From a candidate division WOR-3 bacterium (GTDB taxonomy: Bacteria > SDB-A): 64,000 nucleotides of DNA. The notes under the pieces were generated by a model. The model ran no database searches. It saw only the letters and a program-made list of their open reading frames with translations, and was not told the origin of the DNA. Position numbers and translations under genes: made by a program. The stretch covers positions 55,364 through 119,363 of the forward strand of contig JAFGSQ010000024.1 of assembly GCA_016934535.1 (NCBI GenBank), given 5' to 3'. Positions 1-64,000 of this stretch are shown piece after piece. Within the stretch, counting starts at the first letter, position 1. Each line of letters begins with the position of its first letter.

Positions 1-2
1 GC

Positions 3-989
3 GCAATGCGAGAGTCGGAAGTGGAAATCGAGAAAAGCAACATAATACTTATAGGACCGACAGGTTCCGGAAAAACACTCATAGCTAAAACCCTCGCCAA
101 CATCCTACATGTCCCATTCGCCATTTCCGACGCAACAACCCTGACGGAAGCGGGTTACGTGGGAGAAGACGTAGAAAATGTCATAACAAGACTCCTTCAA
201 GCCTGCGACTACAACATCGGCGAAGCTGAAAAAGGCATCGTCTACATAGACGAAATAGATAAAATCAGCAGACTCAGCGAAAACAGATCAATAACCAGGG
301 ACGTGTCTGGAGAAGGCGTACAGCAGGCACTTCTGAGACTTGTAGAAGGGACCATAGCCAATATCCCGCCGTACGGAGGAAGAAAGCATCCCGAACAGCA
401 GTTCCTTCCTGTCAATACTTCCAATGTCCTTTTTATATGCGGAGGTACTTTTGACGGAATTGAAGGAATAATTGAAAAGCACATGGGTAAAAACACTCTT
501 GGTTTTATGAAAAACAAACAAAGTTCCGGATTCTCTCACGAGATCTACCCGGACGCTTCAAATTCCCTCGGCGCGAGAGCTTTCGTAGAACAGGACGACT
601 TAGTCAAATACGGAATGATACCTGAATTTGTAGGAAGATTTCCAATAATAGCGCCTCTTCAGGACCTCGACAAGGAAACCATGAAAAAGATACTGCTCGA
701 ACCAAAAAACGCCGTCTTGAAACAGTACAAAGAACTCGCAAAAATCGAAAACGTGGAACTTTCTTTCACGGACGACGCAATTGAGGAGGTCTGCGACATG
801 GCCGTAAAAAAGAAAATAGGAGCCAGAGGTCTTAGATCGATAATTGAACAGACCATGCTCGATATAATGTTCGATATTCCAAACCTTAAAAAAAACAAAA
901 ATCTGAAAAGATGCCTGATAACTAAAGACGTACTGACAAAGAAAACCGCTCCCGTGTATTCTTTCACCAGAAAGGCTTCTTCTCAGTGA
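3..989 (+). CDS. clpX: ATP-dependent Clp protease ATP-binding subunit ClpX (5' truncated by window edge)
   Basis: AAA+ unfoldase that feeds substrates to the ClpP peptidase. Numbering from the ATG at 6, visible motifs are Walker A GPTGSGKT (17-24), pore loop GYVG (50-53), Walker B ending IDEID (81-85), the RKH loop (126-128), a ClpP-docking LGF loop (165-167), the Arg-finger region EFVGR (207-211) and sensor 2 GARGLR (272-277). Full ClpX has roughly 80-100 more residues, including an N-terminal Cys4 zinc finger. The frame is open to the window edge, so the ATG at 6 is internal and the gene starts outside. The C-terminus is complete. ClpP would be expected just upstream. Confidence 0.95.
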
Positions 990-1017
990 AAAAAAAACCG
1001 GCAACTCTTTTCCTGCA

Positions 1018-2466
1018 ATGAAAAAATCATTTACAAGAAAAACGGCATACCTTCCTTTCGCTCTCAGAGTAACGCTTTACGTGAAAAAACACCTTACTCC
1101 AAACCGCGCTCTTCTGTCCGGCTTCGTTTTTTTTATCTTTCTGGGAGCTTTCCTCCTCAGCTTCCCGTTTTCTCACTTCGGTGACGGAACTTCTTTCATC
1201 AATTGTGTCTTCACTTCCACATCCGCGCTTTGCGTAACAGGACTGATAGTCGAGGACACCGCAGTCAAATGGACCCTTTTCGGAAAAACAGTAATTTTAC
1301 TACTCATTCAGATCGGAGCTCTCGGTTACATGACTTTCGCCAGTTTTTTGATTATTTCACTCGGAGGCAAAGTTACGGTTTATCCAAGACTGATAATGAA
1401 AGAATCCCTTGCCAGTCAAAACATATACGGACTCGGAAGATTTTCTAAAAGAGTAATCCTCATCACTTTGTTTTTCGAATTCCTTGGAACCCTCGCTCTC
1501 TCATTCGTGTTTGTCCCAAAATTCGGATTCGTTCGAGGCTTGGGTCACGCTCTTTTTCAAAGTGTCAGCGCTTTCTGCAATGCCGGATTCTCTTCTTTTT
1601 CAGACAGTCTCGTAGGATTCAGGGCAAACCCGGCTGTTGTTTTCACCGTTTCCGCCCTGGTGATTGCAGGAGGCGTCGGCTTTGTCGTGCTTCTCGACCT
1701 CAAAAAATATTTATATCTTAAGTTCATGAAACTGTTTTCAAGAAATGATAAACTTCCCAGACCGGTTCTTATTCCATACACGAAACTCATTCTTTTTGCT
1801 TACGTCGTCATGATTGCCGTTCCTTTTATTTTTTTCTTTCTTCAGGAATTCTGGATCAGCCAATTCTCCTTTTCTGAAAGGTTTCTTTCGGCATTTTTCC
1901 AATCTGTCACACCCAGGACCGCGGGTTTCAATTCGATCGAACTGAACATATTTTCGAACACTTCACTTATCATAATCATGTTGCTCATGTTCGTGGGCAC
2001 CGGTTCAGGAAGTACCGGCGGCGGTGTAAAAATTTCAACAGTCGCTTTGGCTATCTCCACGTTGATAGCTTCTCTTCAGGGACGTGAAAAAATTTCAATA
2101 ATGAAAAGAAACATACCTTCCGTTCAGATATTCAGGGCTTTTTCCCTGATCACTCTGTCTATTCTCTGGATAATCATTATTTTTATTTTGATACAGCTTT
2201 TCAATCCGAGTTTCTCGAGCGAAAGAATCATTTACAAACTGGTGTTCGAGATAATTTCAGCTTTTGGAACCGTAGGTTTGTCACTCGGATCAAAAATTTA
2301 TCCCACTTGCTCTTTTTCGGCTGATCTCTCCGGTGTGGGTAAGCTATTTCTAGTGGCGACAATGATAATGGGCAGACTCGGTCCTCTGACTTTCGGAGCC
2401 GCTCTCGTCAAAAGAACGAAATCGAAGAACATAAATTTCGTTAAAGGATTCATGCCGATAGGCTGA
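1018..2466 (+). CDS. ktrB: KtrB/TrkH-family potassium uptake membrane subunit
   Basis: Pore-forming subunit of a K+ (possibly Na+-dependent) uptake system in the inner membrane. The 482 residues form about eight hydrophobic segments in four pore-loop repeats. Each repeat carries its selectivity-filter glycine: CVTG (72-75), CNAG (187-190), RTAG (300-303) and GTVG (417-420). The glycine-rich loop GSGSTGGGVK (329-338) matches the KtrB gating loop. The length is typical of KtrB. The regulatory NAD-binding partner follows 68 bases downstream. No clear ribosome-binding site precedes the ATG. Confidence 0.92.
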   Translation: MKKSFTRKTAYLPFALRVTLYVKKHLTPNRALLSGFVFFIFLGAFLLSFPFSHFGDGTSFINCVFTSTSALCVTGLIVEDTAVKWTLFGKTVILLLIQIGALGYMTFASFLIISLGGKVTVYPRLIMKESLASQNIYGLGRFSKRVILITLFFEFLGTLALSFVFVPKFGFVRGLGHALFQSVSAFCNAGFSSFSDSLVGFRANPAVVFTVSALVIAGGVGFVVLLDLKKYLYLKFMKLFSRNDKLPRPVLIPYTKLILFAYVVMIAVPFIFFFLQEFWISQFSFSERFLSAFFQSVTPRTAGFNSIELNIFSNTSLIIIMLLMFVGTGSGSTGGGVKISTVALAISTLIASLQGREKISIMKRNIPSVQIFRAFSLITLSILWIIIIFILIQLFNPSFSSERIIYKLVFEIISAFGTVGLSLGSKIYPTCSFSADLSGVGKLFLVATMIMGRLGPLTFGAALVKRTKSKNINFVKGFMPIG

Positions 2467-2534
2467 ACCGGATTTTTTATCTATCAAAAAATTATGTGTT
2501 GAAATTGATATATCTTGCTATTAGAATAGACGCT

Positions 2535-3203
2535 ATGGATAATGCAGGGAATTACAAGTATTTCGGTGTAATTGGAATAGGGCGTTTCGGATTTTCAATT
2601 GCCGAAAGCCTTGTTCGCAATGGCGCGAGGGTTATCGCTCTCGACAAAAGCGAGGAATCGTTGACTCCTCTTCAGAATCTCGCCGAAGCCGTAGTCATCG
2701 GCGACGCCACCGACCAGAAAACGCTCATGGAATCGGGATTTCAATACACGGACATAGTCATCGTCAGTTTCGCGCAGGAACTGGCCACCAGCATTTTAAC
2801 GACCATGCTTTTGAAAGAAATTGGCGTCAAAAAAATAATCGCAAAAGCAAGAAACTTCACTCACGAAAAAATACTCAAGAAAATCGGTGCCGACGAAGTG
2901 GTTCTTCCGGAAATAGATTCCGGCCGGAGACTCGCGAACAAACTATCATCTCCGGGTTTTCAGGAGATCATAGAATTCACTCCGGGTTACTCCATTGTAG
3001 ACGTAAGGACACCTAAATCTTTCATCGGCAAAACCATAAAAGAACTAGGTCTTCGAAACAATTACAACGTCAATGTCCTGGCGGTCAAAAAACCCGACAA
3101 ATCGACAAACATTTCGCCGGATCCCGAAACCGTCTTCGATAAAAACGATACCGTGACGCTTTTGGGCAAGGACGAAGATTTACAGAGCTTCTCGAGGATA
3201 TAA
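2535..3203 (+). CDS. ktrA: KtrA/TrkA-type NAD-binding K+ uptake regulator (RCK domain)
   Basis: Cytoplasmic gating ring of the Ktr system that binds NAD(H)/ATP. With the ATG at 2535 the protein has 222 residues. A Rossmann RCK_N domain carries GxGxxG (G14-I-G16-R-F-G19) and a C-terminal TrkA_C domain follows from about residue 140. A GTG at 2496 would add 13 residues without homology to the family, so I prefer 2535. The stop overlaps the next gene's start (TAATG), so K+ transport and the response regulator are translationally coupled. Confidence 0.9.
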   Translation: MDNAGNYKYFGVIGIGRFGFSIAESLVRNGARVIALDKSEESLTPLQNLAEAVVIGDATDQKTLMESGFQYTDIVIVSFAQELATSILTTMLLKEIGVKKIIAKARNFTHEKILKKIGADEVVLPEIDSGRRLANKLSSPGFQEIIEFTPGYSIVDVRTPKSFIGKTIKELGLRNNYNVNVLAVKKPDKSTNISPDPETVFDKNDTVTLLGKDEDLQSFSRI

Positions 3204-4675
3204 TGCCGAAAACAAACAAAGTTCTTGTTGTAGACGACGAAGAAACACTGGCATCTTTCCTTTCAAAGATAATCGAAAACGACCCTCTTCTCGATTGCCA
3301 GGTCAAAACCGTCTTTACGGGAGAAGACGCTCTTGAAGTGATAAAAACATTCAAACCCGATATAGTCGTTTGCGACATAAAACTTCCTAAAATGAACGGT
3401 ATAGAAGTCCTTTCAAAAGCCAAATCAATAGATCCCCAGATTTATTTTGTCATGATGACGGGTTTCACGTCAGTGGATTCAGCCATTGCTTCCCTCCGGG
3501 AAGGAGCTTACGATTACATAAACAAACCTTTCGACGCAAACGAAATGAAAGTCGTTGTCAGAAACGCCCTCGATCAGCGAAGATTCAAGGCCGAAAAAGA
3601 ATGGCTCCTGAAGGAACTGCAGGAACGCAACGAAACACTGGTCAGGCAGAAGAATCTTCTCGAAACAAATCTCGAAATCAGAATAGAAGAGCTGAATAAA
3701 CTACAGAAACTCTCCAACATCCTCAGTGAAAGCTTCGGTATCGCTTCGCTGATAAAGGTCATTCCTAAAATCCTCGCCATGACCCTAGACGCCGACGGAG
3801 CTTTTCTTTCCTGGTTCAGTGAATTCGACAACACTCTGACGGTCAGAAACGCCCATCAAACCGAAGAAGCGTTCCCAAAAGGCATGAATCTGGACCTTTC
3901 TTCTCCTCCTTTCGACATCATTTTTAAGGAAAAACAGTCCCCCGTGGTTGTTTTTGACTACTCTCCCGGATCCGGCAGAAAAATTTCAGTTCTCGCCGTC
4001 GCTCAGCTTCTTGGCGCGGACAAACCCTTCGGACTCGTCGGCGTCTTATACAACGAAAAGAAGGTCGATACGGACATGAAATTTATTTCTCTCGTATCCA
4101 CGGCATCGAGCATTATATCTCTCTCAATAAAGAATTCTCAGTTCTTTGAGACGATCAAGAAAAAAGATCTCGAAATCATGTCCTTTGTTCTGTCGCTGAC
4201 GGAGACTTTCGGCATCAGTAAAAACTTTCAGCAGAAATCGGCAAACATTGCCGTAGACATAGCGCGAGAACTTTCGGTCGACGAAAAATGTCTCCGTCAG
4301 CTCAGATACGCAACGCTTTTCATGCTGTTCGGCATTTCCATTCCGGGTCTTTCAAATCTCAATCAGGCGACAGACAAATTAATAGGCCTGATATCCAATC
4401 TTGAATTTCTGTCCGAACCTCTCAGCTACATACTTCTCTGCCAGGAAAACTTCGACGGAACCGGAAAAAATAAAATTAAAGGGAGTTCCATACCGGAGAC
4501 TGGAAGAATATTGCGTGTGGTTTCCGATTTCGTCCTCTACATGAAAAGATACACTATGGAAAAATCAATTTCGGCAATCAAAGACGGTGCCGGAAGATTT
4601 TACGACCCGAAAATTGTAAACATGTTCGTATCGCAAATATCCAATACAAAGTTATCCGAAAATCTCAATGCATAA
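3203..4675 (+). CDS. Response regulator: REC, coiled coil, GAF-like and degenerate HD-GYP-like domain
   Basis: The N-terminal receiver domain has the full phospho-acceptor set: D11/D12, D58, T86 and K108. Residues about 125-170 are charged and heptad-like (coiled coil). Residues about 170-305 look like a GAF sensor. Residues about 320-480 resemble HD-GYP c-di-GMP phosphodiesterases: the segment ENFDGTG followed by IPETGRIL aligns with the ERxDGxGYP...IPxxARIL block, and a later FYDPKIV with the family's FDPxVV. The HD pair and the HH before the ER are missing, so hydrolysis is unlikely. The gene overlaps ktrA by 1 base and the MEMO gene by 8. No histidine kinase is adjacent. Confidence 0.75.
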   Translation: MPKTNKVLVVDDEETLASFLSKIIENDPLLDCQVKTVFTGEDALEVIKTFKPDIVVCDIKLPKMNGIEVLSKAKSIDPQIYFVMMTGFTSVDSAIASLREGAYDYINKPFDANEMKVVVRNALDQRRFKAEKEWLLKELQERNETLVRQKNLLETNLEIRIEELNKLQKLSNILSESFGIASLIKVIPKILAMTLDADGAFLSWFSEFDNTLTVRNAHQTEEAFPKGMNLDLSSPPFDIIFKEKQSPVVVFDYSPGSGRKISVLAVAQLLGADKPFGLVGVLYNEKKVDTDMKFISLVSTASSIISLSIKNSQFFETIKKKDLEIMSFVLSLTETFGISKNFQQKSANIAVDIARELSVDEKCLRQLRYATLFMLFGISIPGLSNLNQATDKLIGLISNLEFLSEPLSYILLCQENFDGTGKNKIKGSSIPETGRILRVVSDFVLYMKRYTMEKSISAIKDGAGRFYDPKIVNMFVSQISNTKLSENLNA

Positions 4676-5507
4676 AAAAATCAGGGAACCATCCGTCGCC
4701 GGCCAGTTTTACCCTGGTGACAAACCGTCGCTGGAAAAAACTCTCTCCGAGATTTTCTCCGGCGCAGGCTCCTCCAGACAAAAGGGCAAAGTTTTGGGTC
4801 TCGTCCTGCCGCACGCGGGTTATCCTTTTTCAGGTTCGACAACGGCCAAGGCAGTAGACGAGATAAATCCCAAGGAATACAAAAATCCTTCCGTTATCAT
4901 TCTCGCTCCTTGCCACCGATTCGCATCCAAAAAAGCTTCCGTGTTCAGCTCCGGCTCGTGGAAAACTCCGTTAGGTCTGGTATCCGTGGACGAAACGCTC
5001 GCTCAATCTCTTCTGGAAAACGCTTCAATTTTTGACGACAGTGAACTCCCGCATCTTACCGAACACAGCATAGAAGTCCAATTGCCTTTTTTTCAGCACA
5101 TATTTAAAAATCAATTCAGCTTGGTTCCTGTCGCCGTTGGTAATCAATCTCCTGAATTCTGCGCGGCTTTAGGTGAAACGTTGCAGCCTTTCGCCGGAGA
5201 GGACAGAATATTGGTAGCCAGCAGTGACCTTTATCACGGCTATTCGCTTTCTGAATGCCTGAACAGCGATTCAGAACTGATCCAGGCAATTTCAGAATAC
5301 AATCTGACTCTCGTCTCTGAAATACTGGCGAGGGGCACAAAAGCTTCCGAGCACGCCGGTTGCGGCATAGGCCCGATTTTAGCTGTGATGAAAGCTCTCG
5401 AAAGCTCAAAACAAGAGATATTTCTTGCCGGAAAGGCAAATTCGGCAGAATCGCCTTTTTCTTCGGCGGGATACGTCGTCGGCTACTCCTCTTTTGTAAT
5501 AAAATGA
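4668..5507 (+). CDS. amrB: AmmeMemoRadiSam system protein B (MEMO1 family)
   Basis: MEMO-like protein of 279 residues, the family's usual size. The putative metal-site residues of the fold are present: H49 (LPHAGY), H83 (APCHRF), H190 (DLYHGY) and C232 (AGCGIGP), matching the His/His/His/Cys layout of human MEMO1. In bacteria and archaea MEMO genes commonly sit with AMMECR1 and a radical SAM gene; the biochemical role is unsettled. Here AMMECR1 follows with an ATGA overlap, and the radical SAM member is not in the window. Confidence 0.9.
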   Translation: MHKKIREPSVAGQFYPGDKPSLEKTLSEIFSGAGSSRQKGKVLGLVLPHAGYPFSGSTTAKAVDEINPKEYKNPSVIILAPCHRFASKKASVFSSGSWKTPLGLVSVDETLAQSLLENASIFDDSELPHLTEHSIEVQLPFFQHIFKNQFSLVPVAVGNQSPEFCAALGETLQPFAGEDRILVASSDLYHGYSLSECLNSDSELIQAISEYNLTLVSEILARGTKASEHAGCGIGPILAVMKALESSKQEIFLAGKANSAESPFSSAGYVVGYSSFVIK

Positions 5508-6067
5508 ACGAATACAGTTTTCTCTGTTCCAAAGAACAGACAATTCTTCTGAAAGCGGCGAGAGCCACGCTGGAAGCTTCCGCGCAGGGTGAATCAATAC
5601 CCGCCTTTCCCGAACCGTTGGGGGAGCTTTCTGAAAAGAGGGGCATTTTCGTCACTTTACGCAAAAATGGCGAACTCAGGGGCTGTATAGGATACGTAAT
5701 CGGCGTCGCTCCTCTCAATAAGGCAGTTGTTGAAATGACTTTGGCAGCATCGCGGGAAGACCCCAGATTTCATCCTGTTACTAAAGAGGAGACAGACTCC
5801 ATTGAAATTGAAATATCAGTTTTGACCCCGCCTGAAATAATCTCAGACCCCGGCGATGTGACTGTCGGCAAAGACGGATTGATAATAAAAAAAGGACTTC
5901 GTCAGGGGCTGCTTCTCCCTCAAGTAGCCGTAGAATGGTGCTGGGACAGAGAAACCTTCCTCGATCACGCCTGTATGAAAGCCGGACTCCCTGCCAAATC
6001 ATGGAAATCTCCCGGCGTCGAAATTTTCAAATTCAGCGCTCAGGTTTTCAGTGAATCCGGTAATTGA
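5504..6067 (+). CDS. amrA: AmmeMemoRadiSam system protein A (AMMECR1 domain)
   Basis: AMMECR1-domain protein of 187 residues with the family signature LRGCIG and the downstream DPRF motif. The frame stays open for 48 codons upstream, but the ATG at 5504 overlaps the MEMO stop (ATGA) and gives the expected N-terminus, so the longer start is rejected. The function is unknown; co-occurrence with MEMO and a radical SAM enzyme suggests modification of a substrate. The 3' end overlaps the convergent glycosyltransferase-like gene by 20 bases. Confidence 0.9.
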   Translation: MNEYSFLCSKEQTILLKAARATLEASAQGESIPAFPEPLGELSEKRGIFVTLRKNGELRGCIGYVIGVAPLNKAVVEMTLAASREDPRFHPVTKEETDSIEIEISVLTPPEIISDPGDVTVGKDGLIIKKGLRQGLLLPQVAVEWCWDRETFLDHACMKAGLPAKSWKSPGVEIFKFSAQVFSESGN

Positions 6068-7886
6068 CAGGAGAAACCAAAAATGCATCGTCCGGGTTCG
6101 TTTTGATGCCTTCTGAAATCATACGGCGAACCAGCTCGCTGTTACCTGTCCTTTGAGCAATATAAGCTCCGAGCAACCATGCGCTCGAAGATCCAACGTT
6201 TACTTCACGGTATTTTTTCAGGTAAAAGACTGCCATATCCACCTTCTCCTCCTGAAGAAAAAGGCGTGATTTTTCATAACACGTCAAATCGTAGCTGTCG
6301 TTTCCTGTTAAATAAAGCGTGTAGCAGTCGCCTCCAACCACAAATGGTCTCAGCACGAGAGCGCTGCGCGAAAGATAATCCGAAAGACCAGATGAATCAA
6401 AACTGCCGACAATCACGTGTGTCACTCCGTATTCTTCGATAAGACCGCTGTCGATCATCCATTCAAACGCGGCCAAAGATTTAATCTCTGTTCCAAGTGT
6501 GAGAGCCGGCGCCAGAGAACCGGCAATGAGAGCTTTTTCTCCGGTTATGGATTCAATTTCAAATGACGCGCCTTTTGCAGATCGCATCGGAGACAACAGC
6601 CACGAAAAGAGCCGGCAGTTGTCGCAGAAAATATGAAGAAGGCATATCAATGCTATCAAATACGGCATGAACCTAACAGACTTTCTGTTTGAATAGCGCG
6701 TCAAAATAACAATTGCCCCCGACATGGCTATTGACACTATCAGAAGAGGTAATTTTACAATCCTGAGAGAAAAGGCCATGAACTGATACGAAAAAAAAAG
6801 TGAAAACAGTAAAACAGGAACCGTGCATAGTTTACCTTTCGATATCCCCTCTTCCCGATGCTCCCCGAATGAGGAAACCAGAATAGCCGCAACATAAACG
6901 AAATAGAGAAGAAATCTCGCCGGCCTGTACGAGCTGAATACGGCGTAAAACGATATGAGAGATGCTATCCAGCACAAGGTCAGAAACTGCATGTCACCTA
7001 TCCGTTTTTGTCGGGAAATGAAAGCAGCCGCCAAAAATCCCGAAAATATGACGAACGGAGTTGAAAAAGTCAGGTCGGGCATTCCCGTCCCCAAAAGTCT
7101 GTAAAAAAACAGATAAACGTCCGTTTTTTGATTTTCGGCGACGGATCTCAATCCTGACAGAAAATATGAATTGAACATTTCTTTAAACGGTAAATACAGG
7201 AAAACAAACCAAAGAGCTGCGACGACAGTCAGGCCTGCTGAATAATTTATGAGCGATTTTTTGTCTTTAACAGCTAAATAAACAAGCGCGGCGGGCAAAA
7301 AACTTACGGCGTGTATTTTAGCAAATAAAAAAGCGGCGGAGGTGAAAATTCCCGCCAATAAATATTTTTTATTTACCAGAAAAAGTACTGCAAACATCAA
7401 AACACAAGTTGAAGCATTTTCGGCCACCGGCGTCCTGCCGTATATTGCCAGAGGGTATGAAAACAATACGAAACAGGACGCGACGAAGCCCCTCATCGTC
7501 TTTCTGAAAGTAAGAAATATTGCAAGCGCTGACAGCAGACTGAAAGACAAACCCGGTAAAACTGCTGAAAAAGAGTTTGTACCTGCTATTTTGTATAATA
7601 AAAATGATACAAACCCGTTAACCGGCGAAAAAAGAAATCCTGAAAAAGGCGGTTTTTCAACGTAAGGATAAATTCGTCCGAACTGCGCCAAATTCCGCGA
7701 GTCCAGAGTATAAGCCTGCCCGTCCGAGTATACAGCCCTGCTTTCGTGGGGTATCCCGGGAGCCAGGAAAGGCGGAGGGTCGGCGTCCGCCTTGAATGTT
7801 TTAGGAAAAACCGATATGACGGACACCGCCAAAAAAAGGAAACACGGCAGTGCCCGGTCGATGTTTTTTCCGCCGAAAAACCTCAA
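6048..7886 (-). CDS. Polytopic membrane protein, GT-C/PMT-like glycosyltransferase, with TPR-like C-terminus
   Basis: A 612-residue protein with an N-terminal membrane segment, an extracytoplasmic loop rich in Asp/Tyr, then about ten further hydrophobic segments to about residue 430. This topology resembles the GT-C (ArnT/PMT, family 39) transferases that use polyprenyl-linked sugars on the outer face of the inner membrane. The C-terminal 170 residues are soluble and end in helix pairs resembling a TPR. No catalytic motif identifies the sugar. It is the last gene of a six-gene minus-strand run beginning at 14344. Confidence 0.6.
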   Translation of the reverse strand: MRFFGGKNIDRALPCFLFLAVSVISVFPKTFKADADPPPFLAPGIPHESRAVYSDGQAYTLDSRNLAQFGRIYPYVEKPPFSGFLFSPVNGFVSFLLYKIAGTNSFSAVLPGLSFSLLSALAIFLTFRKTMRGFVASCFVLFSYPLAIYGRTPVAENASTCVLMFAVLFLVNKKYLLAGIFTSAAFLFAKIHAVSFLPAALVYLAVKDKKSLINYSAGLTVVAALWFVFLYLPFKEMFNSYFLSGLRSVAENQKTDVYLFFYRLLGTGMPDLTFSTPFVIFSGFLAAAFISRQKRIGDMQFLTLCWIASLISFYAVFSSYRPARFLLYFVYVAAILVSSFGEHREEGISKGKLCTVPVLLFSLFFSYQFMAFSLRIVKLPLLIVSIAMSGAIVILTRYSNRKSVRFMPYLIALICLLHIFCDNCRLFSWLLSPMRSAKGASFEIESITGEKALIAGSLAPALTLGTEIKSLAAFEWMIDSGLIEEYGVTHVIVGSFDSSGLSDYLSRSALVLRPFVVGGDCYTLYLTGNDSYDLTCYEKSRLFLQEEKVDMAVFYLKKYREVNVGSSSAWLLGAYIAQRTGNSELVRRMISEGIKTNPDDAFLVSPVNYRIH

Positions 7887-7898
7887 TAAGAATTTCTT

Positions 7899-8624
7899 CT
7901 ATTTAAGTTCAAAAGAGACGGATATACTTGAATAGACACTTACCTGACCCGGGGCTATCGGGCTCTGATCTGCCCTTACATCGTTGCCGTAATAAGCATA
8001 ATTTTGCGAATTCGACGCCCAGTTCATACCCCATGAATTTGCAGCGTTCCACGACCAGTAGTTCGTCTGGTTTTCATAAATATATATAGCGTCACCGATT
8101 TGACATCCAAGTTCTCTCGCTATCAATTCAGCTTTTTCCTTCGCCGCTCTGATTGCTTCTGTCCTCGCCTGATTTCTCAGTTCTATAATCCTTGAAGTCT
8201 GGAAATCGATGCCGTGAATGTAATTCACTTCAGCTTCGAGTGCCAGAGATAACACCGCGTCGAGTTTTGAAACGTCTTTGAGAGTGGCAACTATCGTTTT
8301 TCTCGCGAAATATCCGTAAACGGTTTGTTGGTCGTAATAATCATAGTTCGGTTCAACGCTGAGATAGTTGGTCTGAATGTCTCTTTCGCTGATGCCTGAG
8401 TTTTTGAGTGCACTTATCAGGTTTCTGACAACGGCGTCATTTTCGTTTTTTGCCGACCTGAGATTTTCTCCCTGAGTCTCAACTCCGAAAGTTATCACCA
8501 CTTCATCGGGTTCGACGTCTATCTGGGCGTTGCCCGTGACTGTTATCGTTCTCTGATATTGATTTTCCTGAGCCGTCAACGAAACGGCCGCAATCAGAAA
8601 GACTGCAAGAATCATTTTTTTCAT
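7899..8624 (-). CDS. Secreted SIMPL-domain (DUF541) protein
   Basis: Periplasmic or outer-membrane-associated protein of 241 residues with a signal peptide (cleavage near ...SLTAQ, about residue 19). The SIMPL/DUF541 domain opens with ITVTGNAQIDVEPDEV, the family's classic first strand, and contains the central helix EAIRAAKEKAELIA. The start has a strong AAAAAAGGAGG site. The C-terminal third carries an Asn/Trp/Tyr-rich insertion before the last strand. Family roles include oxidative-stress and envelope functions (E. coli YggE); the exact role here is unknown. Confidence 0.88.
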   Translation of the reverse strand: MKKMILAVFLIAAVSLTAQENQYQRTITVTGNAQIDVEPDEVVITFGVETQGENLRSAKNENDAVVRNLISALKNSGISERDIQTNYLSVEPNYDYYDQQTVYGYFARKTIVATLKDVSKLDAVLSLALEAEVNYIHGIDFQTSRIIELRNQARTEAIRAAKEKAELIARELGCQIGDAIYIYENQTNYWSWNAANSWGMNWASNSQNYAYYGNDVRADQSPIAPGQVSVYSSISVSFELK

Positions 8625-8640
8625 TTTTCCTCCTTTTTTT

Positions 8641-9810
8641 CTACTTCTGCATCGCTTTTTGAATACTGTTTAAAGCATTCTCCAAAATCCCGGCGGAACA
8701 CGCAAAGTTCAAACGCTTGAATTTTCCGCATCGCGAACTGAATTTTCTTCCCGGATCGAGAGCGACTTTTGCTTTGTTTATGAGCAGATCGTCGAGCTCC
8801 GATTCCGAAAAACCTGTCTTTTCGAAATCTATCCACGCCAGATAAGTTGCCTCCGGGGAATAGACAAAAGCATTATCCATTTTTGTGTTGACGAAATCCA
8901 CGACCTTTTCTCTGTTTGCCGAAAGGTACTTTCTGGCGTAATTGTACCAGCCGTCCGATCGTGAATAAGCCGCTTCAAATGCGGTCGTTCCGAAAATGCT
9001 CGAGATGTTGAGACCCAAAGTATAAATCTGTTTTGCCAATCTTTCTCTGAAATCCGGATTTTCAGTAATCGCGGCGGATTCCTGAAGACCAGCGATGTTG
9101 AAAGTCTTTGCCGGTGAAATAAGAGTCACAGAATTCATCGAGTGTTCCTGCGACAATGAAGCCAGCGGAATGTGCCGGAAACCTTCGTAAACGAGATCAC
9201 AATGTATTTCGTCTGATAATATTATGACGCCGTATTTCCGGCACATTTTCGACATTTCCCGAAGTTCGTTTTCCGTCCAGACCCTTCCGACAGGATTGTG
9301 GGGGCTGCAAAGAATGAATATCTTCGCTCCCTCCCTGCATAATCTTTCAAAACCTATAAAATCGGGCGTGTATCTGCCGTCTTCTCCCCTCTCAAGATCG
9401 TTTGTCAGCAGTTTTCTTCCGTTTAGTTCTACGACTTCGTAGAACGGATGGTAAACGGGAGGCTGAATAATCACTCCGTCTCCCGGTTCAGAAAATTCTC
9501 TTATGCAAAGACTCAACGTGGTTATCAGAGAAGGACTGCGCAGGCACCATCCGGGATCGGGCGCCCAGTTGTGCCTTCTTTCAAGCCAGTTGCAAAGAGA
9601 TATAAAATGACTTTCAGATCTTAATGTGTATCCGTAAACAGGATGTTTAGCTCTTTCGGTCAAGGATTTAGCAATTTCGTCACAGCACGGCAGATCCATG
9701 TCGGCTACCCAGAGAGGCAAAAGCCCCGGTTTTCCGAACAGCTTTTCGGCGTAATCCCACTTGTATGAGCCCGTGTTGCTTCTTTCAACAGGTTCGTCGA
9801 AATTGATCAT
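8641..9810 (-). CDS. PatB/MalY-type PLP-dependent aminotransferase / C-S lyase
   Basis: Class I/II fold-type I PLP enzyme of 389 residues, the standard PatB/MalY length. The N-terminal LPLWVADMD block, the CSPHNPVGR motif, SDEIHCDL and the Schiff-base lysine in SPAKTFNIAGLQ are diagnostic of the MalY/PatB subfamily, whose members cleave cystathionine or cysteine (beta-lyase). It could release homocysteine and so feed the MetH operon at 38-44 kb, but that link is inference. Its ATG overlaps the sppA stop (ATGA). Confidence 0.9.
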   Translation of the reverse strand: MINFDEPVERSNTGSYKWDYAEKLFGKPGLLPLWVADMDLPCCDEIAKSLTERAKHPVYGYTLRSESHFISLCNWLERRHNWAPDPGWCLRSPSLITTLSLCIREFSEPGDGVIIQPPVYHPFYEVVELNGRKLLTNDLERGEDGRYTPDFIGFERLCREGAKIFILCSPHNPVGRVWTENELREMSKMCRKYGVIILSDEIHCDLVYEGFRHIPLASLSQEHSMNSVTLISPAKTFNIAGLQESAAITENPDFRERLAKQIYTLGLNISSIFGTTAFEAAYSRSDGWYNYARKYLSANREKVVDFVNTKMDNAFVYSPEATYLAWIDFEKTGFSESELDDLLINKAKVALDPGRKFSSRCGKFKRLNFACSAGILENALNSIQKAMQK

Positions 9811-12131
9811 CTGATCTCTATTCCGTCCAGGTATTCGTCGTAATACATAATTGTATTTCCGTTTCCGTTTATGTTTCCGAGGTCGATTCTGAAAATGGAT
9901 AAAGCGCCGCCCAGATCCATTATGCCGAACGACCCTTGACCAGGATTGATAACCACTTCTGTTTCGAGCCAGTCGTCCTTACCGACAGATTTTGCGGCGT
10001 ATATCATGGCTTCGTCAATCCCTCCTATCTCGTCAGCTAGTCCTATATCCACGGCGTCTTGTCCCGACCATACCCTCCCCCTGGCAATGACGTTCAGTGA
10101 ATCAAAAGACAGCTCTCTCTCGGCGGCGACTTTGAGAACGAAATTTTCGTAAAAATCTCTGACCTCTTCCTTGTGTAACATCTTTTGCTCTTCGGTCATC
10201 GGAACTAATCCCGACCACATGAAGGCGTTTTCCGACGTGGAAACAGTGTCAAAAGTGACGCCTATGTTTTCCAGCATTCCTCCGAACGATACTTTGAGGC
10301 TTACTACGCCAATTGATCCGGTCAGTGTTCCGGCATCGCAGAATATCCTGTCGGCTCCGCAGGATATATAATATCCTCCGCTGCCGGCGACACCTCCCAT
10401 GGAAATTATGAACGGTTTTTCCCGAGCGCACAAATAAACTTCTCTCCAAATCAGATCGGAAGCGAGAGCGTCTCCTCCGGGTGAATTCACTCTCATAACA
10501 ACCGCTTTAATATCATCGTTCAATCTTGCCGATCTGATGATTCTGACAAGGGTTTCCGATCCGAGAACTTTCCCTCCTATAACAGGCAGCGGATTCACGC
10601 CGCTTTCACCCGTATTGATGGCTCCGTCAGCGATTATCAAAGCTATTCTCGGTTTGTATTCCCAACTTTCTTCTCTGTATTGAATACCCGCAAGACATAC
10701 AGCGTCGACGAATCTCCCTCCGAAATCATCTTTCAACATTTCGGTAAATTCGTCTTCGTATAAAAGACCGTCTACAAGACCAGCCTCCAAAGCCTTTCTC
10801 GCGCTGAACGATCCCCTTTCAACAATAGAAAGAACTGAATCAGAAATAATGTTCCTTGATGTCACGATTGCTGTTTCGTACAGCCCCCAATTGTCGTTGA
10901 TGATTTCAGTGTACTGTTCCCTGCAGGCTTCTGACATCCTTTCGTTGACGAAGACTTCGCCTGCGGATTTGTATTCTCCTATGTATTCTACGTCGGCCGT
11001 CAAATGATATTTCTCGAAACCCCTCGCTAAAAACGGAAAAGCTATGCCTAATCCGTTTATCTGTATGTAGCCTTCCGGATATATGTATACCTGGTCCGCC
11101 GCACATGCCATGTAATAACTCAGATCGTCATAATACCTCGCGTAGGCAATAACCTTGGTCCCTTTCATTTTGTAAAGCTCAACCAAAGCTATTATCTCCT
11201 CTGTCTGGGCAATATCGAGCGTATAGCCGTCGAGTTTCATGACAATGCAGGAAGGCGGTTTTCCTTCGAGCCCTTTTCTGAGGGATTCAACCAGCGTCCA
11301 GAACCTCTCTTTTTTCGGCATGAAAAACAAAAAAGATACCGGGTCTTCCGGGTATTCTCTCCCCAGGTCAAGTCTTATATTTGGCGCCGGCAGAGGGAGA
11401 ATCGAGTACTGATTCCTCGAGTCGAGTCTGACGTATGAGAATCCGCCTGAAATCCTCTCATCCTCGTCCATTAATTGCGAAGTCCCCGCAGTGACGTTTC
11501 CGAAAGAAGTTTCAAAACCCAGCGAAAATGTTTCGTCGCGATCGTAAAAAGCGGACAATCTCAATCCCCTGACAGGCTCGACGAGAATTCCCGCTGAAAA
11601 CGGGATGCTGTCCGATTCGGTATCTTTTTCATAAATGCCTCCGGCCGCAAGGGTGAATCTTTCATTGCCTCCGAAAGGCCTTAGCGCCGCTCCGAACCTG
11701 TAAGAAGGATCATATTGATCTTCCGTGGAAAAGACGTCATTCACTGTCGCTCCCAGGGAAATCCATTTTTGCGGTCTCGACAGGAACCCAATGTCTATGT
11801 GGTTTTCTCCCTCGCTGTTCCGGAAAGTGGTTCCGGCCATGAGTCTGTAACGGCTCAATATTCCGGTTCCGTATGAGACATGGTATTCTCTGCCGACGTC
11901 ACCCCAGCAGCCGCCACCTGAAAGGCTTCCGGCTCTCAGATAGAAATCACCGTAATTCTTGACTGCAGAATCTGTGTTCGCGACGTCGAACCTGAAAGTC
12001 GCCCCTTTTTGGGCGGCGAGTCCGGCAGGATTAACAAGACCTGCGTCGGGACCGTCCGGAACAGCTGTGAAAGGCAGATAAAAATTCTCCCCGAACAACG
12101 ATGCCACAATCATAATAAACGTCAAAAGCAT
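9807..12131 (-). CDS. sppA: Signal peptide peptidase SppA (S49) with N-terminal beta-rich domain
   Basis: Serine/lysine protease that degrades cleaved signal peptides and membrane proteins in the cell envelope. Residues about 265-760 form the tandem ClpP-like S49 repeats of long-type SppA, with candidate general base K388 (GEYKSAGE) and nucleophile S584 (VAGSGG). Residues 15-260 precede the protease and look like an outer-membrane beta-barrel: alternating Gly/aromatic strands and a VNPAGLA motif seen in PorV/FadL-like proteins. At 774 residues it is about 150 longer than the E. coli enzyme. AAGGAG precedes the ATG by 7 bases. Confidence 0.88.
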   Translation of the reverse strand: MLLTFIMIVASLFGENFYLPFTAVPDGPDAGLVNPAGLAAQKGATFRFDVANTDSAVKNYGDFYLRAGSLSGGGCWGDVGREYHVSYGTGILSRYRLMAGTTFRNSEGENHIDIGFLSRPQKWISLGATVNDVFSTEDQYDPSYRFGAALRPFGGNERFTLAAGGIYEKDTESDSIPFSAGILVEPVRGLRLSAFYDRDETFSLGFETSFGNVTAGTSQLMDEDERISGGFSYVRLDSRNQYSILPLPAPNIRLDLGREYPEDPVSFLFFMPKKERFWTLVESLRKGLEGKPPSCIVMKLDGYTLDIAQTEEIIALVELYKMKGTKVIAYARYYDDLSYYMACAADQVYIYPEGYIQINGLGIAFPFLARGFEKYHLTADVEYIGEYKSAGEVFVNERMSEACREQYTEIINDNWGLYETAIVTSRNIISDSVLSIVERGSFSARKALEAGLVDGLLYEDEFTEMLKDDFGGRFVDAVCLAGIQYREESWEYKPRIALIIADGAINTGESGVNPLPVIGGKVLGSETLVRIIRSARLNDDIKAVVMRVNSPGGDALASDLIWREVYLCAREKPFIISMGGVAGSGGYYISCGADRIFCDAGTLTGSIGVVSLKVSFGGMLENIGVTFDTVSTSENAFMWSGLVPMTEEQKMLHKEEVRDFYENFVLKVAAERELSFDSLNVIARGRVWSGQDAVDIGLADEIGGIDEAMIYAAKSVGKDDWLETEVVINPGQGSFGIMDLGGALSIFRIDLGNINGNGNTIMYYDEYLDGIEIR

Positions 12132-12140
12132 TTTTTCTCC

Positions 12141-12599
12141 TTAATCATTGGTTTGTTTCTGCGGCGCCGATCTGTTTTCTCCGATCTCAGAAATATCGAG
12201 ACGACCCCAGTGCTTTTCGTGCAGTTTCTTCGCTTCATCCATTTCATATTCTGAATTGCCGTAAAGGTATATGTGTGAGCAGATTTTTTCGCTGATTTTT
12301 TCAATTCTGATGTTGAATTTTTCGAAAATTTCTTTCCGTAAATAAAGGGTGCTGAGCGACCTGAAAAGACCGGTGAATATCTCATCCCCGGAAATAACAA
12401 GCCTATCACCTCTTTTAAGATTGAAATGAATCTTATCGACGGCTTTGAGTACCGACTTGACGAAATTTTTCACATCTTTGAATTTCTCCTGCGCGATTGT
12501 CTTGTCTGCTTCGAGGTTTTTTAGGATTTCTATGAGAAGAGCGAGCTCATCTCCTGAAAATTCAATGTCCTTCTCGTTCAACGTGACCTTTATTGGCAT
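12141..12599 (-). CDS. Hypothetical cytoplasmic protein
   Basis: A 152-residue charged protein with no signal peptide or membrane segment. The N-terminal 60 residues predict a short strand pair then helices with many Lys/Glu; the tail is polar. It lies 10 bases upstream of sppA and 44 bases downstream of the FG-GAP gene, so it is probably co-transcribed. Its start has a moderate AAAGGA site 10 bases upstream. I do not recognise the family. Confidence 0.7.
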   Translation of the reverse strand: MPIKVTLNEKDIEFSGDELALLIEILKNLEADKTIAQEKFKDVKNFVKSVLKAVDKIHFNLKRGDRLVISGDEIFTGLFRSLSTLYLRKEIFEKFNIRIEKISEKICSHIYLYGNSEYEMDEAKKLHEKHWGRLDISEIGENRSAPQKQTND

Positions 12600-12643
12600 T
12601 TTTGGATTTTCCTTTCACTGTTGACTCTGTGTACCATTCAACT

Positions 12644-14344
12644 TCAGTTTATTTTTATCATTTTTGACGTCGCATAAAAAGTCCCGGCTTCGAATCTGTA
12701 AAAGTAAAGACCGGGGGCAAGTTTCCATCCGTCGTACACAACTGTATGCCTGCCAGGGGACATATTTTCCCGCGAAATCACTTCGTCCACTTTCTGGCCC
12801 GTTGCATTGAAAATCTCTATACTGACCAAAGACTCCTGCGGCAAATCGAAGGAAAAAGATGTGAAGGAGCAAAAAGGATCCGGATAATTCCGGAAGACTT
12901 TGAATTGAGAGAAAGGAACAGGAACCGGGTTTTCTACTTGAGTTGGTCCTTCGCCGGTCGAAAAGCAGAAAACCTGTCCGTTGTCGAGGCCGACGAGTAT
13001 TTCGTCGCCCGGTATTCCGTCTATGGAACCCATGTTTTCTACAGTGTAAATCCTGCTTGGAAGATCATCGTAATATATCAGTGAATCCCCTGCTCCGGAG
13101 TAAATGTAGATCCTTCCCGACTGGTCGCCTGCAAGAGCTTCGTGGATTCCGTCGCCGTCTATGTCGGATATAGCAACGACTCCGTAACTCCTGTAATCCT
13201 GAGTCGGCATGAACCAGACAGTCGAACCGTCCTTGCCTTCGAGGCAGAATATTCCGGAAGCTGAAGAAAAATTCGCGACGAGTATGTCGTCATAGCCGTT
13301 TTGATTGACGTCAGGTATCATTTCGATCTGGATCACTCCTGCCGTTCCGGCTCCAATTGACTGGTGCCACACCAGCGCTCCCGTTTCGCCGTCTATCCTG
13401 TAAATGTCGCTCCAGTAATTCGCTACGATCACGTCAGGTGTGCTGTCGGGAATACCGAGTTCGAGCAGTTCTTTGGCGCCGGATGCAGTTTGATTGAATT
13501 CCCACAAAAATGAACCGTCCGCGCCGTTGAGAGCTCTTACAAATTTTGTCGAACCATCACCTCCAAATCCGGCTACAACTTCAGGCAAGCTGTCTCCGTT
13601 CACATCATCTATGGATATTACCGAATATCCCGAAGACAATCCCGCTATGTTAATGTAATGGCGCCACAAACTGTCACCCGTGCTGCCATTAAAAAGGAAG
13701 ACAGATTTATATCCGTTGCCGTCCTGATTAGAGCTCGCCACTGCGGCCACGTCCGTAATTCCGTCGCCGTTAAAATCCCTCCTCGCGTCGACGGCGCCGA
13801 ATCCTCCCAGGTAAGGATTGTAATCGTCGCCGAACGACCAAATAACACTGCCGTCGTCGCCCGATAAGGCGTAGACGTGTTCGTTGCCGCCGTCCGTGCA
13901 TATTACGACATCACAGATGCCGTCGCTGTTGAGGTCTCCCGTCATCCGGACGGCTTTTTGAGCCGAGAACATTCCGTTCAGGCTGATGGATCCGGTGTTG
14001 TTGTCGTCAACTCCGGTGTTAAAAGACCACAATGTGTCTGCGTAACCTGAGCTTGCGCCGTTTAGGCAAATGGTCCAGTAATTCTCCGTGCAGGCTATTA
14101 CGTCAGAAACCCCGTCCCCGTTTACGTCGTCTATCCTTTTCAATCCTTCGACCTTTTTGTCGTTATAACTCGTGTATGGATTGTCTGGTATTAGAAACTG
14201 CCAGAACATGTAGCCCAGTAAGTAATTTTCTGACAGACATTCTCCGTCAAAGGCTAAACCGTAAGGATAGTCGGGGGCCGGGATTGTTTTAACAACTCCT
14301 CTGCCGCCGTTTAATGATAAAAGTACTAAAAACGCCAGTAACAT
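12644..14344 (-). CDS. Secreted FG-GAP/VCBS-like beta-propeller protein with C-terminal sorting-like domain
   Basis: Signal peptide (about 1-17), then repeated blade motifs such as DVNGDGVSDV, DLNSDGICDV, DFNGDGITDV, DVNQNGYDDI and DIDGDGIHEA. These are calcium-binding FG-GAP/integrin-alpha-like repeats forming a propeller over residues 40-470. The last 85 residues (from VPVPFSQFKVFRNYPDPF) match the FlgD-Ig/type IX sorting-like module that ends ...GLYFYRFEAG...KMIKIN. It is likely surface-exposed or released. It opens the minus-strand run that includes sppA. AAGGAGG precedes the ATG. Confidence 0.85.
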   Translation of the reverse strand: MLLAFLVLLSLNGGRGVVKTIPAPDYPYGLAFDGECLSENYLLGYMFWQFLIPDNPYTSYNDKKVEGLKRIDDVNGDGVSDVIACTENYWTICLNGASSGYADTLWSFNTGVDDNNTGSISLNGMFSAQKAVRMTGDLNSDGICDVVICTDGGNEHVYALSGDDGSVIWSFGDDYNPYLGGFGAVDARRDFNGDGITDVAAVASSNQDGNGYKSVFLFNGSTGDSLWRHYINIAGLSSGYSVISIDDVNGDSLPEVVAGFGGDGSTKFVRALNGADGSFLWEFNQTASGAKELLELGIPDSTPDVIVANYWSDIYRIDGETGALVWHQSIGAGTAGVIQIEMIPDVNQNGYDDILVANFSSASGIFCLEGKDGSTVWFMPTQDYRSYGVVAISDIDGDGIHEALAGDQSGRIYIYSGAGDSLIYYDDLPSRIYTVENMGSIDGIPGDEILVGLDNGQVFCFSTGEGPTQVENPVPVPFSQFKVFRNYPDPFCSFTSFSFDLPQESLVSIEIFNATGQKVDEVISRENMSPGRHTVVYDGWKLAPGLYFYRFEAGTFYATSKMIKIN

Positions 14345-14369
14345 GATTCCTCCTTGCGTTTATTTTGCA

Positions 14370-14375
14370 TATAAT
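14370..14375 (+). promoter_or_regulatory. Putative -10 element for the GT9 gene
   Basis: A perfect TATAAT lies in the 85-base divergent gap between the FG-GAP gene and the glycosyltransferase, 55 bases before the TTG start. A TG sits two bases upstream, close to an extended -10. No good -35 is visible. The AT-rich stretch could serve the opposite strand as well. Confidence 0.35.
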
Positions 14376-14429
14376 ATAAAACATTTTACATCATAAACAG
14401 CTCATTTCAAAATGCGGTAAAGGTAGAAA

Positions 14430-15347
14430 TTGAAAATTCTTGCGGTAAGGACCGATGGGCTCGGCGATCTCATACTTACTCTGCCGGCTTTCGAAGCGCT
14501 TAAAAAAGCGTTTCCATGCTCCAAAATCGACGCTCTCGTAAGAGACGATTTATGCGTGTTAACAGAAAATTTCCCTTTCCTGGATAAAACTGTTCCTCTT
14601 TCCTCAGCATTCGACAGATCTTTAAAAGAAACAAAATACGACTTTTCCGTCATGTTCCACTTTGACGCAAAAACAGCCTTTCGAATATTTAAAACATCAA
14701 AAAAAAGATACGGCAGATTTTCCAAGCCATTTTCTTTCATCATTTTGAACAAAGGGCTCAGGCAGAAACGATCGCACGCAGAAAAAAATGAAGTCCAGTA
14801 CAACATTGACCTGGTAAGACACGCCCTCGATTCCCCTTTCGACGAAGAACCGAAGCCGCGCGTTTATTTCAATTTGAAAGAGACGCCTCTCCCTTTTGAC
14901 GATTATGTTGTGATTTCGCCTCAGATGAAAGGCAGCGCCAGGAATTTCGACGATTCAGTATATGAAAAAGCTGCCTTGATTCTGCGGGACATGGACGAAA
15001 ATGTCGTTTTGACAGGCTCTGAATCCTGCGGGACATCCGATAATCTTAAAAAAATTCTAGGAAAAAAATGCTGCGATCTGACCGGAAAAACATGCCTGCG
15101 CGAGCTCGGATATGTCCTTGCAAAATCAAAACTCGTCATTGCCCCGAGCACAGGCACATTGCATCTTGCAAACAGTCTCGGAAAAAATGTTTTTTCTGTC
15201 TACCCAAGCTTCGGTTCCACCTCTTTCAAGAGATGGCACCCGTGGAAATACAACGGGATAATTCTGACGTGCGATAAAAATAATTGTCCCACGCTTACGG
15301 TTCCGGAAAAAACACTGACGGAATCTCTGAAAAGGCTGTTAGAATAA
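14430..15347 (+). CDS. Glycosyltransferase family 9 (heptosyltransferase-like)
   Basis: ADP-heptose:LPS heptosyltransferase-like protein of 305 residues, expected to build the LPS inner core at the cytoplasmic face. The N-terminus KILAVRTDGLGDLILTLPA is the GT9 hallmark (catalytic Asp in DGLGD). The C-terminal half has a nucleotide-sugar-binding Rossmann with the APSTGTLHLANSLG block. The start is TTG preceded by AAAGGTAG; an ATG slightly upstream stops at once. It stands alone between divergent and convergent genes. The sugar specificity cannot be read from sequence. Confidence 0.88.
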   Translation: MKILAVRTDGLGDLILTLPAFEALKKAFPCSKIDALVRDDLCVLTENFPFLDKTVPLSSAFDRSLKETKYDFSVMFHFDAKTAFRIFKTSKKRYGRFSKPFSFIILNKGLRQKRSHAEKNEVQYNIDLVRHALDSPFDEEPKPRVYFNLKETPLPFDDYVVISPQMKGSARNFDDSVYEKAALILRDMDENVVLTGSESCGTSDNLKKILGKKCCDLTGKTCLRELGYVLAKSKLVIAPSTGTLHLANSLGKNVFSVYPSFGSTSFKRWHPWKYNGIILTCDKNNCPTLTVPEKTLTESLKRLLE

Positions 15348-15373
15348 AAAACGGCCGCCTCAAACAGGCGGCC
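15346..15373 (-). terminator. Intrinsic terminator between convergent genes
   Basis: Perfect 8-bp stem GGCCGCCT/AGGCGGCC with a 5-base loop at 15353-15373. On the minus strand it is followed by a run of Us from the plus-strand A tract just left of it, so it ends transcription of the pseudopilin-like gene. On the plus strand the same stem, followed by a weaker T-rich tract, may also stop the GT9 transcript. Confidence 0.85.
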
Positions 15374-15399
15374 ATTTCATTTCACGCCAGATTATTATT

Positions 15400-16452
15400 T
15401 TAATCTGTCTGCCAGAGTATCAAAATGTGCTTATGTTTTCCGGGATCTTCCCAAACCACCGGTTTGCCGTCTGCCCCGAAAGAAATCATGCAATATCTCG
15501 GAGGCAGGATGAAAACAGCCACATCGCCAGGATTTGACGTTCTGTTAGCGATCCAAGAAGTGTCGCTGTCGTCATCTTTATCAATGAAAGAAGGCTTGAA
15601 ACTGTTCTCAGGGTATTCGTAATATGTATATTGCAAGTAGGGCTTCTCTACGTCAGCGCTGTCTCTCTGCGTCGGTCTTCTTTGTCCTCTGCGCGTCTCG
15701 AGTTCGGGTGGATTGGGCCATACATACTTTAACAATATTGTCCCGGTTATGTCGAAATTGCCCGGAATCTCAGGTTGATTTGACAGCACATAACTGGCCA
15801 CAGTGTAATTGTAAAGCCATCCGGAGAACTGGTCTTCGGCTTCGGGAGGAATTGTGTCCATGTGAACGATCTTTTTGTCCGGGGTCATGGAAAACAGAAG
15901 AGAGGGGGTTTTGTCTCCGCTTTCCCAGGCGTCGTACCTTACTCTTCCTGAGGAAGGGTCAATTGAAACGACTGTAGAATCGTCGAGAAATCTGGGAACA
16001 TTTGTTTCCAAACCCGCTCTTTCCCACATTGAAATTATTTCCTGAGGTGTTTCAATCACCCACATTCCTCCATCTGCCGTGTCCCACACAACAGGCAGAG
16101 GCAGTCTCTTTTCCACGCCGGAAGATTCCGCTTTATAAAGCATGATTTCGGAGGTTCCCTGATGGAAAGGATTCTGAATTCCACCGTTTATGTATTGGCT
16201 GAAATCATCGACGGATTCAGGCAGTTCGGAAGTATATATCCAGCTTTTTTTCTCTTCGTCCCAAAACGAAACTGATTTAGCATACATGAAATGTTCGACA
16301 GCCTTCCTAACTGTGTACAGATTCGTTCTCGACTCACGGAATTTCATTTCCGCCCGGAGAGCTTTTTGCTGGGGAAATACGAGGACTAAAACGAGCATCA
16401 CACCTAAAATTACGATGGCTAAATCAAGCAGCAACTTATAAGCTTTTCCCAT
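15400..16452 (-). CDS. Membrane-anchored, pseudopilin-like protein of unknown function
   Basis: With the ATG at 16452 (GGAGGG four bases upstream) the protein has 350 residues. A longer frame to 16491 has no better site. It has one N-terminal transmembrane helix (about 6-26) followed by a long charged helix with Arg/Lys, the layout of type II/IV pseudopilins, but the prepilin peptidase motif (G-F-T-L-I-E) is missing. The rest is a soluble, Trp/Pro-rich periplasmic domain with no family I recognise. It follows the SBP-TonB gene on the same strand after 133 bases. Confidence 0.6.
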   Translation of the reverse strand: MGKAYKLLLDLAIVILGVMLVLVLVFPQQKALRAEMKFRESRTNLYTVRKAVEHFMYAKSVSFWDEEKKSWIYTSELPESVDDFSQYINGGIQNPFHQGTSEIMLYKAESSGVEKRLPLPVVWDTADGGMWVIETPQEIISMWERAGLETNVPRFLDDSTVVSIDPSSGRVRYDAWESGDKTPSLLFSMTPDKKIVHMDTIPPEAEDQFSGWLYNYTVASYVLSNQPEIPGNFDITGTILLKYVWPNPPELETRRGQRRPTQRDSADVEKPYLQYTYYEYPENSFKPSFIDKDDDSDTSWIANRTSNPGDVAVFILPPRYCMISFGADGKPVVWEDPGKHKHILILWQTD

Positions 16453-16585
16453 TTTCCCTCCATTTCTCAGACCAAAACCAAGAGTTTGCACTAAGCGAAC
16501 TGATATTTTTTAGCAGTTTTTACTGATTCAAAGAAAAGTATAGCTCATTTATTCCCGAAAATCCATACAGCCCACCCCATATCTG

Positions 16586-18883
16586 TCATTCCGTGAAATT
16601 TATCGGAATAACCGTCTGCGATTCGACCGGGGTGCCGTCTTCCGTAGCCGGTTGAAATCTCGCGCCCATGGCGGCGTTTCTCGCCTCGGCGTCGGCAACC
16701 GGATTTCCCGAAGAACCGACCACTTCAGCTGAGATAACCGATCCGTCGGCTCCGATGTTCACCCTGACAAAAGCTCTCGTTATACCCATGCCCTGAACTG
16801 CCGCGGGCAAAGTCGCAACAGGAAGTCTGACCGGCGTGGGATTCGTTCTCACTATCTCTCTTGCCGGCTGAGTGTCAACCGGCGCCGTTACAGAAACCGT
16901 TGTATCCTCGACGTTTGTTTCAATAAGTGCTCCTGCGACTGTCACGGTTGAAACCGTGTCTATAATTTCGGCGGTTTCCGTGGTGTCTTCCGGTTCGGGT
17001 GTTGTCGCCGTGTCAACGACGGCCTCTTCTCCAGCAGCTAAAGCTTCTTCCAGCGCTTCTCCGGCGGCCTCGAGTTCCAGAATCCCCGAGTCAATAACCG
17101 ACAGATTTCCGGACGAACCCAACGAAGCCAAGGCTGAAGAGTCGGCAAGTGTAAGGGCTGTTGTAGAAGAAACGCCTCCGGAGTAATACATTTCCTGAAT
17201 AGACAGCGCAGCAATTTTATCGCCGCTTTCAATACCTTTCAGGTTATTTTCCGCTACGTTCAATTCATAAGGCGCAAAAAGAAACGTGTAGGGCTGTTCG
17301 TCCAGTAATATTTTCTGAAATTTATCCCATGCTTTTTTCGCCTGTCTTCTGTCCAGTATCACTGTCGCTTCGCTCAGAAGAGAATCAACTTCCGGGGAAG
17401 AGAAAGAAGAGAAGTTGATAGACCCTCCGCTGCCAAAAGCTTCTTTGGGGTGTATGACTCCTTCGTCTACAAAAGCATAGTCGAGGATATATCCGCTATA
17501 TCCGCCGAACCGCAGTTGCGATCTCAGATAATTCTGTGTGTAGCTGAGGTTTATGCCCGTTGTGACGTAAACCGAACAGACAAGTCCGACACTGCCGAGA
17601 TCTTCGGCCACCCTTTCGAGAATTGTCTTTCCGGATTGGTCAAAAGCCATGAGTCTTATGACAAATATTTCTCCGCTGTATTTTCTGGCAAAAACAGAAT
17701 CTGAAGGAACAATCCGGGTCTCGAATCTTCCAGGTCTCACTTCGAATTCCTTTGCGGCGTAAGAAGTATATATCCATTGCCTCTCTTTAAGTCCTAGTGA
17801 ATCAAGTATCGTGTTTGCCAACGCTTCGTCATAAGGCACCGGATCCAAACTGGAATTAAGAGCCCAAAATTTTGTAGAAAGAGGAGTCGCCGGAACTCTG
17901 CCCTGCCCTCCCAGAAACTCGTCAATTATTTTTTCCCTGTCTATGGCGGCCGTTAAGGCATACCTGAAGCGGGGCAGATTGAAAGGTTCGGCGCTGGTCG
18001 ACCATCCTATGGCATAATACCTTTTTCCCGTCTGGTCAATTTGCAGAGACACTCCTTCGTAAGCGTTCAGCCTCGAAGCGTATGAAGGATAGACGTTCAT
18101 GGCAAGGTTGATGTCGCCTCTTTCGAACGCTCTGACCATTTCTCCCGAGGTCCTGAAAAAAAGGAAATCGATGGAATCGAAAGCAGGTCTTCCTCTGTAA
18201 TAATCTTCGTAATACGCCAGGACTACACCTGAGCCGGCAGTTCTCTCTATCAACAGGAAAGGTCCGTTTGTCACAGTCGCATCAGGGTTCAACCCGAATT
18301 CTGTATTTTGAAAATCAGCCCAGGTCTTCACTCCTGAAAACAGGTGTGAAGGAAGCGGATAAATATCGCTGTCTATGAGCTCGTTGGCGTAGGGCTGTTT
18401 GAAATTAACTTTTACGACATATTTGCCGAGGACTTCAACGGACGAGATGTTTTCGAGAAATACCCTGTAGGGAGTTTCAATGTCTTTGTTGTCTTTAATA
18501 AAATCGTAGGTAAACTTGATGTCCAGGGCGGTGACTTCCTCTCCGTCCGACCATTTGATCCCTTTTCTTATGTAATAAACTATCGCGCCCAGGTCTTCAG
18601 AAAACTCCCATCTTTCGGCGAGAGCCGGTATGAGCTTTCCGTCAGGATTTCTCGTAATTAAAGGAAGGTAAAGCTGTTCGGACACCGGATTTCTGCCCGT
18701 GAACATAGGATGCAGGGGCTGATTTGGCCTCGGTATGTCACTGCCGGTTAGTCCTATTTTCAATGTGCCGCCTTTGTCGCCCGTGAGGTTTTTCACGGGA
18801 CTTTTTGTGCATCCAGCCGTCACAGTCACGGCTAACAAAACAGCGCATAAAACCGGGAAACAAACTAATCGGAAGTTTTTCAT
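16586..18883 (-). CDS. Family 5 solute-binding lipoprotein fused to a TonB C-terminal domain
   Basis: 765 residues. A lipobox TAGC (C25) ends the signal peptide. Residues about 40-560 are an SBP_bac_5 peptide/nickel-type binding domain (ALAERWEFSEDLG, IKWSDGEEVTALDIKFTYDF, AAIDREKI). Residues about 575-675 are an Ala/Thr/Glu/Val-rich linker. Residues about 680-765 are a TonB_C domain: ITRAFVRVNIGADGSV, then ARNAAMGARFQPA, then VIPINF. TonB normally has an N-terminal transmembrane anchor for ExbB/ExbD, which is absent here; the protein is instead a lipoprotein. No permease or ATPase gene is adjacent. Confidence 0.85.
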   Translation of the reverse strand: MKNFRLVCFPVLCAVLLAVTVTAGCTKSPVKNLTGDKGGTLKIGLTGSDIPRPNQPLHPMFTGRNPVSEQLYLPLITRNPDGKLIPALAERWEFSEDLGAIVYYIRKGIKWSDGEEVTALDIKFTYDFIKDNKDIETPYRVFLENISSVEVLGKYVVKVNFKQPYANELIDSDIYPLPSHLFSGVKTWADFQNTEFGLNPDATVTNGPFLLIERTAGSGVVLAYYEDYYRGRPAFDSIDFLFFRTSGEMVRAFERGDINLAMNVYPSYASRLNAYEGVSLQIDQTGKRYYAIGWSTSAEPFNLPRFRYALTAAIDREKIIDEFLGGQGRVPATPLSTKFWALNSSLDPVPYDEALANTILDSLGLKERQWIYTSYAAKEFEVRPGRFETRIVPSDSVFARKYSGEIFVIRLMAFDQSGKTILERVAEDLGSVGLVCSVYVTTGINLSYTQNYLRSQLRFGGYSGYILDYAFVDEGVIHPKEAFGSGGSINFSSFSSPEVDSLLSEATVILDRRQAKKAWDKFQKILLDEQPYTFLFAPYELNVAENNLKGIESGDKIAALSIQEMYYSGGVSSTTALTLADSSALASLGSSGNLSVIDSGILELEAAGEALEEALAAGEEAVVDTATTPEPEDTTETAEIIDTVSTVTVAGALIETNVEDTTVSVTAPVDTQPAREIVRTNPTPVRLPVATLPAAVQGMGITRAFVRVNIGADGSVISAEVVGSSGNPVADAEARNAAMGARFQPATEDGTPVESQTVIPINFTE

Positions 18884-18901
18884 GCCTCCCCCTTGAAAGC
18901 G

Positions 18902-19114
18902 TTATGATTTTTTTTGTTTAGAACTATATTTTTTCATAAATCTTTCAACTCTTCCTGCGGTATCAACAAACTTCTGTTTGCCTGTGAAATACGGATGACA
19001 CGCCGAACAAATTTCAACGCCGAAAGAAGGTCTGGTTGAGAAAGTCTCTATTATGTTTCCGCATGCACATGTTATCGTACATTTCTGATATTTCGGATGA
19101 ATCCCTTTTTTCAT
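18902..19114 (-). CDS. rpmE: 50S ribosomal protein L31
   Basis: 70 residues, the normal L31 length, starting [16 protein letters not shown] with the zinc-binding cysteines C-x-C (CAC) and [12 protein letters not shown], so it is the Zn-containing form. L31 binds the central protuberance of the large subunit. It sits just downstream of rho, an order also seen in other bacteria, with 115 bases between them. Confidence 0.95.
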
Positions 19115-19218
19115 CTCTCCTCCTGATCTTTATACCAATTCCGATACATTATTTATTCCAAACAATTCAAAAATATTTGGCTCATTTCAAAGCTTATACC
19201 TTTTTTTTTGATAAATCA

Positions 19219-19238
19219 AACGGCAAAAATCAGCCGTT
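19219..19238 (-). terminator. Possible weak terminator of rho
   Basis: AACGGC/GCCGTT stem with an 8-base loop spanning the rho stop codon, followed on the minus strand by TTTGATTTAT. The U tract is imperfect, so read-through into rpmE is likely. Confidence 0.35.
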
Positions 19239-20702
19239 CATGGAACCCAGAAACTCGTCGTTGGTTTTTGTTTTTCTTATTTCTTTTATCAAAGTTTCCA
19301 TCGCTTCAACGGGTGTCAGGTCGTTGAGGAACTTTCTGATGACCCAGACTCTCTTGAGTTCTTTCTCGGAAAGCAGCAGTTCCTCTTTCCTGGTTCCCGA
19401 TTTGTTAAGATCTACGGCGGGAAAAATCCTTTTGTCGGCTATTTTTCTGTCCAGGACTATTTCCATGTTACCCGTTCCCTTAAACTCTTCGAAAATCACT
19501 TCATCCATTCTGCTTCCGGTGTCTATCAACGCCGTGGCAAGAATCGTCAGGCTTCCTCCCTCCTCCACGTTTCTCGCGGCTCCGAAAAACCTTTTCGGTT
19601 TGTGCAGGGCCAGAGAATCTACTCCTCCGGAGAGAGTTTTCCCGGAATGGGGAATTACGGCGTTGTGAGCCCTTGCGAGCCTCGTTATTGAATCGAGGAG
19701 AATTACCACATCATGTTTCATCTCGACGAGTCTTCTCGCTTTTTCGAGGACTATATTGGCGACCTGAGTGTGATGTTCTGAAGGTTCGTCGAAAGTCGAA
19801 CTTATCACTTCGGCATTGACCGACCTTTTCATGTCCGTAACTTCTTCGGGTCTTTCATCAATAAGAAGGACGATGAGTATGCATTCTGGCTGATTGGCGA
19901 GTATGGAGTTTGCTATCTGCTGTAAAAATATTGTTTTTCCGGCTTTCGGAGGAGATACTATCAGTCCTCTCTGCCCTTTTCCGATAGGCGCGAGAAGGTC
20001 TATTATTCTCATGGAGACATTGTCTTCGGATTCATCATTCCTTTCGAGGACAAGTCTTTTTGTAGGGTACAAAGGAGTCAGATCGTCGAACATCGTTCTG
20101 TCGCGGGACACCGTGGGTTCTTTGAAATTAATGAGTTCGACGGATACCAGGGCGTCATTCTTTTCGTTAGTTTTTGGAGGACGGGCATATCCGAGGACTG
20201 TGTCCCCGATTTTGAGGTTGTATTTGTCTATTATATTCCGCGTCACATAGACATCGTAGGGGCTGAGTGTATAATTGTATCTGGAAAACCTTATAAAACC
20301 GTACCCGTTAATTACGTCGAGTACGCCTTCGACTTTTCTAAGAGTGTCTTTAAGGATCATTCTCGGTTTTTCTTTCTGATACTCTACCGCGGGTTCTTCT
20401 TCCTGCGCCTGATATAAAGTTGGTTCAGTCACGGCATTTATACTCACCTGTTCGCAATCTGCCGACGCAGTGTTGGACCCGCCGTTTTTTTGTTCTTGGG
20501 GATCTTTCTCCTGCGATATCTTAAGGGATTCGTTATTTTGCGGCGCTTGATCATCCGTCTCGCTTTCGGGCAGCGAATCCTGTGCTTTTTCTTCTGTCAA
20601 GACTGCGGTTTTCTTCGTAGTTCGGGGTCTTCTTTTTTTTACCTTAATTTCTTCCGCGGCTGCCGTTCCGGCGGTTTCTTGAGTGTTATCCGCTGTATTC
20701 AT
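19230..20702 (-). CDS. rho: Transcription termination factor Rho with an acidic N-terminal extension
   Basis: Hexameric RNA helicase that ends transcription. The core is complete: cold-shock RNA-binding domain (about 122-190, [13 protein letters not shown]), Walker A PPKAGKT, Walker [15 protein letters not shown], the Q-loop/R-loop region LSGGVD, and the C-terminal [19 protein letters not shown] block. The first about 110 residues are low-complexity (Glu/Gln/Thr/Lys) in place of the usual helical Rho_N domain, so RNA loading or assembly may differ. A long AT-rich leader precedes it. Confidence 0.95.
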
Positions 20703-20807
20703 AATTCTGCGTTGTCTCCTTTTTTTGTGAAAATTTCAAATATTGAAAAAAAATCAGTTATAAGAAATAAAACTCGAGAACGGGATTTTCAAAGTTTTGA
20801 TAATACA

Positions 20808-20835
20808 TTTTTTATGATTATCATCCGCTTGTCAA
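20808..20835 (-). promoter_or_regulatory. Putative rho promoter
   Basis: On the minus strand a consensus TTGACA -35 hexamer occurs at 20830-20835, followed about 15 bases on by an A/T-rich -10-like stretch (TAAAAA type). The implied 5' leader is about 100 bases of A/T-rich sequence before the rho ATG. The -10 is poor, so support is limited. Confidence 0.35.
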
Positions 20836-20853
20836 TAAATATTTTTTTGGATG

Positions 20854-21609
20854 TTAATTTCCTTCGAGAATTTCAATTATTTTTGACGCCATGCCGTATA
20901 TAGTTGAAAGTTCCGCAAAATAAGGCGAATCCCTGTCTATGTCTCTTTGAAGGGATTCGGCATGTTTCTTTATGAAAGCGGCTTTTTCGGCGATTTCATT
21001 ATCGCAGTCAATTTTACCCGGGCTGATTTTTTTTCCGTATGCTTCTTCGCACGGCAAAAGAAAAGGGCTTTCTATTTTTTTCATGCTTTTTTGTTCACGG
21101 GAAAAATCCTCGGCGGACAGGTCCAGAAAACGAGCTGTTTCCTGGGCGTTCCCTTTTATTACAGCAGGAATCTCATCAGCCAAAACCACTACGTCGTATT
21201 CTGAAGCTCTTATTATCTCCCGTCTGTAGAGAAAAAGCATTTTGTAGAAAAAGGACATCGTCTGCCACATTCCCTTGTTATCGTTGACATTATTAAGAAG
21301 TATCAACGCGTGCGGGATCAAAGGTTCATCACAAAGCAAATAGAAATAAAACGGCGGATTTTCAAAGAAAAAAACCCCTTCGCACAGTTTTCTTGAAAGT
21401 TCCCTCAAAGAAGTGTTGGGTAAGAGCTTTCTGGGGACCGAGTCGGTGTTTGATTTGCACAGATAAAGGCTTCCGTTCAAGGTCATGAGATATATGCCGA
21501 ATTTTTCTGAAGACGAATTAAGCAGAAACTCAGAAAAATATCCGTTCACCGCGAACGGTTTTTCGTTAATTTGGGCTGAGCTCTTCAAAGCGACATCAAT
21601 GTAGTTCAA
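20854..21609 (-). CDS. Hypothetical protein, 251 residues
   Basis: A soluble protein with no signal peptide. The first 110 residues look like an alpha/beta domain with strands FGIYLMTLNGSLYLC and FYFYLLCDEPLIPHALIL, resembling a roadblock/GAF-like fold. The last 100 are helical with a coiled-coil-like end. The start is TTG (no nearby ATG) behind AAGGAAAGAG. It lies upstream of rho by 151 bases on the same strand and divergent from the SPFH module. I do not recognise the family. Confidence 0.65.
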   Translation of the reverse strand: MNYIDVALKSSAQINEKPFAVNGYFSEFLLNSSSEKFGIYLMTLNGSLYLCKSNTDSVPRKLLPNTSLRELSRKLCEGVFFFENPPFYFYLLCDEPLIPHALILLNNVNDNKGMWQTMSFFYKMLFLYRREIIRASEYDVVVLADEIPAVIKGNAQETARFLDLSAEDFSREQKSMKKIESPFLLPCEEAYGKKISPGKIDCDNEIAEKAAFIKKHAESLQRDIDRDSPYFAELSTIYGMASKIIEILEGN

Positions 21610-21701
21610 AATTCTCTTTCCTTAATTTGCATTTACTTATATTATTTCCTAATGCGATAACGTGTCAAGACAGTACTTGTTTTTTTCAATAAGGAGGAAA
21701 T

Positions 21702-22220
21702 ATGAGCGATCTCGGCAACACAATAAGAAATGCCGGAGACTGGCTGGCAAAACATATACCCGGATTCGCCGGCTACATAAAAAGAGAGGAACGAAGAGGA
21801 GCCGACAAATTGTACAGAGACTATCTCGCCTCTCAGCTCATCCAAAGCCGCGCTCATTTGTCCAGGGCAACGGTAACTCTCACAGATTCTCAGGATTTCG
21901 CATCTTTGAAAACGTTGTCGAGAATAGACGCCAAACTGGAAACCAACACCGACAGGATAAGGCTCGCCGATTACGGTTATACCGGGTGGTTCGACCTCGT
22001 TCAGATAGACCAGGAACAGCTGGCCCAGCTCTATGAATACGACGTCAATCTGGCGAGATTCGTCGATGATATTTCCGAATCCGCCAAAAAAATGGAAACT
22101 GCGGGCCCCGAAGAAGTATCGTCCATACTTGTGCAGTTGAACCTGTCCATTGACGCGCTCGAAGCTAAACTCAAAGAAAGAGACAATCTTTTCATAAACG
22201 GCATTAACAGAGGAGAATGA
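21702..22220 (+). CDS. Hypothetical helical protein coupled to the SPFH gene
   Basis: 172 residues, nearly all helical, without signal peptide or transmembrane segment. The N-terminus contains an amphipathic region (about 10-25), then long helices with heptad-like Leu/Ile spacing. The start has a strong AAGGAGG site. The stop lies at the start of the SPFH/zinc-ribbon gene (ATGATAATG), so the two are translationally coupled and probably act together. I recognise no named domain; the role may be that of an adaptor of the SPFH scaffold, by inference from position only. Confidence 0.7.
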   Translation: MSDLGNTIRNAGDWLAKHIPGFAGYIKREERRGADKLYRDYLASQLIQSRAHLSRATVTLTDSQDFASLKTLSRIDAKLETNTDRIRLADYGYTGWFDLVQIDQEQLAQLYEYDVNLARFVDDISESAKKMETAGPEEVSSILVQLNLSIDALEAKLKERDNLFINGINRGE

Positions 22221-22222
22221 TA

Positions 22223-23350
22223 ATGGCTCTAAAACTGATGGACATAATCGAATACCACGACTCTACGGGTGAGATTATGGTACACAGGGTCCCTGAATCG
22301 GGATCCGCTGAAACAAAACTCGGCAGTCAGCTCATAGTCAGAGAAGACCAAAAAGCAGTCTTCTTCAGGGACGGACAAGCTCTGGACGTTTTCGGTCCCG
22401 GTAAGCACACGCTGACTGCGGCGAATCTTCCGGTACTGACAAATTTTATAGGCAAGCTTTTCGACGGCAGAAGCCCATTCAGGACAGAAGTAGTATTTGT
22501 AAACACAAAAACATTCACTAATTCCAAGTGGGGGACTCCTGAACCTATTCCTTTCAGGGACAAAGAACTTAAATTCGTAAGGATAAGAGCTTTCGGGGCT
22601 TATTCGATGCGGATAATTGAATCTCAGCTTTTTGTCAACAAAGTTGTCGGATCTCAGGGAAGATATTCCAGAGAGCAAATAGAAGATTTCCTGAGGAACA
22701 TAATTATTGCGAGATTTGCCGATTTTCTGGGAGAAGTAGCTTCCAAAGGAGTTTCCATATTCGACCTTGCGAGCAACTATGATGAAGTTGCTATAGGAGC
22801 GAAATCAAGAGTACAGGGAGATTTTGAAAAATACGGCCTTGAACTGACTGATTTTCTCATTAACGCAATAAGCCTGCCTGAAGCCGTCCAGAAAATGATA
22901 GACGAAAGAGCTTCCGTGGAGGCGATGGGAGGCCTTGGAGGTTTCACACAGTATCAGGCGGCCAGCGCCATGAGAGACGCCGCAAAGAATGAAGGCGGAG
23001 GAGCTGGAACCGGAATGGGTATGGGAGCCGGCCTCGGCATGGGAATGATGATGCCGGGTATGATAAGCCAGGCCATGCAGGGAAACATGCAATCTCAACA
23101 GACCAAACCCTGCCCTCACTGCAACGCGGCCATACCGGCCACAGCGGCTTTCTGTCCCAATTGCGGAAAACCGACTCAGACTACGAAGGCCTGCCCTCAC
23201 TGCAGCAATCAGATTCCTGCCGATGCCAAATTCTGTCCTAATTGCGGCAAAGAAACGACTCCTCAAAAAGTCAACTGCCCTCATTGTAAAAAACCGATAC
23301 AGGCGGGCGTTAAATTCTGTCCTGAATGCGGAAAACAGATATCGGAATAA
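22223..23350 (+). CDS. SPFH-domain (YdjI/virion-core-like) protein with three C-terminal zinc ribbons
   Basis: Residues about 10-235 form the SPFH_2-type domain found in B. subtilis YdjI and the so-called virion core proteins, which scaffold membrane-associated complexes. There is no transmembrane segment. A Gly/Met-rich linker (about 240-290) leads to three tandem CPHC...CPNCG/CPECG zinc ribbons (about 293-375) resembling DZANK repeats. The ATG at 22223 lies 7 bases after AGGAG; an ATG 6 bases upstream is too close to it. The upstream gene overlaps. It is likely a stress or membrane-integrity scaffold. Confidence 0.82.
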   Translation: MALKLMDIIEYHDSTGEIMVHRVPESGSAETKLGSQLIVREDQKAVFFRDGQALDVFGPGKHTLTAANLPVLTNFIGKLFDGRSPFRTEVVFVNTKTFTNSKWGTPEPIPFRDKELKFVRIRAFGAYSMRIIESQLFVNKVVGSQGRYSREQIEDFLRNIIIARFADFLGEVASKGVSIFDLASNYDEVAIGAKSRVQGDFEKYGLELTDFLINAISLPEAVQKMIDERASVEAMGGLGGFTQYQAASAMRDAAKNEGGGAGTGMGMGAGLGMGMMMPGMISQAMQGNMQSQQTKPCPHCNAAIPATAAFCPNCGKPTQTTKACPHCSNQIPADAKFCPNCGKETTPQKVNCPHCKKPIQAGVKFCPECGKQISE

Positions 23351-23366
23351 TTTTAAAACAGGATAA

Positions 23367-23885
23367 ATGATGAGAAAAATAAAATTGCTGACGATAGCTA
23401 TTGCGTTGTTTTTAGCTGCAGGACTCGATGCTTACTCGGTATCGCTTTCACCGGGGATATCGGTCCTGTCTTCAAAATATTTCGACAACGGAAGAGTTCT
23501 GACAGTAGGAACGGAAAGCGGGAAAAAATTCGCCGGTTTCTCTCCTTTTGCTGACTTTTCCCTGATTCAGGCCAGGGGCAGCAGCAGAGACGATCTGACT
23601 TTGAGCGTCTTTCTTCTCAAAACCGGTTTAAGAAGACGCCTTTTCAATGTCACACCGAGAAACGAGATTTCGTTTTCTTTATCTTACGGAACTTCCATGA
23701 CTGAAATATCTACCGACAACACTTCAGAAAGTTCTTACATATCCTGGATTTTTCCTTCCGCGAAAATGACTTTTGAACTTACACAATCTCTGGGTCTGAC
23801 TGGAGATTTTTCTTACGGTTATTCATTAGACGAATCACATTCTTCCATGATAATGCTCGGTTTGGGCATTGAGATAGTGAGGTAA
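23367..23885 (+). CDS. Outer-membrane beta-barrel-like protein
   Basis: 172 residues with a signal peptide (about 1-22, ending ...LDAYS). The remainder has alternating polar/hydrophobic strands and ends in a strand running IMLGLGIEIVR, as in small eight-stranded barrels. No specific family is recognised. It starts 16 bases after the SPFH gene and the lipoprotein gene follows after 3 bases, so all are likely co-transcribed. Confidence 0.65.
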   Translation: MMRKIKLLTIAIALFLAAGLDAYSVSLSPGISVLSSKYFDNGRVLTVGTESGKKFAGFSPFADFSLIQARGSSRDDLTLSVFLLKTGLRRRLFNVTPRNEISFSLSYGTSMTEISTDNTSESSYISWIFPSAKMTFELTQSLGLTGDFSYGYSLDESHSSMIMLGLGIEIVR

Positions 23886-23888
23886 AAA

Positions 23889-24530
23889 GTGAAAAACTCG
23901 ATAATCCTTATTTTGACAGTTCTGATATCGGGATGTTCGGGAGATTCCAACCTTTCGCGCATTTCAAACGAGTATTTTCCTCTTCCTGACACGGGAAGTT
24001 TTTGGACGTTTTCCGACACCCTTAACAATACAGCTTCGATTTCCGTATCTTCAGTTAATTATCTGCATCAGGGCAGATATTGTTCGGTTTGGGATTTTAA
24101 CGGCACATACTTTTACGTTTGGAAAGATGACGGAAGCGTCAAAACCTACAGAACTTTCACCAGAAATTTCGGAGGCTCATCCTATGTCGTTGAAAACCGC
24201 TGGGCGGATTTAATAAAACTGCCGCTCATAGACGGAGACAGATGGTCTGAACGGTACACGAACAGCATCAATATTGCGGGTGTTCCATATGCAATAGAAA
24301 TCACGACTGACGTATCGGTAACAAAGAAAGATGTTTTTACCGTACCTTTGGGCTCCTTCTCTGATTGCTACCGAGTTGAGATAACAGAGAACGTAAAGGA
24401 GACTTCGTCTCTGATGGGGAATCAGAGTTCGACGACACGCATGTCTTACGTCCTGGCTCCTTCGAAAGGTATTGTCTTTTTTAAAGATTCCACGGGTGAA
24501 TACTATCTGACGGCCATTGAACTCAATTAG
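23889..24530 (+). CDS. Lipoprotein of unknown function
   Basis: 213 residues starting at GTG. A short signal peptide ends in lipobox LISGC (Cys about 16), so it should be anchored to a membrane, most likely the outer one. The mature part is beta-rich with repeated Tyr/Trp and a TRMSYVLAPSKGIVFF stretch typical of lipoproteins of this lineage with a DUF-type beta-sandwich. Directly follows the barrel-like protein. Confidence 0.7.
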   Translation: MKNSIILILTVLISGCSGDSNLSRISNEYFPLPDTGSFWTFSDTLNNTASISVSSVNYLHQGRYCSVWDFNGTYFYVWKDDGSVKTYRTFTRNFGGSSYVVENRWADLIKLPLIDGDRWSERYTNSINIAGVPYAIEITTDVSVTKKDVFTVPLGSFSDCYRVEITENVKETSSLMGNQSSTTRMSYVLAPSKGIVFFKDSTGEYYLTAIELN

Positions 24531-24538
24531 CTTATTCT

Positions 24539-26005
24539 ATGCCCTTTTTCTCAGTTGCGCTTCTGACGGTCTGGGAATTTTTATATTTTTTTTCCGTTTT
24601 CCTCGCGCGTAAAAAAAACAGACGTATATTTCTGATCTTATCAGGCGCTTTTTTAATTGTTGTTTCTTTCTTTCTCAGCCGCGCGGGTACCAGCGCCGTT
24701 CTCTTTTCTTCCTTCGTTTTTCTCAACATCTACTTTTATTTCGTTATGTTCGATAAGAACAGAGCCGCCGCGTCGTGGACAGGTGTCGCCTCTCTTTTAT
24801 CGTTCGGCATTTTAGATCTTAAGTCGTCTTTCGGCTTTGTGCTTAACGAAAGCGAGATATCATACAATGGTGTCAATTGGAACATAGTCGGAATTTTCGC
24901 TGGAACGATGATACTTGCCGATCTTTTCATGAAATCCCGCGCTCCCGAGTTTATATCTGAAAAAATCACTAAAAAAGCCAGTACCGCAGGGGTGGCGATA
25001 GTCCTCGTTTCTGTTTTTTCAGGGGCGATTTCGATTGTCTGTGAAAATGTCGCGGCTCTGCTGATAGTCGCTCCTGTAGCTTTCAGTGTGGCTGACAAAC
25101 TGAAGATATCCCCTGTGCCCTTTCTCGTTTCTTCGGCAATATTTTCCAATCTCGAAGGGGCTTCGACTCTCATCGGCGATCCGCCGAGCATCATCCTGGC
25201 AGCAAACACCGGAATGAATTTTAACGACTTTTTTTTCTATCACGGCAGACCCGGTATGTTCTTTGCCATACAGGCTGGAGCTCTGGCGGGATTCGCTTTC
25301 TTGTTTTTTTATTTCAGAAAACTCAGACAGCCCATTGAGACCGTCGAAGTTACAAAAGTTTTGTCCTGGTTCCCCGCTTTCCTGCTTTCTTTTCTGACTC
25401 TGGGTCTGGCTCTTTTGTCGGTTTTCAAACTCGGCTTCGATTTCACGGGCGGTATTTTCTGTTTGCTGACAGCAGCCTTTGGTCTCTTTTGGTGGAAGTT
25501 AAAACAAAAAAAAGGGGGCACGTTCAGAAAGACGCTGGGTGAATTCGACTTTGAAACGGTTTTTCTGCTGATGGGTATATTTATTTTGGTCGCCGGTTTG
25601 AGCAAAACCGGCGTAATAGACAAACTTGCCGCCTTTCTGGGAGAAAAAACAGCCGGAAATTTCCCCGCTTCCTTTCTTTTTTTCACTATCACCAGCGTAA
25701 TATTCTCGGCCTTCATTGACAATGTCCCGTTTGTTACGGCTATGGTTCCGATCTGTCTTTCGATGGCCTTAAAAACCGGCCTTGGAGAAGTTCAGACTCT
25801 GTCACTCGCTTTCGCAGTGACACTGGGAGCGTCCATCGGAGGAAACATCACGCCTATCGGAGCGTCTTCCAACATAGTCGCGGTGGGACTTTTGAAAAAA
25901 AAAGGTCTCAAAGTTACGTTTTTCGACTTTCTTAAAATCGGCCTGCCATTCACTTTATTTTCAACTGCCGCAGCTGCGGGATTTATTTTTTTTTTCTGGC
26001 GTTAA
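24539..26005 (+). CDS. Ion transporter superfamily permease (ArsB/SLC13/NhaD-like)
   Basis: 488 residues with about 12 transmembrane helices. Two inverted-repeat pore motifs identify the IT superfamily: LEGASTLIGDPPSIIL (about 214-230) and GASIGGNITPIGASSN (about 440-456), the same positions as in ArsB, CitM and NhaD. The DPP after the first motif is typical of ArsB/P-protein relatives. The substrate (dicarboxylate, arsenite or Na+/H+ exchange) cannot be settled. A hydrophilic ArsA-like partner is absent. It has no evident ribosome-binding site. Confidence 0.85.
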   Translation: MPFFSVALLTVWEFLYFFSVFLARKKNRRIFLILSGAFLIVVSFFLSRAGTSAVLFSSFVFLNIYFYFVMFDKNRAAASWTGVASLLSFGILDLKSSFGFVLNESEISYNGVNWNIVGIFAGTMILADLFMKSRAPEFISEKITKKASTAGVAIVLVSVFSGAISIVCENVAALLIVAPVAFSVADKLKISPVPFLVSSAIFSNLEGASTLIGDPPSIILAANTGMNFNDFFFYHGRPGMFFAIQAGALAGFAFLFFYFRKLRQPIETVEVTKVLSWFPAFLLSFLTLGLALLSVFKLGFDFTGGIFCLLTAAFGLFWWKLKQKKGGTFRKTLGEFDFETVFLLMGIFILVAGLSKTGVIDKLAAFLGEKTAGNFPASFLFFTITSVIFSAFIDNVPFVTAMVPICLSMALKTGLGEVQTLSLAFAVTLGASIGGNITPIGASSNIVAVGLLKKKGLKVTFFDFLKIGLPFTLFSTAAAAGFIFFFWR

Positions 26006-26115
26006 TCATTAACATGGTCAAATAATCACGAATCTTTTTATTGCTATACTTCAGTTAATATCTTAAAATCCTGAATATCGGAATTTGCTACAAACTTTAT
26101 AAACCAGGAGGGTGC

Positions 26116-28074
26116 ATGAAGAGCAAATCAGTATTGTTATTGTTGGTTGCGGCGGCTTTTCTGATTCCGCTCTCGACGCTCAGCGGAAGAGTGAGCCTCG
26201 ACGGATCAGGCGGTTGGTTCAGAATCCCGTCAGCTTACAACCTCGGCAAAGGAACTTTCACGATTGGCTCAAGGTTAATGCTCAATTATTACGCGTTCGA
26301 GGATTCTTTTCCGACTACCCTGATTTACTACGACACGACTTGGGTGGGACCGGTTTTCACTGTCGACACGACGACCAGAGACACGGTGGTCAGTACTGGA
26401 GACGCTCTTATGTGTATTACAGTTCCATTCGGAATCTCTTACGCGATTACAGATTTCGACGAATTCGGGATTTCGGGCGTTTTTTATTATGACCGTTTCA
26501 TCGCCCAGCACATACACATAAGACCTGACAATCCAGGAATAATCGAAAACGACTCACTCGGCACTTTCCAATATTTCGGAAGGAACAGTATTGTCAGCTC
26601 CGCTATTGGCGATATTTCTGTGTTCTACAAAAGAACCATTCCAGTCAACGAAAAATTTACAATGGGCGGATTAATTCAGATAATATTCCCTACCGGTCCT
26701 GAGAGAGAGGATTCTTTCGTCAGAAGGACGACCCCGGACAGTCTCAGGGTCAGCGAGGACGACATAACATGGAACGGAGGCCTGTTCAGGACTTTCAGAC
26801 AGGGATTCGGCGGCGGAGTCAGCCTGATAGGCTCTTTCAAACCTATCCCTGAATCTCCGTTCTCTCTCGGAGGAATAGTCGGTTACAATTACTTGGGCTA
26901 CAATGAATATCAGACATTGCTCGTCGGCATTGGCGCTTCTTTCAAAGGAAAGTATTTCGAGCCTTTCGTAGAAGCGACAGGAACTTTCGTACTTTCTCCC
27001 GACAGCATTGCAAGCCCTCTGAGACTGACTCCCGGACTCCGCTTCACATCTCTGCCGGGGCTTTATCTTGACATAGCTTACGATTTCAGGCTGACTTCGA
27101 ACGACAAGTACAACGTCGAAAGTTACGCATTCAGCCCGGACTGGCTCGCTTCAGTTGGATTCGGCTGGTCATACGATTTCATCCCGGACCGCCCGAAACT
27201 CGCCTGGATTGCCGGAACAGTGATGGACTCCAAAACAATGACAGGCATATACGGAGCGAGCGTCGCGTTTGAAGACACAACGGCCGACGGATTTCTCTTC
27301 CCCACGCTGGCCACGGACGATTACGGTGCATGGTTCGTAGCCGACATACCTGCTCCCAGGTATATCGAGGTAACGGCAACTGCTCCCGGTTATTCATCAG
27401 TAAGTCCCAGACCCGTTTACGTTTCTCCGGGCGATTCTGTGACCGGCCTCGATTTCGTTCTCGAGCAGAATCTCGGCATTATAAAGGGCGTAGTCTATGA
27501 GATCAAAACCGACGCTTCAACGGCGCCCATAGCCGCCAACATTAACATTACGGGAGACACGACCCTGTCGATTTCGACTGACGAAAACGGCAGATTTGAA
27601 ATCACTCTTCTTCCCGGTACATTCAATTTTGAAGCTTACGTAGCCGGATATATTCCGTCGAAAAAGGAATTCAGTCTCGAAAGCAAACAGGTTTTGGTCG
27701 CGGAGTTCAATCTTCTCAAAGAGAAAGCCGAACTGGTGTTCCACAACATAAACTTCGAAGTCAACAAAGCTGAACTTCTGCCGGAATCCTATCCCATCCT
27801 CGACCAGCTCGCGAGACTTCTCAAAGAAAATCCCGACGTAAAGATAGAAATACAGGGACACACTGACAGCGACGGAAGCAACGCTCACAACCAGCAGCTT
27901 TCCGAAGCGAGAGCCGGTTCTGTTCGGAACTACCTGATCAACTCTCACGGAATCTCCCCTGAAAAACTCATCGCCATAGGTTACGGCGAGTCGAGGCTCA
28001 TGATTTCACCCGAGAGATCGAGAGAAGACAAGAGAATGAACAGAAGAGTGGAATTCCACGTCATAGATAACTAA
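26116..28074 (+). CDS. OmpA-family outer-membrane protein with carboxypeptidase regulatory-like domains
   Basis: 652 residues, start behind AGGAGGGT. Signal peptide (about 1-25), a beta-barrel-like N-terminal part (about 30-365), two carboxypeptidase-D regulatory-like Ig folds (about 370-450 and 455-535), and an OmpA C-terminal peptidoglycan-binding domain (about 540-650) with HTDSDGSNAHNQQLSEARA and the final RRVEF; the conserved Asp and Arg for diaminopimelate binding are there. It tethers the outer membrane to the wall. It heads a three-gene envelope operon. Confidence 0.9.
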   Translation: MKSKSVLLLLVAAAFLIPLSTLSGRVSLDGSGGWFRIPSAYNLGKGTFTIGSRLMLNYYAFEDSFPTTLIYYDTTWVGPVFTVDTTTRDTVVSTGDALMCITVPFGISYAITDFDEFGISGVFYYDRFIAQHIHIRPDNPGIIENDSLGTFQYFGRNSIVSSAIGDISVFYKRTIPVNEKFTMGGLIQIIFPTGPEREDSFVRRTTPDSLRVSEDDITWNGGLFRTFRQGFGGGVSLIGSFKPIPESPFSLGGIVGYNYLGYNEYQTLLVGIGASFKGKYFEPFVEATGTFVLSPDSIASPLRLTPGLRFTSLPGLYLDIAYDFRLTSNDKYNVESYAFSPDWLASVGFGWSYDFIPDRPKLAWIAGTVMDSKTMTGIYGASVAFEDTTADGFLFPTLATDDYGAWFVADIPAPRYIEVTATAPGYSSVSPRPVYVSPGDSVTGLDFVLEQNLGIIKGVVYEIKTDASTAPIAANINITGDTTLSISTDENGRFEITLLPGTFNFEAYVAGYIPSKKEFSLESKQVLVAEFNLLKEKAELVFHNINFEVNKAELLPESYPILDQLARLLKENPDVKIEIQGHTDSDGSNAHNQQLSEARAGSVRNYLINSHGISPEKLIAIGYGESRLMISPERSREDKRMNRRVEFHVIDN

Positions 28075-28086
28075 GCGAGGTGAAAG

Positions 28087-28890
28087 ATGAAAAAATATTC
28101 GATCGCACTTATATTTCTCCTCGTCTCTACGGCTCTGTCAGCTGTTCTTCCCACGAGGACTCTCAGCGTCGAGACGGGCTACATACTGCCGCACAGAGAT
28201 TCTAAAATCGGCATCGGCGACGTTGCGGTAGGACTTTACGATTACACTCAAATAGGCTCGAACTCTCTGCTTGACGTTTTCCTTATACCGAACGTCAAGA
28301 TCAAAGGCGGCGGTTTCATAGGAGAGCTTCCTATTTCAGTTTCTGCGGGAGCATACTACTGGGATTTTCTGGGATACTCTCCTATTCTCTCTCAGTCAAC
28401 CAATGAAGTTCTCACCGATGAACTCACCGGCACCCTGACGGGCAAGCTCTACGGTTACGGTTTCTTCTTCGGTGCAAGCTATTTGATATCCGAAAAACTC
28501 GGTTCCATTCACATTGGATACGAAATTGACAAAGTGATAACCGACATCCGCGGTATCGGCGATTTCTCAATTGACCCCAGAGAGTACGTTGAAAACACGG
28601 ACATTTATCTCATAAGCCCGAGAGTCTGGGGCGAAGTCGATTCCTGGCATCAGACGGTGACGGCCGCCAACGATTTTTCGTTCGGAGTTGTGAAACTTTA
28701 CACCGAGTTGGGTTACGACTTCCAACTTGAAAAAATGAAGTGGGGCGCCGGATTCGGCATTAACGCCGCTTCGAACTGCGAAATCATACTCGGAGTCCTC
28801 GGCCCAGGCGTAGAGATGGATGACGTCAACACAGGCGTAGTACCGGTTGTTCAGGCAATATGGAACTTCGACTTCAGGGAGGAAGAATGA
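28087..28890 (+). CDS. Outer-membrane beta-barrel-like protein
   Basis: 267 residues with a signal peptide (about 1-19), GAGGTGAAAG before the ATG. The body is beta-rich with alternating aromatic/glycine pattern (VSAGAYYWDFLGYS, TGKLYGYGFFFGASY) and the C-terminus ends near IWNFDF, consistent with a barrel. No named family is clear. It lies 12 bases after the OmpA gene and overlaps the next lipoprotein gene (ATGA), so the three probably make an assembled envelope complex. Confidence 0.65.
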   Translation: MKKYSIALIFLLVSTALSAVLPTRTLSVETGYILPHRDSKIGIGDVAVGLYDYTQIGSNSLLDVFLIPNVKIKGGGFIGELPISVSAGAYYWDFLGYSPILSQSTNEVLTDELTGTLTGKLYGYGFFFGASYLISEKLGSIHIGYEIDKVITDIRGIGDFSIDPREYVENTDIYLISPRVWGEVDSWHQTVTAANDFSFGVVKLYTELGYDFQLEKMKWGAGFGINAASNCEIILGVLGPGVEMDDVNTGVVPVVQAIWNFDFREEE

Positions 28891-29528
28891 ACAGGAAATT
28901 GATTTTTATCGCGATCGCGCTTGCCGCCGTCACTGTTATCGGCTGCAACACGATAGTTCACATCACCAGCCGTTCCGACCCGAAAAGTCTCGACACCAGT
29001 GTCGGCGGCAGAATAAACAAACCGTACGATTACGAAAAAGTCTCCGGCCTCGACATCCCGGAAGACATCTCCATGAAACTGGTTCGCGCCCATTTTTACG
29101 GGCACGTTGCTCTCAGCGTTGACTCAGGAGCAGTCGATTCACTGAGACCGAGCAAAATTTATGTCTTCCTGAGCAAAACCGAACCCACGGACGTCCCCAT
29201 GGACACTACTTTATCAGTCCCTCCTGTCAATCCGGTTTACAACAGGGACAACCACAGATTGATAGTGACCATAGAATTTGAACCTCTCAGTCCTCTCGGT
29301 GATTCCGCGGACTTCACTTTCAACGCCGAACTTAACAAAGACGATCTTTTGTGGGCAGACGCGATATTCAAATCGAGAACAGACTTTTACGTCAAAGCCA
29401 TACTGATACCGCCCATCACAAATGTATCAGTTAACACGGACGTCACCGCGTTTGTAGACGATGCTTATTTCGAAGTTGATTTCGAAAAAGAAACAGGGGG
29501 ACTTTTCCCTCTTCTTTTCTGGTTCTGA
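28887..29528 (+). CDS. Lipoprotein of unknown function
   Basis: 213 residues, ATG overlapping the previous stop (ATGA) behind AGGGAGGA. The signal peptide ends in lipobox VIGC (Cys 20). The mature protein is beta-rich, with repeated Asp/Ser/Thr stretches; no family recognised. A longer frame to 28860 exists but lacks a site and disrupts the signal peptide. Third gene of the OmpA operon. Confidence 0.75.
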   Translation: MNRKLIFIAIALAAVTVIGCNTIVHITSRSDPKSLDTSVGGRINKPYDYEKVSGLDIPEDISMKLVRAHFYGHVALSVDSGAVDSLRPSKIYVFLSKTEPTDVPMDTTLSVPPVNPVYNRDNHRLIVTIEFEPLSPLGDSADFTFNAELNKDDLLWADAIFKSRTDFYVKAILIPPITNVSVNTDVTAFVDDAYFEVDFEKETGGLFPLLFWF

Positions 29529-29536
29529 TTAACTTT

Positions 29537-29564
29537 GAGGGGAGGCTTTTATTAGCTTCCCCTC
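29537..29564 (+). terminator. Strong hairpin after the OmpA operon
   Basis: GAGGGGAGGC and GCTTCCCCTC pair over 9 of 10 positions around an 8-base A/T loop. It lies 9 bases after the lipoprotein stop and 12 before the purM ATG. A real U tract is missing (TTCAAAAAA follows), so it may act as mRNA 3'-end protection or a partial terminator rather than a classical one. Confidence 0.5.
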
Positions 29565-29576
29565 TTCAAAAAACCG

Positions 29577-30590
29577 ATGAAATATTCCGATTCCGGCGTT
29601 GACATAGAGAAAGCCGAAAGAGCGCTCGGAAGAATTAAAGAACTCGTTAAATCCACTTTCAACGAAAGAGTCGTGCAGGACATCGGCAATTTCGGAGCGG
29701 TCTTCTCATACCGGGAAAACAGATACCTGGTGTCATCCGCCGACGGTGTCGGAACCAAGCTCAAGATAGCTTTCGCCACGGGAGTTCACAGCACTATCGG
29801 TCAGGATCTTGTAAACCACTGCGTCAACGACATATTTGTTCTCGGAGCAAGCCCGATGTTTTTTCTCGACTACATAGCGTCGGGAAAAATCGTGGAAGAC
29901 ACTTACGAGAGAATAATTGACGGCCTCTCTCGGGCATGCAAAACCAATTCATGTTGTCTGATAGGCGGCGAGACGGCCGAAATGCCCGGCTTTTACATGG
30001 AAGGCGAATACGACATAGCAGGTTTCATTGTGGGCGAAGTAGGAAAGGAAGACATCCTCGGGTCACAAAGAGTATCTGCAACTGACATAATATACGGAAT
30101 AGAATCCTCAGGTCTTCACACAAACGGATATTCTCTGGCGAGAAAGATACTCGAAAACAAAAAAATAGATTTGTCGGACTACCAGCAGGATATCTCTTCT
30201 TCGTGGGGCGAGGCTCTTTTGAAAATTCACAGGACTTACTACCCTCTTCTCAGGGAAGCCGTTCAGGAAAAAAAACTCGTTTCGGCAATGGCTCACATCA
30301 CGGGCGGCGGTATAGGAAAGAATCTGAAAAGATCAATTCCGGCAGATTTGAACGCCGTCATTGAAATGAACTGGCAGATACCGGCCGTTTTCAGCGCTCT
30401 GAAATCTCTCGGAAATGTTGACGAATCGGAAATGATGCTGGCATTCAACATGGGGATGGGAATGATTTGTTCGGTTCCGCAGAACAAATGCCGGGAATTC
30501 GAAACCTACCTCGGTTTAAAAGGCGAACCCGTCCACAGAATAGGTTTCTTCGAAAAAGGGTCGGGAGATGTCAGGTTTGCGGGATCTTAA
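29577..30590 (+). CDS. purM: Phosphoribosylformylglycinamidine cyclo-ligase (AIR synthetase)
   Basis: Fifth step of de novo purine synthesis: ATP-dependent closure of FGAM to AIR. 337 residues, normal length. Diagnostic motifs are DGVGTKLKIA near 60, HCVNDIFVLGASPMFFLDY, GGETAEMPG and SSGLHTNGYSLAR. No ribosome-binding site is obvious and the ATG follows a strong hairpin. The 3' end overlaps the next small gene by 23 bases. Confidence 0.95.
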   Translation: MKYSDSGVDIEKAERALGRIKELVKSTFNERVVQDIGNFGAVFSYRENRYLVSSADGVGTKLKIAFATGVHSTIGQDLVNHCVNDIFVLGASPMFFLDYIASGKIVEDTYERIIDGLSRACKTNSCCLIGGETAEMPGFYMEGEYDIAGFIVGEVGKEDILGSQRVSATDIIYGIESSGLHTNGYSLARKILENKKIDLSDYQQDISSSWGEALLKIHRTYYPLLREAVQEKKLVSAMAHITGGGIGKNLKRSIPADLNAVIEMNWQIPAVFSALKSLGNVDESEMMLAFNMGMGMICSVPQNKCREFETYLGLKGEPVHRIGFFEKGSGDVRFAGS

Positions 30591-30852
30591 AAAAGACAAT
30601 CGCTCGGAATTTTTTTTGTTTCTGTTAAAAAAAAGAAAACCTCACGACGCACTTTCTCTTATCAAAGCGACTGTAAAAGAAGCCGGAACTCAGTGGGGAT
30701 TCGCCTCACCGGCTGTATTCAGGCATTGGAACATGAGCTCTTTAAAAGACATCTTCGATTTCACAGGATCTCTTCCCGAATACTCAGAAATGGATTTTTC
30801 ATATCCCCCCTCGCTAGGCATCATCAGAATTAATGATATTTTTTCTTTTTGA
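30568..30852 (+). CDS. Small hypothetical protein overlapping purM
   Basis: 94 residues in a different frame from the end of purM, starting 23 bases before its stop. GGGTCGGGAG precedes the ATG. The first half is lysine-rich and helical (LFLLKKRKPHDALSLIKATVKEA), the rest shows no motif. No family is recognised; an artefact cannot be excluded, but the length past the overlap and the intact start suggest a gene. Confidence 0.45.
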   Translation: MSGLRDLKKDNRSEFFLFLLKKRKPHDALSLIKATVKEAGTQWGFASPAVFRHWNMSSLKDIFDFTGSLPEYSEMDFSYPPSLGIIRINDIFSF

Positions 30853-30853
30853 C

Positions 30854-30881
30854 TTGTAAAATTTCATAAAACTCTTATATT
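30854..30881 (+). promoter_or_regulatory. Putative promoter of the hsp20-lon operon
   Basis: TTGTAA (30854-30859), 16-base spacer, TATATT (30876-30881): a plausible vegetative promoter just after the small hypothetical gene. The transcript would carry a leader of about 145 bases before the Hsp20 ATG that includes the inverted repeat at 30898-30940. No CIRCE element is seen. Confidence 0.4.
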
Positions 30882-30897
30882 TTCTTTAGACCTCACG

Positions 30898-30940
30898 ATT
30901 AACGCCTTCCGTCTTTACCTTAAGTGTTTTATGCGTTAAT
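30898..30940 (+). repeat. Inverted repeat upstream of hsp20-lon
   Basis: ATTAACGC (30898-30905) and GCGTTAAT (30933-30940) form perfect 8-base arms separated by 27 bases, 92 bases before the hsp20 start and downstream of the putative promoter. This could be an operator or an RNA stem. It does not match CIRCE or a HrcA site. Confidence 0.4.
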
Positions 30941-31032
30941 ATTGTTGTTAATCTTTTTACAACGTCGTTGAGAATAGTCAAAACAGCGTGTTTTAGGCAA
31001 ATAAAACAATAGAGTTTTGGGAGAAAACTTCA

Positions 31033-31371
31033 ATGTACAAGATTCACGATGAAAGCCCTTTGATGGATATTATCGTAAAAAAAACGTCAGTGGTTTTGAC
31101 GGTGGAAGTTCCCGGTCTCAAAGCCGAAGACATAATAATTCAGCTGAACGAGGACAAGATCACGCTGATTTCAAAGATTCCTCCGGCCTTAACAGTCGAG
31201 GGTAAATACGTTTTAATGGAAAGATGTCACAGACCGTTTAACAGGACAATTTCTCTTCCTCATAAAATCGATCCTGATTCTATTAAGACAAATCTATCGG
31301 GAGGAATTCTCACGATTCATCTGTCAATATTAAAGGAGGTTCGTTCTGCAAGGACAATCCAGCTACTCTGA
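31033..31371 (+). CDS. Small heat-shock protein (Hsp20/alpha-crystallin), short form
   Basis: ATP-independent chaperone that holds unfolding proteins. The 112 residues are almost only the alpha-crystallin domain: the PGLKAEDIII strand, the ERCHRPFNRTISLP block and the final SGGILTIHL. The N-terminal arm is only about 10 residues and the C-terminal IxI/V motif is at most rudimentary, so oligomers may be small. It overlaps the lon reading frame and lies under the same putative promoter, in keeping with a stress operon. Confidence 0.85.
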   Translation: MYKIHDESPLMDIIVKKTSVVLTVEVPGLKAEDIIIQLNEDKITLISKIPPALTVEGKYVLMERCHRPFNRTISLPHKIDPDSIKTNLSGGILTIHLSILKEVRSARTIQLL

Positions 31372-33718
31372 AAAAAAACCGCTGCCCGCGATCCCTCCGG
31401 TAATTTTACCTCTTTTGGTGCTTGACAAGCAGATAATTTACCCAAATCTCCCGTTAGTTGTAATTGTGTCGGGTCAAAAAGACATTGACATGATTAACGA
31501 AATCCTCAAATCCAGAGACAAAACGCTGGTCGCGGTTTTGAAAAAGGAAAACAACGAAGAAGGATTGCCCCTCGAAAACTACGTATACGAAACCGGAGTC
31601 ATTTCTCTAGTGACAAAACTCATGAATTACGACGACAATTACAGGATCATAATTCAGGGAAGAAAAAGAGTCAGACTTCAGAAAATATTCGACAAAGACA
31701 CATACTCAAAAGCGGAAGTCGTATCGATTGATGACACAAACGAAACGGGCGTGGAAACAGACGCCTTGCACAGATCCCTTCAAAACACTTTTATAGATCT
31801 GATAGAAGAAACTCCCGCAATACCCCAGGAGCTGAAAATCGTCATCAAAGAGATAGACAAACCCGGAAGCCTTGCGGACTTTGTATCCATGCACATAAAC
31901 ATGGACATAACAGACAGGCAGAAAATACTGGAAACCCCTGACGTCAGAGAGAGAATAAGATTCGTTCTCGAAAAAGTAATAGATGAACTGGAGATTGCAA
32001 AAGTTGCATCAAAAATAAGGAAAGACGTTGAAGAAAAAGCCGAAGACAGCAGAAAAGAATATTTTTTAAGAGAACAGATGAAAGCCATAAAAAAAGAACT
32101 CGGTGAAAAAGACGATTCTGCGAGAGAGATCGGCGAAATTCAGGAGAAGATGCAAAAAACGCTTCTCACTGAAGAGGCAAAAAAAGCCTGTGAGAAGGAG
32201 ATTGAAAGAATAAATCAGATGCCTCCTGCCTCCGCAGAATACTCTGTTTCGAGGACATACATTGACTGGATACTCGATCTTCCATGGGGAGTTTACACCA
32301 AGGACAAAGCAAACATACGCAATGCAAAAAGCATTCTCGATTCCGACCATTACGACCTGAAAGACGTAAAAGAAAGAATACTGGAATTCATAGCAGTCAG
32401 AAAACTAAAGAACGACGTCAAAAGTCCGATAATTTGCTTTTTAGGTCCTCCCGGAGTCGGAAAGACTTCACTCGGTCAGTCAATAGCCAAAACCCTGGGA
32501 AGAAAATTTGTCAGGTTTTCTCTTGGAGGGATCAGGGACGAAGCGGAAATAAGGGGTCACAGAAGAACATACGTAGGCGCGATGCCGGGAAGGATAGTCC
32601 AGGGAATCAGAAGGGCTGAGTCTGCTAATCCGCTGTTCATGCTCGATGAGATAGACAAGCTCGGCGTCGATTTCCGGGGTGATCCCGCTTCGGCTCTTTT
32701 AGAGGTGCTGGACCCCGAGCAGAATTCAGGTTTCAGGGATCATTACCTGGATCTGTCATTCGATTTGTCGAAAGTCCTTTTCATCATGACCGCCAACACA
32801 ACTGCAACCATACCGCCTGCGCTGTTAGACAGAATGGAGATAATAGAACTCTCTGGTTACACCACCGAGGAAAAAATTGAAATAGCCAGGATACACCTGC
32901 TCCCCCGGCAATTGAAAGAAAACGGATTAGACGGTAAAAATATAAGTTTCAGTAATGAGGCGATTGAAACCATAATATCCAACTACACTTTCGAAGCAGG
33001 GGTCAGAAATCTTGAGAGGAACATTTCAAGAATATGCAGAAAAATAGCGAAAAAAATAGCTTCCTCATCCGCTCTCGAAACAACCGCTTCTGAAATTACA
33101 AAGCAATCAATCACGAAATTCCTCGGTCCTCCTAGGCAGATTCATGAGAAAAAACTGCCCGTTCCCCAGGTAGGCATTTCCACAGGCCTGGCTTGGACGC
33201 CAAACGGCGGGGAGATTCTTTTCATCGAATCAATATTCATGCCCGGGAAAGGCAATCTCATTCTCACCGGCCAGCTCGGAGACGTCATGAAAGAATCCGC
33301 TATGGCGGCTCTGACATATCTGAAAGCGACCGTCGTAAAAAAAGACGGAAGTCAGGACTTTTTTAAAGACAAAGATTTCCACATTCATGTTCCGGCCGGA
33401 GCCATACCTAAAGACGGACCGTCTGCCGGAGTGGCTATTGTTTCAGCTTTGTACAGCAGAATCAACAACATCAAATTGAAAAATGAAGTAGCCATGACGG
33501 GAGAGATTACGCTTTCCGGAAGAGTTTTGCCCGTCGGCGGAATAGAGAACAAAGTGTTGGCTGCGAAAAGGTCCGGTGTTAAAACAGTAATACTCCCGAA
33601 AGACAACGCCGCTGATTTTTCTCAAATACCGGCAGAAAAGAAAAAGGGGATAAAACCCATTTTCGTCGAAAGCATTGATAAAGTCCTGAAATACGTAATT
33701 CATACAAAGGGAGAATGA
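31346..33718 (+). CDS. lon: ATP-dependent protease Lon, probable CTG start
   Basis: Cytoplasmic AAA+ protease, 790 residues from the proposed start. Motifs in that numbering: Walker A GPPGVGKT (about 367), catalytic S693 (DGPSAGV) and K736 (ENKVLAAKRSG). The first TTG at 31415 lies inside the conserved N-terminal segment (IPPVILPLLVLDKQIIYP aligns with the usual LPxLPLRDxVVFP), so the start is upstream. The frame is open back to a stop at 31331 and holds no ATG/GTG/TTG; AAGGAGG at 31333-31339 is spaced 6 bases before CTG at 31346. It overlaps hsp20 by 26 bases. Confidence 0.9.
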   Translation: MQGQSSYSEKKPLPAIPPVILPLLVLDKQIIYPNLPLVVIVSGQKDIDMINEILKSRDKTLVAVLKKENNEEGLPLENYVYETGVISLVTKLMNYDDNYRIIIQGRKRVRLQKIFDKDTYSKAEVVSIDDTNETGVETDALHRSLQNTFIDLIEETPAIPQELKIVIKEIDKPGSLADFVSMHINMDITDRQKILETPDVRERIRFVLEKVIDELEIAKVASKIRKDVEEKAEDSRKEYFLREQMKAIKKELGEKDDSAREIGEIQEKMQKTLLTEEAKKACEKEIERINQMPPASAEYSVSRTYIDWILDLPWGVYTKDKANIRNAKSILDSDHYDLKDVKERILEFIAVRKLKNDVKSPIICFLGPPGVGKTSLGQSIAKTLGRKFVRFSLGGIRDEAEIRGHRRTYVGAMPGRIVQGIRRAESANPLFMLDEIDKLGVDFRGDPASALLEVLDPEQNSGFRDHYLDLSFDLSKVLFIMTANTTATIPPALLDRMEIIELSGYTTEEKIEIARIHLLPRQLKENGLDGKNISFSNEAIETIISNYTFEAGVRNLERNISRICRKIAKKIASSSALETTASEITKQSITKFLGPPRQIHEKKLPVPQVGISTGLAWTPNGGEILFIESIFMPGKGNLILTGQLGDVMKESAMAALTYLKATVVKKDGSQDFFKDKDFHIHVPAGAIPKDGPSAGVAIVSALYSRINNIKLKNEVAMTGEITLSGRVLPVGGIENKVLAAKRSGVKTVILPKDNAADFSQIPAEKKKGIKPIFVESIDKVLKYVIHTKGE

Positions 33719-33719
33719 A

Positions 33720-34184
33720 TTGATAAGCGATTTGTTGAAACCCGAAAGCGTTATTATTAGCAATGAAAAATTTAACTTCGAGAATGCTCTCGAAGCACTA
33801 ATCGAAGTCATCGAAATAAATCCCGAATCCAAACCCGCTCTCAAAGATCTGCTCATAAAACGGGAAGAACTCATTTCCTCAAGACTCGGAAAAGGAGTCA
33901 TGATTTTCAGAGCCTGGCCTGTCGAAGCCGACAACGCATATTTTTCTCTCGGAATTTTTCCCGAAGGCCTCGACGTAGAGACTTTCGACGGAGAAGACAT
34001 AAAAATCGCCGGGCTTTTGGCCGCGCCTAAAAACAGGGAACACGATTACCACGAAAATCTCGTCTCTGTTTTGAGGCTTTTCAACGAAAATTCACTCAGG
34101 GACGATCTGCTGCTTTGCGAAGACGCTTCAAAAATCATTGAGTTGATAAAGGAAGAGGAGACAGAATTTGAAAAGTCAGTCTGA
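33720..34184 (+). CDS. PTS IIA (PtsN/fructose-type)-like protein without the active histidine
   Basis: 154 residues with the PTS_EIIA_2 pattern: N-terminal DLLKPESVI, KREELISSRLGKGVMIF at the active-site block, FDGEDIKIAGLLAAP and a second His-bearing segment YHENLVSVLRLF (H111). In PtsN the first block reads GxAIPH with the phosphorylated His; here the equivalent reads MIFR (R64), so phosphotransfer is unlikely. The start is TTG behind AAGGGAGA. It sits between lon and aspS, and aspS overlaps it by 17 bases. Possibly a regulatory, non-phosphorylated relative. Confidence 0.72.
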   Translation: MISDLLKPESVIISNEKFNFENALEALIEVIEINPESKPALKDLLIKREELISSRLGKGVMIFRAWPVEADNAYFSLGIFPEGLDVETFDGEDIKIAGLLAAPKNREHDYHENLVSVLRLFNENSLRDDLLLCEDASKIIELIKEEETEFEKSV

Positions 34185-35919
34185 TATGACAAAATTCGCG
34201 ACCTCTTACAGGACTTCTCTTTGCGGGGAAATCCGCGGCTCCATGACCGGCAACAATGTAAGGCTTTGCGGCTGGATAAACAGCCTCAGAAAACACGGAG
34301 GCATTACATTCATTGATCTTCGCGACAGATCCGGGATCGTTCAGATAGTAGTTCATCCTGAAAATATCACGGAGACCTCCTTCAGGCTCGAATCAGCGAT
34401 ATCAATTGAAGGATCTGTAAGAAAAAGACCCGAAGACATGGTCAACAGGGATATCTCTACCGGCGAAATCGAGATAGAAGCCGCGTCAGTTTCTCTTGTC
34501 TCCGACACCATTCCATTACCCTTTCTGCCTGAAGAAGAAGTTAAAGCTTCAACCGAGCTCCGACTCAAACACAGATACCTGGACCTTAGAAGGAACGTCA
34601 TGTTCAGAAATCTTTGGACCCGCCATCTCACAGTTCAGGCCATAAGGGATTTCCTTGCGAAAAACGGCTTCATCGAAATCGAAACACCATACATGACGGC
34701 TCCGACACCCGAAGGCGCGAGAGATTACCTGGTCCCCAGCCGGATTCACCCGGGGAAATTTTACGCTCTGGCACAGTCCCCTCAGCTCTACAAACAACTG
34801 CTAATGGTGTCCGGCGTTGATAGATATTTCCAGTTCGCAAGATGTTTCAGGGACGAAGATATGAGAGCTGACAGACAGCCCGAACACACTCAGATAGACA
34901 TTGAGATGAGTTTTGTCTCCCAGGAGGACGTACTTGCAACGGCCGAAAACCTTTTCAGCCACATTTTCAAGACCGTCCTTGGAAAAGACATACCTGTTCC
35001 GTTTACGAGGCTCACCTACGAAGAAGCTCAGTCGAGGTTCGGTTCAGACAAACCTGACAACCGTTTCGGCACCGAGCTTTTTGAAATCACTGACGCAGTA
35101 CGGGATTGCGGCATGCGCATTTTAGACGGCTCTCCTTTCACCGTCAGCTTATTCGCGGAAAATTTCCTTCCTTCCCGAAAAGAAATCGAAGAACTCGAAA
35201 AAACAGCCAAAGATAATTCTGCCGGTGGACTGCTGTGGGTGAAATTTGAAGGATCAAGCGAAAGCGGCCCCATGTCAAAATACCTGAATCCCCGGCTCAG
35301 ATCCGCGATCAATCCCGATAATAAAAATGGATGCGCATTAATCGTTGCGGGAGAGAAAGACCGGAGCAGAAAAGCTCTCGGCGCCGTAAGACTTGATGTT
35401 GGCAAAAGGACCGGAGCAATAAAAGATTCTTTCAATTTTCTCTGGGTAACAGATTTTCCTCTATTCGAAAAGGACGAAAACGGGGTATGGACGCCGTGTC
35501 ATCACATATTCACCATGCCTAATCCCGAAGATATAAATCTCCTAGAAGAAGACCCGGGAAAAGTTAGAGGCCTGCAATATGACCTGGTGTTAAACGGGGT
35601 CGAACTCGCTTCCGGAAGCATAAGAAATCACAATCCCCGACTTCAGGAAAAGTGCTTTTCCATATTGGGATTTACTCCGGAACAGATTGAAAAAAGATTC
35701 GGATTCCTGATTCACGCTTTTGAATACGCGCCTCCGCCTCACGGAGGAATAGCGCCGGGTATTGACAGGCTGGTCATGATGATGACAGGTTCGAAAAGCA
35801 TCTCCGACGTCATTGCTTTTCCGAAAACCCTTCAGGCGACAGGTCTCATGGAAGACTGCCCTCGCGAAATTGAACAGGAACAATTAAAAGAACTCGGGCT
35901 CAAAAAAGAGCAACAATGA
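34168..35919 (+). CDS. aspS: Aspartate--tRNA ligase
   Basis: Class IIb synthetase, 583 residues, bacterial length with the GAD insert. It has the OB-fold anticodon domain (VRLCGWINSLRKHGG), motif 2 (FRDEDMRADRQPEHTQIDIEMSF) and motif 3 (GIAPGIDRLVMMMTG). The start is TTG at 34168, 7 bases after GAGGAG; an ATG at 34186 has no site. The final codons overlap the deformylase start (ATGA). Whether it also charges tRNA-Asn cannot be told; no GatCAB genes are in the window. Confidence 0.95.
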   Translation: MKSQSDMTKFATSYRTSLCGEIRGSMTGNNVRLCGWINSLRKHGGITFIDLRDRSGIVQIVVHPENITETSFRLESAISIEGSVRKRPEDMVNRDISTGEIEIEAASVSLVSDTIPLPFLPEEEVKASTELRLKHRYLDLRRNVMFRNLWTRHLTVQAIRDFLAKNGFIEIETPYMTAPTPEGARDYLVPSRIHPGKFYALAQSPQLYKQLLMVSGVDRYFQFARCFRDEDMRADRQPEHTQIDIEMSFVSQEDVLATAENLFSHIFKTVLGKDIPVPFTRLTYEEAQSRFGSDKPDNRFGTELFEITDAVRDCGMRILDGSPFTVSLFAENFLPSRKEIEELEKTAKDNSAGGLLWVKFEGSSESGPMSKYLNPRLRSAINPDNKNGCALIVAGEKDRSRKALGAVRLDVGKRTGAIKDSFNFLWVTDFPLFEKDENGVWTPCHHIFTMPNPEDINLLEEDPGKVRGLQYDLVLNGVELASGSIRNHNPRLQEKCFSILGFTPEQIEKRFGFLIHAFEYAPPPHGGIAPGIDRLVMMMTGSKSISDVIAFPKTLQATGLMEDCPREIEQEQLKELGLKKEQQ

Positions 35920-36401
35920 AAATTCTTCATTATCCGGACCCCGTTCTGAAAACCAAAACACCCGACGTCGAATCGTTCGATTCGGACCTGAAAGAGATCA
36001 TTGAAAATATGGTTCCGGTGATGAAAGAACTCGACGGAGTAGGCCTCGCTGCAAATCAGGTAGGAATCTTGAAAAACATCTTCATAGTCCAGATACCAAA
36101 AAAAGAACTGCTCGTTGCCGTCAATCCCAGAATAATATCTTTCTCGGACGAGGAGTTTTTGATGGAAGAAGGATGCCTGAGTTTACCGGGCGTATACATC
36201 GAGATCGCCAGACCCAAAACCGTAACCCTCGAGGCTTATGATGCCGAGGGAAATAAATTTGTTTTAGAAGGCAAAAATCTGCTCGCACGGGCTTTCTGCC
36301 ATGAAACCGAGCACCTGAAAGGCAAAGTCATTCTCGATCATCTCGATTTTGACGAAAGGCTTAAATTCGAGACCCAGTTGAGCTCGAGAAAGATTTTCTA
36401 A
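35916..36401 (+). CDS. def: Peptide deformylase
   Basis: Removes the formyl group from nascent N-terminal Met. 161 residues. The three motifs are intact: GVGLAANQVG (41-50), EGCLSLPG with metal ligand C87, and CHETEHLKG with H129/H133 and E130. Metal coordination by Cys-His-His is therefore predicted to be normal. It overlaps aspS by the ATGA tetranucleotide. Confidence 0.95.
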   Translation: MKILHYPDPVLKTKTPDVESFDSDLKEIIENMVPVMKELDGVGLAANQVGILKNIFIVQIPKKELLVAVNPRIISFSDEEFLMEEGCLSLPGVYIEIARPKTVTLEAYDAEGNKFVLEGKNLLARAFCHETEHLKGKVILDHLDFDERLKFETQLSSRKIF

Positions 36402-36512
36402 AAATCCATATATAAAATTTAATATTTTTCTGCCTGAATCATCCTCGGATAAATTACAGTAATATTATAATCACCAATAATGAAAGTTGTTCCATGGCTG
36501 GTCAGAATTTAA

Positions 36513-36540
36513 TTGTTTTTTAATACTCTTCCCATATAAT
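36513..36540 (+). promoter_or_regulatory. Putative promoter of the slipin gene
   Basis: TTGTTT (36513-36518), 16-base spacer, consensus TATAAT (36535-36540) in an AT-rich gap of 180 bases after def. Transcription would start near 36547, about 35 bases before the slipin ATG, which has a strong AAAAGGAGG site. Confidence 0.55.
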
Positions 36541-36581
36541 TTAGATCATGTGAGAAAAATAATAATAGAAAAGGAGGTTCC

Positions 36582-37337
36582 ATGCCTTGTTTGTTGATTT
36601 TCATCGCGTTTTGGGCTGTATTCTTTTTCTTTTACATTCTCAGGGGAATCAGGATCATTTATCAATACGAAAGAGGCGTTGTATTCACTCTCGGCAAATA
36701 CAGCCACATCAAAGAACCTGGCATCCGCTGGGTCTTTCCCATTATTCAGACGATGAGAAGAGTTGACATTAGAATCAAAACCGTAGACGTTCCCAGGCAG
36801 GAAGTCATAACCAAAGACAACATTCCCATTTTAGCCAACACGGTCGTATATTTCAAAGTTGAAAATCCTGTCAATGCCATAATAAAGATTGACGATTACG
36901 TTTACGCAGTCAGGCAGTTCACTCAAGCAGCCCTCAGAGACATAGTCGGAAACAACGAACTTGACTTCGTCCTGACAGAAAGAGTCCAGGTAGCCGAGAG
37001 CATCCAGAAGATCGTGGACACGGAAACAGCGGAATGGGGTGTAGACATTGAGTCAATTAAAATCCAGGAAATTGAACTCCCCGCGGAAATGAAGAGAGCA
37101 ATGGCAAAACAGGCAGAAGCCGAAAGAGAAAGAAGAGCCGTCATAATCGCATCAGACGGTGAATTGAAAGCTTCTGAAAACCTCCGCCAGGCCGCCGAAA
37201 CTTTGTCTAAAAATCCCGCCGCTCTGCATTTGAGAACTCTCCAGACTATAAGGGACATAGCCGCGGATCCCTCTGAAAAGATAATCCTTTACCTTCCTTC
37301 GGACATTGCCGACATAATAAAAAAAATCACCCCGTAA
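36582..37337 (+). CDS. Slipin (stomatin-like SPFH protein)
   Basis: 251 residues: an N-terminal membrane anchor (about 3-21) and the SPFH/band-7 domain with IIYQYERGVVFTLGKY, PGIRWVFPIIQ, RRVDIRIKTVDVP and the helix MKRAMAKQAEAERERRAVII. These are stomatin/prohibitin-family scaffolds of membrane microdomains, often paired with NfeD-type proteases, which are not found here. It ends with a C-terminal helical domain. The hexulose-phosphate-synthase-like gene follows after 15 bases. Confidence 0.88.
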   Translation: MPCLLIFIAFWAVFFFFYILRGIRIIYQYERGVVFTLGKYSHIKEPGIRWVFPIIQTMRRVDIRIKTVDVPRQEVITKDNIPILANTVVYFKVENPVNAIIKIDDYVYAVRQFTQAALRDIVGNNELDFVLTERVQVAESIQKIVDTETAEWGVDIESIKIQEIELPAEMKRAMAKQAEAERERRAVIIASDGELKASENLRQAAETLSKNPAALHLRTLQTIRDIAADPSEKIILYLPSDIADIIKKITP

Positions 37338-37352
37338 CGGACACGAACTAAA

Positions 37353-38018
37353 ATGCTCAACAGCAGGAAAAGATATCTTCAAATAGCTTTCAATTACGAC
37401 TCCGATCAGGTTTCGAGAATCCTTCCTCACATTCCGAAAAACGGCAGAATTCTCATTGAAGCCGGAACGCCCTACATAAAGAAAGAAGGACTGAACGGAA
37501 TAAAGCTGATAAGGCAGATGTGGACGGGTATAATCGTCGCTGATCTCAAGACCCTCGACGGAGGGTCTTCCGAGGTCAGGTTCGCTTTTGGCGCAGGCGC
37601 AAACGCAGTCACCGTACTCGGAAGCGCCCCTGTGGAAACGCTCAATTACTTTGTCGAGATGTGTTCAAAACTTAGGGTATATTCGATGATAGACATGCTC
37701 GGCGTCGAAGACCCTCTGAAGGTAATGCTCAAGCTGAGAACGCCCCCGGACGTAGTAGTAATACATAGAGGAAGAGACGAGGAAACTACTCGCGGAAAGG
37801 TCATCAAATACAAACAGATAAACAAGATACGCAGTAAGTACGACGTCTTCATCTCTGCGGCCGGCGGCATAGACCTGAGAGAAGCCAGAAGCGCGATTTT
37901 CAACGGAGCGGACATTGTCGTCGCGAACATAGTCACGCCGAACGATCCATGGGTCGGTATAAGCACTTCCGCCGACGTCAGCCGAATGGCCCGTGAATTT
38001 TTGACGACAATAGAATAA
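37353..38018 (+). CDS. HUMPS/OMPDC-superfamily protein, 3-hexulose-6-phosphate synthase-like
   Basis: TIM barrel of 221 residues. The D-x-K-x-x-D catalytic signature (ADLKTLD, about 62-68) and the block FAFGAGANAVTVLGSAP are those of 3-hexulose-6-phosphate synthase and 3-keto-gulonate-6-phosphate decarboxylase, and the C-terminal FISAAGGIDLREARSAIFNGADIVV is the phosphate-binding part. HPS condenses formaldehyde with ribulose 5-phosphate; no isomerase (PHI) gene is adjacent, so the pathway role is open. It follows the slipin gene. Confidence 0.65.
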   Translation: MLNSRKRYLQIAFNYDSDQVSRILPHIPKNGRILIEAGTPYIKKEGLNGIKLIRQMWTGIIVADLKTLDGGSSEVRFAFGAGANAVTVLGSAPVETLNYFVEMCSKLRVYSMIDMLGVEDPLKVMLKLRTPPDVVVIHRGRDEETTRGKVIKYKQINKIRSKYDVFISAAGGIDLREARSAIFNGADIVVANIVTPNDPWVGISTSADVSRMAREFLTTIE

Positions 38019-38125
38019 CGGCCTGAAGACTGATCTGATTAAAGGTAATAACAATAAGGGATCGGCGCGATCAAAGACACATAGCTCGTAAGAAAAATCG
38101 AATTCATTGTATGCTGATTTACAAT

Positions 38126-38848
38126 TCAGTCGAAGACAATGAATCCGCAGGTGCTGAATTCTGGTACGAGCTGGTATCCCTCAGTAAGTTTGATCCCAAT
38201 TTTTTCTGCCTCAAGCAGTTTTAATATCTTGTACTGCTGCAACAAATCAGGACAACCCCTGTATCCTAACCCGTAACGCCTGCTTTTGGGGACTCTGCAC
38301 TCACTCTCAACTCTTCTGCTGACGTACTTAGCACAAGCCTCCGTCAACTCACAGGCAAAACCGTTTAGTAGAAAATACTCAAGATACATGTCGTCGTTCA
38401 AAAGATTTTTAAGTTCACCCGAGAACGAATCTCCCGCTGTAACTGCGAACAGGCACCCGTTATCTTTCCCGAATTTATTTCTGAAAAAAAAACCGATTTC
38501 CGGGTCTTTTTGAGATTTTTTCGTTGGAAATACCAGTTCTTCTCTTTTTTCTCCGTTTACATCTATTAAATCGACCTTGTTCCCTCTTTTTCCAAACTTG
38601 AAATAAGCAAAGGAGCATCGCATGTCAGCGAGGTTTTTATCAGAGACGGTTCTGACAATTTTCTCGAAGCTTTTTTCCGCATCGAAACCGAATCTTTCTC
38701 TTGTCCCTGCGTTTTTAAGATCCCACCTGACGTTGAAAAGTGCGTCCTTATCGAGGTGCTTGAGAATTTCACCCAAATGTAAGCTTTTTATTATTGTCAG
38801 TCGATCTGCAAACTGTTCTTGCGATTCAGCTCTTTTCGAACCGCCCAC
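38126..38848 (-). CDS. Stand-alone MetH reactivation (S-adenosylmethionine-binding) domain
   Basis: 240 residues equal to the C-terminal activation domain of MetH. The SAM-binding signature is recognisable as RRYGLGYRGCPDLLQQ and the C-terminal STCGFIVF. This domain brings SAM and reduced flavodoxin to restore inactive cob(II)alamin. In E. coli it is fused to MetH; a separate gene is known in Thermotoga. Its ATG overlaps the metH 3' end by 23 bases in another frame. No sign of a disabling mutation in either gene, so this is a natural split. Confidence 0.85.
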   Translation of the reverse strand: MGGSKRAESQEQFADRLTIIKSLHLGEILKHLDKDALFNVRWDLKNAGTRERFGFDAEKSFEKIVRTVSDKNLADMRCSFAYFKFGKRGNKVDLIDVNGEKREELVFPTKKSQKDPEIGFFFRNKFGKDNGCLFAVTAGDSFSGELKNLLNDDMYLEYFLLNGFACELTEACAKYVSRRVESECRVPKSRRYGLGYRGCPDLLQQYKILKLLEAEKIGIKLTEGYQLVPEFSTCGFIVFD

Positions 38849-41360
38849 GTCTTTCCTCCATAATCTTCATAGCCGCAAAAGCATCCCTGGCATAAAAGAC
38901 CTCACTTTGAACGGCTTCTTTCACTTCTTTGACGTAACTTTCGCTAAGTGCTGCTCCTCCGCAGATGACAGCTACCCCCGGAGATGAATTTTTTAGTTCT
39001 TCGATCACTTTTTTCATGTACTGTGCAGAACTGATCAAGAGACCGCTCAAACCAACGAAATCCGGCTTCATCCCTTTTACTGATGCCGCTATCTCTTCGG
39101 CAGATTTGTCGACCCCAATATCTACGACTTCTATCCCGCTGTTCTCCAAAATTACTCTTACTATGTTTTTGCCTATGTCGTGAATGTCACCTTTAACGGT
39201 TGCGAGGATTATTTTTATTTTTTCTCCGTTGTTTTGCGCGCATTTTAAATGAGGTCTGAGCTTTTCTAACGCCTTGTGCATCGTCTGAGAAGAGCACAAG
39301 ACGAAAGGTAGATGGGTTTCTCCCCTTTCAAACCTATCACCGACGCTTTTCATCGCAGGAAGAAGGATATTCACGAGTATATCTTCGGCCCCAACTTTTT
39401 TAAGCAAATGGGATAAAACATCTTCTAATCCCTCTTCTCTCCCTCCAATTATATGAAACGTCAATTTATCTTCGTCGCTTTCAAAATCATTTTCAGTCGC
39501 TTTTGTGAAATGTTTTTTTTCATTTTTCCGCTCACCGAGGAACTCGGCCAATACATCACCCGGATCCTTCGTGCCGGAAAATATAAGCTCTTCAGCGCTA
39601 ATCCTCGCTTTTTCCGGTATTTCATGTATCGGTCTGACTGAGGTGGTGTCTATTATTGCCGCATCGAGACCCGCCTTCAAAGCGTGATACAAATATACGG
39701 AGTTCAGCGCCGTCCGATGATTTTTGTCAAATCCGTGGGACACATTGCTGATGCCGAGAATAGACTTGGTCCCGGGAAACATTTCCTTTAATAATTTCAG
39801 GGATTTTATGGCGGATTCTGCGCTTTTTCGCGTGAGGCAATCCGCCGAAGCGAGAGAAAAGGTTAAAGGATCGAAGAAAATATCCTGAACCTTTATTCCG
39901 TGTTCGACAACGGCGAAGTCGAAAATTTTTCGGGCAATCTCGATTTTTTGTTTTAAATCAATGGCGTAACCTTTTTCATCGGCAAGAATACAGACCACAG
40001 CCGCACCGAATTCTCTGACTGTCTTCAGGATTCCTGAAGCTTTTTCCATGTTTTCAAGGCTGACTGAATTTACAAGCGTTTTTCCCGGATACGCCTTGAG
40101 GAATTCATTTACGGATTTTTCATCTGTAGTGTCCGCGCAGACAGGAACCTCCAATATTTTTCCCATCGATTTTCCGATTTCGGCGAAATCTCTGCTCTCG
40201 TTCCTTCCTGTAACAGCAAGGCTCAGATCCAAACAATGCACGCCATTTTTTTGCTCGGCGAGAGCTAGGTCCAACACTTTCTTGATATCACCTCCGACAA
40301 CAGCTTTTTTGAACTCCCTGCTTCCGGAAGCATTGGTTTTTTCAGAGATGATCAGCGGTTTCGGGAACATATCAGTCGACACGGACGAGTACAATGAGGC
40401 GAGTGAAGGTACGAATATTTTTTTGTTTTCACAGAAAGTCAGGCTCTCCGTCCTAATCACCAGTTGGCGTATATGTTCAAAAGAAACTCCGCAGCAGCCG
40501 CCCATCATCCTGAATCCGTGTTTCTTCGCCTGATTCACTACTGTTTCGGCGAACTCTTCCGGACCGCAGTCGTAAGTAATGCTGTTTCTAACAACTCTCG
40601 GCATGCCGGCATTTGGCAGATACAGGAAATCGAAAGGTGAACTTTTCAGGAAATCTCCTATGGGGGCGTCAAATTGTTTCGGTCCGAATCCGCAATTCAG
40701 TCCGGCTGCGAGAAAGTCATAGGACTGAAACGTCCCGAGGAATGATTTGCACGACATACCCGCAACTGTCCTTCCTTTCTCTCCTATTGTTATAAGAACC
40801 GAAACGGGAATTTTTACCTGCCTCTGTTCAGCCACTTTGGCGGCGGCAGCAAGAGCGGCTTTTACCTGAATCGGATCCTGGCACGTCTCTATCTGAAGCA
40901 TGTCCACCCCTCCCTCGGCAAGCCCCTGTATCTGCATTTCGAAAGATTTGAATAATTCGTCAAAAGTGATCTGACCCAGAACCGGAAATCTTCTTCCTGG
41001 ACCTATGGAGCCTGAGACGTATCTTTTCTTTTTCCCTTTAGAATGTTTTTTTGCAGCCTTTTTTGCTATCCTTGCACCTTCAGCGTTGATCCTGCGGCAG
41101 AAGTCTTCCGCCCCCTCATCGTCAAGCGTCAGAAAATCCCCTCCAAAAGTGTTGGTTTCTATAACATCGCATCCTGCCTCGAGGAATCCCTCATGTATAC
41201 CCGTTACCATATCGGGATTGTTCAGATTGAGCATTTCGTATATTTCTCCGTCTTTTTTCGCAATACCGCGTTCGCTGGCGACAGACGCCAGTGAAGTGCC
41301 CATTCCGCCGTCAAAAATAACGGCGTTTCTTTTTATAAAATCATCAAAATGTATCGCCAT
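38826..41360 (-). CDS. metH: Cobalamin-dependent methionine synthase, core (homocysteine, pterin and B12 domains)
   Basis: 844 residues without the reactivation domain. Homocysteine-binding domain (about 1-310) with zinc ligands C223 (GLNCG), C289 and C290 (GGCCG). Pterin-binding domain about 330-610. B12-cap and Rossmann domain about 640-835 with the D-x-H-x-x-G motif (D725, H727, G730; H727 is the lower axial ligand) and CGGAALS. It methylates homocysteine with 5-methyl-THF in the cytoplasm. metF lies 15 bases upstream. The reactivation domain is the next gene. Confidence 0.95.
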   Translation of the reverse strand: MAIHFDDFIKRNAVIFDGGMGTSLASVASERGIAKKDGEIYEMLNLNNPDMVTGIHEGFLEAGCDVIETNTFGGDFLTLDDEGAEDFCRRINAEGARIAKKAAKKHSKGKKKRYVSGSIGPGRRFPVLGQITFDELFKSFEMQIQGLAEGGVDMLQIETCQDPIQVKAALAAAAKVAEQRQVKIPVSVLITIGEKGRTVAGMSCKSFLGTFQSYDFLAAGLNCGFGPKQFDAPIGDFLKSSPFDFLYLPNAGMPRVVRNSITYDCGPEEFAETVVNQAKKHGFRMMGGCCGVSFEHIRQLVIRTESLTFCENKKIFVPSLASLYSSVSTDMFPKPLIISEKTNASGSREFKKAVVGGDIKKVLDLALAEQKNGVHCLDLSLAVTGRNESRDFAEIGKSMGKILEVPVCADTTDEKSVNEFLKAYPGKTLVNSVSLENMEKASGILKTVREFGAAVVCILADEKGYAIDLKQKIEIARKIFDFAVVEHGIKVQDIFFDPLTFSLASADCLTRKSAESAIKSLKLLKEMFPGTKSILGISNVSHGFDKNHRTALNSVYLYHALKAGLDAAIIDTTSVRPIHEIPEKARISAEELIFSGTKDPGDVLAEFLGERKNEKKHFTKATENDFESDEDKLTFHIIGGREEGLEDVLSHLLKKVGAEDILVNILLPAMKSVGDRFERGETHLPFVLCSSQTMHKALEKLRPHLKCAQNNGEKIKIILATVKGDIHDIGKNIVRVILENSGIEVVDIGVDKSAEEIAASVKGMKPDFVGLSGLLISSAQYMKKVIEELKNSSPGVAVICGGAALSESYVKEVKEAVQSEVFYARDAFAAMKIMEERRGRFEKS

Positions 41361-41374
41361 GATTCATACCACTT

Positions 41375-42340
41375 TCACGAAAAACATCCCCGGAATCTTT
41401 CAAGTAAAAGATTCGTCGAAAGGGCTTTTCCCATAGTAAAAAGATGAACGCACGGAACCTCAAAGTCCAACAGTTTTTCTATCAACCCTGCCATGTATTT
41501 CGCGGCGGTTTCTCTTTCCTTTTCAGGAGTTTTCGCTTCTTCCATCCGCTTCAAAAATACATGGGGAACGGTCGCTGAAAAAATCCTCGGCACTGCTTCG
41601 AGTCCTCTTCTGCTCAACAGAGGTTTCAATCCGGGTATGACAGGTACGCATATCCCTTTTACCCTCATTATTTCGACGAATCTCTTATAGACTCCGAAAC
41701 CGAAAAATGCCTGGGTAATTGTGAATGATGCGCCTGCCGATATTTTTTTTACGAAATTCTTTATATCCTCTTCGCGGTTCAAAGACTCGCGGTGCTTTTC
41801 TGGATAGCCTGCCGCACCAATACAGAAATCTGTACTCACTGTCTCTCTGCCTCCTGCAGGCTCGGTGTAAATTCCCCTGTTGAGTCCGGATATCTGCTTT
41901 ATCAGCTGAAACGCATATTTGTGCCCCTCTTCTTCATATTTGAAGGCTCCTCGAGCGTCCATCGGGTCTCCTCTCACAGCAAAGACATTGTCGAAACCGA
42001 GAAAACTCAGATCTATAAGAAGATCTTCTGTTTTAAAACGATCGAGTCCGGCGCAGACAACATGCGGAACGGTTTCTACGCCGAATTCCTTCCTTATGGC
42101 GGAGCATACGCCTATCGTTCCAGGTTTCCTGTTGTTGCTGGCCACGGAAATCTTTCCGTCTTTGCATGTGTACTCGAGGGAACATCCCTTGTTGGTAACG
42201 CTGACGAATCTGGGATTGTGAGCGATTATTTTGTCCATTGTCTTAAAAATTGAATCGATAGACGATCCCCTCTCGGGCGGTACAACTTCAAAAGACAGAG
42301 CAGGTTTCGCTCCTGGTTTCAGACAATCTGTAATTTTCAT
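41375..42340 (-). CDS. metF: Methylenetetrahydrofolate reductase
   Basis: FAD-dependent enzyme giving 5-methyl-THF for MetH. 321 residues, bacterial length. N-terminal SFEVVPPERGSS (catalytic Glu), NVFAVRGDP for folate binding, GAAGYPEKH and FTITQAFF are all MetF blocks. The ATG overlaps the stop of the UPF0280 gene (ATGA). Its place in the operon supplies the methyl donor for the neighbouring metH. Confidence 0.95.
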   Translation of the reverse strand: MKITDCLKPGAKPALSFEVVPPERGSSIDSIFKTMDKIIAHNPRFVSVTNKGCSLEYTCKDGKISVASNNRKPGTIGVCSAIRKEFGVETVPHVVCAGLDRFKTEDLLIDLSFLGFDNVFAVRGDPMDARGAFKYEEEGHKYAFQLIKQISGLNRGIYTEPAGGRETVSTDFCIGAAGYPEKHRESLNREEDIKNFVKKISAGASFTITQAFFGFGVYKRFVEIMRVKGICVPVIPGLKPLLSRRGLEAVPRIFSATVPHVFLKRMEEAKTPEKERETAAKYMAGLIEKLLDFEVPCVHLFTMGKALSTNLLLERFRGCFS

Positions 42341-43101
42341 CTTGTAGATGCTCCTGACAGCGACAAGTCAATACCTTCAAGGCTTTTTATGCACAGCTTG
42401 TTTTCAAAAACACCGACGGCGCAGAGTATTTCCTCATCTCTTTCAGCTAAGGCTATCGCTTTTTCGAGGCCCTCAAAGCTTTTTACTTCATTGCTCAAAG
42501 CTGTGGCGTACATGTCAGCCAGAACAGGATCACGGCATACGACCGTGAAAGAATCAGCCCAGCCAAAATTAAGTGAATGTCCGATTTTTCCCGATGAAGT
42601 GCAAATCCCGCAGGGAGTCAAATAAGGCTCCAGAGACAACACCAGATCAGAACCGAAGCGGGCGCTTCCTGTTTCAATTATGACATTTACAGGTTTATTT
42701 GTTTTAAGATATATGTCTCCTCCGTTTTCTATAATGAATTCCTTGACCGAATATCCGCTTTCAAGCAAGTTACCGATGATATTGGTAAAATATCCGGCAA
42801 TGCCGGCCATAGGTCCGACTCCGGTTTTTTTTGAGTGTTCATAAAGTATCCTGAATTTGTCGATGCATTTATCGGGGTATTCAAGTGCGCTCAACGAGCT
42901 TAGAAAAATCGGGTTTTCAGATATGTGCTCATCAAACAGTTTTCTTGTTTCAATTATCTCCCCCAAAACGGCCTCAGGAAGAGACAGATCATAACTCAAC
43001 GGATCTAATCCTATCCAAACGTCAGTGTCCAAAAATCCTGCTTCGAAATACCAGAATCTGTCCTCTCTGATTTTTTTTCTGTATGACCTCAGGGTAAACA
43101 T
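42337..43101 (-). CDS. UPF0280 (ApbE-like) protein, partner of homocysteine synthase
   Basis: 254 residues of the UPF0280/COG2122 family, related in fold to ApbE flavin transferase. Signature blocks are GVGPMAGIAGYFTNIIGN and FIIENGGDIYLK, and a C-terminal SSGKIGHSLNFGWADSFTVV. In methanogens and sulfate reducers this gene is linked genetically with DUF39 and needed for the aspartate-semialdehyde route to homocysteine. It overlaps the DUF39 gene by 13 bases and metF by 4, giving tight coupling. Confidence 0.85.
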   Translation of the reverse strand: MFTLRSYRKKIREDRFWYFEAGFLDTDVWIGLDPLSYDLSLPEAVLGEIIETRKLFDEHISENPIFLSSLSALEYPDKCIDKFRILYEHSKKTGVGPMAGIAGYFTNIIGNLLESGYSVKEFIIENGGDIYLKTNKPVNVIIETGSARFGSDLVLSLEPYLTPCGICTSSGKIGHSLNFGWADSFTVVCRDPVLADMYATALSNEVKSFEGLEKAIALAERDEEILCAVGVFENKLCIKSLEGIDLSLSGASTR

Positions 43102-44306
43102 ATTTCCTCCAAAAAAAACTTGTCCGTCCGTTTCGTATTTTTTCTTGTTTCGTCTCCGACAAAACTTTCAGGCCTGAGTGATTTCAATTTTCCGCCTTCC
43201 GGAAGGGGAGCAGAATATCCGGTTACTTCGAATTCTCCTGTAAGTATTCTGTCTTTCAAAACGCAAGCGATGTTTCTCGATTTGTGTATGCCGGATATGA
43301 GAAAAGTTCGCACTGTTCTGCCGAAGAGTTCAACTTTTCCTGAGGCGAGTTCGGAATAAGTGAAAAAGCAAAGTCTTTCTTTGTCCTTTGTCGAAAAATC
43401 CGCGATAGGCACTTCGATGTCTCTGTTTCTCACCGATGCGTAAAAAGCACTATCTTCGTCTGTTATCGGGACAGGCACTCCTATACCGACAAAAAGGCTC
43501 ACTCCATAATTCCTGAAATAAGCAGGGCCGATGAATTCCGTGTCCATTTTTTTCAAGTCGCCGATGACTGATATTGACGCAGCGTTTTTCAGCGGTATTC
43601 CACGGGAATTCCTCTCGGTGACTGTCTCGTGCTGAGTTCCGTTCCAGCAGATAAATCCCTGAGCGCCGCATAGAAATATTTTTGTACCTATACCTATATT
43701 TTTGAGATAAGGGTCGTTTATAAGAGGGCTAAGTTCCCCCGTCGTGCAAAAATTAATATTGCCGGCTTTTTTCCGAAGAGTGCCCATGTATGTGTGTATG
43801 TCTTTTTCTGAAAGATTGAGCGCTGCAGGATAGTTTTGATAGGCGTTTCTCGGATTGAAAAGAAATGCTTCGTTTATTTCATATTTGGAAACTTGCGTCG
43901 CAAGTTCTTTTTTCGGATAACAATCCGTCCCCTTCGCTTTCGCTTCTAGTAAAATCTTTTCACCCTTGACTAGAGAAAAGATCACGTTTGCCCCTCCGTA
44001 TTTAGGATCTTCCTCAGATGTTTGTGCGGCTCCTATGTAAGCGTCTGCGGCGGCTATTCCTCCGTGCGCTCTGACTTTGTTCAAAAATATCTCTTCCATT
44101 CTTATCGGCGGAGAACAGTTCCCGAAATTCAAAAAAGCTCCGCTGGAACACATTGGAGAAAAAGTGGCTGTCGTGACAACGTCAACTTTCTCCGCGAGCT
44201 CCTTAGGTGATTTTTCGCATGCCATTTTTTTGAATTCTTCGGCTGTAAGCACTACCCCTTTTCTGTTTTTTATTTTTTCACGGATTTCTTCCAATGATTT
44301 GTTCAT
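43089..44306 (-). CDS. Homocysteine synthase, DUF39/COG1900 family (from aspartate semialdehyde)
   Basis: 405 residues of the DUF39 family. In archaea and some anaerobic bacteria this enzyme turns aspartate semialdehyde plus a sulfur donor into homocysteine, replacing acyl-homoserine sulfhydrylation. Two cysteines fit the conserved family positions, C53 (FSPMCSSGAF) and C129 (KGTDCYP); published work ties such Cys to persulfide chemistry. The start has AGAGGT 7 bases upstream. The NIL/ferredoxin partner often found next to it is not in this operon. Confidence 0.88.
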   Translation of the reverse strand: MNKSLEEIREKIKNRKGVVLTAEEFKKMACEKSPKELAEKVDVVTTATFSPMCSSGAFLNFGNCSPPIRMEEIFLNKVRAHGGIAAADAYIGAAQTSEEDPKYGGANVIFSLVKGEKILLEAKAKGTDCYPKKELATQVSKYEINEAFLFNPRNAYQNYPAALNLSEKDIHTYMGTLRKKAGNINFCTTGELSPLINDPYLKNIGIGTKIFLCGAQGFICWNGTQHETVTERNSRGIPLKNAASISVIGDLKKMDTEFIGPAYFRNYGVSLFVGIGVPVPITDEDSAFYASVRNRDIEVPIADFSTKDKERLCFFTYSELASGKVELFGRTVRTFLISGIHKSRNIACVLKDRILTGEFEVTGYSAPLPEGGKLKSLRPESFVGDETRKNTKRTDKFFLEEICLP

Positions 44307-44368
44307 TGTTTACCTCTTTACGCGCGCGAAAACGCGCAGAAATAAATTTTGTGTGTAACTTTGTTTTG

Positions 44369-44401
44369 AAAAAAAAGACTTACACGCGCATTCGCATGTA
44401 A
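44369..44401 (-). terminator. Intrinsic terminator overlapping the end of the 42-codon ORF
   Basis: In the minus-strand transcript UUACAUGCG pairs with CGCGUGUAA over nine positions (one U-G wobble) around AAUG, 44401-44380, followed after three bases by eight Us (44376-44369). This is a classical terminator directly upstream of the DUF39 gene. The 3' arm contains the stop codon of the small ORF, and two Met codons lie in the 5' arm and loop. Confidence 0.75.
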
Positions 44402-44508
44402 TGGGAGGGCATAATGCTTTTGGATGACTGCGTGCTGAAATCCGGCGATTCGACAGCACCGCAGAAGATCACGCCGGCCTCGCTTGTCTGGGCGAAGATA
44501 TTTTTCAT
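44380..44508 (-). CDS. 42-residue ORF, candidate leader peptide of the methionine operon
   Basis: An ATG with an ideal AAGGAGG five bases upstream opens a 42-codon frame ending in TAA. The peptide is not similar to anything I recognise. It has Met at positions 1, 33, 38 and 40, so three of its last ten codons are Met; the last two sit inside the terminator hairpin. With the promoter upstream and the methionine operon 74 bases downstream this fits an attenuation leader, but a small functional protein is also possible. Confidence 0.55.
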   Translation of the reverse strand: MKNIFAQTSEAGVIFCGAVESPDFSTQSSKSIMPSHYMRMRV

Positions 44509-44534
44509 CCTGACCTCCTTATTAAGATTTCGGA

Positions 44535-44562
44535 ATGATAAGACTTTTTTAAAAAAAAGCAA
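44535..44562 (-). promoter_or_regulatory. Putative promoter of the methionine-operon leader
   Basis: On the minus strand TTGCTT (44562-44557), 16-base A/T spacer, TATCAT (44540-44535). It predicts a transcript start near 44528, just ahead of the ribosome-binding site of the 42-codon ORF. It overlaps the hairpin proposed as terminator of the tldD-pmbA pair. Confidence 0.4.
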
Positions 44563-44581
44563 GCCGTTTTTTAAAGCATGC
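44551..44581 (-). terminator. Weak terminator candidate after pmbA
   Basis: GCATGC and GCTTGC (one internal mismatch) flank an 11-base loop, followed by eight Us on the minus strand, 15 bases after the pmbA stop. The stem is short, so confidence is low. Confidence 0.35.
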
Positions 44582-44596
44582 TACTTCAAAAAAAAA

Positions 44597-45883
44597 TCAC
44601 GAAAAAGAGACGTCTTTTATCAGCACGTAAGGGGATCTCGCATTTCCGTAATCTGTCGTCTCTTTTGAGACCGCATCTATGTTCAATAGCATTTCAGCGG
44701 TGTTCGCCGTCATCATGATTTCTTTTACCGGACATTTTATTCTGCCGTTTTCTATGTAATAACTGTTTTTACACACGCCGGATATCTCTCCGCCGACGCT
44801 GGGAGAGCCGCCTGAAAATCTATCGAGAAATATTCCTTTTTTAACGTTTTGAATCATAGACTGTAAATCTTGATCCCCGGGAAGTATTTCGGTGTGATTG
44901 CCGCTCAGATTTTTGGATCTTGGAAGTCCCGTCTTCCTCGATCCGTAGTAAGAAATAAAATAACTCTTTAAAATACCATCTTTAATTACGTCCATATCTT
45001 CAGTCAAAAATCCGTCAAAAGTAAAATAATCCCTGAAAACAGACTTGTCTGAGAGGGGCGAGATTTTAATATTCAGGAGAGGCGAAGCTATTTTTTCCCC
45101 GAGTTTGTCGCTGTAAATACTCGTTCCGGTTATTAGTCTGTTTTCGTGCAGGGGATACAATAAATCATCCGACATTTCGAGCATTGCTTTGGGAGTGACT
45201 ATGAGATCTCCTTTGAATTTTTCATTCAAAGCTATGCTTTCGATGTGTTCCACCGAGTTTTTAAGCAATGAATCCAGTCCGCATTTGTCAACAATATGTC
45301 CATTGATCTGATCTAAATCGAGTGAAAAATAATTGAAAGAAGAAATATTTTTGTCTCTTTTTGCAGTAAAGAAAAGCCATACATTGTAAAACGAACGATC
45401 TTGGGTGAAATAACATCCGTTGGTGTTTGCGTATGCTATTTCGCTTTTTTTGTGAGAAAAAAAACTGTCTGAAAAAATCACTTCGGGATATCTTGACTTT
45501 GCTTCGTCTAAAAACTCCTGGAAGGCGTCATTCATTTTTTCTATGTCGGGTTCGCTCGAATTTCCCATAAATCTTCTTACTGAATTTTCGGGACTGATGT
45601 CGTTTGCTTCATCAGGAACTGCAGACATACACATATCAAGAAGAAGTTCTGCGGTATTCTTTATGTCTTCATTTGAAAAGTTATTAAGCGTAATATCGGC
45701 TTTTCTGTTATCGCAATATGCTTCTATCTGAATTTCGTTATTCTGAGTTGACCTGAAAAAATTTATTTTATCCTTCTCGACGTTCAATTCGGCTATTTCT
45801 CTTTTGAAACTTAACAACGCGCTTTTTTGAGCGCCTTTCTTGACGACCTCATTTAATATTTCTCTCGACTTTTTCTCATCCAT
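44597..45883 (-). CDS. pmbA: TldE/PmbA-family protein
   Basis: 428 residues of the U62 (TldD/TldE) family. It is the non-catalytic subunit (TldE/PmbA), lacking the HExxxH metal motif of its partner; typical blocks are ESIALNEKFKGDLIVTP, the ...NLSGNHTEILPGDQDLQ strand and VGGEISGVCKNSYYIENG. TldD-TldE heterodimers proteolyse unstructured peptides and mature some RiPPs in the cytoplasm. It lies one base after tldD. Confidence 0.9.
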   Translation of the reverse strand: MDEKKSREILNEVVKKGAQKSALLSFKREIAELNVEKDKINFFRSTQNNEIQIEAYCDNRKADITLNNFSNEDIKNTAELLLDMCMSAVPDEANDISPENSVRRFMGNSSEPDIEKMNDAFQEFLDEAKSRYPEVIFSDSFFSHKKSEIAYANTNGCYFTQDRSFYNVWLFFTAKRDKNISSFNYFSLDLDQINGHIVDKCGLDSLLKNSVEHIESIALNEKFKGDLIVTPKAMLEMSDDLLYPLHENRLITGTSIYSDKLGEKIASPLLNIKISPLSDKSVFRDYFTFDGFLTEDMDVIKDGILKSYFISYYGSRKTGLPRSKNLSGNHTEILPGDQDLQSMIQNVKKGIFLDRFSGGSPSVGGEISGVCKNSYYIENGRIKCPVKEIMMTANTAEMLLNIDAVSKETTDYGNARSPYVLIKDVSFS

Positions 45884-45884
45884 C

Positions 45885-47261
45885 TTAATTTCCTCCGATG
45901 TTCACTCTGCATTTTATAGCGGGGCCTCCCATTCCGACCGGCATTGGCTGTTTTTTCCCGCACATGCCGGAGCTTTCCCATCTCAATTCGTCCGAAATCA
46001 TAGTTACAGTTTTCAATAGCTCAATAGCCACACCTGATATAGTAGTGTCTTTGATAGCGTTTCGGAGCTTGCCTCCTTTAATTTCATAACCGTAAGTGAC
46101 GGAGAACATAAACTCACTCGTCGAGTCCGCCTGGCCGTTTCCGGGATTTTCTAAAAAATAACCGTCTTCGATAGACGCTATCAAGTTTTCCAGTTTTTCA
46201 TTGCCGGGCAAAATGCACGTATTTCTCATTCTTATAAGAGGCTCGTCGTCAAATTTATAAGCTCTCGCGTTACCAGTCGGTTCAATCTGGAAATATTCCG
46301 CAGACCTTCTGTTGTGCATGTAACTTTTTAGTATTCCGTTTTCTATCACGACTGCGTCCTTCGCCTTGATGCCTTCGTCATCGTAATAAACCGGCGAAGG
46401 ACAGGTCTTTCCGAACGCTGTGTTGGCGAAATCAGTAAGATTTACGATTTCGGAAGCGACCTTTTGATCAAGAAGATCAGCCGCAACCGAACCACCAAAG
46501 ACAAAATCTGCTTCAGTTGTATGCCCCATCGCCTCGTGCGCCAGTATACCGGCTAAGTCAGCGCCGAGAATAACTTCTTTTACACCTGCATCGGGGACTA
46601 ATCCGTTGCATTTTTTAATCAGTTTATCATAAAGCATGTCTATACCGCTGAAAACATCATCAGGGGAACCGTAAATATCCTCTATGTCACCTAAGCCTCC
46701 GAAAGAATCGCTGAGGTTTATCGGGTGTGAATCTGTTCCTGATGACAGAGTTATCCTAAGTAAAGATCTCGGTATAATTTGACTCACGTGAGCTCCTTCT
46801 GAAGTCAGAAGTTCTTTGTTCATTTTCAAATGATAATATGTGATTTGTCTGCTCTTGAGATCGGGATATTTTTCCGCAACGTAAGTGTCAATTTCTTTGA
46901 CGAATTCCATTTTCTGTTTTCTCGTGAGTTTTTGCTTTTTTGTCGAAAGATTTATTTCGAAATCTTCATGTTTCGGATCTGTGAAAATTTTATCGCTGCT
47001 TTTTACGCGTGAAGAAATGAAAGCGGCATTTTCTTCTGCTTTTTTTAGAATTTTTCGAATGTTTTCTTCATCTTGTTCGGGACAAGACGCGAAACCCCAG
47101 AGGCCATTTTTGAAAACTCTTGCACTGACTCCGCTCTCTCTTTTTTCATAGTTTGTCACGCAGTCACCGTTTATGAGAACAATTATTTCGTTTTTGTTTT
47201 CCTGAAGCCGCAATTCAGTATAATTTTTGAAACACTCATTAAATTTTTCAAGTTCAGTCAT
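45885..47261 (-). CDS. tldD: Metalloprotease TldD
   Basis: 458 residues, catalytic U62 subunit. The metal motif HEAMGHTTEAD (family HExxxH...) is intact, and the closing blocks (IRMRNTCILPG, GGKLRNAIKDTTISGV, SSGMCGKKQPMPVGMGGPAIK) are all standard. CAGGAGG precedes the ATG. It is the first gene of the two-gene unit with pmbA and is divergent from the AraC gene. No nearby RiPP precursor with typical features was identified; the 42-residue ORF at 44380 is a weak candidate. Confidence 0.93.
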   Translation of the reverse strand: MTELEKFNECFKNYTELRLQENKNEIIVLINGDCVTNYEKRESGVSARVFKNGLWGFASCPEQDEENIRKILKKAEENAAFISSRVKSSDKIFTDPKHEDFEINLSTKKQKLTRKQKMEFVKEIDTYVAEKYPDLKSRQITYYHLKMNKELLTSEGAHVSQIIPRSLLRITLSSGTDSHPINLSDSFGGLGDIEDIYGSPDDVFSGIDMLYDKLIKKCNGLVPDAGVKEVILGADLAGILAHEAMGHTTEADFVFGGSVAADLLDQKVASEIVNLTDFANTAFGKTCPSPVYYDDEGIKAKDAVVIENGILKSYMHNRRSAEYFQIEPTGNARAYKFDDEPLIRMRNTCILPGNEKLENLIASIEDGYFLENPGNGQADSTSEFMFSVTYGYEIKGGKLRNAIKDTTISGVAIELLKTVTMISDELRWESSGMCGKKQPMPVGMGGPAIKCRVNIGGN

Positions 47262-47499
47262 AATTCCTCCTGTTGAAAAATGATACTATCATAAATTATT
47301 AAATTTTGCAATGTTCATTGGGGTCGTGCTGAAAGATGGAAATAAAATACAATAATCCGTCAAACATCTATAAACTTCATAACATCATATTTTAAGAAAA
47401 AATATACATATTACTGCGACGATTTTTACCAATTATCTGGGAAAAATATGAATTTTAAGACGAATCTTATTTTTTTTTATAATAATTTCATTGATTTTG

Positions 47500-47508
47500 T
47501 GCTATAAT
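47500..47508 (+). promoter_or_regulatory. Extended -10 promoter with a very short leader
   Basis: TGCTATAAT (extended -10, 47500-47508) precedes the AraC ATG at 47522 by 13 bases. Initiation about 7 bases after the -10 would give a 5' leader of only about 6-8 bases, so the mRNA is close to leaderless; no ribosome-binding site is seen. The rest of the 260-base divergent gap is AT-rich with no other clear element. Confidence 0.45.
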
Positions 47509-47521
47509 CATACATTAAAAT

Positions 47522-48529
47522 ATGAAAAGATACTCAGACAACAAAAAAGAATACATCTCCAGAATAAACAGGGCGATGGATTTCATACAAAGCAATCTGC
47601 AAAATTCTCTCACTCTAAAAGAGATAGCAGGGGTTTCAAATTTCTCTCCGTATCATTTCCACAGAATTTTCAGTTCAATTGTCGGCGAAACTCTCAACAA
47701 CTTCATAAACAGATTGAGAATTGAAAAAGCCGCCTCGCTGCTTTTATCAAAAAAAGACAAATCCGTGACAGAAATCGCATACGACTGCGGATTTTCTAGC
47801 TCATCTTCTTTCGCCAGAGCTTTCAAGGAGATGTACAAAATGAGCGCCAGCGATTGGCGAGGAGGCGGACACGCCGTCAACAGCAATATTCGCAAATCAA
47901 ACAGCAAAAACTGTAAAACGGAAAGCAAGAACGGGAAAGAAAATAATTCCTCATTGTCATACAATGACGAAGCGATGAACTCCGTAGAAAAAAAATCGCT
48001 TCAACTTCAAACAATGAGGAGGAAAAAAATGCCGAAAGTAAAAGCGAACAAAATCAGCGTCGAAGAACTTCCAGAAATGTGCCTGGCTTACGTCAGACAC
48101 ATAGGACCTTATAAAGGCGACGACGCTCTTTTCAGAAGCCTTTTCGAAAAAATAATCCGATGGGCTGGTCCAAGAGACATTCTCTCAGGTCCTGACGTAA
48201 AATTTCTTTCTGTTTATCACGATGATCCTGAAATAACTGAATCAGATAAACTTAGAGTCAGCGTAGGCCTGACGGTTTCTCCCGAAACAGAAGTGGCGGG
48301 AGAGATAGGAAAAATGACAATACCTTCGGGCAAATACGTCCTGGCTAATTTCGAAATTGAACAAAACCAGTACCAGGATGCATGGGACACAGTTTTCGCC
48401 GACTGGTTCCCTAAAAGCGGTTACGTATGCGACGACAGACCTTGTTTCGAATGGGCGCTAAACGACCCTGATGAGCATCCTGAAAAAAAACATATAATCA
48501 ATATTTGCGTTCCTGTAAAACCTTTATAA
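47522..48529 (+). CDS. AraC-family transcriptional regulator with GyrI-like effector-binding domain
   Basis: 335 residues. The N-terminal HTH_18 pair (about 10-115) contains SLTLKEIAGVSNFSPYHFHRIF and the second helix SVTEIAYDCGFSSSSSFARAFK. A polar linker (about 118-170) leads to a GyrI/BmrR-like effector domain (about 175-335) with AYVRHIGPYKG and GKYVLANFE; this fold binds small hydrophobic molecules. Similar to Rob/SoxS-type multidrug responders. It is divergent from tldD. A structured repeat follows downstream. Confidence 0.88.
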   Translation: MKRYSDNKKEYISRINRAMDFIQSNLQNSLTLKEIAGVSNFSPYHFHRIFSSIVGETLNNFINRLRIEKAASLLLSKKDKSVTEIAYDCGFSSSSSFARAFKEMYKMSASDWRGGGHAVNSNIRKSNSKNCKTESKNGKENNSSLSYNDEAMNSVEKKSLQLQTMRRKKMPKVKANKISVEELPEMCLAYVRHIGPYKGDDALFRSLFEKIIRWAGPRDILSGPDVKFLSVYHDDPEITESDKLRVSVGLTVSPETEVAGEIGKMTIPSGKYVLANFEIEQNQYQDAWDTVFADWFPKSGYVCDDRPCFEWALNDPDEHPEKKHIINICVPVKPL

Positions 48530-48539
48530 CATTTCGGAG

Positions 48540-48646
48540 GTCGGGCTGAAAAATCGGAATAGATCAAATTTGTTCTCGAAGCCTCCATTTGAGAAAATCG
48601 ATCATCCCGCGCACAGCAAACCGGTGATTCCGTTTTTCGGCCCGAC
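48540..48646 (+). repeat. Long imperfect inverted repeat
   Basis: Arms 48540-48560 and 48627-48646 are complementary over about 20 positions with a few mismatches, separated by 66 bases. Inside lies a nested pair, TCAAAT/ATTTGA. The sequence follows the AraC stop by 10 bases and ends 70 bases before the cyclase gene. It could be an RNA structure, a long terminator or a small repeat element. A T6 stretch follows at about 48653. Confidence 0.5.
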
Positions 48647-48716
48647 TCTGAAGTTTTTTCCCATTTACAATTTCTGAACTATTGAGCGTTGCATTTCTTT
48701 GGGGTAATATAACTTC

Positions 48717-51700
48717 ATGAAATGCAGTTCGTGCGGTTTTGAAAATTCGGAAAAATCTAATTATTGCTGTAATTGCGGCTCAATACTTTTCAAATCGACG
48801 ACTCAGGAGGAAAGAAAGCTTTCGTCGATATTATTCGCCGACTTGTCTGGTTTTACCGGACTTTCACACGATCTGGAACCGGAAGAAGTCGCGGAAATAG
48901 TAACCGCATATTCAGGCATCATCAATCCAATAATCATCCGAAACGGCGGTTTTATACGTGGTTATCAAGGTGATTCTGTAATCGCGCTGTTCGGAATTCC
49001 AAAGGCGGCGGAAGATGATCCAGAAAGATCAGTCAAGTGTGCCAATGAAATATTACAAGCCGTCCCGTCGATAAATGCAAAAATATTCGAAATAACCGGT
49101 AAGTCCTTTAACATCGGAATTCACGCAGGGATTAACAGCGGAATAATCGCCTTGAGCGAAACCCGCAGTCCGATTAAAAAGGAACAAACTGTACTTGGAG
49201 ATGCCGTAAACATAGCTTCGAGAATAATGAACCTTGCCCAGAAAAACGAAATTTATGTTGCAGAACATGTTTTCAGGCAGACCAAGCATTTTGCCGAATA
49301 CGGAATTTTAGAAGACTTCTTTGTCAAAGGTTTAAAAGACAAAATTCGGGTCTGCAAATTTATAGGTTTGAAAGAAAAACCTTCGCAAAAAAGACTTCTC
49401 ATGGAATCAGATCAGTGCTTTGTCGGAAGAGACGAATCACTCGGGAAATTATTTCAATTCGTTAAAAATGCTCCTGAAAACAAGATATCAGCTCTTTTCA
49501 TAACGGGAGACGCGGGTATAGGGAAAACCAGGTTGATCATGGAGTTTAATAAAAGCCATATTAATATTAAAAGAGATTTGCTGGTTTTTTCACAGTGCCC
49601 GCCCATGGGTGAAAATTTTGTAAACTACACTCTCGTAAAAATTCTGGAAAAAATATTCAGCATTGATAAAAAGGATACGGTTGAAGATAAAAAATCAAAA
49701 ATTATGTCCAAATACACATTGTCATCCAAGAACAGAGGTCTTGAGGGATTGAGATTTATCTTCTATTTAATGTCTATCGCGCCGGAAAAGGGATTGCCGA
49801 TTCCTGAATATATAGACCCAAAATCATTAAAACTTGAGATATATTCAGCAATACAGGAAATATTGATCAATTTATGCTCAACAAAACGAGTCTTTTTGAT
49901 CATCGACGATTTTCATTGGATCGACAGATCATCCGCGGATTTTTTTATTTATCTTTCTGAAATGCAAAAAGATATCCCGCTGATTATGATTTTTTTATCG
50001 CGTATGGAAAAAAGAGGCCCTCATAAAGATTTCAGCGACGTCATTCAAAAGAATTGTTACAAGAAATTTTTCGACATTGAACTTCTACCCCTTGATTACT
50101 CGCAGAGCAGGGAAATCTTTAACTTCCTTGTTTCAGACAATAGCATAGATGATGAGCTGGCCGACAGAATTCTCATTAAAGCCGGAGGAAACCCTTTCTT
50201 TATTGAAGAAATGGCCAGGCATATTATTGAACAGAAAAACATCGAGGGGAAGTTTTCTACAAGTCAAAACAGTGTGAGAACAGAATTTCTTCCTGATTCT
50301 GTTATATCACTGATTTACTCGAGAATTGACGCGCTTGAGTCAGTGCAGAAAAAAATCCTGAGAGCTTCCTCGGTAATCGGCCGCGACCTTAACGAGACTA
50401 TTCTTGCTGAGGTCTCCGGTGAAGATTTACTCAGTGTAAAAAACGAACTTTCAGATCTTTCAGACATGCAGTACTTAATGAAACTCAACGGGGTTTACTC
50501 TTTTAAGCATCCGTTGATTCAAGAAGTTGCTTACAAGACAATAACAAAAAAAGAAAAAAAATGGTTTCACGAAAGGACTGCAATATTTATTGAAAAACTT
50601 GACGAAAGCGGACAGAAAAACTATCACGAAAACCTTGCCCTGCATTATTTTAAAAGCGAAAACTGGGATAAATCCTTTGAACATTCAATTTTATCCGCCG
50701 AAAGCGATATCTCTAAATTTCAGAACGAAGCAGCTTTAAAGTTCTGCGAGCTTGCTGAAATCTGTGCAAATCGCCTGAATGACAAAAACAAGTTAATACG
50801 AACTCTTTTAATCAAATCGAGAATTCTCAGTTTCACAGGGAATAATAAAGAAGCGCTCAAGTGGGCAATAAAATGTCTTAAATTGACTGAAAAAAGTAAA
50901 ATTCCCGCGACAACATCGGCATGCGAGTTGTTGCTTTCCGAGATATATTCAATTTTGGGAAATTATGAAAAAATGAACCGCTATACGACAAGAGCTTTAA
51001 AATTTTATAAAAAAAACGGCGACCTCGACGGGCAAGCGAATTGCCACATATTGTCAGGAAGATTGTATTACATGAAAAGCGATTTCAGGAAAAGCCTGTC
51101 CAGGTATGTAAAAGCCTTGAATGCTTACAAAATCACAAAAAACACCCGCGGTATTTTCAGAGCTTACAATTTGATAGGACTTATATATTACGAGTTGTCG
51201 GATCTGAAGAATTCTCTTTCATACCAGCTTAAAGCATCAAAAATTCTTAAAAAAACAGGAGATAGATTTGACAGGACAAGGGTGCTGACCAGTATCGCTT
51301 TCATCTATTATAAACTTCATAAATATTCAAAAGCTCTCGATTTCTATGAACAGTCACTGAAAATCAAGAATGAAATCGGAGACAAACAGGGGCTGTCATT
51401 CAACCTCGCCCACATTGGCATACTCTATATGTATAAAAACGACTACCGCGGGGCTCAAAAATATTTCGAGGAATCCCTGAAAATACTCCACAGCGTCGGA
51501 GATCTCAGGTCACAATCAAATGTAAAATTCTATCTTGGAATGATATTCCGCATTATCGGAGATATAAACAAAGCGAAAAAAACTTTGTCAGAAGCTTCGA
51601 ACGTATCAAAGAAAATCGGCGATTGCCAGTGCTATTCTGAATGTCTGTACTCGCTGGGTTTGATTGAATGGGACACAGGGAAATTCAATAACGCTGAAAA

Positions 51701-52241
51701 ACTCTTCGCCGAAGCTTTAAAAATCAACAAATTGGTCGGTGACATTTTTGAAAACGGGAGAATCCTGACGTCGTGGTCCCGTATGAAATTGGAAACCGGC
51801 GATATTTCTTCATCAAGAGAAATACTCCGAAAAGCACTGGTGTACATAAAAAAAGCTGATTTTTCTGAAAACAATTTCGTTTATCACAGCATTCAAGTGG
51901 GTTTAGCGCTTAAGAGCGGGAATTATTTTTTAGTCAAAAGAAATCTGAAAAAAGCAGAAAGATACATGAAAATCCTCGGAACAGACCACTATCTTGCCGA
52001 ATTTTCTCAGCTTTCCGCACAAGTCCTGGAATTTAACGGAGATAAGAGAAAAGCCGAGAAATCGTACATCAAGACATTTCAGTTATTCGATAAAATCGGC
52101 GAATCGCTGAATTGCGCAAAGTCTTATTACCTATACGGGCTGTTTTTAAAAAAACAGGGAGAGAACGATGAATATACAGATAAAGCGAAAAAAATCTTCA
52201 AGGATTTAAAGATTCCTTTCTGGATAAAAGCTCTGAAATGA
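48717..52241 (+). CDS. Zinc-ribbon / class III cyclase-like / AAA ATPase / TPR signalling protein
   Basis: 1,174 residues. Zinc ribbon (C3, C6, C17, C20); class III nucleotidyl cyclase domain (about 32-215) with metal Asp D42 (FADLSGFT) and D86 (YQGDSVIALFG) and GDAVNIASR (161-169); AAA/STAND-type ATPase from about 233 with Walker A GDAGIGKT (264-271) and a winged-helix-like region; about 12 TPR repeats from about 660. The Lys usually four residues before D86 is Gly, so adenine selectivity may be altered or lost. A typical large regulator architecture, target unknown. It is AT-rich relative to upstream genes. Confidence 0.85.
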   Translation: MKCSSCGFENSEKSNYCCNCGSILFKSTTQEERKLSSILFADLSGFTGLSHDLEPEEVAEIVTAYSGIINPIIIRNGGFIRGYQGDSVIALFGIPKAAEDDPERSVKCANEILQAVPSINAKIFEITGKSFNIGIHAGINSGIIALSETRSPIKKEQTVLGDAVNIASRIMNLAQKNEIYVAEHVFRQTKHFAEYGILEDFFVKGLKDKIRVCKFIGLKEKPSQKRLLMESDQCFVGRDESLGKLFQFVKNAPENKISALFITGDAGIGKTRLIMEFNKSHINIKRDLLVFSQCPPMGENFVNYTLVKILEKIFSIDKKDTVEDKKSKIMSKYTLSSKNRGLEGLRFIFYLMSIAPEKGLPIPEYIDPKSLKLEIYSAIQEILINLCSTKRVFLIIDDFHWIDRSSADFFIYLSEMQKDIPLIMIFLSRMEKRGPHKDFSDVIQKNCYKKFFDIELLPLDYSQSREIFNFLVSDNSIDDELADRILIKAGGNPFFIEEMARHIIEQKNIEGKFSTSQNSVRTEFLPDSVISLIYSRIDALESVQKKILRASSVIGRDLNETILAEVSGEDLLSVKNELSDLSDMQYLMKLNGVYSFKHPLIQEVAYKTITKKEKKWFHERTAIFIEKLDESGQKNYHENLALHYFKSENWDKSFEHSILSAESDISKFQNEAALKFCELAEICANRLNDKNKLIRTLLIKSRILSFTGNNKEALKWAIKCLKLTEKSKIPATTSACELLLSEIYSILGNYEKMNRYTTRALKFYKKNGDLDGQANCHILSGRLYYMKSDFRKSLSRYVKALNAYKITKNTRGIFRAYNLIGLIYYELSDLKNSLSYQLKASKILKKTGDRFDRTRVLTSIAFIYYKLHKYSKALDFYEQSLKIKNEIGDKQGLSFNLAHIGILYMYKNDYRGAQKYFEESLKILHSVGDLRSQSNVKFYLGMIFRIIGDINKAKKTLSEASNVSKKIGDCQCYSECLYSLGLIEWDTGKFNNAEKLFAEALKINKLVGDIFENGRILTSWSRMKLETGDISSSREILRKALVYIKKADFSENNFVYHSIQVGLALKSGNYFLVKRNLKKAERYMKILGTDHYLAEFSQLSAQVLEFNGDKRKAEKSYIKTFQLFDKIGESLNCAKSYYLYGLFLKKQGENDEYTDKAKKIFKDLKIPFWIKALK

Positions 52242-52246
52242 AATTT

Positions 52247-52258
52247 GGCCGCGCGGCC
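52247..52258. other. GC-rich palindrome between convergent genes
   Basis: GGCCGCGCGGCC is a perfect 12-base palindrome five bases after the cyclase stop. It may serve as a two-way terminator but no T tract follows. The surrounding 39-base gap holds nothing else. Confidence 0.4.
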
Positions 52259-52280
52259 GAACCGGTAATGATCCGAGATC

Positions 52281-53642
52281 TTATTCCGTTACTGTAATTT
52301 TACCCGAACCGCTGTATTCGCCTGCAGTCAGTTTGAAAATATAAGTCCCCGCCGGAACCTCCTGTCCCGATCCGTCAGTCTTTTCCCATGTCAAAACGTG
52401 AGAGCCCGGTAATACACCGGAAAAATTGACGGTTTTTAACTGCCTCCCTGCCATGTCGTAGATACTGAATCTGACATCAGAGTTCTCTGTTACAGTGAAT
52501 TTTATTCTGACATCTTCTCTGCTGAAATTTCCTGAGATCAGCGAAAATAAAAATTCGTTTTGCTCAGGAATTACCGGTTCTTCTTCGACGGAGAGGATTA
52601 CATCAGTATGGAGCATCTCGCAATACGGTCTATAACCCACGGCGTCCATCCCAGCGCATGAGAATAAATTCATTTCGTCATCTTCAACTAACATAACAGG
52701 CGCTATCAAACATGTGTGGTTCATGCATAAGGTTGGTTTGTCCGGAATGGCCGACCATCCAGAATCCGATTGATACATGTAACAGGAACTCAAATAATTG
52801 TAACTTCCATCCTGTCCTGCGATTATGAAGAGTTTGTCGCCGAAGGAAGCGTATCCGCACCTTCTCCTGCCAACACCCGGAATATTGCCGTCCGCCGTCC
52901 ATGTTATCACAGAAGGATTTACCGGATCGATGTAGCCTTTATAAACCGCCGCCGACCATTGAGCAGAAGAAGTATAGCCAGTAGCTAATATAAGAGTGTC
53001 GTTTCCAAGATAACCTGATGCTCCGCACATATTACCCACGGGCAAAGACGTCGCGTAAAAATAACTGTCCCCCGCTATGTCGTATACCTGAACTGTTGAT
53101 GAAGCCGTCCAACCGCTGCCTCCACCGATAAGATAAATCATACCTTTGTCTTCGGCAAGAGCTATGTTGGCGTCGTTCAAAGGAGTGAGCATCGTAGGTC
53201 CTATGTGATAAGTGTCTGCTAGAATATCGTATATCACGCATGTACCCATACCTGAATAACTGCCGAACATGTATATCTTGTTTTCGCAGGTTGTTGAGCA
53301 TCCGTATCTCATTTCAACCGGCATAGCTGTGCCGGTTGACCAGGAATTCGAAAAGAGATCGAATATATAATGAGGAGTGGACGGCGCCGCGTTACCTCCG
53401 AAAACATGTATCTGCAGAGTCTCCCCGTCGCTCGATCTGTAATATCCCGAGAACATCCCGCATCTTCCCTCCGGCATGTTCGTCAAAACCTGCCAGTATA
53501 AAGAATCTGAGTTTAATGTCGTATAACTTACTGATTCGACATAATTCGAAGTCTGTAATATTCTCTGGTCTCCGTCCTCTACAGCTGAATAAACAGGCAG
53601 ACAAATAAATCCGGTCAGCATTACAGTGAATAAAACTTTCAC
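52281..53642 (-). CDS. Secreted kelch-repeat protein with C-terminal sorting-like domain
   Basis: A GTG at 53642 behind AAAGGGGG gives 453 residues with a clean signal peptide (about 1-20). A frame to 53744 would add an unlikely leader. Residues about 45-350 hold kelch-type blades (RYGCSTTCENKIYMFGSYSG; YLIGGGSGW; RRRCGYASFGDKLFIIAGQDG). The last 85 residues match the FlgD-Ig/type IX-like sorting module ending GTYIFKLTAGEYSGSGKI. Surface-exposed or released protein of unknown ligand. Confidence 0.8.
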   Translation of the reverse strand: MKVLFTVMLTGFICLPVYSAVEDGDQRILQTSNYVESVSYTTLNSDSLYWQVLTNMPEGRCGMFSGYYRSSDGETLQIHVFGGNAAPSTPHYIFDLFSNSWSTGTAMPVEMRYGCSTTCENKIYMFGSYSGMGTCVIYDILADTYHIGPTMLTPLNDANIALAEDKGMIYLIGGGSGWTASSTVQVYDIAGDSYFYATSLPVGNMCGASGYLGNDTLILATGYTSSAQWSAAVYKGYIDPVNPSVITWTADGNIPGVGRRRCGYASFGDKLFIIAGQDGSYNYLSSCYMYQSDSGWSAIPDKPTLCMNHTCLIAPVMLVEDDEMNLFSCAGMDAVGYRPYCEMLHTDVILSVEEEPVIPEQNEFLFSLISGNFSREDVRIKFTVTENSDVRFSIYDMAGRQLKTVNFSGVLPGSHVLTWEKTDGSGQEVPAGTYIFKLTAGEYSGSGKITVTE

Positions 53643-53917
53643 ACAGCCCCCTTTGCTTAAGAATTTCATTGAAAATATTGACAAAACACCTGTCCGTTCT
53701 CCTTTCTGTTGAAAGTGCGGCAGATTTTTACTTATTATATACACTTTTTATTTTTTTGAGATAGTTGTTTTCAGATAAATGCATTGATTTTATATTTAAG
53801 TCATATCAATTGGAAAAAACTGCTATGTTCTATATAGATCTTGTTTTTCATAAATTTCTGTTTGAATTATCACTTCTTCAATTGCACAATAATCTTGAAA
53901 TCCGAAAAGGAGGCAAA

Positions 53918-55432
53918 ATGCGTACATTAATTTCACTCGTAATATTTCTGTATACCGGAAATCTGTTTTCTTACACGACTCATTTTGTTTGCAGATGCAT
54001 AACAGCCCCTGTCATGCTTTCTTACTGCATTACAGATGAATACTCGGTCGAAATCGACACTCTCTGGAGACAGGGTCCGAACTCATGGGGCGGTTCACTT
54101 CTTTATTGGAACTACGATCTTAGCGAATGGGTCGCGGCTATATCACGTTCATTGCTGACAAAAGTAGAAAGCGCAGTAATGACAAAAGATTTTGTATCGG
54201 AATGGTTCGAGGCTGGAATAAGCAACACCGCTGGTATTCTTGCAGACGGCACGGTGCTGTATTACGGTTCCGATTCAGAAAACGTTTACTATCTGGGAAT
54301 CGGAGAAAAACTGATTGGACCATATAAAATAGGCGCGGGCGATTTTTACATTTTTGAAAACGGCAGTCACTGGGCCAAGGTAATTGGCAAAGGAAACGGC
54401 TACGTTCTATTATACGACGGAGAGGAAATGTCCGGAATTTACGATCAGATAGACAAGGTTCAGTTTGATTATGTGTCGGGTGAAATAATATTCAGGTTCA
54501 TGAAAGACGATCACTACGGAATCGCAGGTTCAAAAAGAGGCGTCCTTTTTACGTCCGAGTGGATAGGGAACGTAATTTCAATAAAAAACGGAGACATTTA
54601 CTGTGAAATAGGAAAGAACGGCTCCTGGACTGGAGACAATTGGAGAGGCTTCGAAGCAGTCGCTAAAAACGGCGCCCCTGTCAGCGAATGGCACCAAACA
54701 CTTGAGTTTTTTAAACTTATTGATATTTCTCCGCTTTATTATTTCATTGACGACGAGGGAGAATGGTGCGGAGTCGGATCTGAATTCTTCGGGCCGTACG
54801 AGTCAATTGATGAACCTGTGTTCAGCTCAGGACAGGATTATTATTACGCGGCAAAAAATCAGGATGGCATATATTCAATATACAAAAACGGCGAAAGGTT
54901 AATCTTTGATGACTACGTTTATACCGCTATCTTTCCCAATGACTCCAAAACAGGCTTTTCTCCGGCGGTTTGTCCTTCCGGCGTGACTTTTCTCGCTGTA
55001 AACGAGATCGGCGATTATTACCTTATGTTCAACGAGAGGATTTTCGGGCCATACGAAAACGCTTCTCCGCCGGTTGTCTCAGAAAACGGAGAGCACATGG
55101 CATGGATTATCGAAGACATCAACGGAAGGCTGGTAGTGCTGCTCGACGCCATACCAAAAGGGGACGCCTACGATGAGATATATAATTACTCTCTGAAACT
55201 CTCTCCCGGCGGTGATCATATCGGCTTCATCGGCAAAACAGGAAGAAGTTATTACCTTGTCGTAGACGGAAACAAAATTGCCGGACCTTTTGCAGATCCG
55301 GCACTGGCAGGGCGGATAGGGACAACTCTTTCGGACATATACATAACAGATGATTCTCTTGTTTTTTTGGGTGACTACCTTCACATTATTAAAGGTGTAT
55401 CACTGCTAAGAGTCACTATTAAATTCAAATAA
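53918..55432 (+). CDS. Secreted WG/propeller-like repeat protein
   Basis: The ATG at 53918 follows AAAAGGAGG and gives 504 residues with a signal peptide (about 1-18). A much longer frame reaching 53765 has no site. Several repeats of about 50-60 residues contain FGPYES/FGPYEN and NGERLIFDDYVY-like motifs, and others around GEWCGVGSE, suggesting a WD/WG-type propeller. I do not recognise a named family. It is convergent with the other WG-repeat gene, so the pair may be related. Confidence 0.65.
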   Translation: MRTLISLVIFLYTGNLFSYTTHFVCRCITAPVMLSYCITDEYSVEIDTLWRQGPNSWGGSLLYWNYDLSEWVAAISRSLLTKVESAVMTKDFVSEWFEAGISNTAGILADGTVLYYGSDSENVYYLGIGEKLIGPYKIGAGDFYIFENGSHWAKVIGKGNGYVLLYDGEEMSGIYDQIDKVQFDYVSGEIIFRFMKDDHYGIAGSKRGVLFTSEWIGNVISIKNGDIYCEIGKNGSWTGDNWRGFEAVAKNGAPVSEWHQTLEFFKLIDISPLYYFIDDEGEWCGVGSEFFGPYESIDEPVFSSGQDYYYAAKNQDGIYSIYKNGERLIFDDYVYTAIFPNDSKTGFSPAVCPSGVTFLAVNEIGDYYLMFNERIFGPYENASPPVVSENGEHMAWIIEDINGRLVVLLDAIPKGDAYDEIYNYSLKLSPGGDHIGFIGKTGRSYYLVVDGNKIAGPFADPALAGRIGTTLSDIYITDDSLVFLGDYLHIIKGVSLLRVTIKFK

Positions 55433-55475
55433 TGAATCGAACTTTACTTATTTTCTACGACAATCAATATACGTT

Positions 55476-57713
55476 CTATTTCTTTTCCCACAGATTAATT
55501 TCGTAGATGTTAGGCGTTTTCGGCCAGGCCATCCCGGCAAAACCCACCGCGTTCTGAGGCACGTCTCCAAATCTCTGCCACGTGATGACTTCTTCCAGGT
55601 TTTTTTCTCTGATCACGTCAGACAGGGCTTCCATCATCTCCTGTTCTCTGTATCTGAAGTATTTCGACGAAAAATTCTGTTCAATACAATACGGCTCTAC
55701 GGCGAAAAGATATCCTTTCCTTCCGTCGTGTTCGATTTTTTCGACACCTATGGAATTGTCGTTTCTTAAAGGCCGGGGAATATACCATTCCTCTTTTTCT
55801 TTCGGAGGAGGATACACCCATATTTTTGAGGACGAGTATTTTTCTCTGAAACTCTTTATTATTCCGTCTTCTATTTCGTACGTCCTGTCATCAGCAGCGA
55901 CAATCATATTCTGAACAACTCCGTAACAGATCCTCACGCCCGGCACATAAATAGGCATTGTCCTTTCTTCAAACCTCATTCCTTCGGGCAAGCTAAGATC
56001 TGTTTTCACACCTATCAGATCAGTTACGGACTCACTCGCGGGACAAGGCGTTTTTTTGTCAAAAACACAATTGAGATATGACGGCAGATCCTCGAACCAG
56101 CTTTGACCCGAATCTTGGTCGGGGTGTTTAATTGCGACGCGTTTTTTGTACATGTTGAATTTCAGTTCATCTCCCGGTTCGCAGAGCCTTATAAAGATGA
56201 CTTCGATCACAGGCAAGCCAATCTCCTTAAATTCTTCAAAAAGAACGGCCAGAGCTTTTTTAGGATTAAAGACACGTGAGGCCAGAAACGAAAGGTTCCA
56301 GTTGGATATGAACAATTCGTTTTCCACAAAAATGCTGTCGATTGTAGACAAACCGTTCAGAAGGTATTCCCAGTTGTAAATTATCTGTGTCATTTTTTCG
56401 TATTCTTCACCTTCAACCGCCTTTGAAAATCCTACTATGACTCTGAATACGTCGTATTTCCCAATATCGTCGAAAACTTTGCTGGAAAATCCCTCTTTTG
56501 GCATGAGGGTCCATTCTCTCCGGTACGAAGGCTCCTCTTGTTCCCACTTTACATGTAAGGCCTGTGCCATTCCGTCCGAAAATTCGCCGATTCTTCCAAA
56601 TTGAAAGCCGCATATTTTTTTACCTGCGGAATCTATCAGGCCCCACAATCCGCCTTTCATGACGGGTGCTCTGTCTTCGCTGAAAACGCCGACGTAGTCG
56701 TATTTCTCGTCGTTTATCTTTCTCCCTTTTTTATCTATGAAAAACCATTCATCCTCGTTGCAGACACCCGCGAATCCTTCTGTGAATCCGTACACTGAAA
56801 CATACTGCGGCGGAATAATATCCGCCCCATCAAGGTCTATGAATCCCCAGAGTCCGTTTTTCTTTACCCTGGCAAGCCCTTCGTTCGGAAGTAAAATGTC
56901 TTCGAACGGCCCTGCCGTAGACGCGTCTTTCTTCATGAAGTACCATCCCCCGTCCAGAAAGAGACCGCATAATCCCTGCCCTGCTCCTTTGAATTGGTCC
57001 ACCCATACATCTTTTATCATTTTTCCATTTTGATTTATAAACGAATAAAAGCCGTCTTTCTTTACCCAGGCGATCCCGTCCTGAAACAGGGATATGCTCT
57101 CGTATCCGTCGGAAATTATCTTTCCGGTTTTGTCGATCAGGTGTATTTGGCCGTTTATTTTCACCGATGCAACGTCGTCGGTGAAATCGTAGGCCATTTC
57201 GAAATCCGGTTTTATAACCCATTCTCCCTTTTTATCTACGTACCCGTCCGATCCGCCTTGATTCGCCACGGCTATTTCGCACGAAAATTTCCCCAGAAAA
57301 TTAAAAACGGGTTTGATCACGACGTTTCCTTTTTTGTCCATCGCTCCACACATACCCCCGGATACAAATCCGCCCAATCCCCCGGAAAAGTCATAACAAC
57401 TTTCACACTGCATCTGCGGCGTAGCCGCCCCGGAACTGTCCAGGTACCTCCATGTCCCCCCATTTAGCAAACCGTTGCTGTTGTACGCACCGCCTTCGTT
57501 CAGCCAAAGCACTCCTTCGGACCACTTGCCGAAATAGTCGAAAGCGTCTTCGAAAAGATATTTACCTTCCCTGTCTATTACGCTGTACTTTCTTTTTCCG
57601 AATTTCTTTACAACAGCTGTTTTGTCCCTGAACTGGCTGGTGACGTAAAACTTCGGAGAAATCACTGTTTTCGAATCTTTGTCAATGAAACCGAAACGAA
57701 AATTATCCGACAC
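55476..57713 (-). CDS. WG-repeat (KWG) protein, 745 residues
   Basis: The N-terminal 410 residues consist of about nine WG beta repeats (GLWGFIDLDG, GLWGLIDSAG, GDGYVDKKGEWV), each about 45 residues, giving a propeller-like array. There is no obvious signal peptide; the first residues are polar, so it may be cytoplasmic or use another export route. The C-terminal 330 residues form a different domain, with Tyr/Pro-rich blocks and several Cys, that I do not recognise. WG repeats also occur in toxin-immunity and nutrient-stress proteins. Confidence 0.75.
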   Translation of the reverse strand: MSDNFRFGFIDKDSKTVISPKFYVTSQFRDKTAVVKKFGKRKYSVIDREGKYLFEDAFDYFGKWSEGVLWLNEGGAYNSNGLLNGGTWRYLDSSGAATPQMQCESCYDFSGGLGGFVSGGMCGAMDKKGNVVIKPVFNFLGKFSCEIAVANQGGSDGYVDKKGEWVIKPDFEMAYDFTDDVASVKINGQIHLIDKTGKIISDGYESISLFQDGIAWVKKDGFYSFINQNGKMIKDVWVDQFKGAGQGLCGLFLDGGWYFMKKDASTAGPFEDILLPNEGLARVKKNGLWGFIDLDGADIIPPQYVSVYGFTEGFAGVCNEDEWFFIDKKGRKINDEKYDYVGVFSEDRAPVMKGGLWGLIDSAGKKICGFQFGRIGEFSDGMAQALHVKWEQEEPSYRREWTLMPKEGFSSKVFDDIGKYDVFRVIVGFSKAVEGEEYEKMTQIIYNWEYLLNGLSTIDSIFVENELFISNWNLSFLASRVFNPKKALAVLFEEFKEIGLPVIEVIFIRLCEPGDELKFNMYKKRVAIKHPDQDSGQSWFEDLPSYLNCVFDKKTPCPASESVTDLIGVKTDLSLPEGMRFEERTMPIYVPGVRICYGVVQNMIVAADDRTYEIEDGIIKSFREKYSSSKIWVYPPPKEKEEWYIPRPLRNDNSIGVEKIEHDGRKGYLFAVEPYCIEQNFSSKYFRYREQEMMEALSDVIREKNLEEVITWQRFGDVPQNAVGFAGMAWPKTPNIYEINLWEKK

Positions 57714-57852
57714 ATTAACCTCCTTTTTTTTCGAAAATAATAAATGAAATGAATTAAAATTCTCTTAAAAGAAATTTTGGCAAATTTAAGATTGGTTTTT
57801 TTTCACAAAACACAGCAATTCACTTATATAATAATGTTTATTAAAATGCCTT

Positions 57853-58407
57853 ATGCAGAAAAAAGAACTCAGAAAAATGAAAAAATTCCGCTTCCAACTT
57901 CTTCACAAATGGATAGTTGAAAATTTTTTACCCTGCCGGATCTGCGACATAGGCGGAGGAAAAGGTCTTCTTTCATTCCTGCTACATAACGCCGGTTTTG
58001 ACGCCACGGTTATTGACCCTTGCGACCAAATTCTTCCTGACAAATACAAGGATCTTTATAACGTAAAGCACAAAATACCCGATACTTTCAAAATTAAAAG
58101 ATTGACAAAGGAATACGCTATCGACATGGCAAAAGACTACGATCTGTTAATAGGCCTTCACGCCCACGGTTCTAACATGAAAATTCTTGAAGGAGCCGCC
58201 AAATATAAAAAGGATTTCATTCTTTTGCCTTGCTGTGTAATAGACGAACCTATCGAAATAAAACCGGACATTGATTGGTTGAAATCTCTTGAGGAATATG
58301 CCATTACACTCGGTCACAAAACGACCAGATTTGAGCTTAATTTCAGGGGTCAGAACATCGGTTTTTACAAAACCGACGGCACTTTTCTCGCAAAAAAATC
58401 ACGATGA
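57853..58407 (+). CDS. Small Rossmann-fold methyltransferase-like protein
   Basis: 184 residues. The motif CDIGGGKGLLSFLLHNAG (about 30-48) is a SAM-binding motif I, followed by DATVIDPCD (motif II). The C-terminal half, including a short Cys-Cys pair, is small for a methyltransferase, so the substrate site may be reduced. Start at the ATG 57853 without a clear site, about 20 bases after a TATAAT at 57827. The stop overlaps the next gene (ATGA). Confidence 0.7.
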   Translation: MQKKELRKMKKFRFQLLHKWIVENFLPCRICDIGGGKGLLSFLLHNAGFDATVIDPCDQILPDKYKDLYNVKHKIPDTFKIKRLTKEYAIDMAKDYDLLIGLHAHGSNMKILEGAAKYKKDFILLPCCVIDEPIEIKPDIDWLKSLEEYAITLGHKTTRFELNFRGQNIGFYKTDGTFLAKKSR

Positions 58408-58958
58408 AACAAAAAATCAGCGCACTACTAACAATTATTCTTGTTACACCGATTTTAGCAGGAATATACGGTGTTCTGCACGACCAGTTGACGTACACAA
58501 TTTCGCCTGAATACTACACAAAATTCAAATTCTACCGGTTCGGATTGGCAGAAGACGGAGGAGTTTATAGATATTCGGAAAGATTAGGAGCGGCTCTGGT
58601 CGGATTTTCAGCAACCTGGTGGACGGGCATACCCATAGGTATTATTCTCGGTTTAACAGGAATGATACACAAAGATTGGATTACAATGTCAAAAATAACA
58701 GCCAAATCTTTAACACTTGTATTGATAATATCAATAGCCTCGGGACTCTCTGGTTTGTTGATCGGTAAATTTTTCCTGGCAAATTCTGACTTCCCCTGGA
58801 ATTTCCCTGAAAATATTCTTGATAAAAACAATTTTATAGCCGTGGGTTCAATGCATAATTTCAGTTATGCCGGAGGACTTTTTGGCCTGATATCAGGAAT
58901 TATTTTCTCATGTTTAAACAAAAACAAGCATAAAAAAACAAATAATAACATTTTGTAA
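58404..58958 (+). CDS. Polytopic membrane protein of unknown function
   Basis: 184 residues with four hydrophobic segments (about 5-22, 65-90, 105-130, 155-175) and a hydrophilic loop (about 25-60) containing YYTKFKFYRFGLAEDGG. The last residues are Lys/Asn-rich. No family recognised. The ATGA overlap suggests co-translation with the methyltransferase-like gene. Confidence 0.65.
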   Translation: MKQKISALLTIILVTPILAGIYGVLHDQLTYTISPEYYTKFKFYRFGLAEDGGVYRYSERLGAALVGFSATWWTGIPIGIILGLTGMIHKDWITMSKITAKSLTLVLIISIASGLSGLLIGKFFLANSDFPWNFPENILDKNNFIAVGSMHNFSYAGGLFGLISGIIFSCLNKNKHKKTNNNIL

Positions 58959-58976
58959 TTCCTCCTGCCGAGGAAT
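58958..58976 (+). other. Small hairpin after the membrane-protein gene
   Basis: ATTCCTC/GAGGAAT with a 5-base loop, a perfect 7-base stem beginning at the stop codon of the previous gene. No U tract follows; TATAAT just after it may be a -10 for the BNR protein. Confidence 0.4.
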
Positions 58977-59011
58977 ATAATCATGAAGGATCATTAATTT
59001 AAGGAGGAAAG

Positions 59012-60673
59012 ATGAAAAATTTATTATTTTTCGCTGTTCTCTTTCCGATCTCTTTACTTCATGCTGAAACCAAAGGTCCCTCAGGCGATGACTACATTAT
59101 TCCAGTCATCGAATTGTTCAAGGAAGAATGCGATTCTGACGATGTTCTCGATTTTGAATCACTTTCCGGCAATATATGCGAAACAGAAAGAACCGGCAAT
59201 TCAACAGAACCCTCTAAATTCTCCTCTTTTTGGGGTCCGAACATACTGGTTACCGATAATTGCAACACTCTCTACAGAGACGACATGGCTTTTGATTACG
59301 ACGCCGGCGGAAACATATACGCTGCAATCCAGTCTTCCCATGACGGAGTAAACGACACTTTGTTTATTTACCGTTCAACCGACAAAGGATTGACTTGGAA
59401 TATCTGCTACTGGAACTATGTCGCGAACGGCGGTAAGATTATTGATTTCGATATGAGGCTGGAACCATACACTTCAGTCAATCCGGAGATATACATAGCC
59501 TGGGCTGATTCCCAATTCACTTCCGGATACAGAACGTTCTTTGGAGCCGTCAAACCAGGGATTTCCGAAAGATGGGTTCGTCTGGATTCTGCATTTACAT
59601 CTCAGGACAGTATTTTTTGTGTCGCCATGGACGTCAGTCCCGATTCAAATCCTTTGGTCGCGATTTCCACTCTAAGCTACTCGCCATATCCAGGTGAAAC
59701 GGAATGGGCTACTTTTTATTCCGCCGATGCCGGAATATCATGGAATCTCGCAAATCATATAACCTCTTACGCTCCGATGGGTCTGTCCGTGGCCTGTAAT
59801 TCCCGGGAAGTATTTTATGTCGCAACAATTTACACTCAGAACAAACACAGAATGCGCCTGGCAAGATATAACAATGGCACATGGTCGGGAAATTATATTT
59901 CAATGGATTATGACACTTTAAGGACCTGTCCCCTTATCGCCACTCAGAAATACCACACCTATCCGGCAAACTATGTCTGTGCTTTTGAGACTATGGGTTC
60001 CGGCAGCGCTTCGAGGATTTTATACTGCTACAGCAGTGACGGAGGGCAGAACTGGAACAGCCCTGACTACTGGTCAGTAACAGGGGACAGGTGCAGTTCG
60101 ATACCAAATACCAGAATTGGTTGGAATTACACAGAAGATTTTCCTATAGCATCCTGCTTCGTCGAAGGAGGGTCTTTCGATTCTCTCGTCACTTCGGTTT
60201 GTGTCGGTAATTTCAACGGCTGGAGTCAAAGGACTGTTGTAAATAATTATTCACTTACAACGACAATTCCATCACACGTACTATATGTAAGCGGCTTAGA
60301 TATAAACGGACCGATTGTTCTTTACAGGCAAAACAATTCCAACAACATTTGGTTTGACAGGTGGGATCACTACAATCAGGTCGAAGAAACTCTTTCCAAT
60401 AATTTCATTTCTTCAGACGTGATAATTTACAGAGAAAACAGCGGATTCAGAATTGATCTGTCAACTGCCGGCGAGATAGTGTTGAGAATTTCAGTATTTG
60501 ACATTCTCGGGAGAAACATAAAAACCATATCCGACAGCAAATTGAGCAAAGGAGATCACGTCTTTTTTTGGATTCTCGACGACGAAAACGGTGATATTGT
60601 CCGTTCAGGGAATTACTTCATCAATTTCGAATCAATGGGTCAAAATTTTTCAAAAACAATACAAGTGTTTTAA
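59012..60673 (+). CDS. Secreted BNR/sialidase-like propeller protein with C-terminal sorting-like domain
   Basis: 553 residues, AAGGAGG before the ATG, signal peptide about 1-18. Residues about 85-440 contain BNR/Asp-box motifs (STDKGLTWN; SADAGISWN; SSDGGQNWN), giving a six-bladed propeller like exo-sialidases, but catalytic Arg/Tyr pattern is not evident. The last 80 residues form the same FlgD-Ig/type IX-like domain as the other secreted proteins (SVFDILGRNIKTIS...GNYFINFESM). Export to the surface is likely. Confidence 0.82.
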   Translation: MKNLLFFAVLFPISLLHAETKGPSGDDYIIPVIELFKEECDSDDVLDFESLSGNICETERTGNSTEPSKFSSFWGPNILVTDNCNTLYRDDMAFDYDAGGNIYAAIQSSHDGVNDTLFIYRSTDKGLTWNICYWNYVANGGKIIDFDMRLEPYTSVNPEIYIAWADSQFTSGYRTFFGAVKPGISERWVRLDSAFTSQDSIFCVAMDVSPDSNPLVAISTLSYSPYPGETEWATFYSADAGISWNLANHITSYAPMGLSVACNSREVFYVATIYTQNKHRMRLARYNNGTWSGNYISMDYDTLRTCPLIATQKYHTYPANYVCAFETMGSGSASRILYCYSSDGGQNWNSPDYWSVTGDRCSSIPNTRIGWNYTEDFPIASCFVEGGSFDSLVTSVCVGNFNGWSQRTVVNNYSLTTTIPSHVLYVSGLDINGPIVLYRQNNSNNIWFDRWDHYNQVEETLSNNFISSDVIIYRENSGFRIDLSTAGEIVLRISVFDILGRNIKTISDSKLSKGDHVFFWILDDENGDIVRSGNYFINFESMGQNFSKTIQVF

Positions 60674-60731
60674 AACAACTTTAATGTTTTTATATTTAAA
60701 AAGCGCTTAACTGCTATTCACATCGAATTTT

Positions 60732-61097
60732 ATGGGTAAAAAGCATAATATAATAAAATGGACGGCGAGAATATTAGCCGCTCTGATAATAATTTTCGGC
60801 TTGCCGTTTTATTTCGGTTACGGTAATCCGCTCCCTTTCATAAATCCAGATTACACTTTGTGGGACAATACATGGCTTACTGTTTTTCCTCTGATGTTTA
60901 TCGGACTCGCCCTGGGCTGGAAGTTCGAAATTATCGGAGGACTTTTTGTTACGATTCCAATATTCATAGGATATATAATCGGGATCATTGCCCGACAGGG
61001 ATTTTCGATACACATGGCTATTCCGTTTCTCGTCGGTGTTCTGTATCTGACGTCAGGTCTGTTGACAAATTACAAGCAACGGGAGGGAAATCAATGA
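60732..61097 (+). CDS. Small membrane protein
   Basis: 121 residues with four transmembrane helices (about 8-28, 45-65, 68-88, 93-110). No domain recognised, though such short four-helix proteins occur as DUF7670-like families. No clear ribosome-binding site. The stop overlaps the next gene's ATG (ATGA), so the two are coupled. Confidence 0.6.
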   Translation: MGKKHNIIKWTARILAALIIIFGLPFYFGYGNPLPFINPDYTLWDNTWLTVFPLMFIGLALGWKFEIIGGLFVTIPIFIGYIIGIIARQGFSIHMAIPFLVGVLYLTSGLLTNYKQREGNQ

Positions 61098-61477
61098 AAA
61101 TTATTTTACTTAACATTTCTTTCATTTTGCTAATATTTCAACAGCTACCGGCCGAATACACCGATACTCTCACATTGGAAGCTTGTATCTTGAATTCACT
61201 CCCGATAGGCTGGGGAACTCTGTATCAATGTGAGATACATAAAATAATTGAGGGAGAACAGCCTGACATAGACAGCGTTTTTACTATGAGCGCTTCCGTC
61301 GGAGGGGAGCATATTTACGAAGACGTCCACTTTCTATCTGTTGGTGAAATTTACTTAATAAAATTTGTCAAAACTGATATTACTAGTGACAAACCTTACA
61401 TCCCCGCAGGAACAACCGGATTCGTTGATAAAAATGGATTTATCTGGATTATTACAGAACTTCAAAAGACGGAATGA
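61094..61477 (+). CDS. Hypothetical secreted protein
   Basis: 127 residues with a signal peptide (about 1-20, MKIILLNISFILLIFQQ). The mature part is beta-rich, with FLSVGEIYLIKFVK and AGTTGFVDKNGFIWIITEL; reminiscent of NTF-like or TIMP-like small domains, but no family is assigned. The ATG follows GGGAGGG with about 6 bases and overlaps the upstream stop. An alternative upstream start in this frame has no site. Confidence 0.6.
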   Translation: MKIILLNISFILLIFQQLPAEYTDTLTLEACILNSLPIGWGTLYQCEIHKIIEGEQPDIDSVFTMSASVGGEHIYEDVHFLSVGEIYLIKFVKTDITSDKPYIPAGTTGFVDKNGFIWIITELQKTE

Positions 61478-61486
61478 ATAAACGTA

Positions 61487-63016
61487 TCAGTTTAGAATCA
61501 ATATTTTTCCAGTGATTACATCCTCATCCGTCAATATTTGAAAATAATATATTCCTGAACTAAATCCGCTGAGATCAATTTTTATCTCATTCAAGCCATT
61601 TGTCACAGATTCCATTGTTATCCTGCGGACAAATCTTCCTGTTACGTCGACGATGTTGAATACAGCACCGGAAGAATAGTCGCTGAAAAAACTCACAATG
61701 ATAAAAGAACCTGCAGGATCAGGTGATATCCAGGCGATAGGGAATTCATTCGGAAAGGAATTGATTTCTTCAACAGATCCGGGATTTGAACCATTTTGAT
61801 AATGAAAACCCATGTCGACAACACCGCTGTCAAAGATTTCATCTGTACGGGTAGTCATGGAGTCCATGCCCAAAAACGCCGAACTGTAACTGCCCGCGTC
61901 GACACAAGGGCTTTGCTGGATCTGACCCGCCATGGTCTGACTGAGATAGAAATCACCTTCCGGACCGACCGTGAAGATCGGATTCTCACTTATATTTCCC
62001 GTTCCGTTCCATCCCTCCTCCACGCAACAGTAATAGACGTTTGCACTGCTGCCGGTTGCAGGATCGAGAAATATCTGGTTGCCTTGTGAAGTCGAAGAGT
62101 TGTTTCCCCAAACAATACAATCTCTTATGACGGGAATAGTAGTGCTCTGATTCAGCACGTAGATTCCTCCACCTTCAAGATATGAAAGGTTTCCGAAAAA
62201 AGTGTTGTCAGCGATGTTCGACCCGTCGTACCTGACGTAAATCCCGCCGCCGGTCGGAGCCTGATTTCCGTAAACAAGATTATTCTTGACAACCTGTTGA
62301 GTTCCGTATTGGCAAATCCACAGGCAGATTCCTCCTCCTCCCCAGTAAGTCGACGATGTAACAGTGTTGAAGCGTATCACGTTGTTCTTAATTTTTACCC
62401 GGCATTGGTTAACGTATATACCTGCGCCGCTGTGCCCGGTTGTGTTGTACTCAAAGAGGTTGCCCGATATTTCAGCTTCGCAAATCCCTCCCGTCCAGCC
62501 GTCCAGGGTTATTCCTGCGCCGTTTTGAACAGAACTGTTGTGGTGTATCCGGCAGTTTCGTATTATGGGATCTCCGTAATAAATGGAATAAATCGCTCCG
62601 CCCATATCGGCGACGTTGTATGAAAAAATACAGTTAACAATCTTGGGGGAACAGTTGTCTATGTAAATTCCCCCGCCTCTGTTCCCGTTCATTCCGTATG
62701 CGTTACCCCTTGTTATGGTAAATCCGTCTAGGACTGAAAAACTGTCTTCTCCTGAAGTGAAGGAGAAAGCGCGGTGGGGATCCGTCGAATCTGCTTCAAG
62801 ATCAATTATTGTCGATTCCGGTCCGAACTCGGAGCGAATCAGAATTGCCTTCCCCTCAAAACTGAGGTCTCTGTTTCCGAATCCCCTGTATGTTCCGGGT
62901 GAAACCAATACCGTGTCGCCGTTTTGAGACGCGCCTATAGCGGAATAAAAATTGGCATAGTCCTGCGGAATGCAGATGATGTTGGAAATCAGCAAACATT
63001 GAATCAAAACTGTCAT
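61487..63016 (-). CDS. Secreted parallel beta-helix protein with C-terminal sorting-like domain
   Basis: A signal peptide (about 1-18) is followed by a DUF1565-type opening (ASQNGDTVLVSPGTY) and right-handed beta-helix repeats (about 60-340) with GGGIYI, GGAIYS, GAGIYV and GGGIYV turns, as in pectate-lyase-like surface proteins. The C-terminal 90 residues form the shared sorting-like domain (VDVTGRFVRRI...GIYYFQILTDEDVITGKILIL). The start may also be a TTG at 63022; the ATG is preferred by codon type. Probably a sugar-binding or adhesive surface protein. Confidence 0.8.
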   Translation of the reverse strand: MTVLIQCLLISNIICIPQDYANFYSAIGASQNGDTVLVSPGTYRGFGNRDLSFEGKAILIRSEFGPESTIIDLEADSTDPHRAFSFTSGEDSFSVLDGFTITRGNAYGMNGNRGGGIYIDNCSPKIVNCIFSYNVADMGGAIYSIYYGDPIIRNCRIHHNSSVQNGAGITLDGWTGGICEAEISGNLFEYNTTGHSGAGIYVNQCRVKIKNNVIRFNTVTSSTYWGGGGICLWICQYGTQQVVKNNLVYGNQAPTGGGIYVRYDGSNIADNTFFGNLSYLEGGGIYVLNQSTTIPVIRDCIVWGNNSSTSQGNQIFLDPATGSSANVYYCCVEEGWNGTGNISENPIFTVGPEGDFYLSQTMAGQIQQSPCVDAGSYSSAFLGMDSMTTRTDEIFDSGVVDMGFHYQNGSNPGSVEEINSFPNEFPIAWISPDPAGSFIIVSFFSDYSSGAVFNIVDVTGRFVRRITMESVTNGLNEIKIDLSGFSSGIYYFQILTDEDVITGKILILN

Positions 63017-63037
63017 ATTCAAAATGCCTCGTGGTCT

Positions 63038-64000
63038 TTATTCCATCAGCAATAACTGCCTGGAATATACTCTATCCCGTGTTTTTAAAACAACAAAATA
63101 CAAACCGTTTGGAATTCTTTCAATTATACCGCTCACATCAAATGCCAGTACGGTGTTTCCGCTTTCGCAGATACTGTTCAAAAGATTGGTCAGATTCTGT
63201 CCGGAAACATTGTATACATCCAGGCTGATTTGACATTGTTTGTCCAGAAAGAAACTCACGCTCAACTCTCTTTTCACAGGATCAAAACCAATCGAATAAT
63301 CCGTGTTAAAATATCCCGGAGGTTCGACCGGTTCCTCGACCGCAGTTCCGCCACTTTGTGTGCAAAGTACAGTCCCGCTGTCTCCCCCTACCCATCCTCT
63401 CAATGAATCGAGGAAAAATATCGTCGTAAGATCGCGGTCCGTTCCTGAGTTCTGACTGGTCCAGTCCGTTCCTCCGTTTTCTGTGTAGAGTATCGTTCCG
63501 TCGTCTCCGACTATCCATCCCATGTTTTCGTCGAAGAAATACAGGGCATTGAGATTGCCCGTGACTCCGGAGACTTGACTGTCCCAACTCACTCCGTTGT
63601 TTGTAGTCCTGTATATACAACCTGAATGACCGACAACCCAGCCGGTATTATCGTTAACGAAGAAAACTCCTCTAAGTCCCGGAACGTTACCCGTGAGAAC
63701 AGCGTCCTGGTTCCAGTCAGCTCCTCCGTTCGTCGTCCACATATACAACGCTGAGGATGTATTAGTAATGCCTACGGCACTACCCTTTGTCGCACTCGTG
63801 AAATGAAAATCGCGGAAAAATCCGTCCGAAAGTTCGTATTGGATCTGTATGAAATACGGGCCGAAAATATTATCTTTATAGCATATATCTCTTTCGGAGA
63901 GAGTCCAGCATATTACTGAATCCATAATGCAAATCCTCTTTACAGTTTCGTTAGAGCTAACCATTACAAAACCTTGCCAATGAGCTCCGCCGTCCTCCGT
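63038..64000 (-). CDS. Secreted YCF48/BNR-repeat protein with sorting-like C-terminus (5' truncated by window edge)
   Basis: At least 320 residues. The frame continues through the window edge: upstream of the ATG at 63964 it reads TEDGGAHWQGFV, itself a repeat motif. Repeats of about 42 residues carry TxNGGxxW, GWVVGHSGCIYRTTNNGVSWD, GWIVGDDGTILYTENGGTDW and GWVGGDSGTVLCTQSGG, the YCF48 propeller pattern. The last 80 residues carry the shared sorting-like domain (YNVSGQNLTNLLNSI...GLYFVVLKTR). The 5' part lies outside. Confidence 0.82.
   Translation of the reverse strand, partial: TEDGGAHWQGFVMVSSNETVKRICIMDSVICWTLSERDICYKDNIFGPYFIQIQYELSDGFFRDFHFTSATKGSAVGITNTSSALYMWTTNGGADWNQDAVLTGNVPGLRGVFFVNDNTGWVVGHSGCIYRTTNNGVSWDSQVSGVTGNLNALYFFDENMGWIVGDDGTILYTENGGTDWTSQNSGTDRDLTTIFFLDSLRGWVGGDSGTVLCTQSGGTAVEEPVEPPGYFNTDYSIGFDPVKRELSVSFFLDKQCQISLDVYNVSGQNLTNLLNSICESGNTVLAFDVSGIIERIPNGLYFVVLKTRDRVYSRQLLLME

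Follow-up and report, generated by a model that had tools for sequence, protein, structure and literature searches.

How is the homocysteine and methionine operon of this candidate division WOR-3 bacterium controlled? Methionine genes are usually controlled by S-box, T-box or repressor (MetJ) systems, and a sequence-only reading of the window (the whole 64,000-nucleotide stretch of DNA that was analysed) had proposed an attenuator-like leader with no S-box-like structure ahead of the operon. The operon lies on the minus strand, with the following predicted genes in order of transcription.

44306-43089, minus strand: DUF39/HcyBio homocysteine biosynthesis protein (PF01837, E 1.6e-130), the first gene after the leader
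43101-42337, minus strand: ApbE-related protein, probably UPF0280/COG2122, as judged by its position, its length and a weak ApbE match below the Pfam cut-off
42340-41375, minus strand: methylenetetrahydrofolate reductase (MTHFR) of the MetF type (PF02219)
41360-38826, minus strand: MetH methionine synthase without the activation domain (PF02574, PF00809, PF02607, PF02310)
38848-38126, minus strand: separate MetH activation-domain protein (PF02965)

DUF39 and COG2122 proteins are needed for homocysteine synthesis in Desulfovibrio (PMC5764234). Given that role and the presence of DUF39, UPF0280-like, MTHFR and MetH genes, the regulated product is therefore predicted to be methionine. By its gene content, the operon is a DUF39-type homocysteine/methionine pathway, and the codons enriched in the putative leader match the product of the operon. 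The methionine synthase (38126-41360) is split, as MetH stops after its B12 domain and a separate, overlapping gene encodes the activation domain; the same arrangement was seen in the two relatives carrying the operon (G002 and G003, described below). The assembly of the window also has two metK copies (G000:C23:21998-22411 and G000:C57:22004-22417), at nearly equal contig offsets and beside similar neighbours. The assembly is rated 3.9% contaminated, and the pair would represent either a duplication or contamination.

Searches for riboswitches returned no candidate for the control of this operon. No S-box (RF00162) was found in the window at gathering score, among the weak matches in the leader or in the four genomes sampled from the phylum, in agreement with the earlier claim that no S-box-like structure is present. 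Likewise, neither a T-box nor any other Rfam family gave a gathering-score match, and the region 44280-44620 yielded only chance-level matches at a relaxed E-value. Between tldE, which ends at 44597, and the DUF39 gene, the following elements were located.

44582-44551, minus strand: probable intrinsic terminator of tldE, AGCATGC..GGCTTGCT followed by T8, with a weak fold, separating tldE from the leader
44562-44535, minus strand: promoter-like TTGCTT-N16-TATCAT, with TTGCTT at 44562-44557 and TATCAT at 44540-44535
44520-44514, minus strand: Shine-Dalgarno (SD) sequence AAGGAGG of the leader ORF, recognised by sequence and kept in G002 and G003
44508-44380, minus strand: leader ORF of 42 codons, MKNIFAQTSEAGVIFCGAVESPDFSTQSSKSIMPSHYMRMRV followed by the stop, between tldE and the DUF39/HcyBio gene
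44412-44410, minus strand: Met codon 33, 8 nt 5' of the terminator stem
44397-44395, minus strand: Met codon 38, within the 5' arm of the terminator stem
44391-44389, minus strand: Met codon 40, in the terminator loop
44401-44369, minus strand: predicted intrinsic terminator with a 9-bp stem TTACATGCG/CGCGTGTAA, loop AATG, then GTC and T8, including the leader stop codon
44346-44309, minus strand: second hairpin, over the DUF39 SD region, with a GCGCG-UUUU-CGCGC core; a GC hairpin occupies the same place in G002 (two sequences only)

The sequence-only reading had described a 42-codon ORF with an AAGGAGG and three Met codons among its last ten, a 9-bp hairpin plus U8 holding the last two Met codons and the stop, and a promoter-like site upstream. 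This anatomy holds base by base, with every element on the minus strand where it had been placed; the ORF is confirmed by the sequence, the hairpin by the sequence, the fold and a terminator scan, and the promoter-like site is present as described, though weak by consensus. The Met codons are numbers 33, 38 and 40 of 42, i.e., 3 of the 10 final codons. The stem is formed by 44401-44393 paired with 44388-44380, followed by GUC and by the U8 at 44376-44369. The hairpin consists of the last six codons of the leader ORF and its stop, such that the 3' arm of the stem ends in the 3 nt of the stop codon, and the last two Met codons fall in the 5' arm and the loop. The folding energy is -11.1 kcal/mol (z = -3.8, with 0 shuffles equally good). 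In a scan of the minus strand from tldE to DUF39, this hairpin, which lies 74 nt before the DUF39 gene, was the sole terminator-like match. The promoter-like site has 8 of 12 consensus matches and was not flagged by the promoter scan, in which promoter-like matches in the leader region were at chance level. The segment TATCATTCCGAA (44540-44529) is identical in the congener G002, with differing flanks. As a correction to the sequence-only reading, the -35 box of the leader overlaps the 3' arm and T-run of the probable tldE terminator; G002 carries a shorter CAAG..CTTG hairpin with T5 at the same place, with a similar overlap with the -35 box.

We then compared the leader across the phylum sample of four genomes, comprising that of the window (G000), two of the same genus (G001 and G002) and one of the same family (G003). 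The leader, as a translatable short ORF with a ribosome-binding site upstream of the operon, is present in 2 of the 2 available relatives having the operon (G002 and G003), so that both the ORF and the Met codons, on whose conservation in relatives the earlier proposal had been staked, are kept. In G002, the DUF39 protein is 72% identical to that of the window and the leader reads MIDIFNAEACGLSCTGISELTPGVLASERIMPSHYMRMRV followed by the stop. The two leaders share their last 11 residues, IMPSHYMRMRV followed by the stop, with synonymous ATT/ATC and TCC/TCT changes; the change of the stop from TAA to TAG in G002 keeps the closing pair as U-G, and the stem is otherwise identical and followed by U7. 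The N-terminal part is barely alignable between the two. G003 (deposited as Desulfuromonas sp. SDB, LKUE01000318) has the five genes of the operon in the same order as in the window, whereas the genes upstream of its leader are unrelated to those of the window and include no tldD/E. Its leader, MFRTSLKLGSTGLKAGSSSLENTLFSSFSSKSLINIILFNMHMCAMPMGMWN followed by the stop, is unrelated in sequence to that of the window, and 5 of its final 12 codons are Met. An intrinsic terminator between the control codons and the first gene is found in the window and G002 and is not clear in G003, where the Met-rich tail is without a clear U-tract terminator. No such leader was found in G001, a congener without DUF39, metH and metK. 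This genome is rated complete, yet has no match to DUF39, a MetH-type S-methyltransferase or metK, and G001 is probably a scavenger of methionine and SAM.

Conceivably, a random short ORF ahead of a terminator could mimic such a layout by chance, short ORFs being common and the phylum offering three leaders. SD-preceded ORFs of 12-60 codons in the real window were compared with those in 40 dinucleotide-shuffled windows: at least 3 Met in the last 12 codons occurred in 1 of the 11 in the real window, namely the leader ORF, and in 0 of about 530 in the shuffled windows. The last 12 codons hold 3, 3 and 5 Met in the window, G002 and G003, respectively, against 0 non-start Met in the 95 earlier codons, so the cluster of end-product codons near the ORF end is conserved and above chance (p = 4e-4, 8e-4 and <2e-5, composition shuffle). 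With all 3 of 3 loci positive and no out-of-frame ATG in the three tails, the chance explanation is largely refuted and extremely improbable.

Two further explanations accept the ORF as real and assign it another role. According to the first, it is a gene for a small protein or processed peptide (e.g., a substrate of the TldD/TldE protease) with an ordinary terminator over its stop, and the operon has its own promoter. The direct upstream position of tldD/tldE in the window and G002 would suit this, as would the result that the leader peptides have no Pfam or NCBIfam match and hence no assigned function; however, the Met-tailed leader of G003 stands before DUF39 although tldD/E are not upstream there, the N-terminal part of the peptide shows no conservation, the leader occurs together with the methionine operon, and the promoter scan between the leader and DUF39 gave no promoter-like site. 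We therefore consider a small-protein gene very doubtful. According to the second, the conserved C-terminal stretch acts as a nascent-chain arrest peptide that senses, e.g., SAM in the exit tunnel, such that Met would matter as residues and not as codons. The identity of the last 11 residues between the window and G002 despite synonymous changes is what such a peptide would show, but much of this identity falls within the stem and is thus also accounted for by constraint on the RNA; moreover, the G003 tail (MHMCAMPMGMWN) is unrelated and the Bacteroidales tails described below are variable, Met enrichment being the only common feature. An arrest peptide is thus highly improbable. The conserved anatomy together with the Met tails in relatives strongly supports a putative Met-sensing leader peptide before the methionine operon. 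As the Met codons are kept before the operon in both relatives that have it, the leader is very probably a methionine sensor, and we hold with high confidence that the sensing would occur in cis through the Met codons.

How the sensing would be converted into control is best considered from the position of the Met codons relative to the hairpin. We consider it likely, in outline, that a Met-tRNA-sensing leader controls transcription into the homocysteine/methionine operon. The clustered leader Met codons would gauge the supply of Met-tRNA and control transcription into the DUF39-UPF0280-like-MTHFR-MetH-activation domain operon. When methionine is scarce, the ribosome would be delayed at Met33, Met38 or Met40, at most 8 nt from or on the 9-bp hairpin, and the delayed ribosome would block folding of the hairpin, letting RNA polymerase read through. 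When methionine is ample, the ribosome would proceed to the UAA that closes the stem and leave there, and the hairpin could fold with the polymerase at the U-run. The antiterminator would then be the ribosome itself, by pyrBI-like occlusion, with no alternative hairpin of the kind used in trp.

The geometry is consistent with this proposal, since the leader ORF extends into the terminator, as in pyrBI, so that a ribosome would block it. According to ribosome footprint geometry, A-site positions at codons 35-43, including Met38 and Met40, abolish the hairpin, and a ribosome at Met33, where the first starvation stall is expected, leaves about 8 of the 9 bp by footprint alone. Intrinsic termination in E. 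coli is suppressed by a ribosome positioned shortly before the terminator; terminators within ∼18-27 nt of a stop codon are repressed to an extent that depends on the sequence, and a terminator 5 nt past a stop codon lost most of its activity (PMC4824070). Therefore, a stall at Met33, 8 nt 5' of the stem, may also block the hairpin. We also built a toy stochastic kinetic model with E. coli rates of 50 nt/s, 15 codons/s and 1 s at the stop (rates from PMC1183508). Read-through rose with Met limitation from about 0.3 to 0.9 only if the polymerase pauses for seconds and the Met33 stall blocks folding; the response was flat without a polymerase pause, or falling if Met33 was also not blocking. It is plausible that a starved ribosome would stall in the hairpin and prevent termination. 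Methionine starvation also lowers initiator fMet-tRNA, and translation of the leader could drop altogether. The direction and timing of the switch are inferred, and we lean slightly towards ribosome occlusion working in the de-repressing direction.

No competing antiterminator hairpin common to the leader folds of the window and G002 was found in this comparison of two sequences. Alternative hairpins pairing the terminator 3' arm GUGUAA with a downstream UUACAC, the terminator 5' arm with the hairpin before DUF39, or GCACGC of the ORF with the terminator 3' arm are all available in the window and are not kept in G002. G002 shows strong pairing of the leader SD with codons 34-35 (CCCUCY), but the window fold up to the U-run does not. 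A related explanation retains the Met codons as methionine sensors and makes the control mainly translational or Rho-dependent, with the U-run terminator secondary or absent: stalling would alter folding at the hairpin over the DUF39 SD region, or expose the RNA to Rho. The GC hairpin over that region in both the window and G002 is compatible with such control, whereas no conserved pairing of the leader tail with this second hairpin was found between the two. Similarly, the Met-rich tail of G003 without a clear intrinsic terminator, and a T-run after the stop in just 14 of 32 Bacteroidales Met-tailed leaders (see below), speak for it, but the window and G002 conserve a textbook hairpin with a U-run. 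On balance, mainly translational or Rho-dependent control appears unlikely.

The pyrBI attenuator of E. coli senses UTP via polymerase speed, whereas the candidate signal at the window locus is Met-tRNA read via codons. The two are alike in that the leader ORF (pyrL in E. coli) enters the terminator, where the ribosome blocks the pyrBI hairpin (PMC4824070, PMC5021804). The window leader shares with trp/his-type attenuators a leader ORF bearing control codons for the product of the operon and an intrinsic terminator, but differs from them in having no conserved antiterminator hairpin and in placing the control codons within the terminator. In the literature found, Met leader peptides had been proposed earlier in two isolated cases, Campylobacter and Streptomyces. 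The MetL leader before metBA of Campylobacter jejuni, of 20 codons with 3 Met, was proposed from dRNA-seq (PMC3847290). Like the window leader, it is a small ORF that has three Met codons and precedes methionine biosynthesis genes, and its RNA is described as ending just after the leader stop; unlike the window leader, it has only 20 codons, precedes metBA and has been reported from C. jejuni, C. coli and C. doylei alone. In Streptomyces lividans, a metL leader was proposed before metNIQ (PMC8079986). It is likewise a short ORF ending in clustered Met (..CMCRRMCAF, then the stop) before methionine genes, but its transcript is leaderless, its operon encodes a transporter and no typical intrinsic terminator was reported. 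A systematic actinobacterial screen found no methionine leader peptide (PMC1262725), and the parts consulted of a broad terminator screen make no mention of a Met leader (PMC2965389).

Across 80 DUF39 loci from GTDB genomes, several Bacteroidota also had a Met-packed short ORF upstream of DUF39, and each of these ORFs was directly behind an RF00162 SAM-I aptamer. A short ORF beginning 8-18 nt past the aptamer was present at 32 of the 46 Bacteroidales SAM-I loci. The last 12 codons of these 32 ORFs contain in-frame ATG at 71 of 384 positions (6.5 expected, with a maximum of 17 in 2000 shuffles), whereas the two remaining frames hold 3 and 2. The tails include ..AMSMRMRCMR, ..IMPLMPMCMR, ..CMPMCMH and ..FFMDMRGMRM, each followed by the stop, and the genes downstream, identified by eye from N-terminal sequence, include DUF39, metH, O-acetylhomoserine-sulfhydrylase-like (metY-like) and aspartokinase-like genes. 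Loci showing a Met-packed ORF include L112, L117, L119, L120, L122, L124, L125, L128, L133, L138, L140, L147, L148 and L152, among others. In the Odoribacteraceae/Butyricimonas type (L117, L119, L120, L122, L125 and L152), the final codons are near-invariant at the DNA level, ATGCGCTGCATGCGC, and are followed by the stop and a T-rich run, which suggests a small terminator built from Met/Arg/Cys codons. A T-rich stretch (6 of 8) follows the leader stop in 14 of the 32 cases, compared with 6% of background positions, the background being largely coding sequence and therefore biased low. At S-box loci of Bacillota and other non-Bacteroidales DUF39 genomes, 0 of 10 short ORFs had a Met-rich tail, so the Met tail is not a general by-product of the S-box. 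Like the window leader, the Bacteroidales leaders carry Met-packed tails before methionine genes, some with an ATGCGC-rich hairpin and a T-run at the stop; unlike it, they stand behind an S-box, which the phylum of the window is without.

In the DUF39 tree, the family of the window did not group with Bacteroidota, and the leader label changed at least 6 times, a count that could be inflated by missed leaders; the leader state has thus been gained or lost repeatedly. Common descent of the window leader and the Bacteroidales leaders is unsupported by this tree. The DUF39 gene of Neomarinimicrobiota (L032 5200-5600), nearest to the window family in the tree, abuts an upstream coding gene, leaving no room for a leader.

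The open-access literature searched yielded no account of Met-tailed ORFs downstream of SAM-I riboswitches in Bacteroidales. The nearest precedent for a dual signal, which works differently, is the Xanthomonas SAM-I riboswitch, which responds to uncharged initiator tRNA as well (PMC7270179). Ahead of the homocysteine/methionine operon of this uncultured phylum, selection appears to act on the Met codons themselves. A far larger set of Met leaders appears to follow the SAM-I riboswitches of Bacteroidales, an order that includes many gut bacteria, and this pattern merits separate study. We consider it fairly probable that Met-codon leaders are a widespread, recurrently evolved control layer outside the S-box, T-box and MetJ systems, which would act alone in the phylum of the window and within the SAM-I expression platform in Bacteroidales, one leader there reading SAM through the aptamer and Met-tRNA through the codons. 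Should this hold, a single leader RNA would respond to both signals of the pathway, SAM and charged tRNA-Met; such dual reading is testable in cultured Bacteroidales and would help explain how SAM-I riboswitches act in these bacteria.
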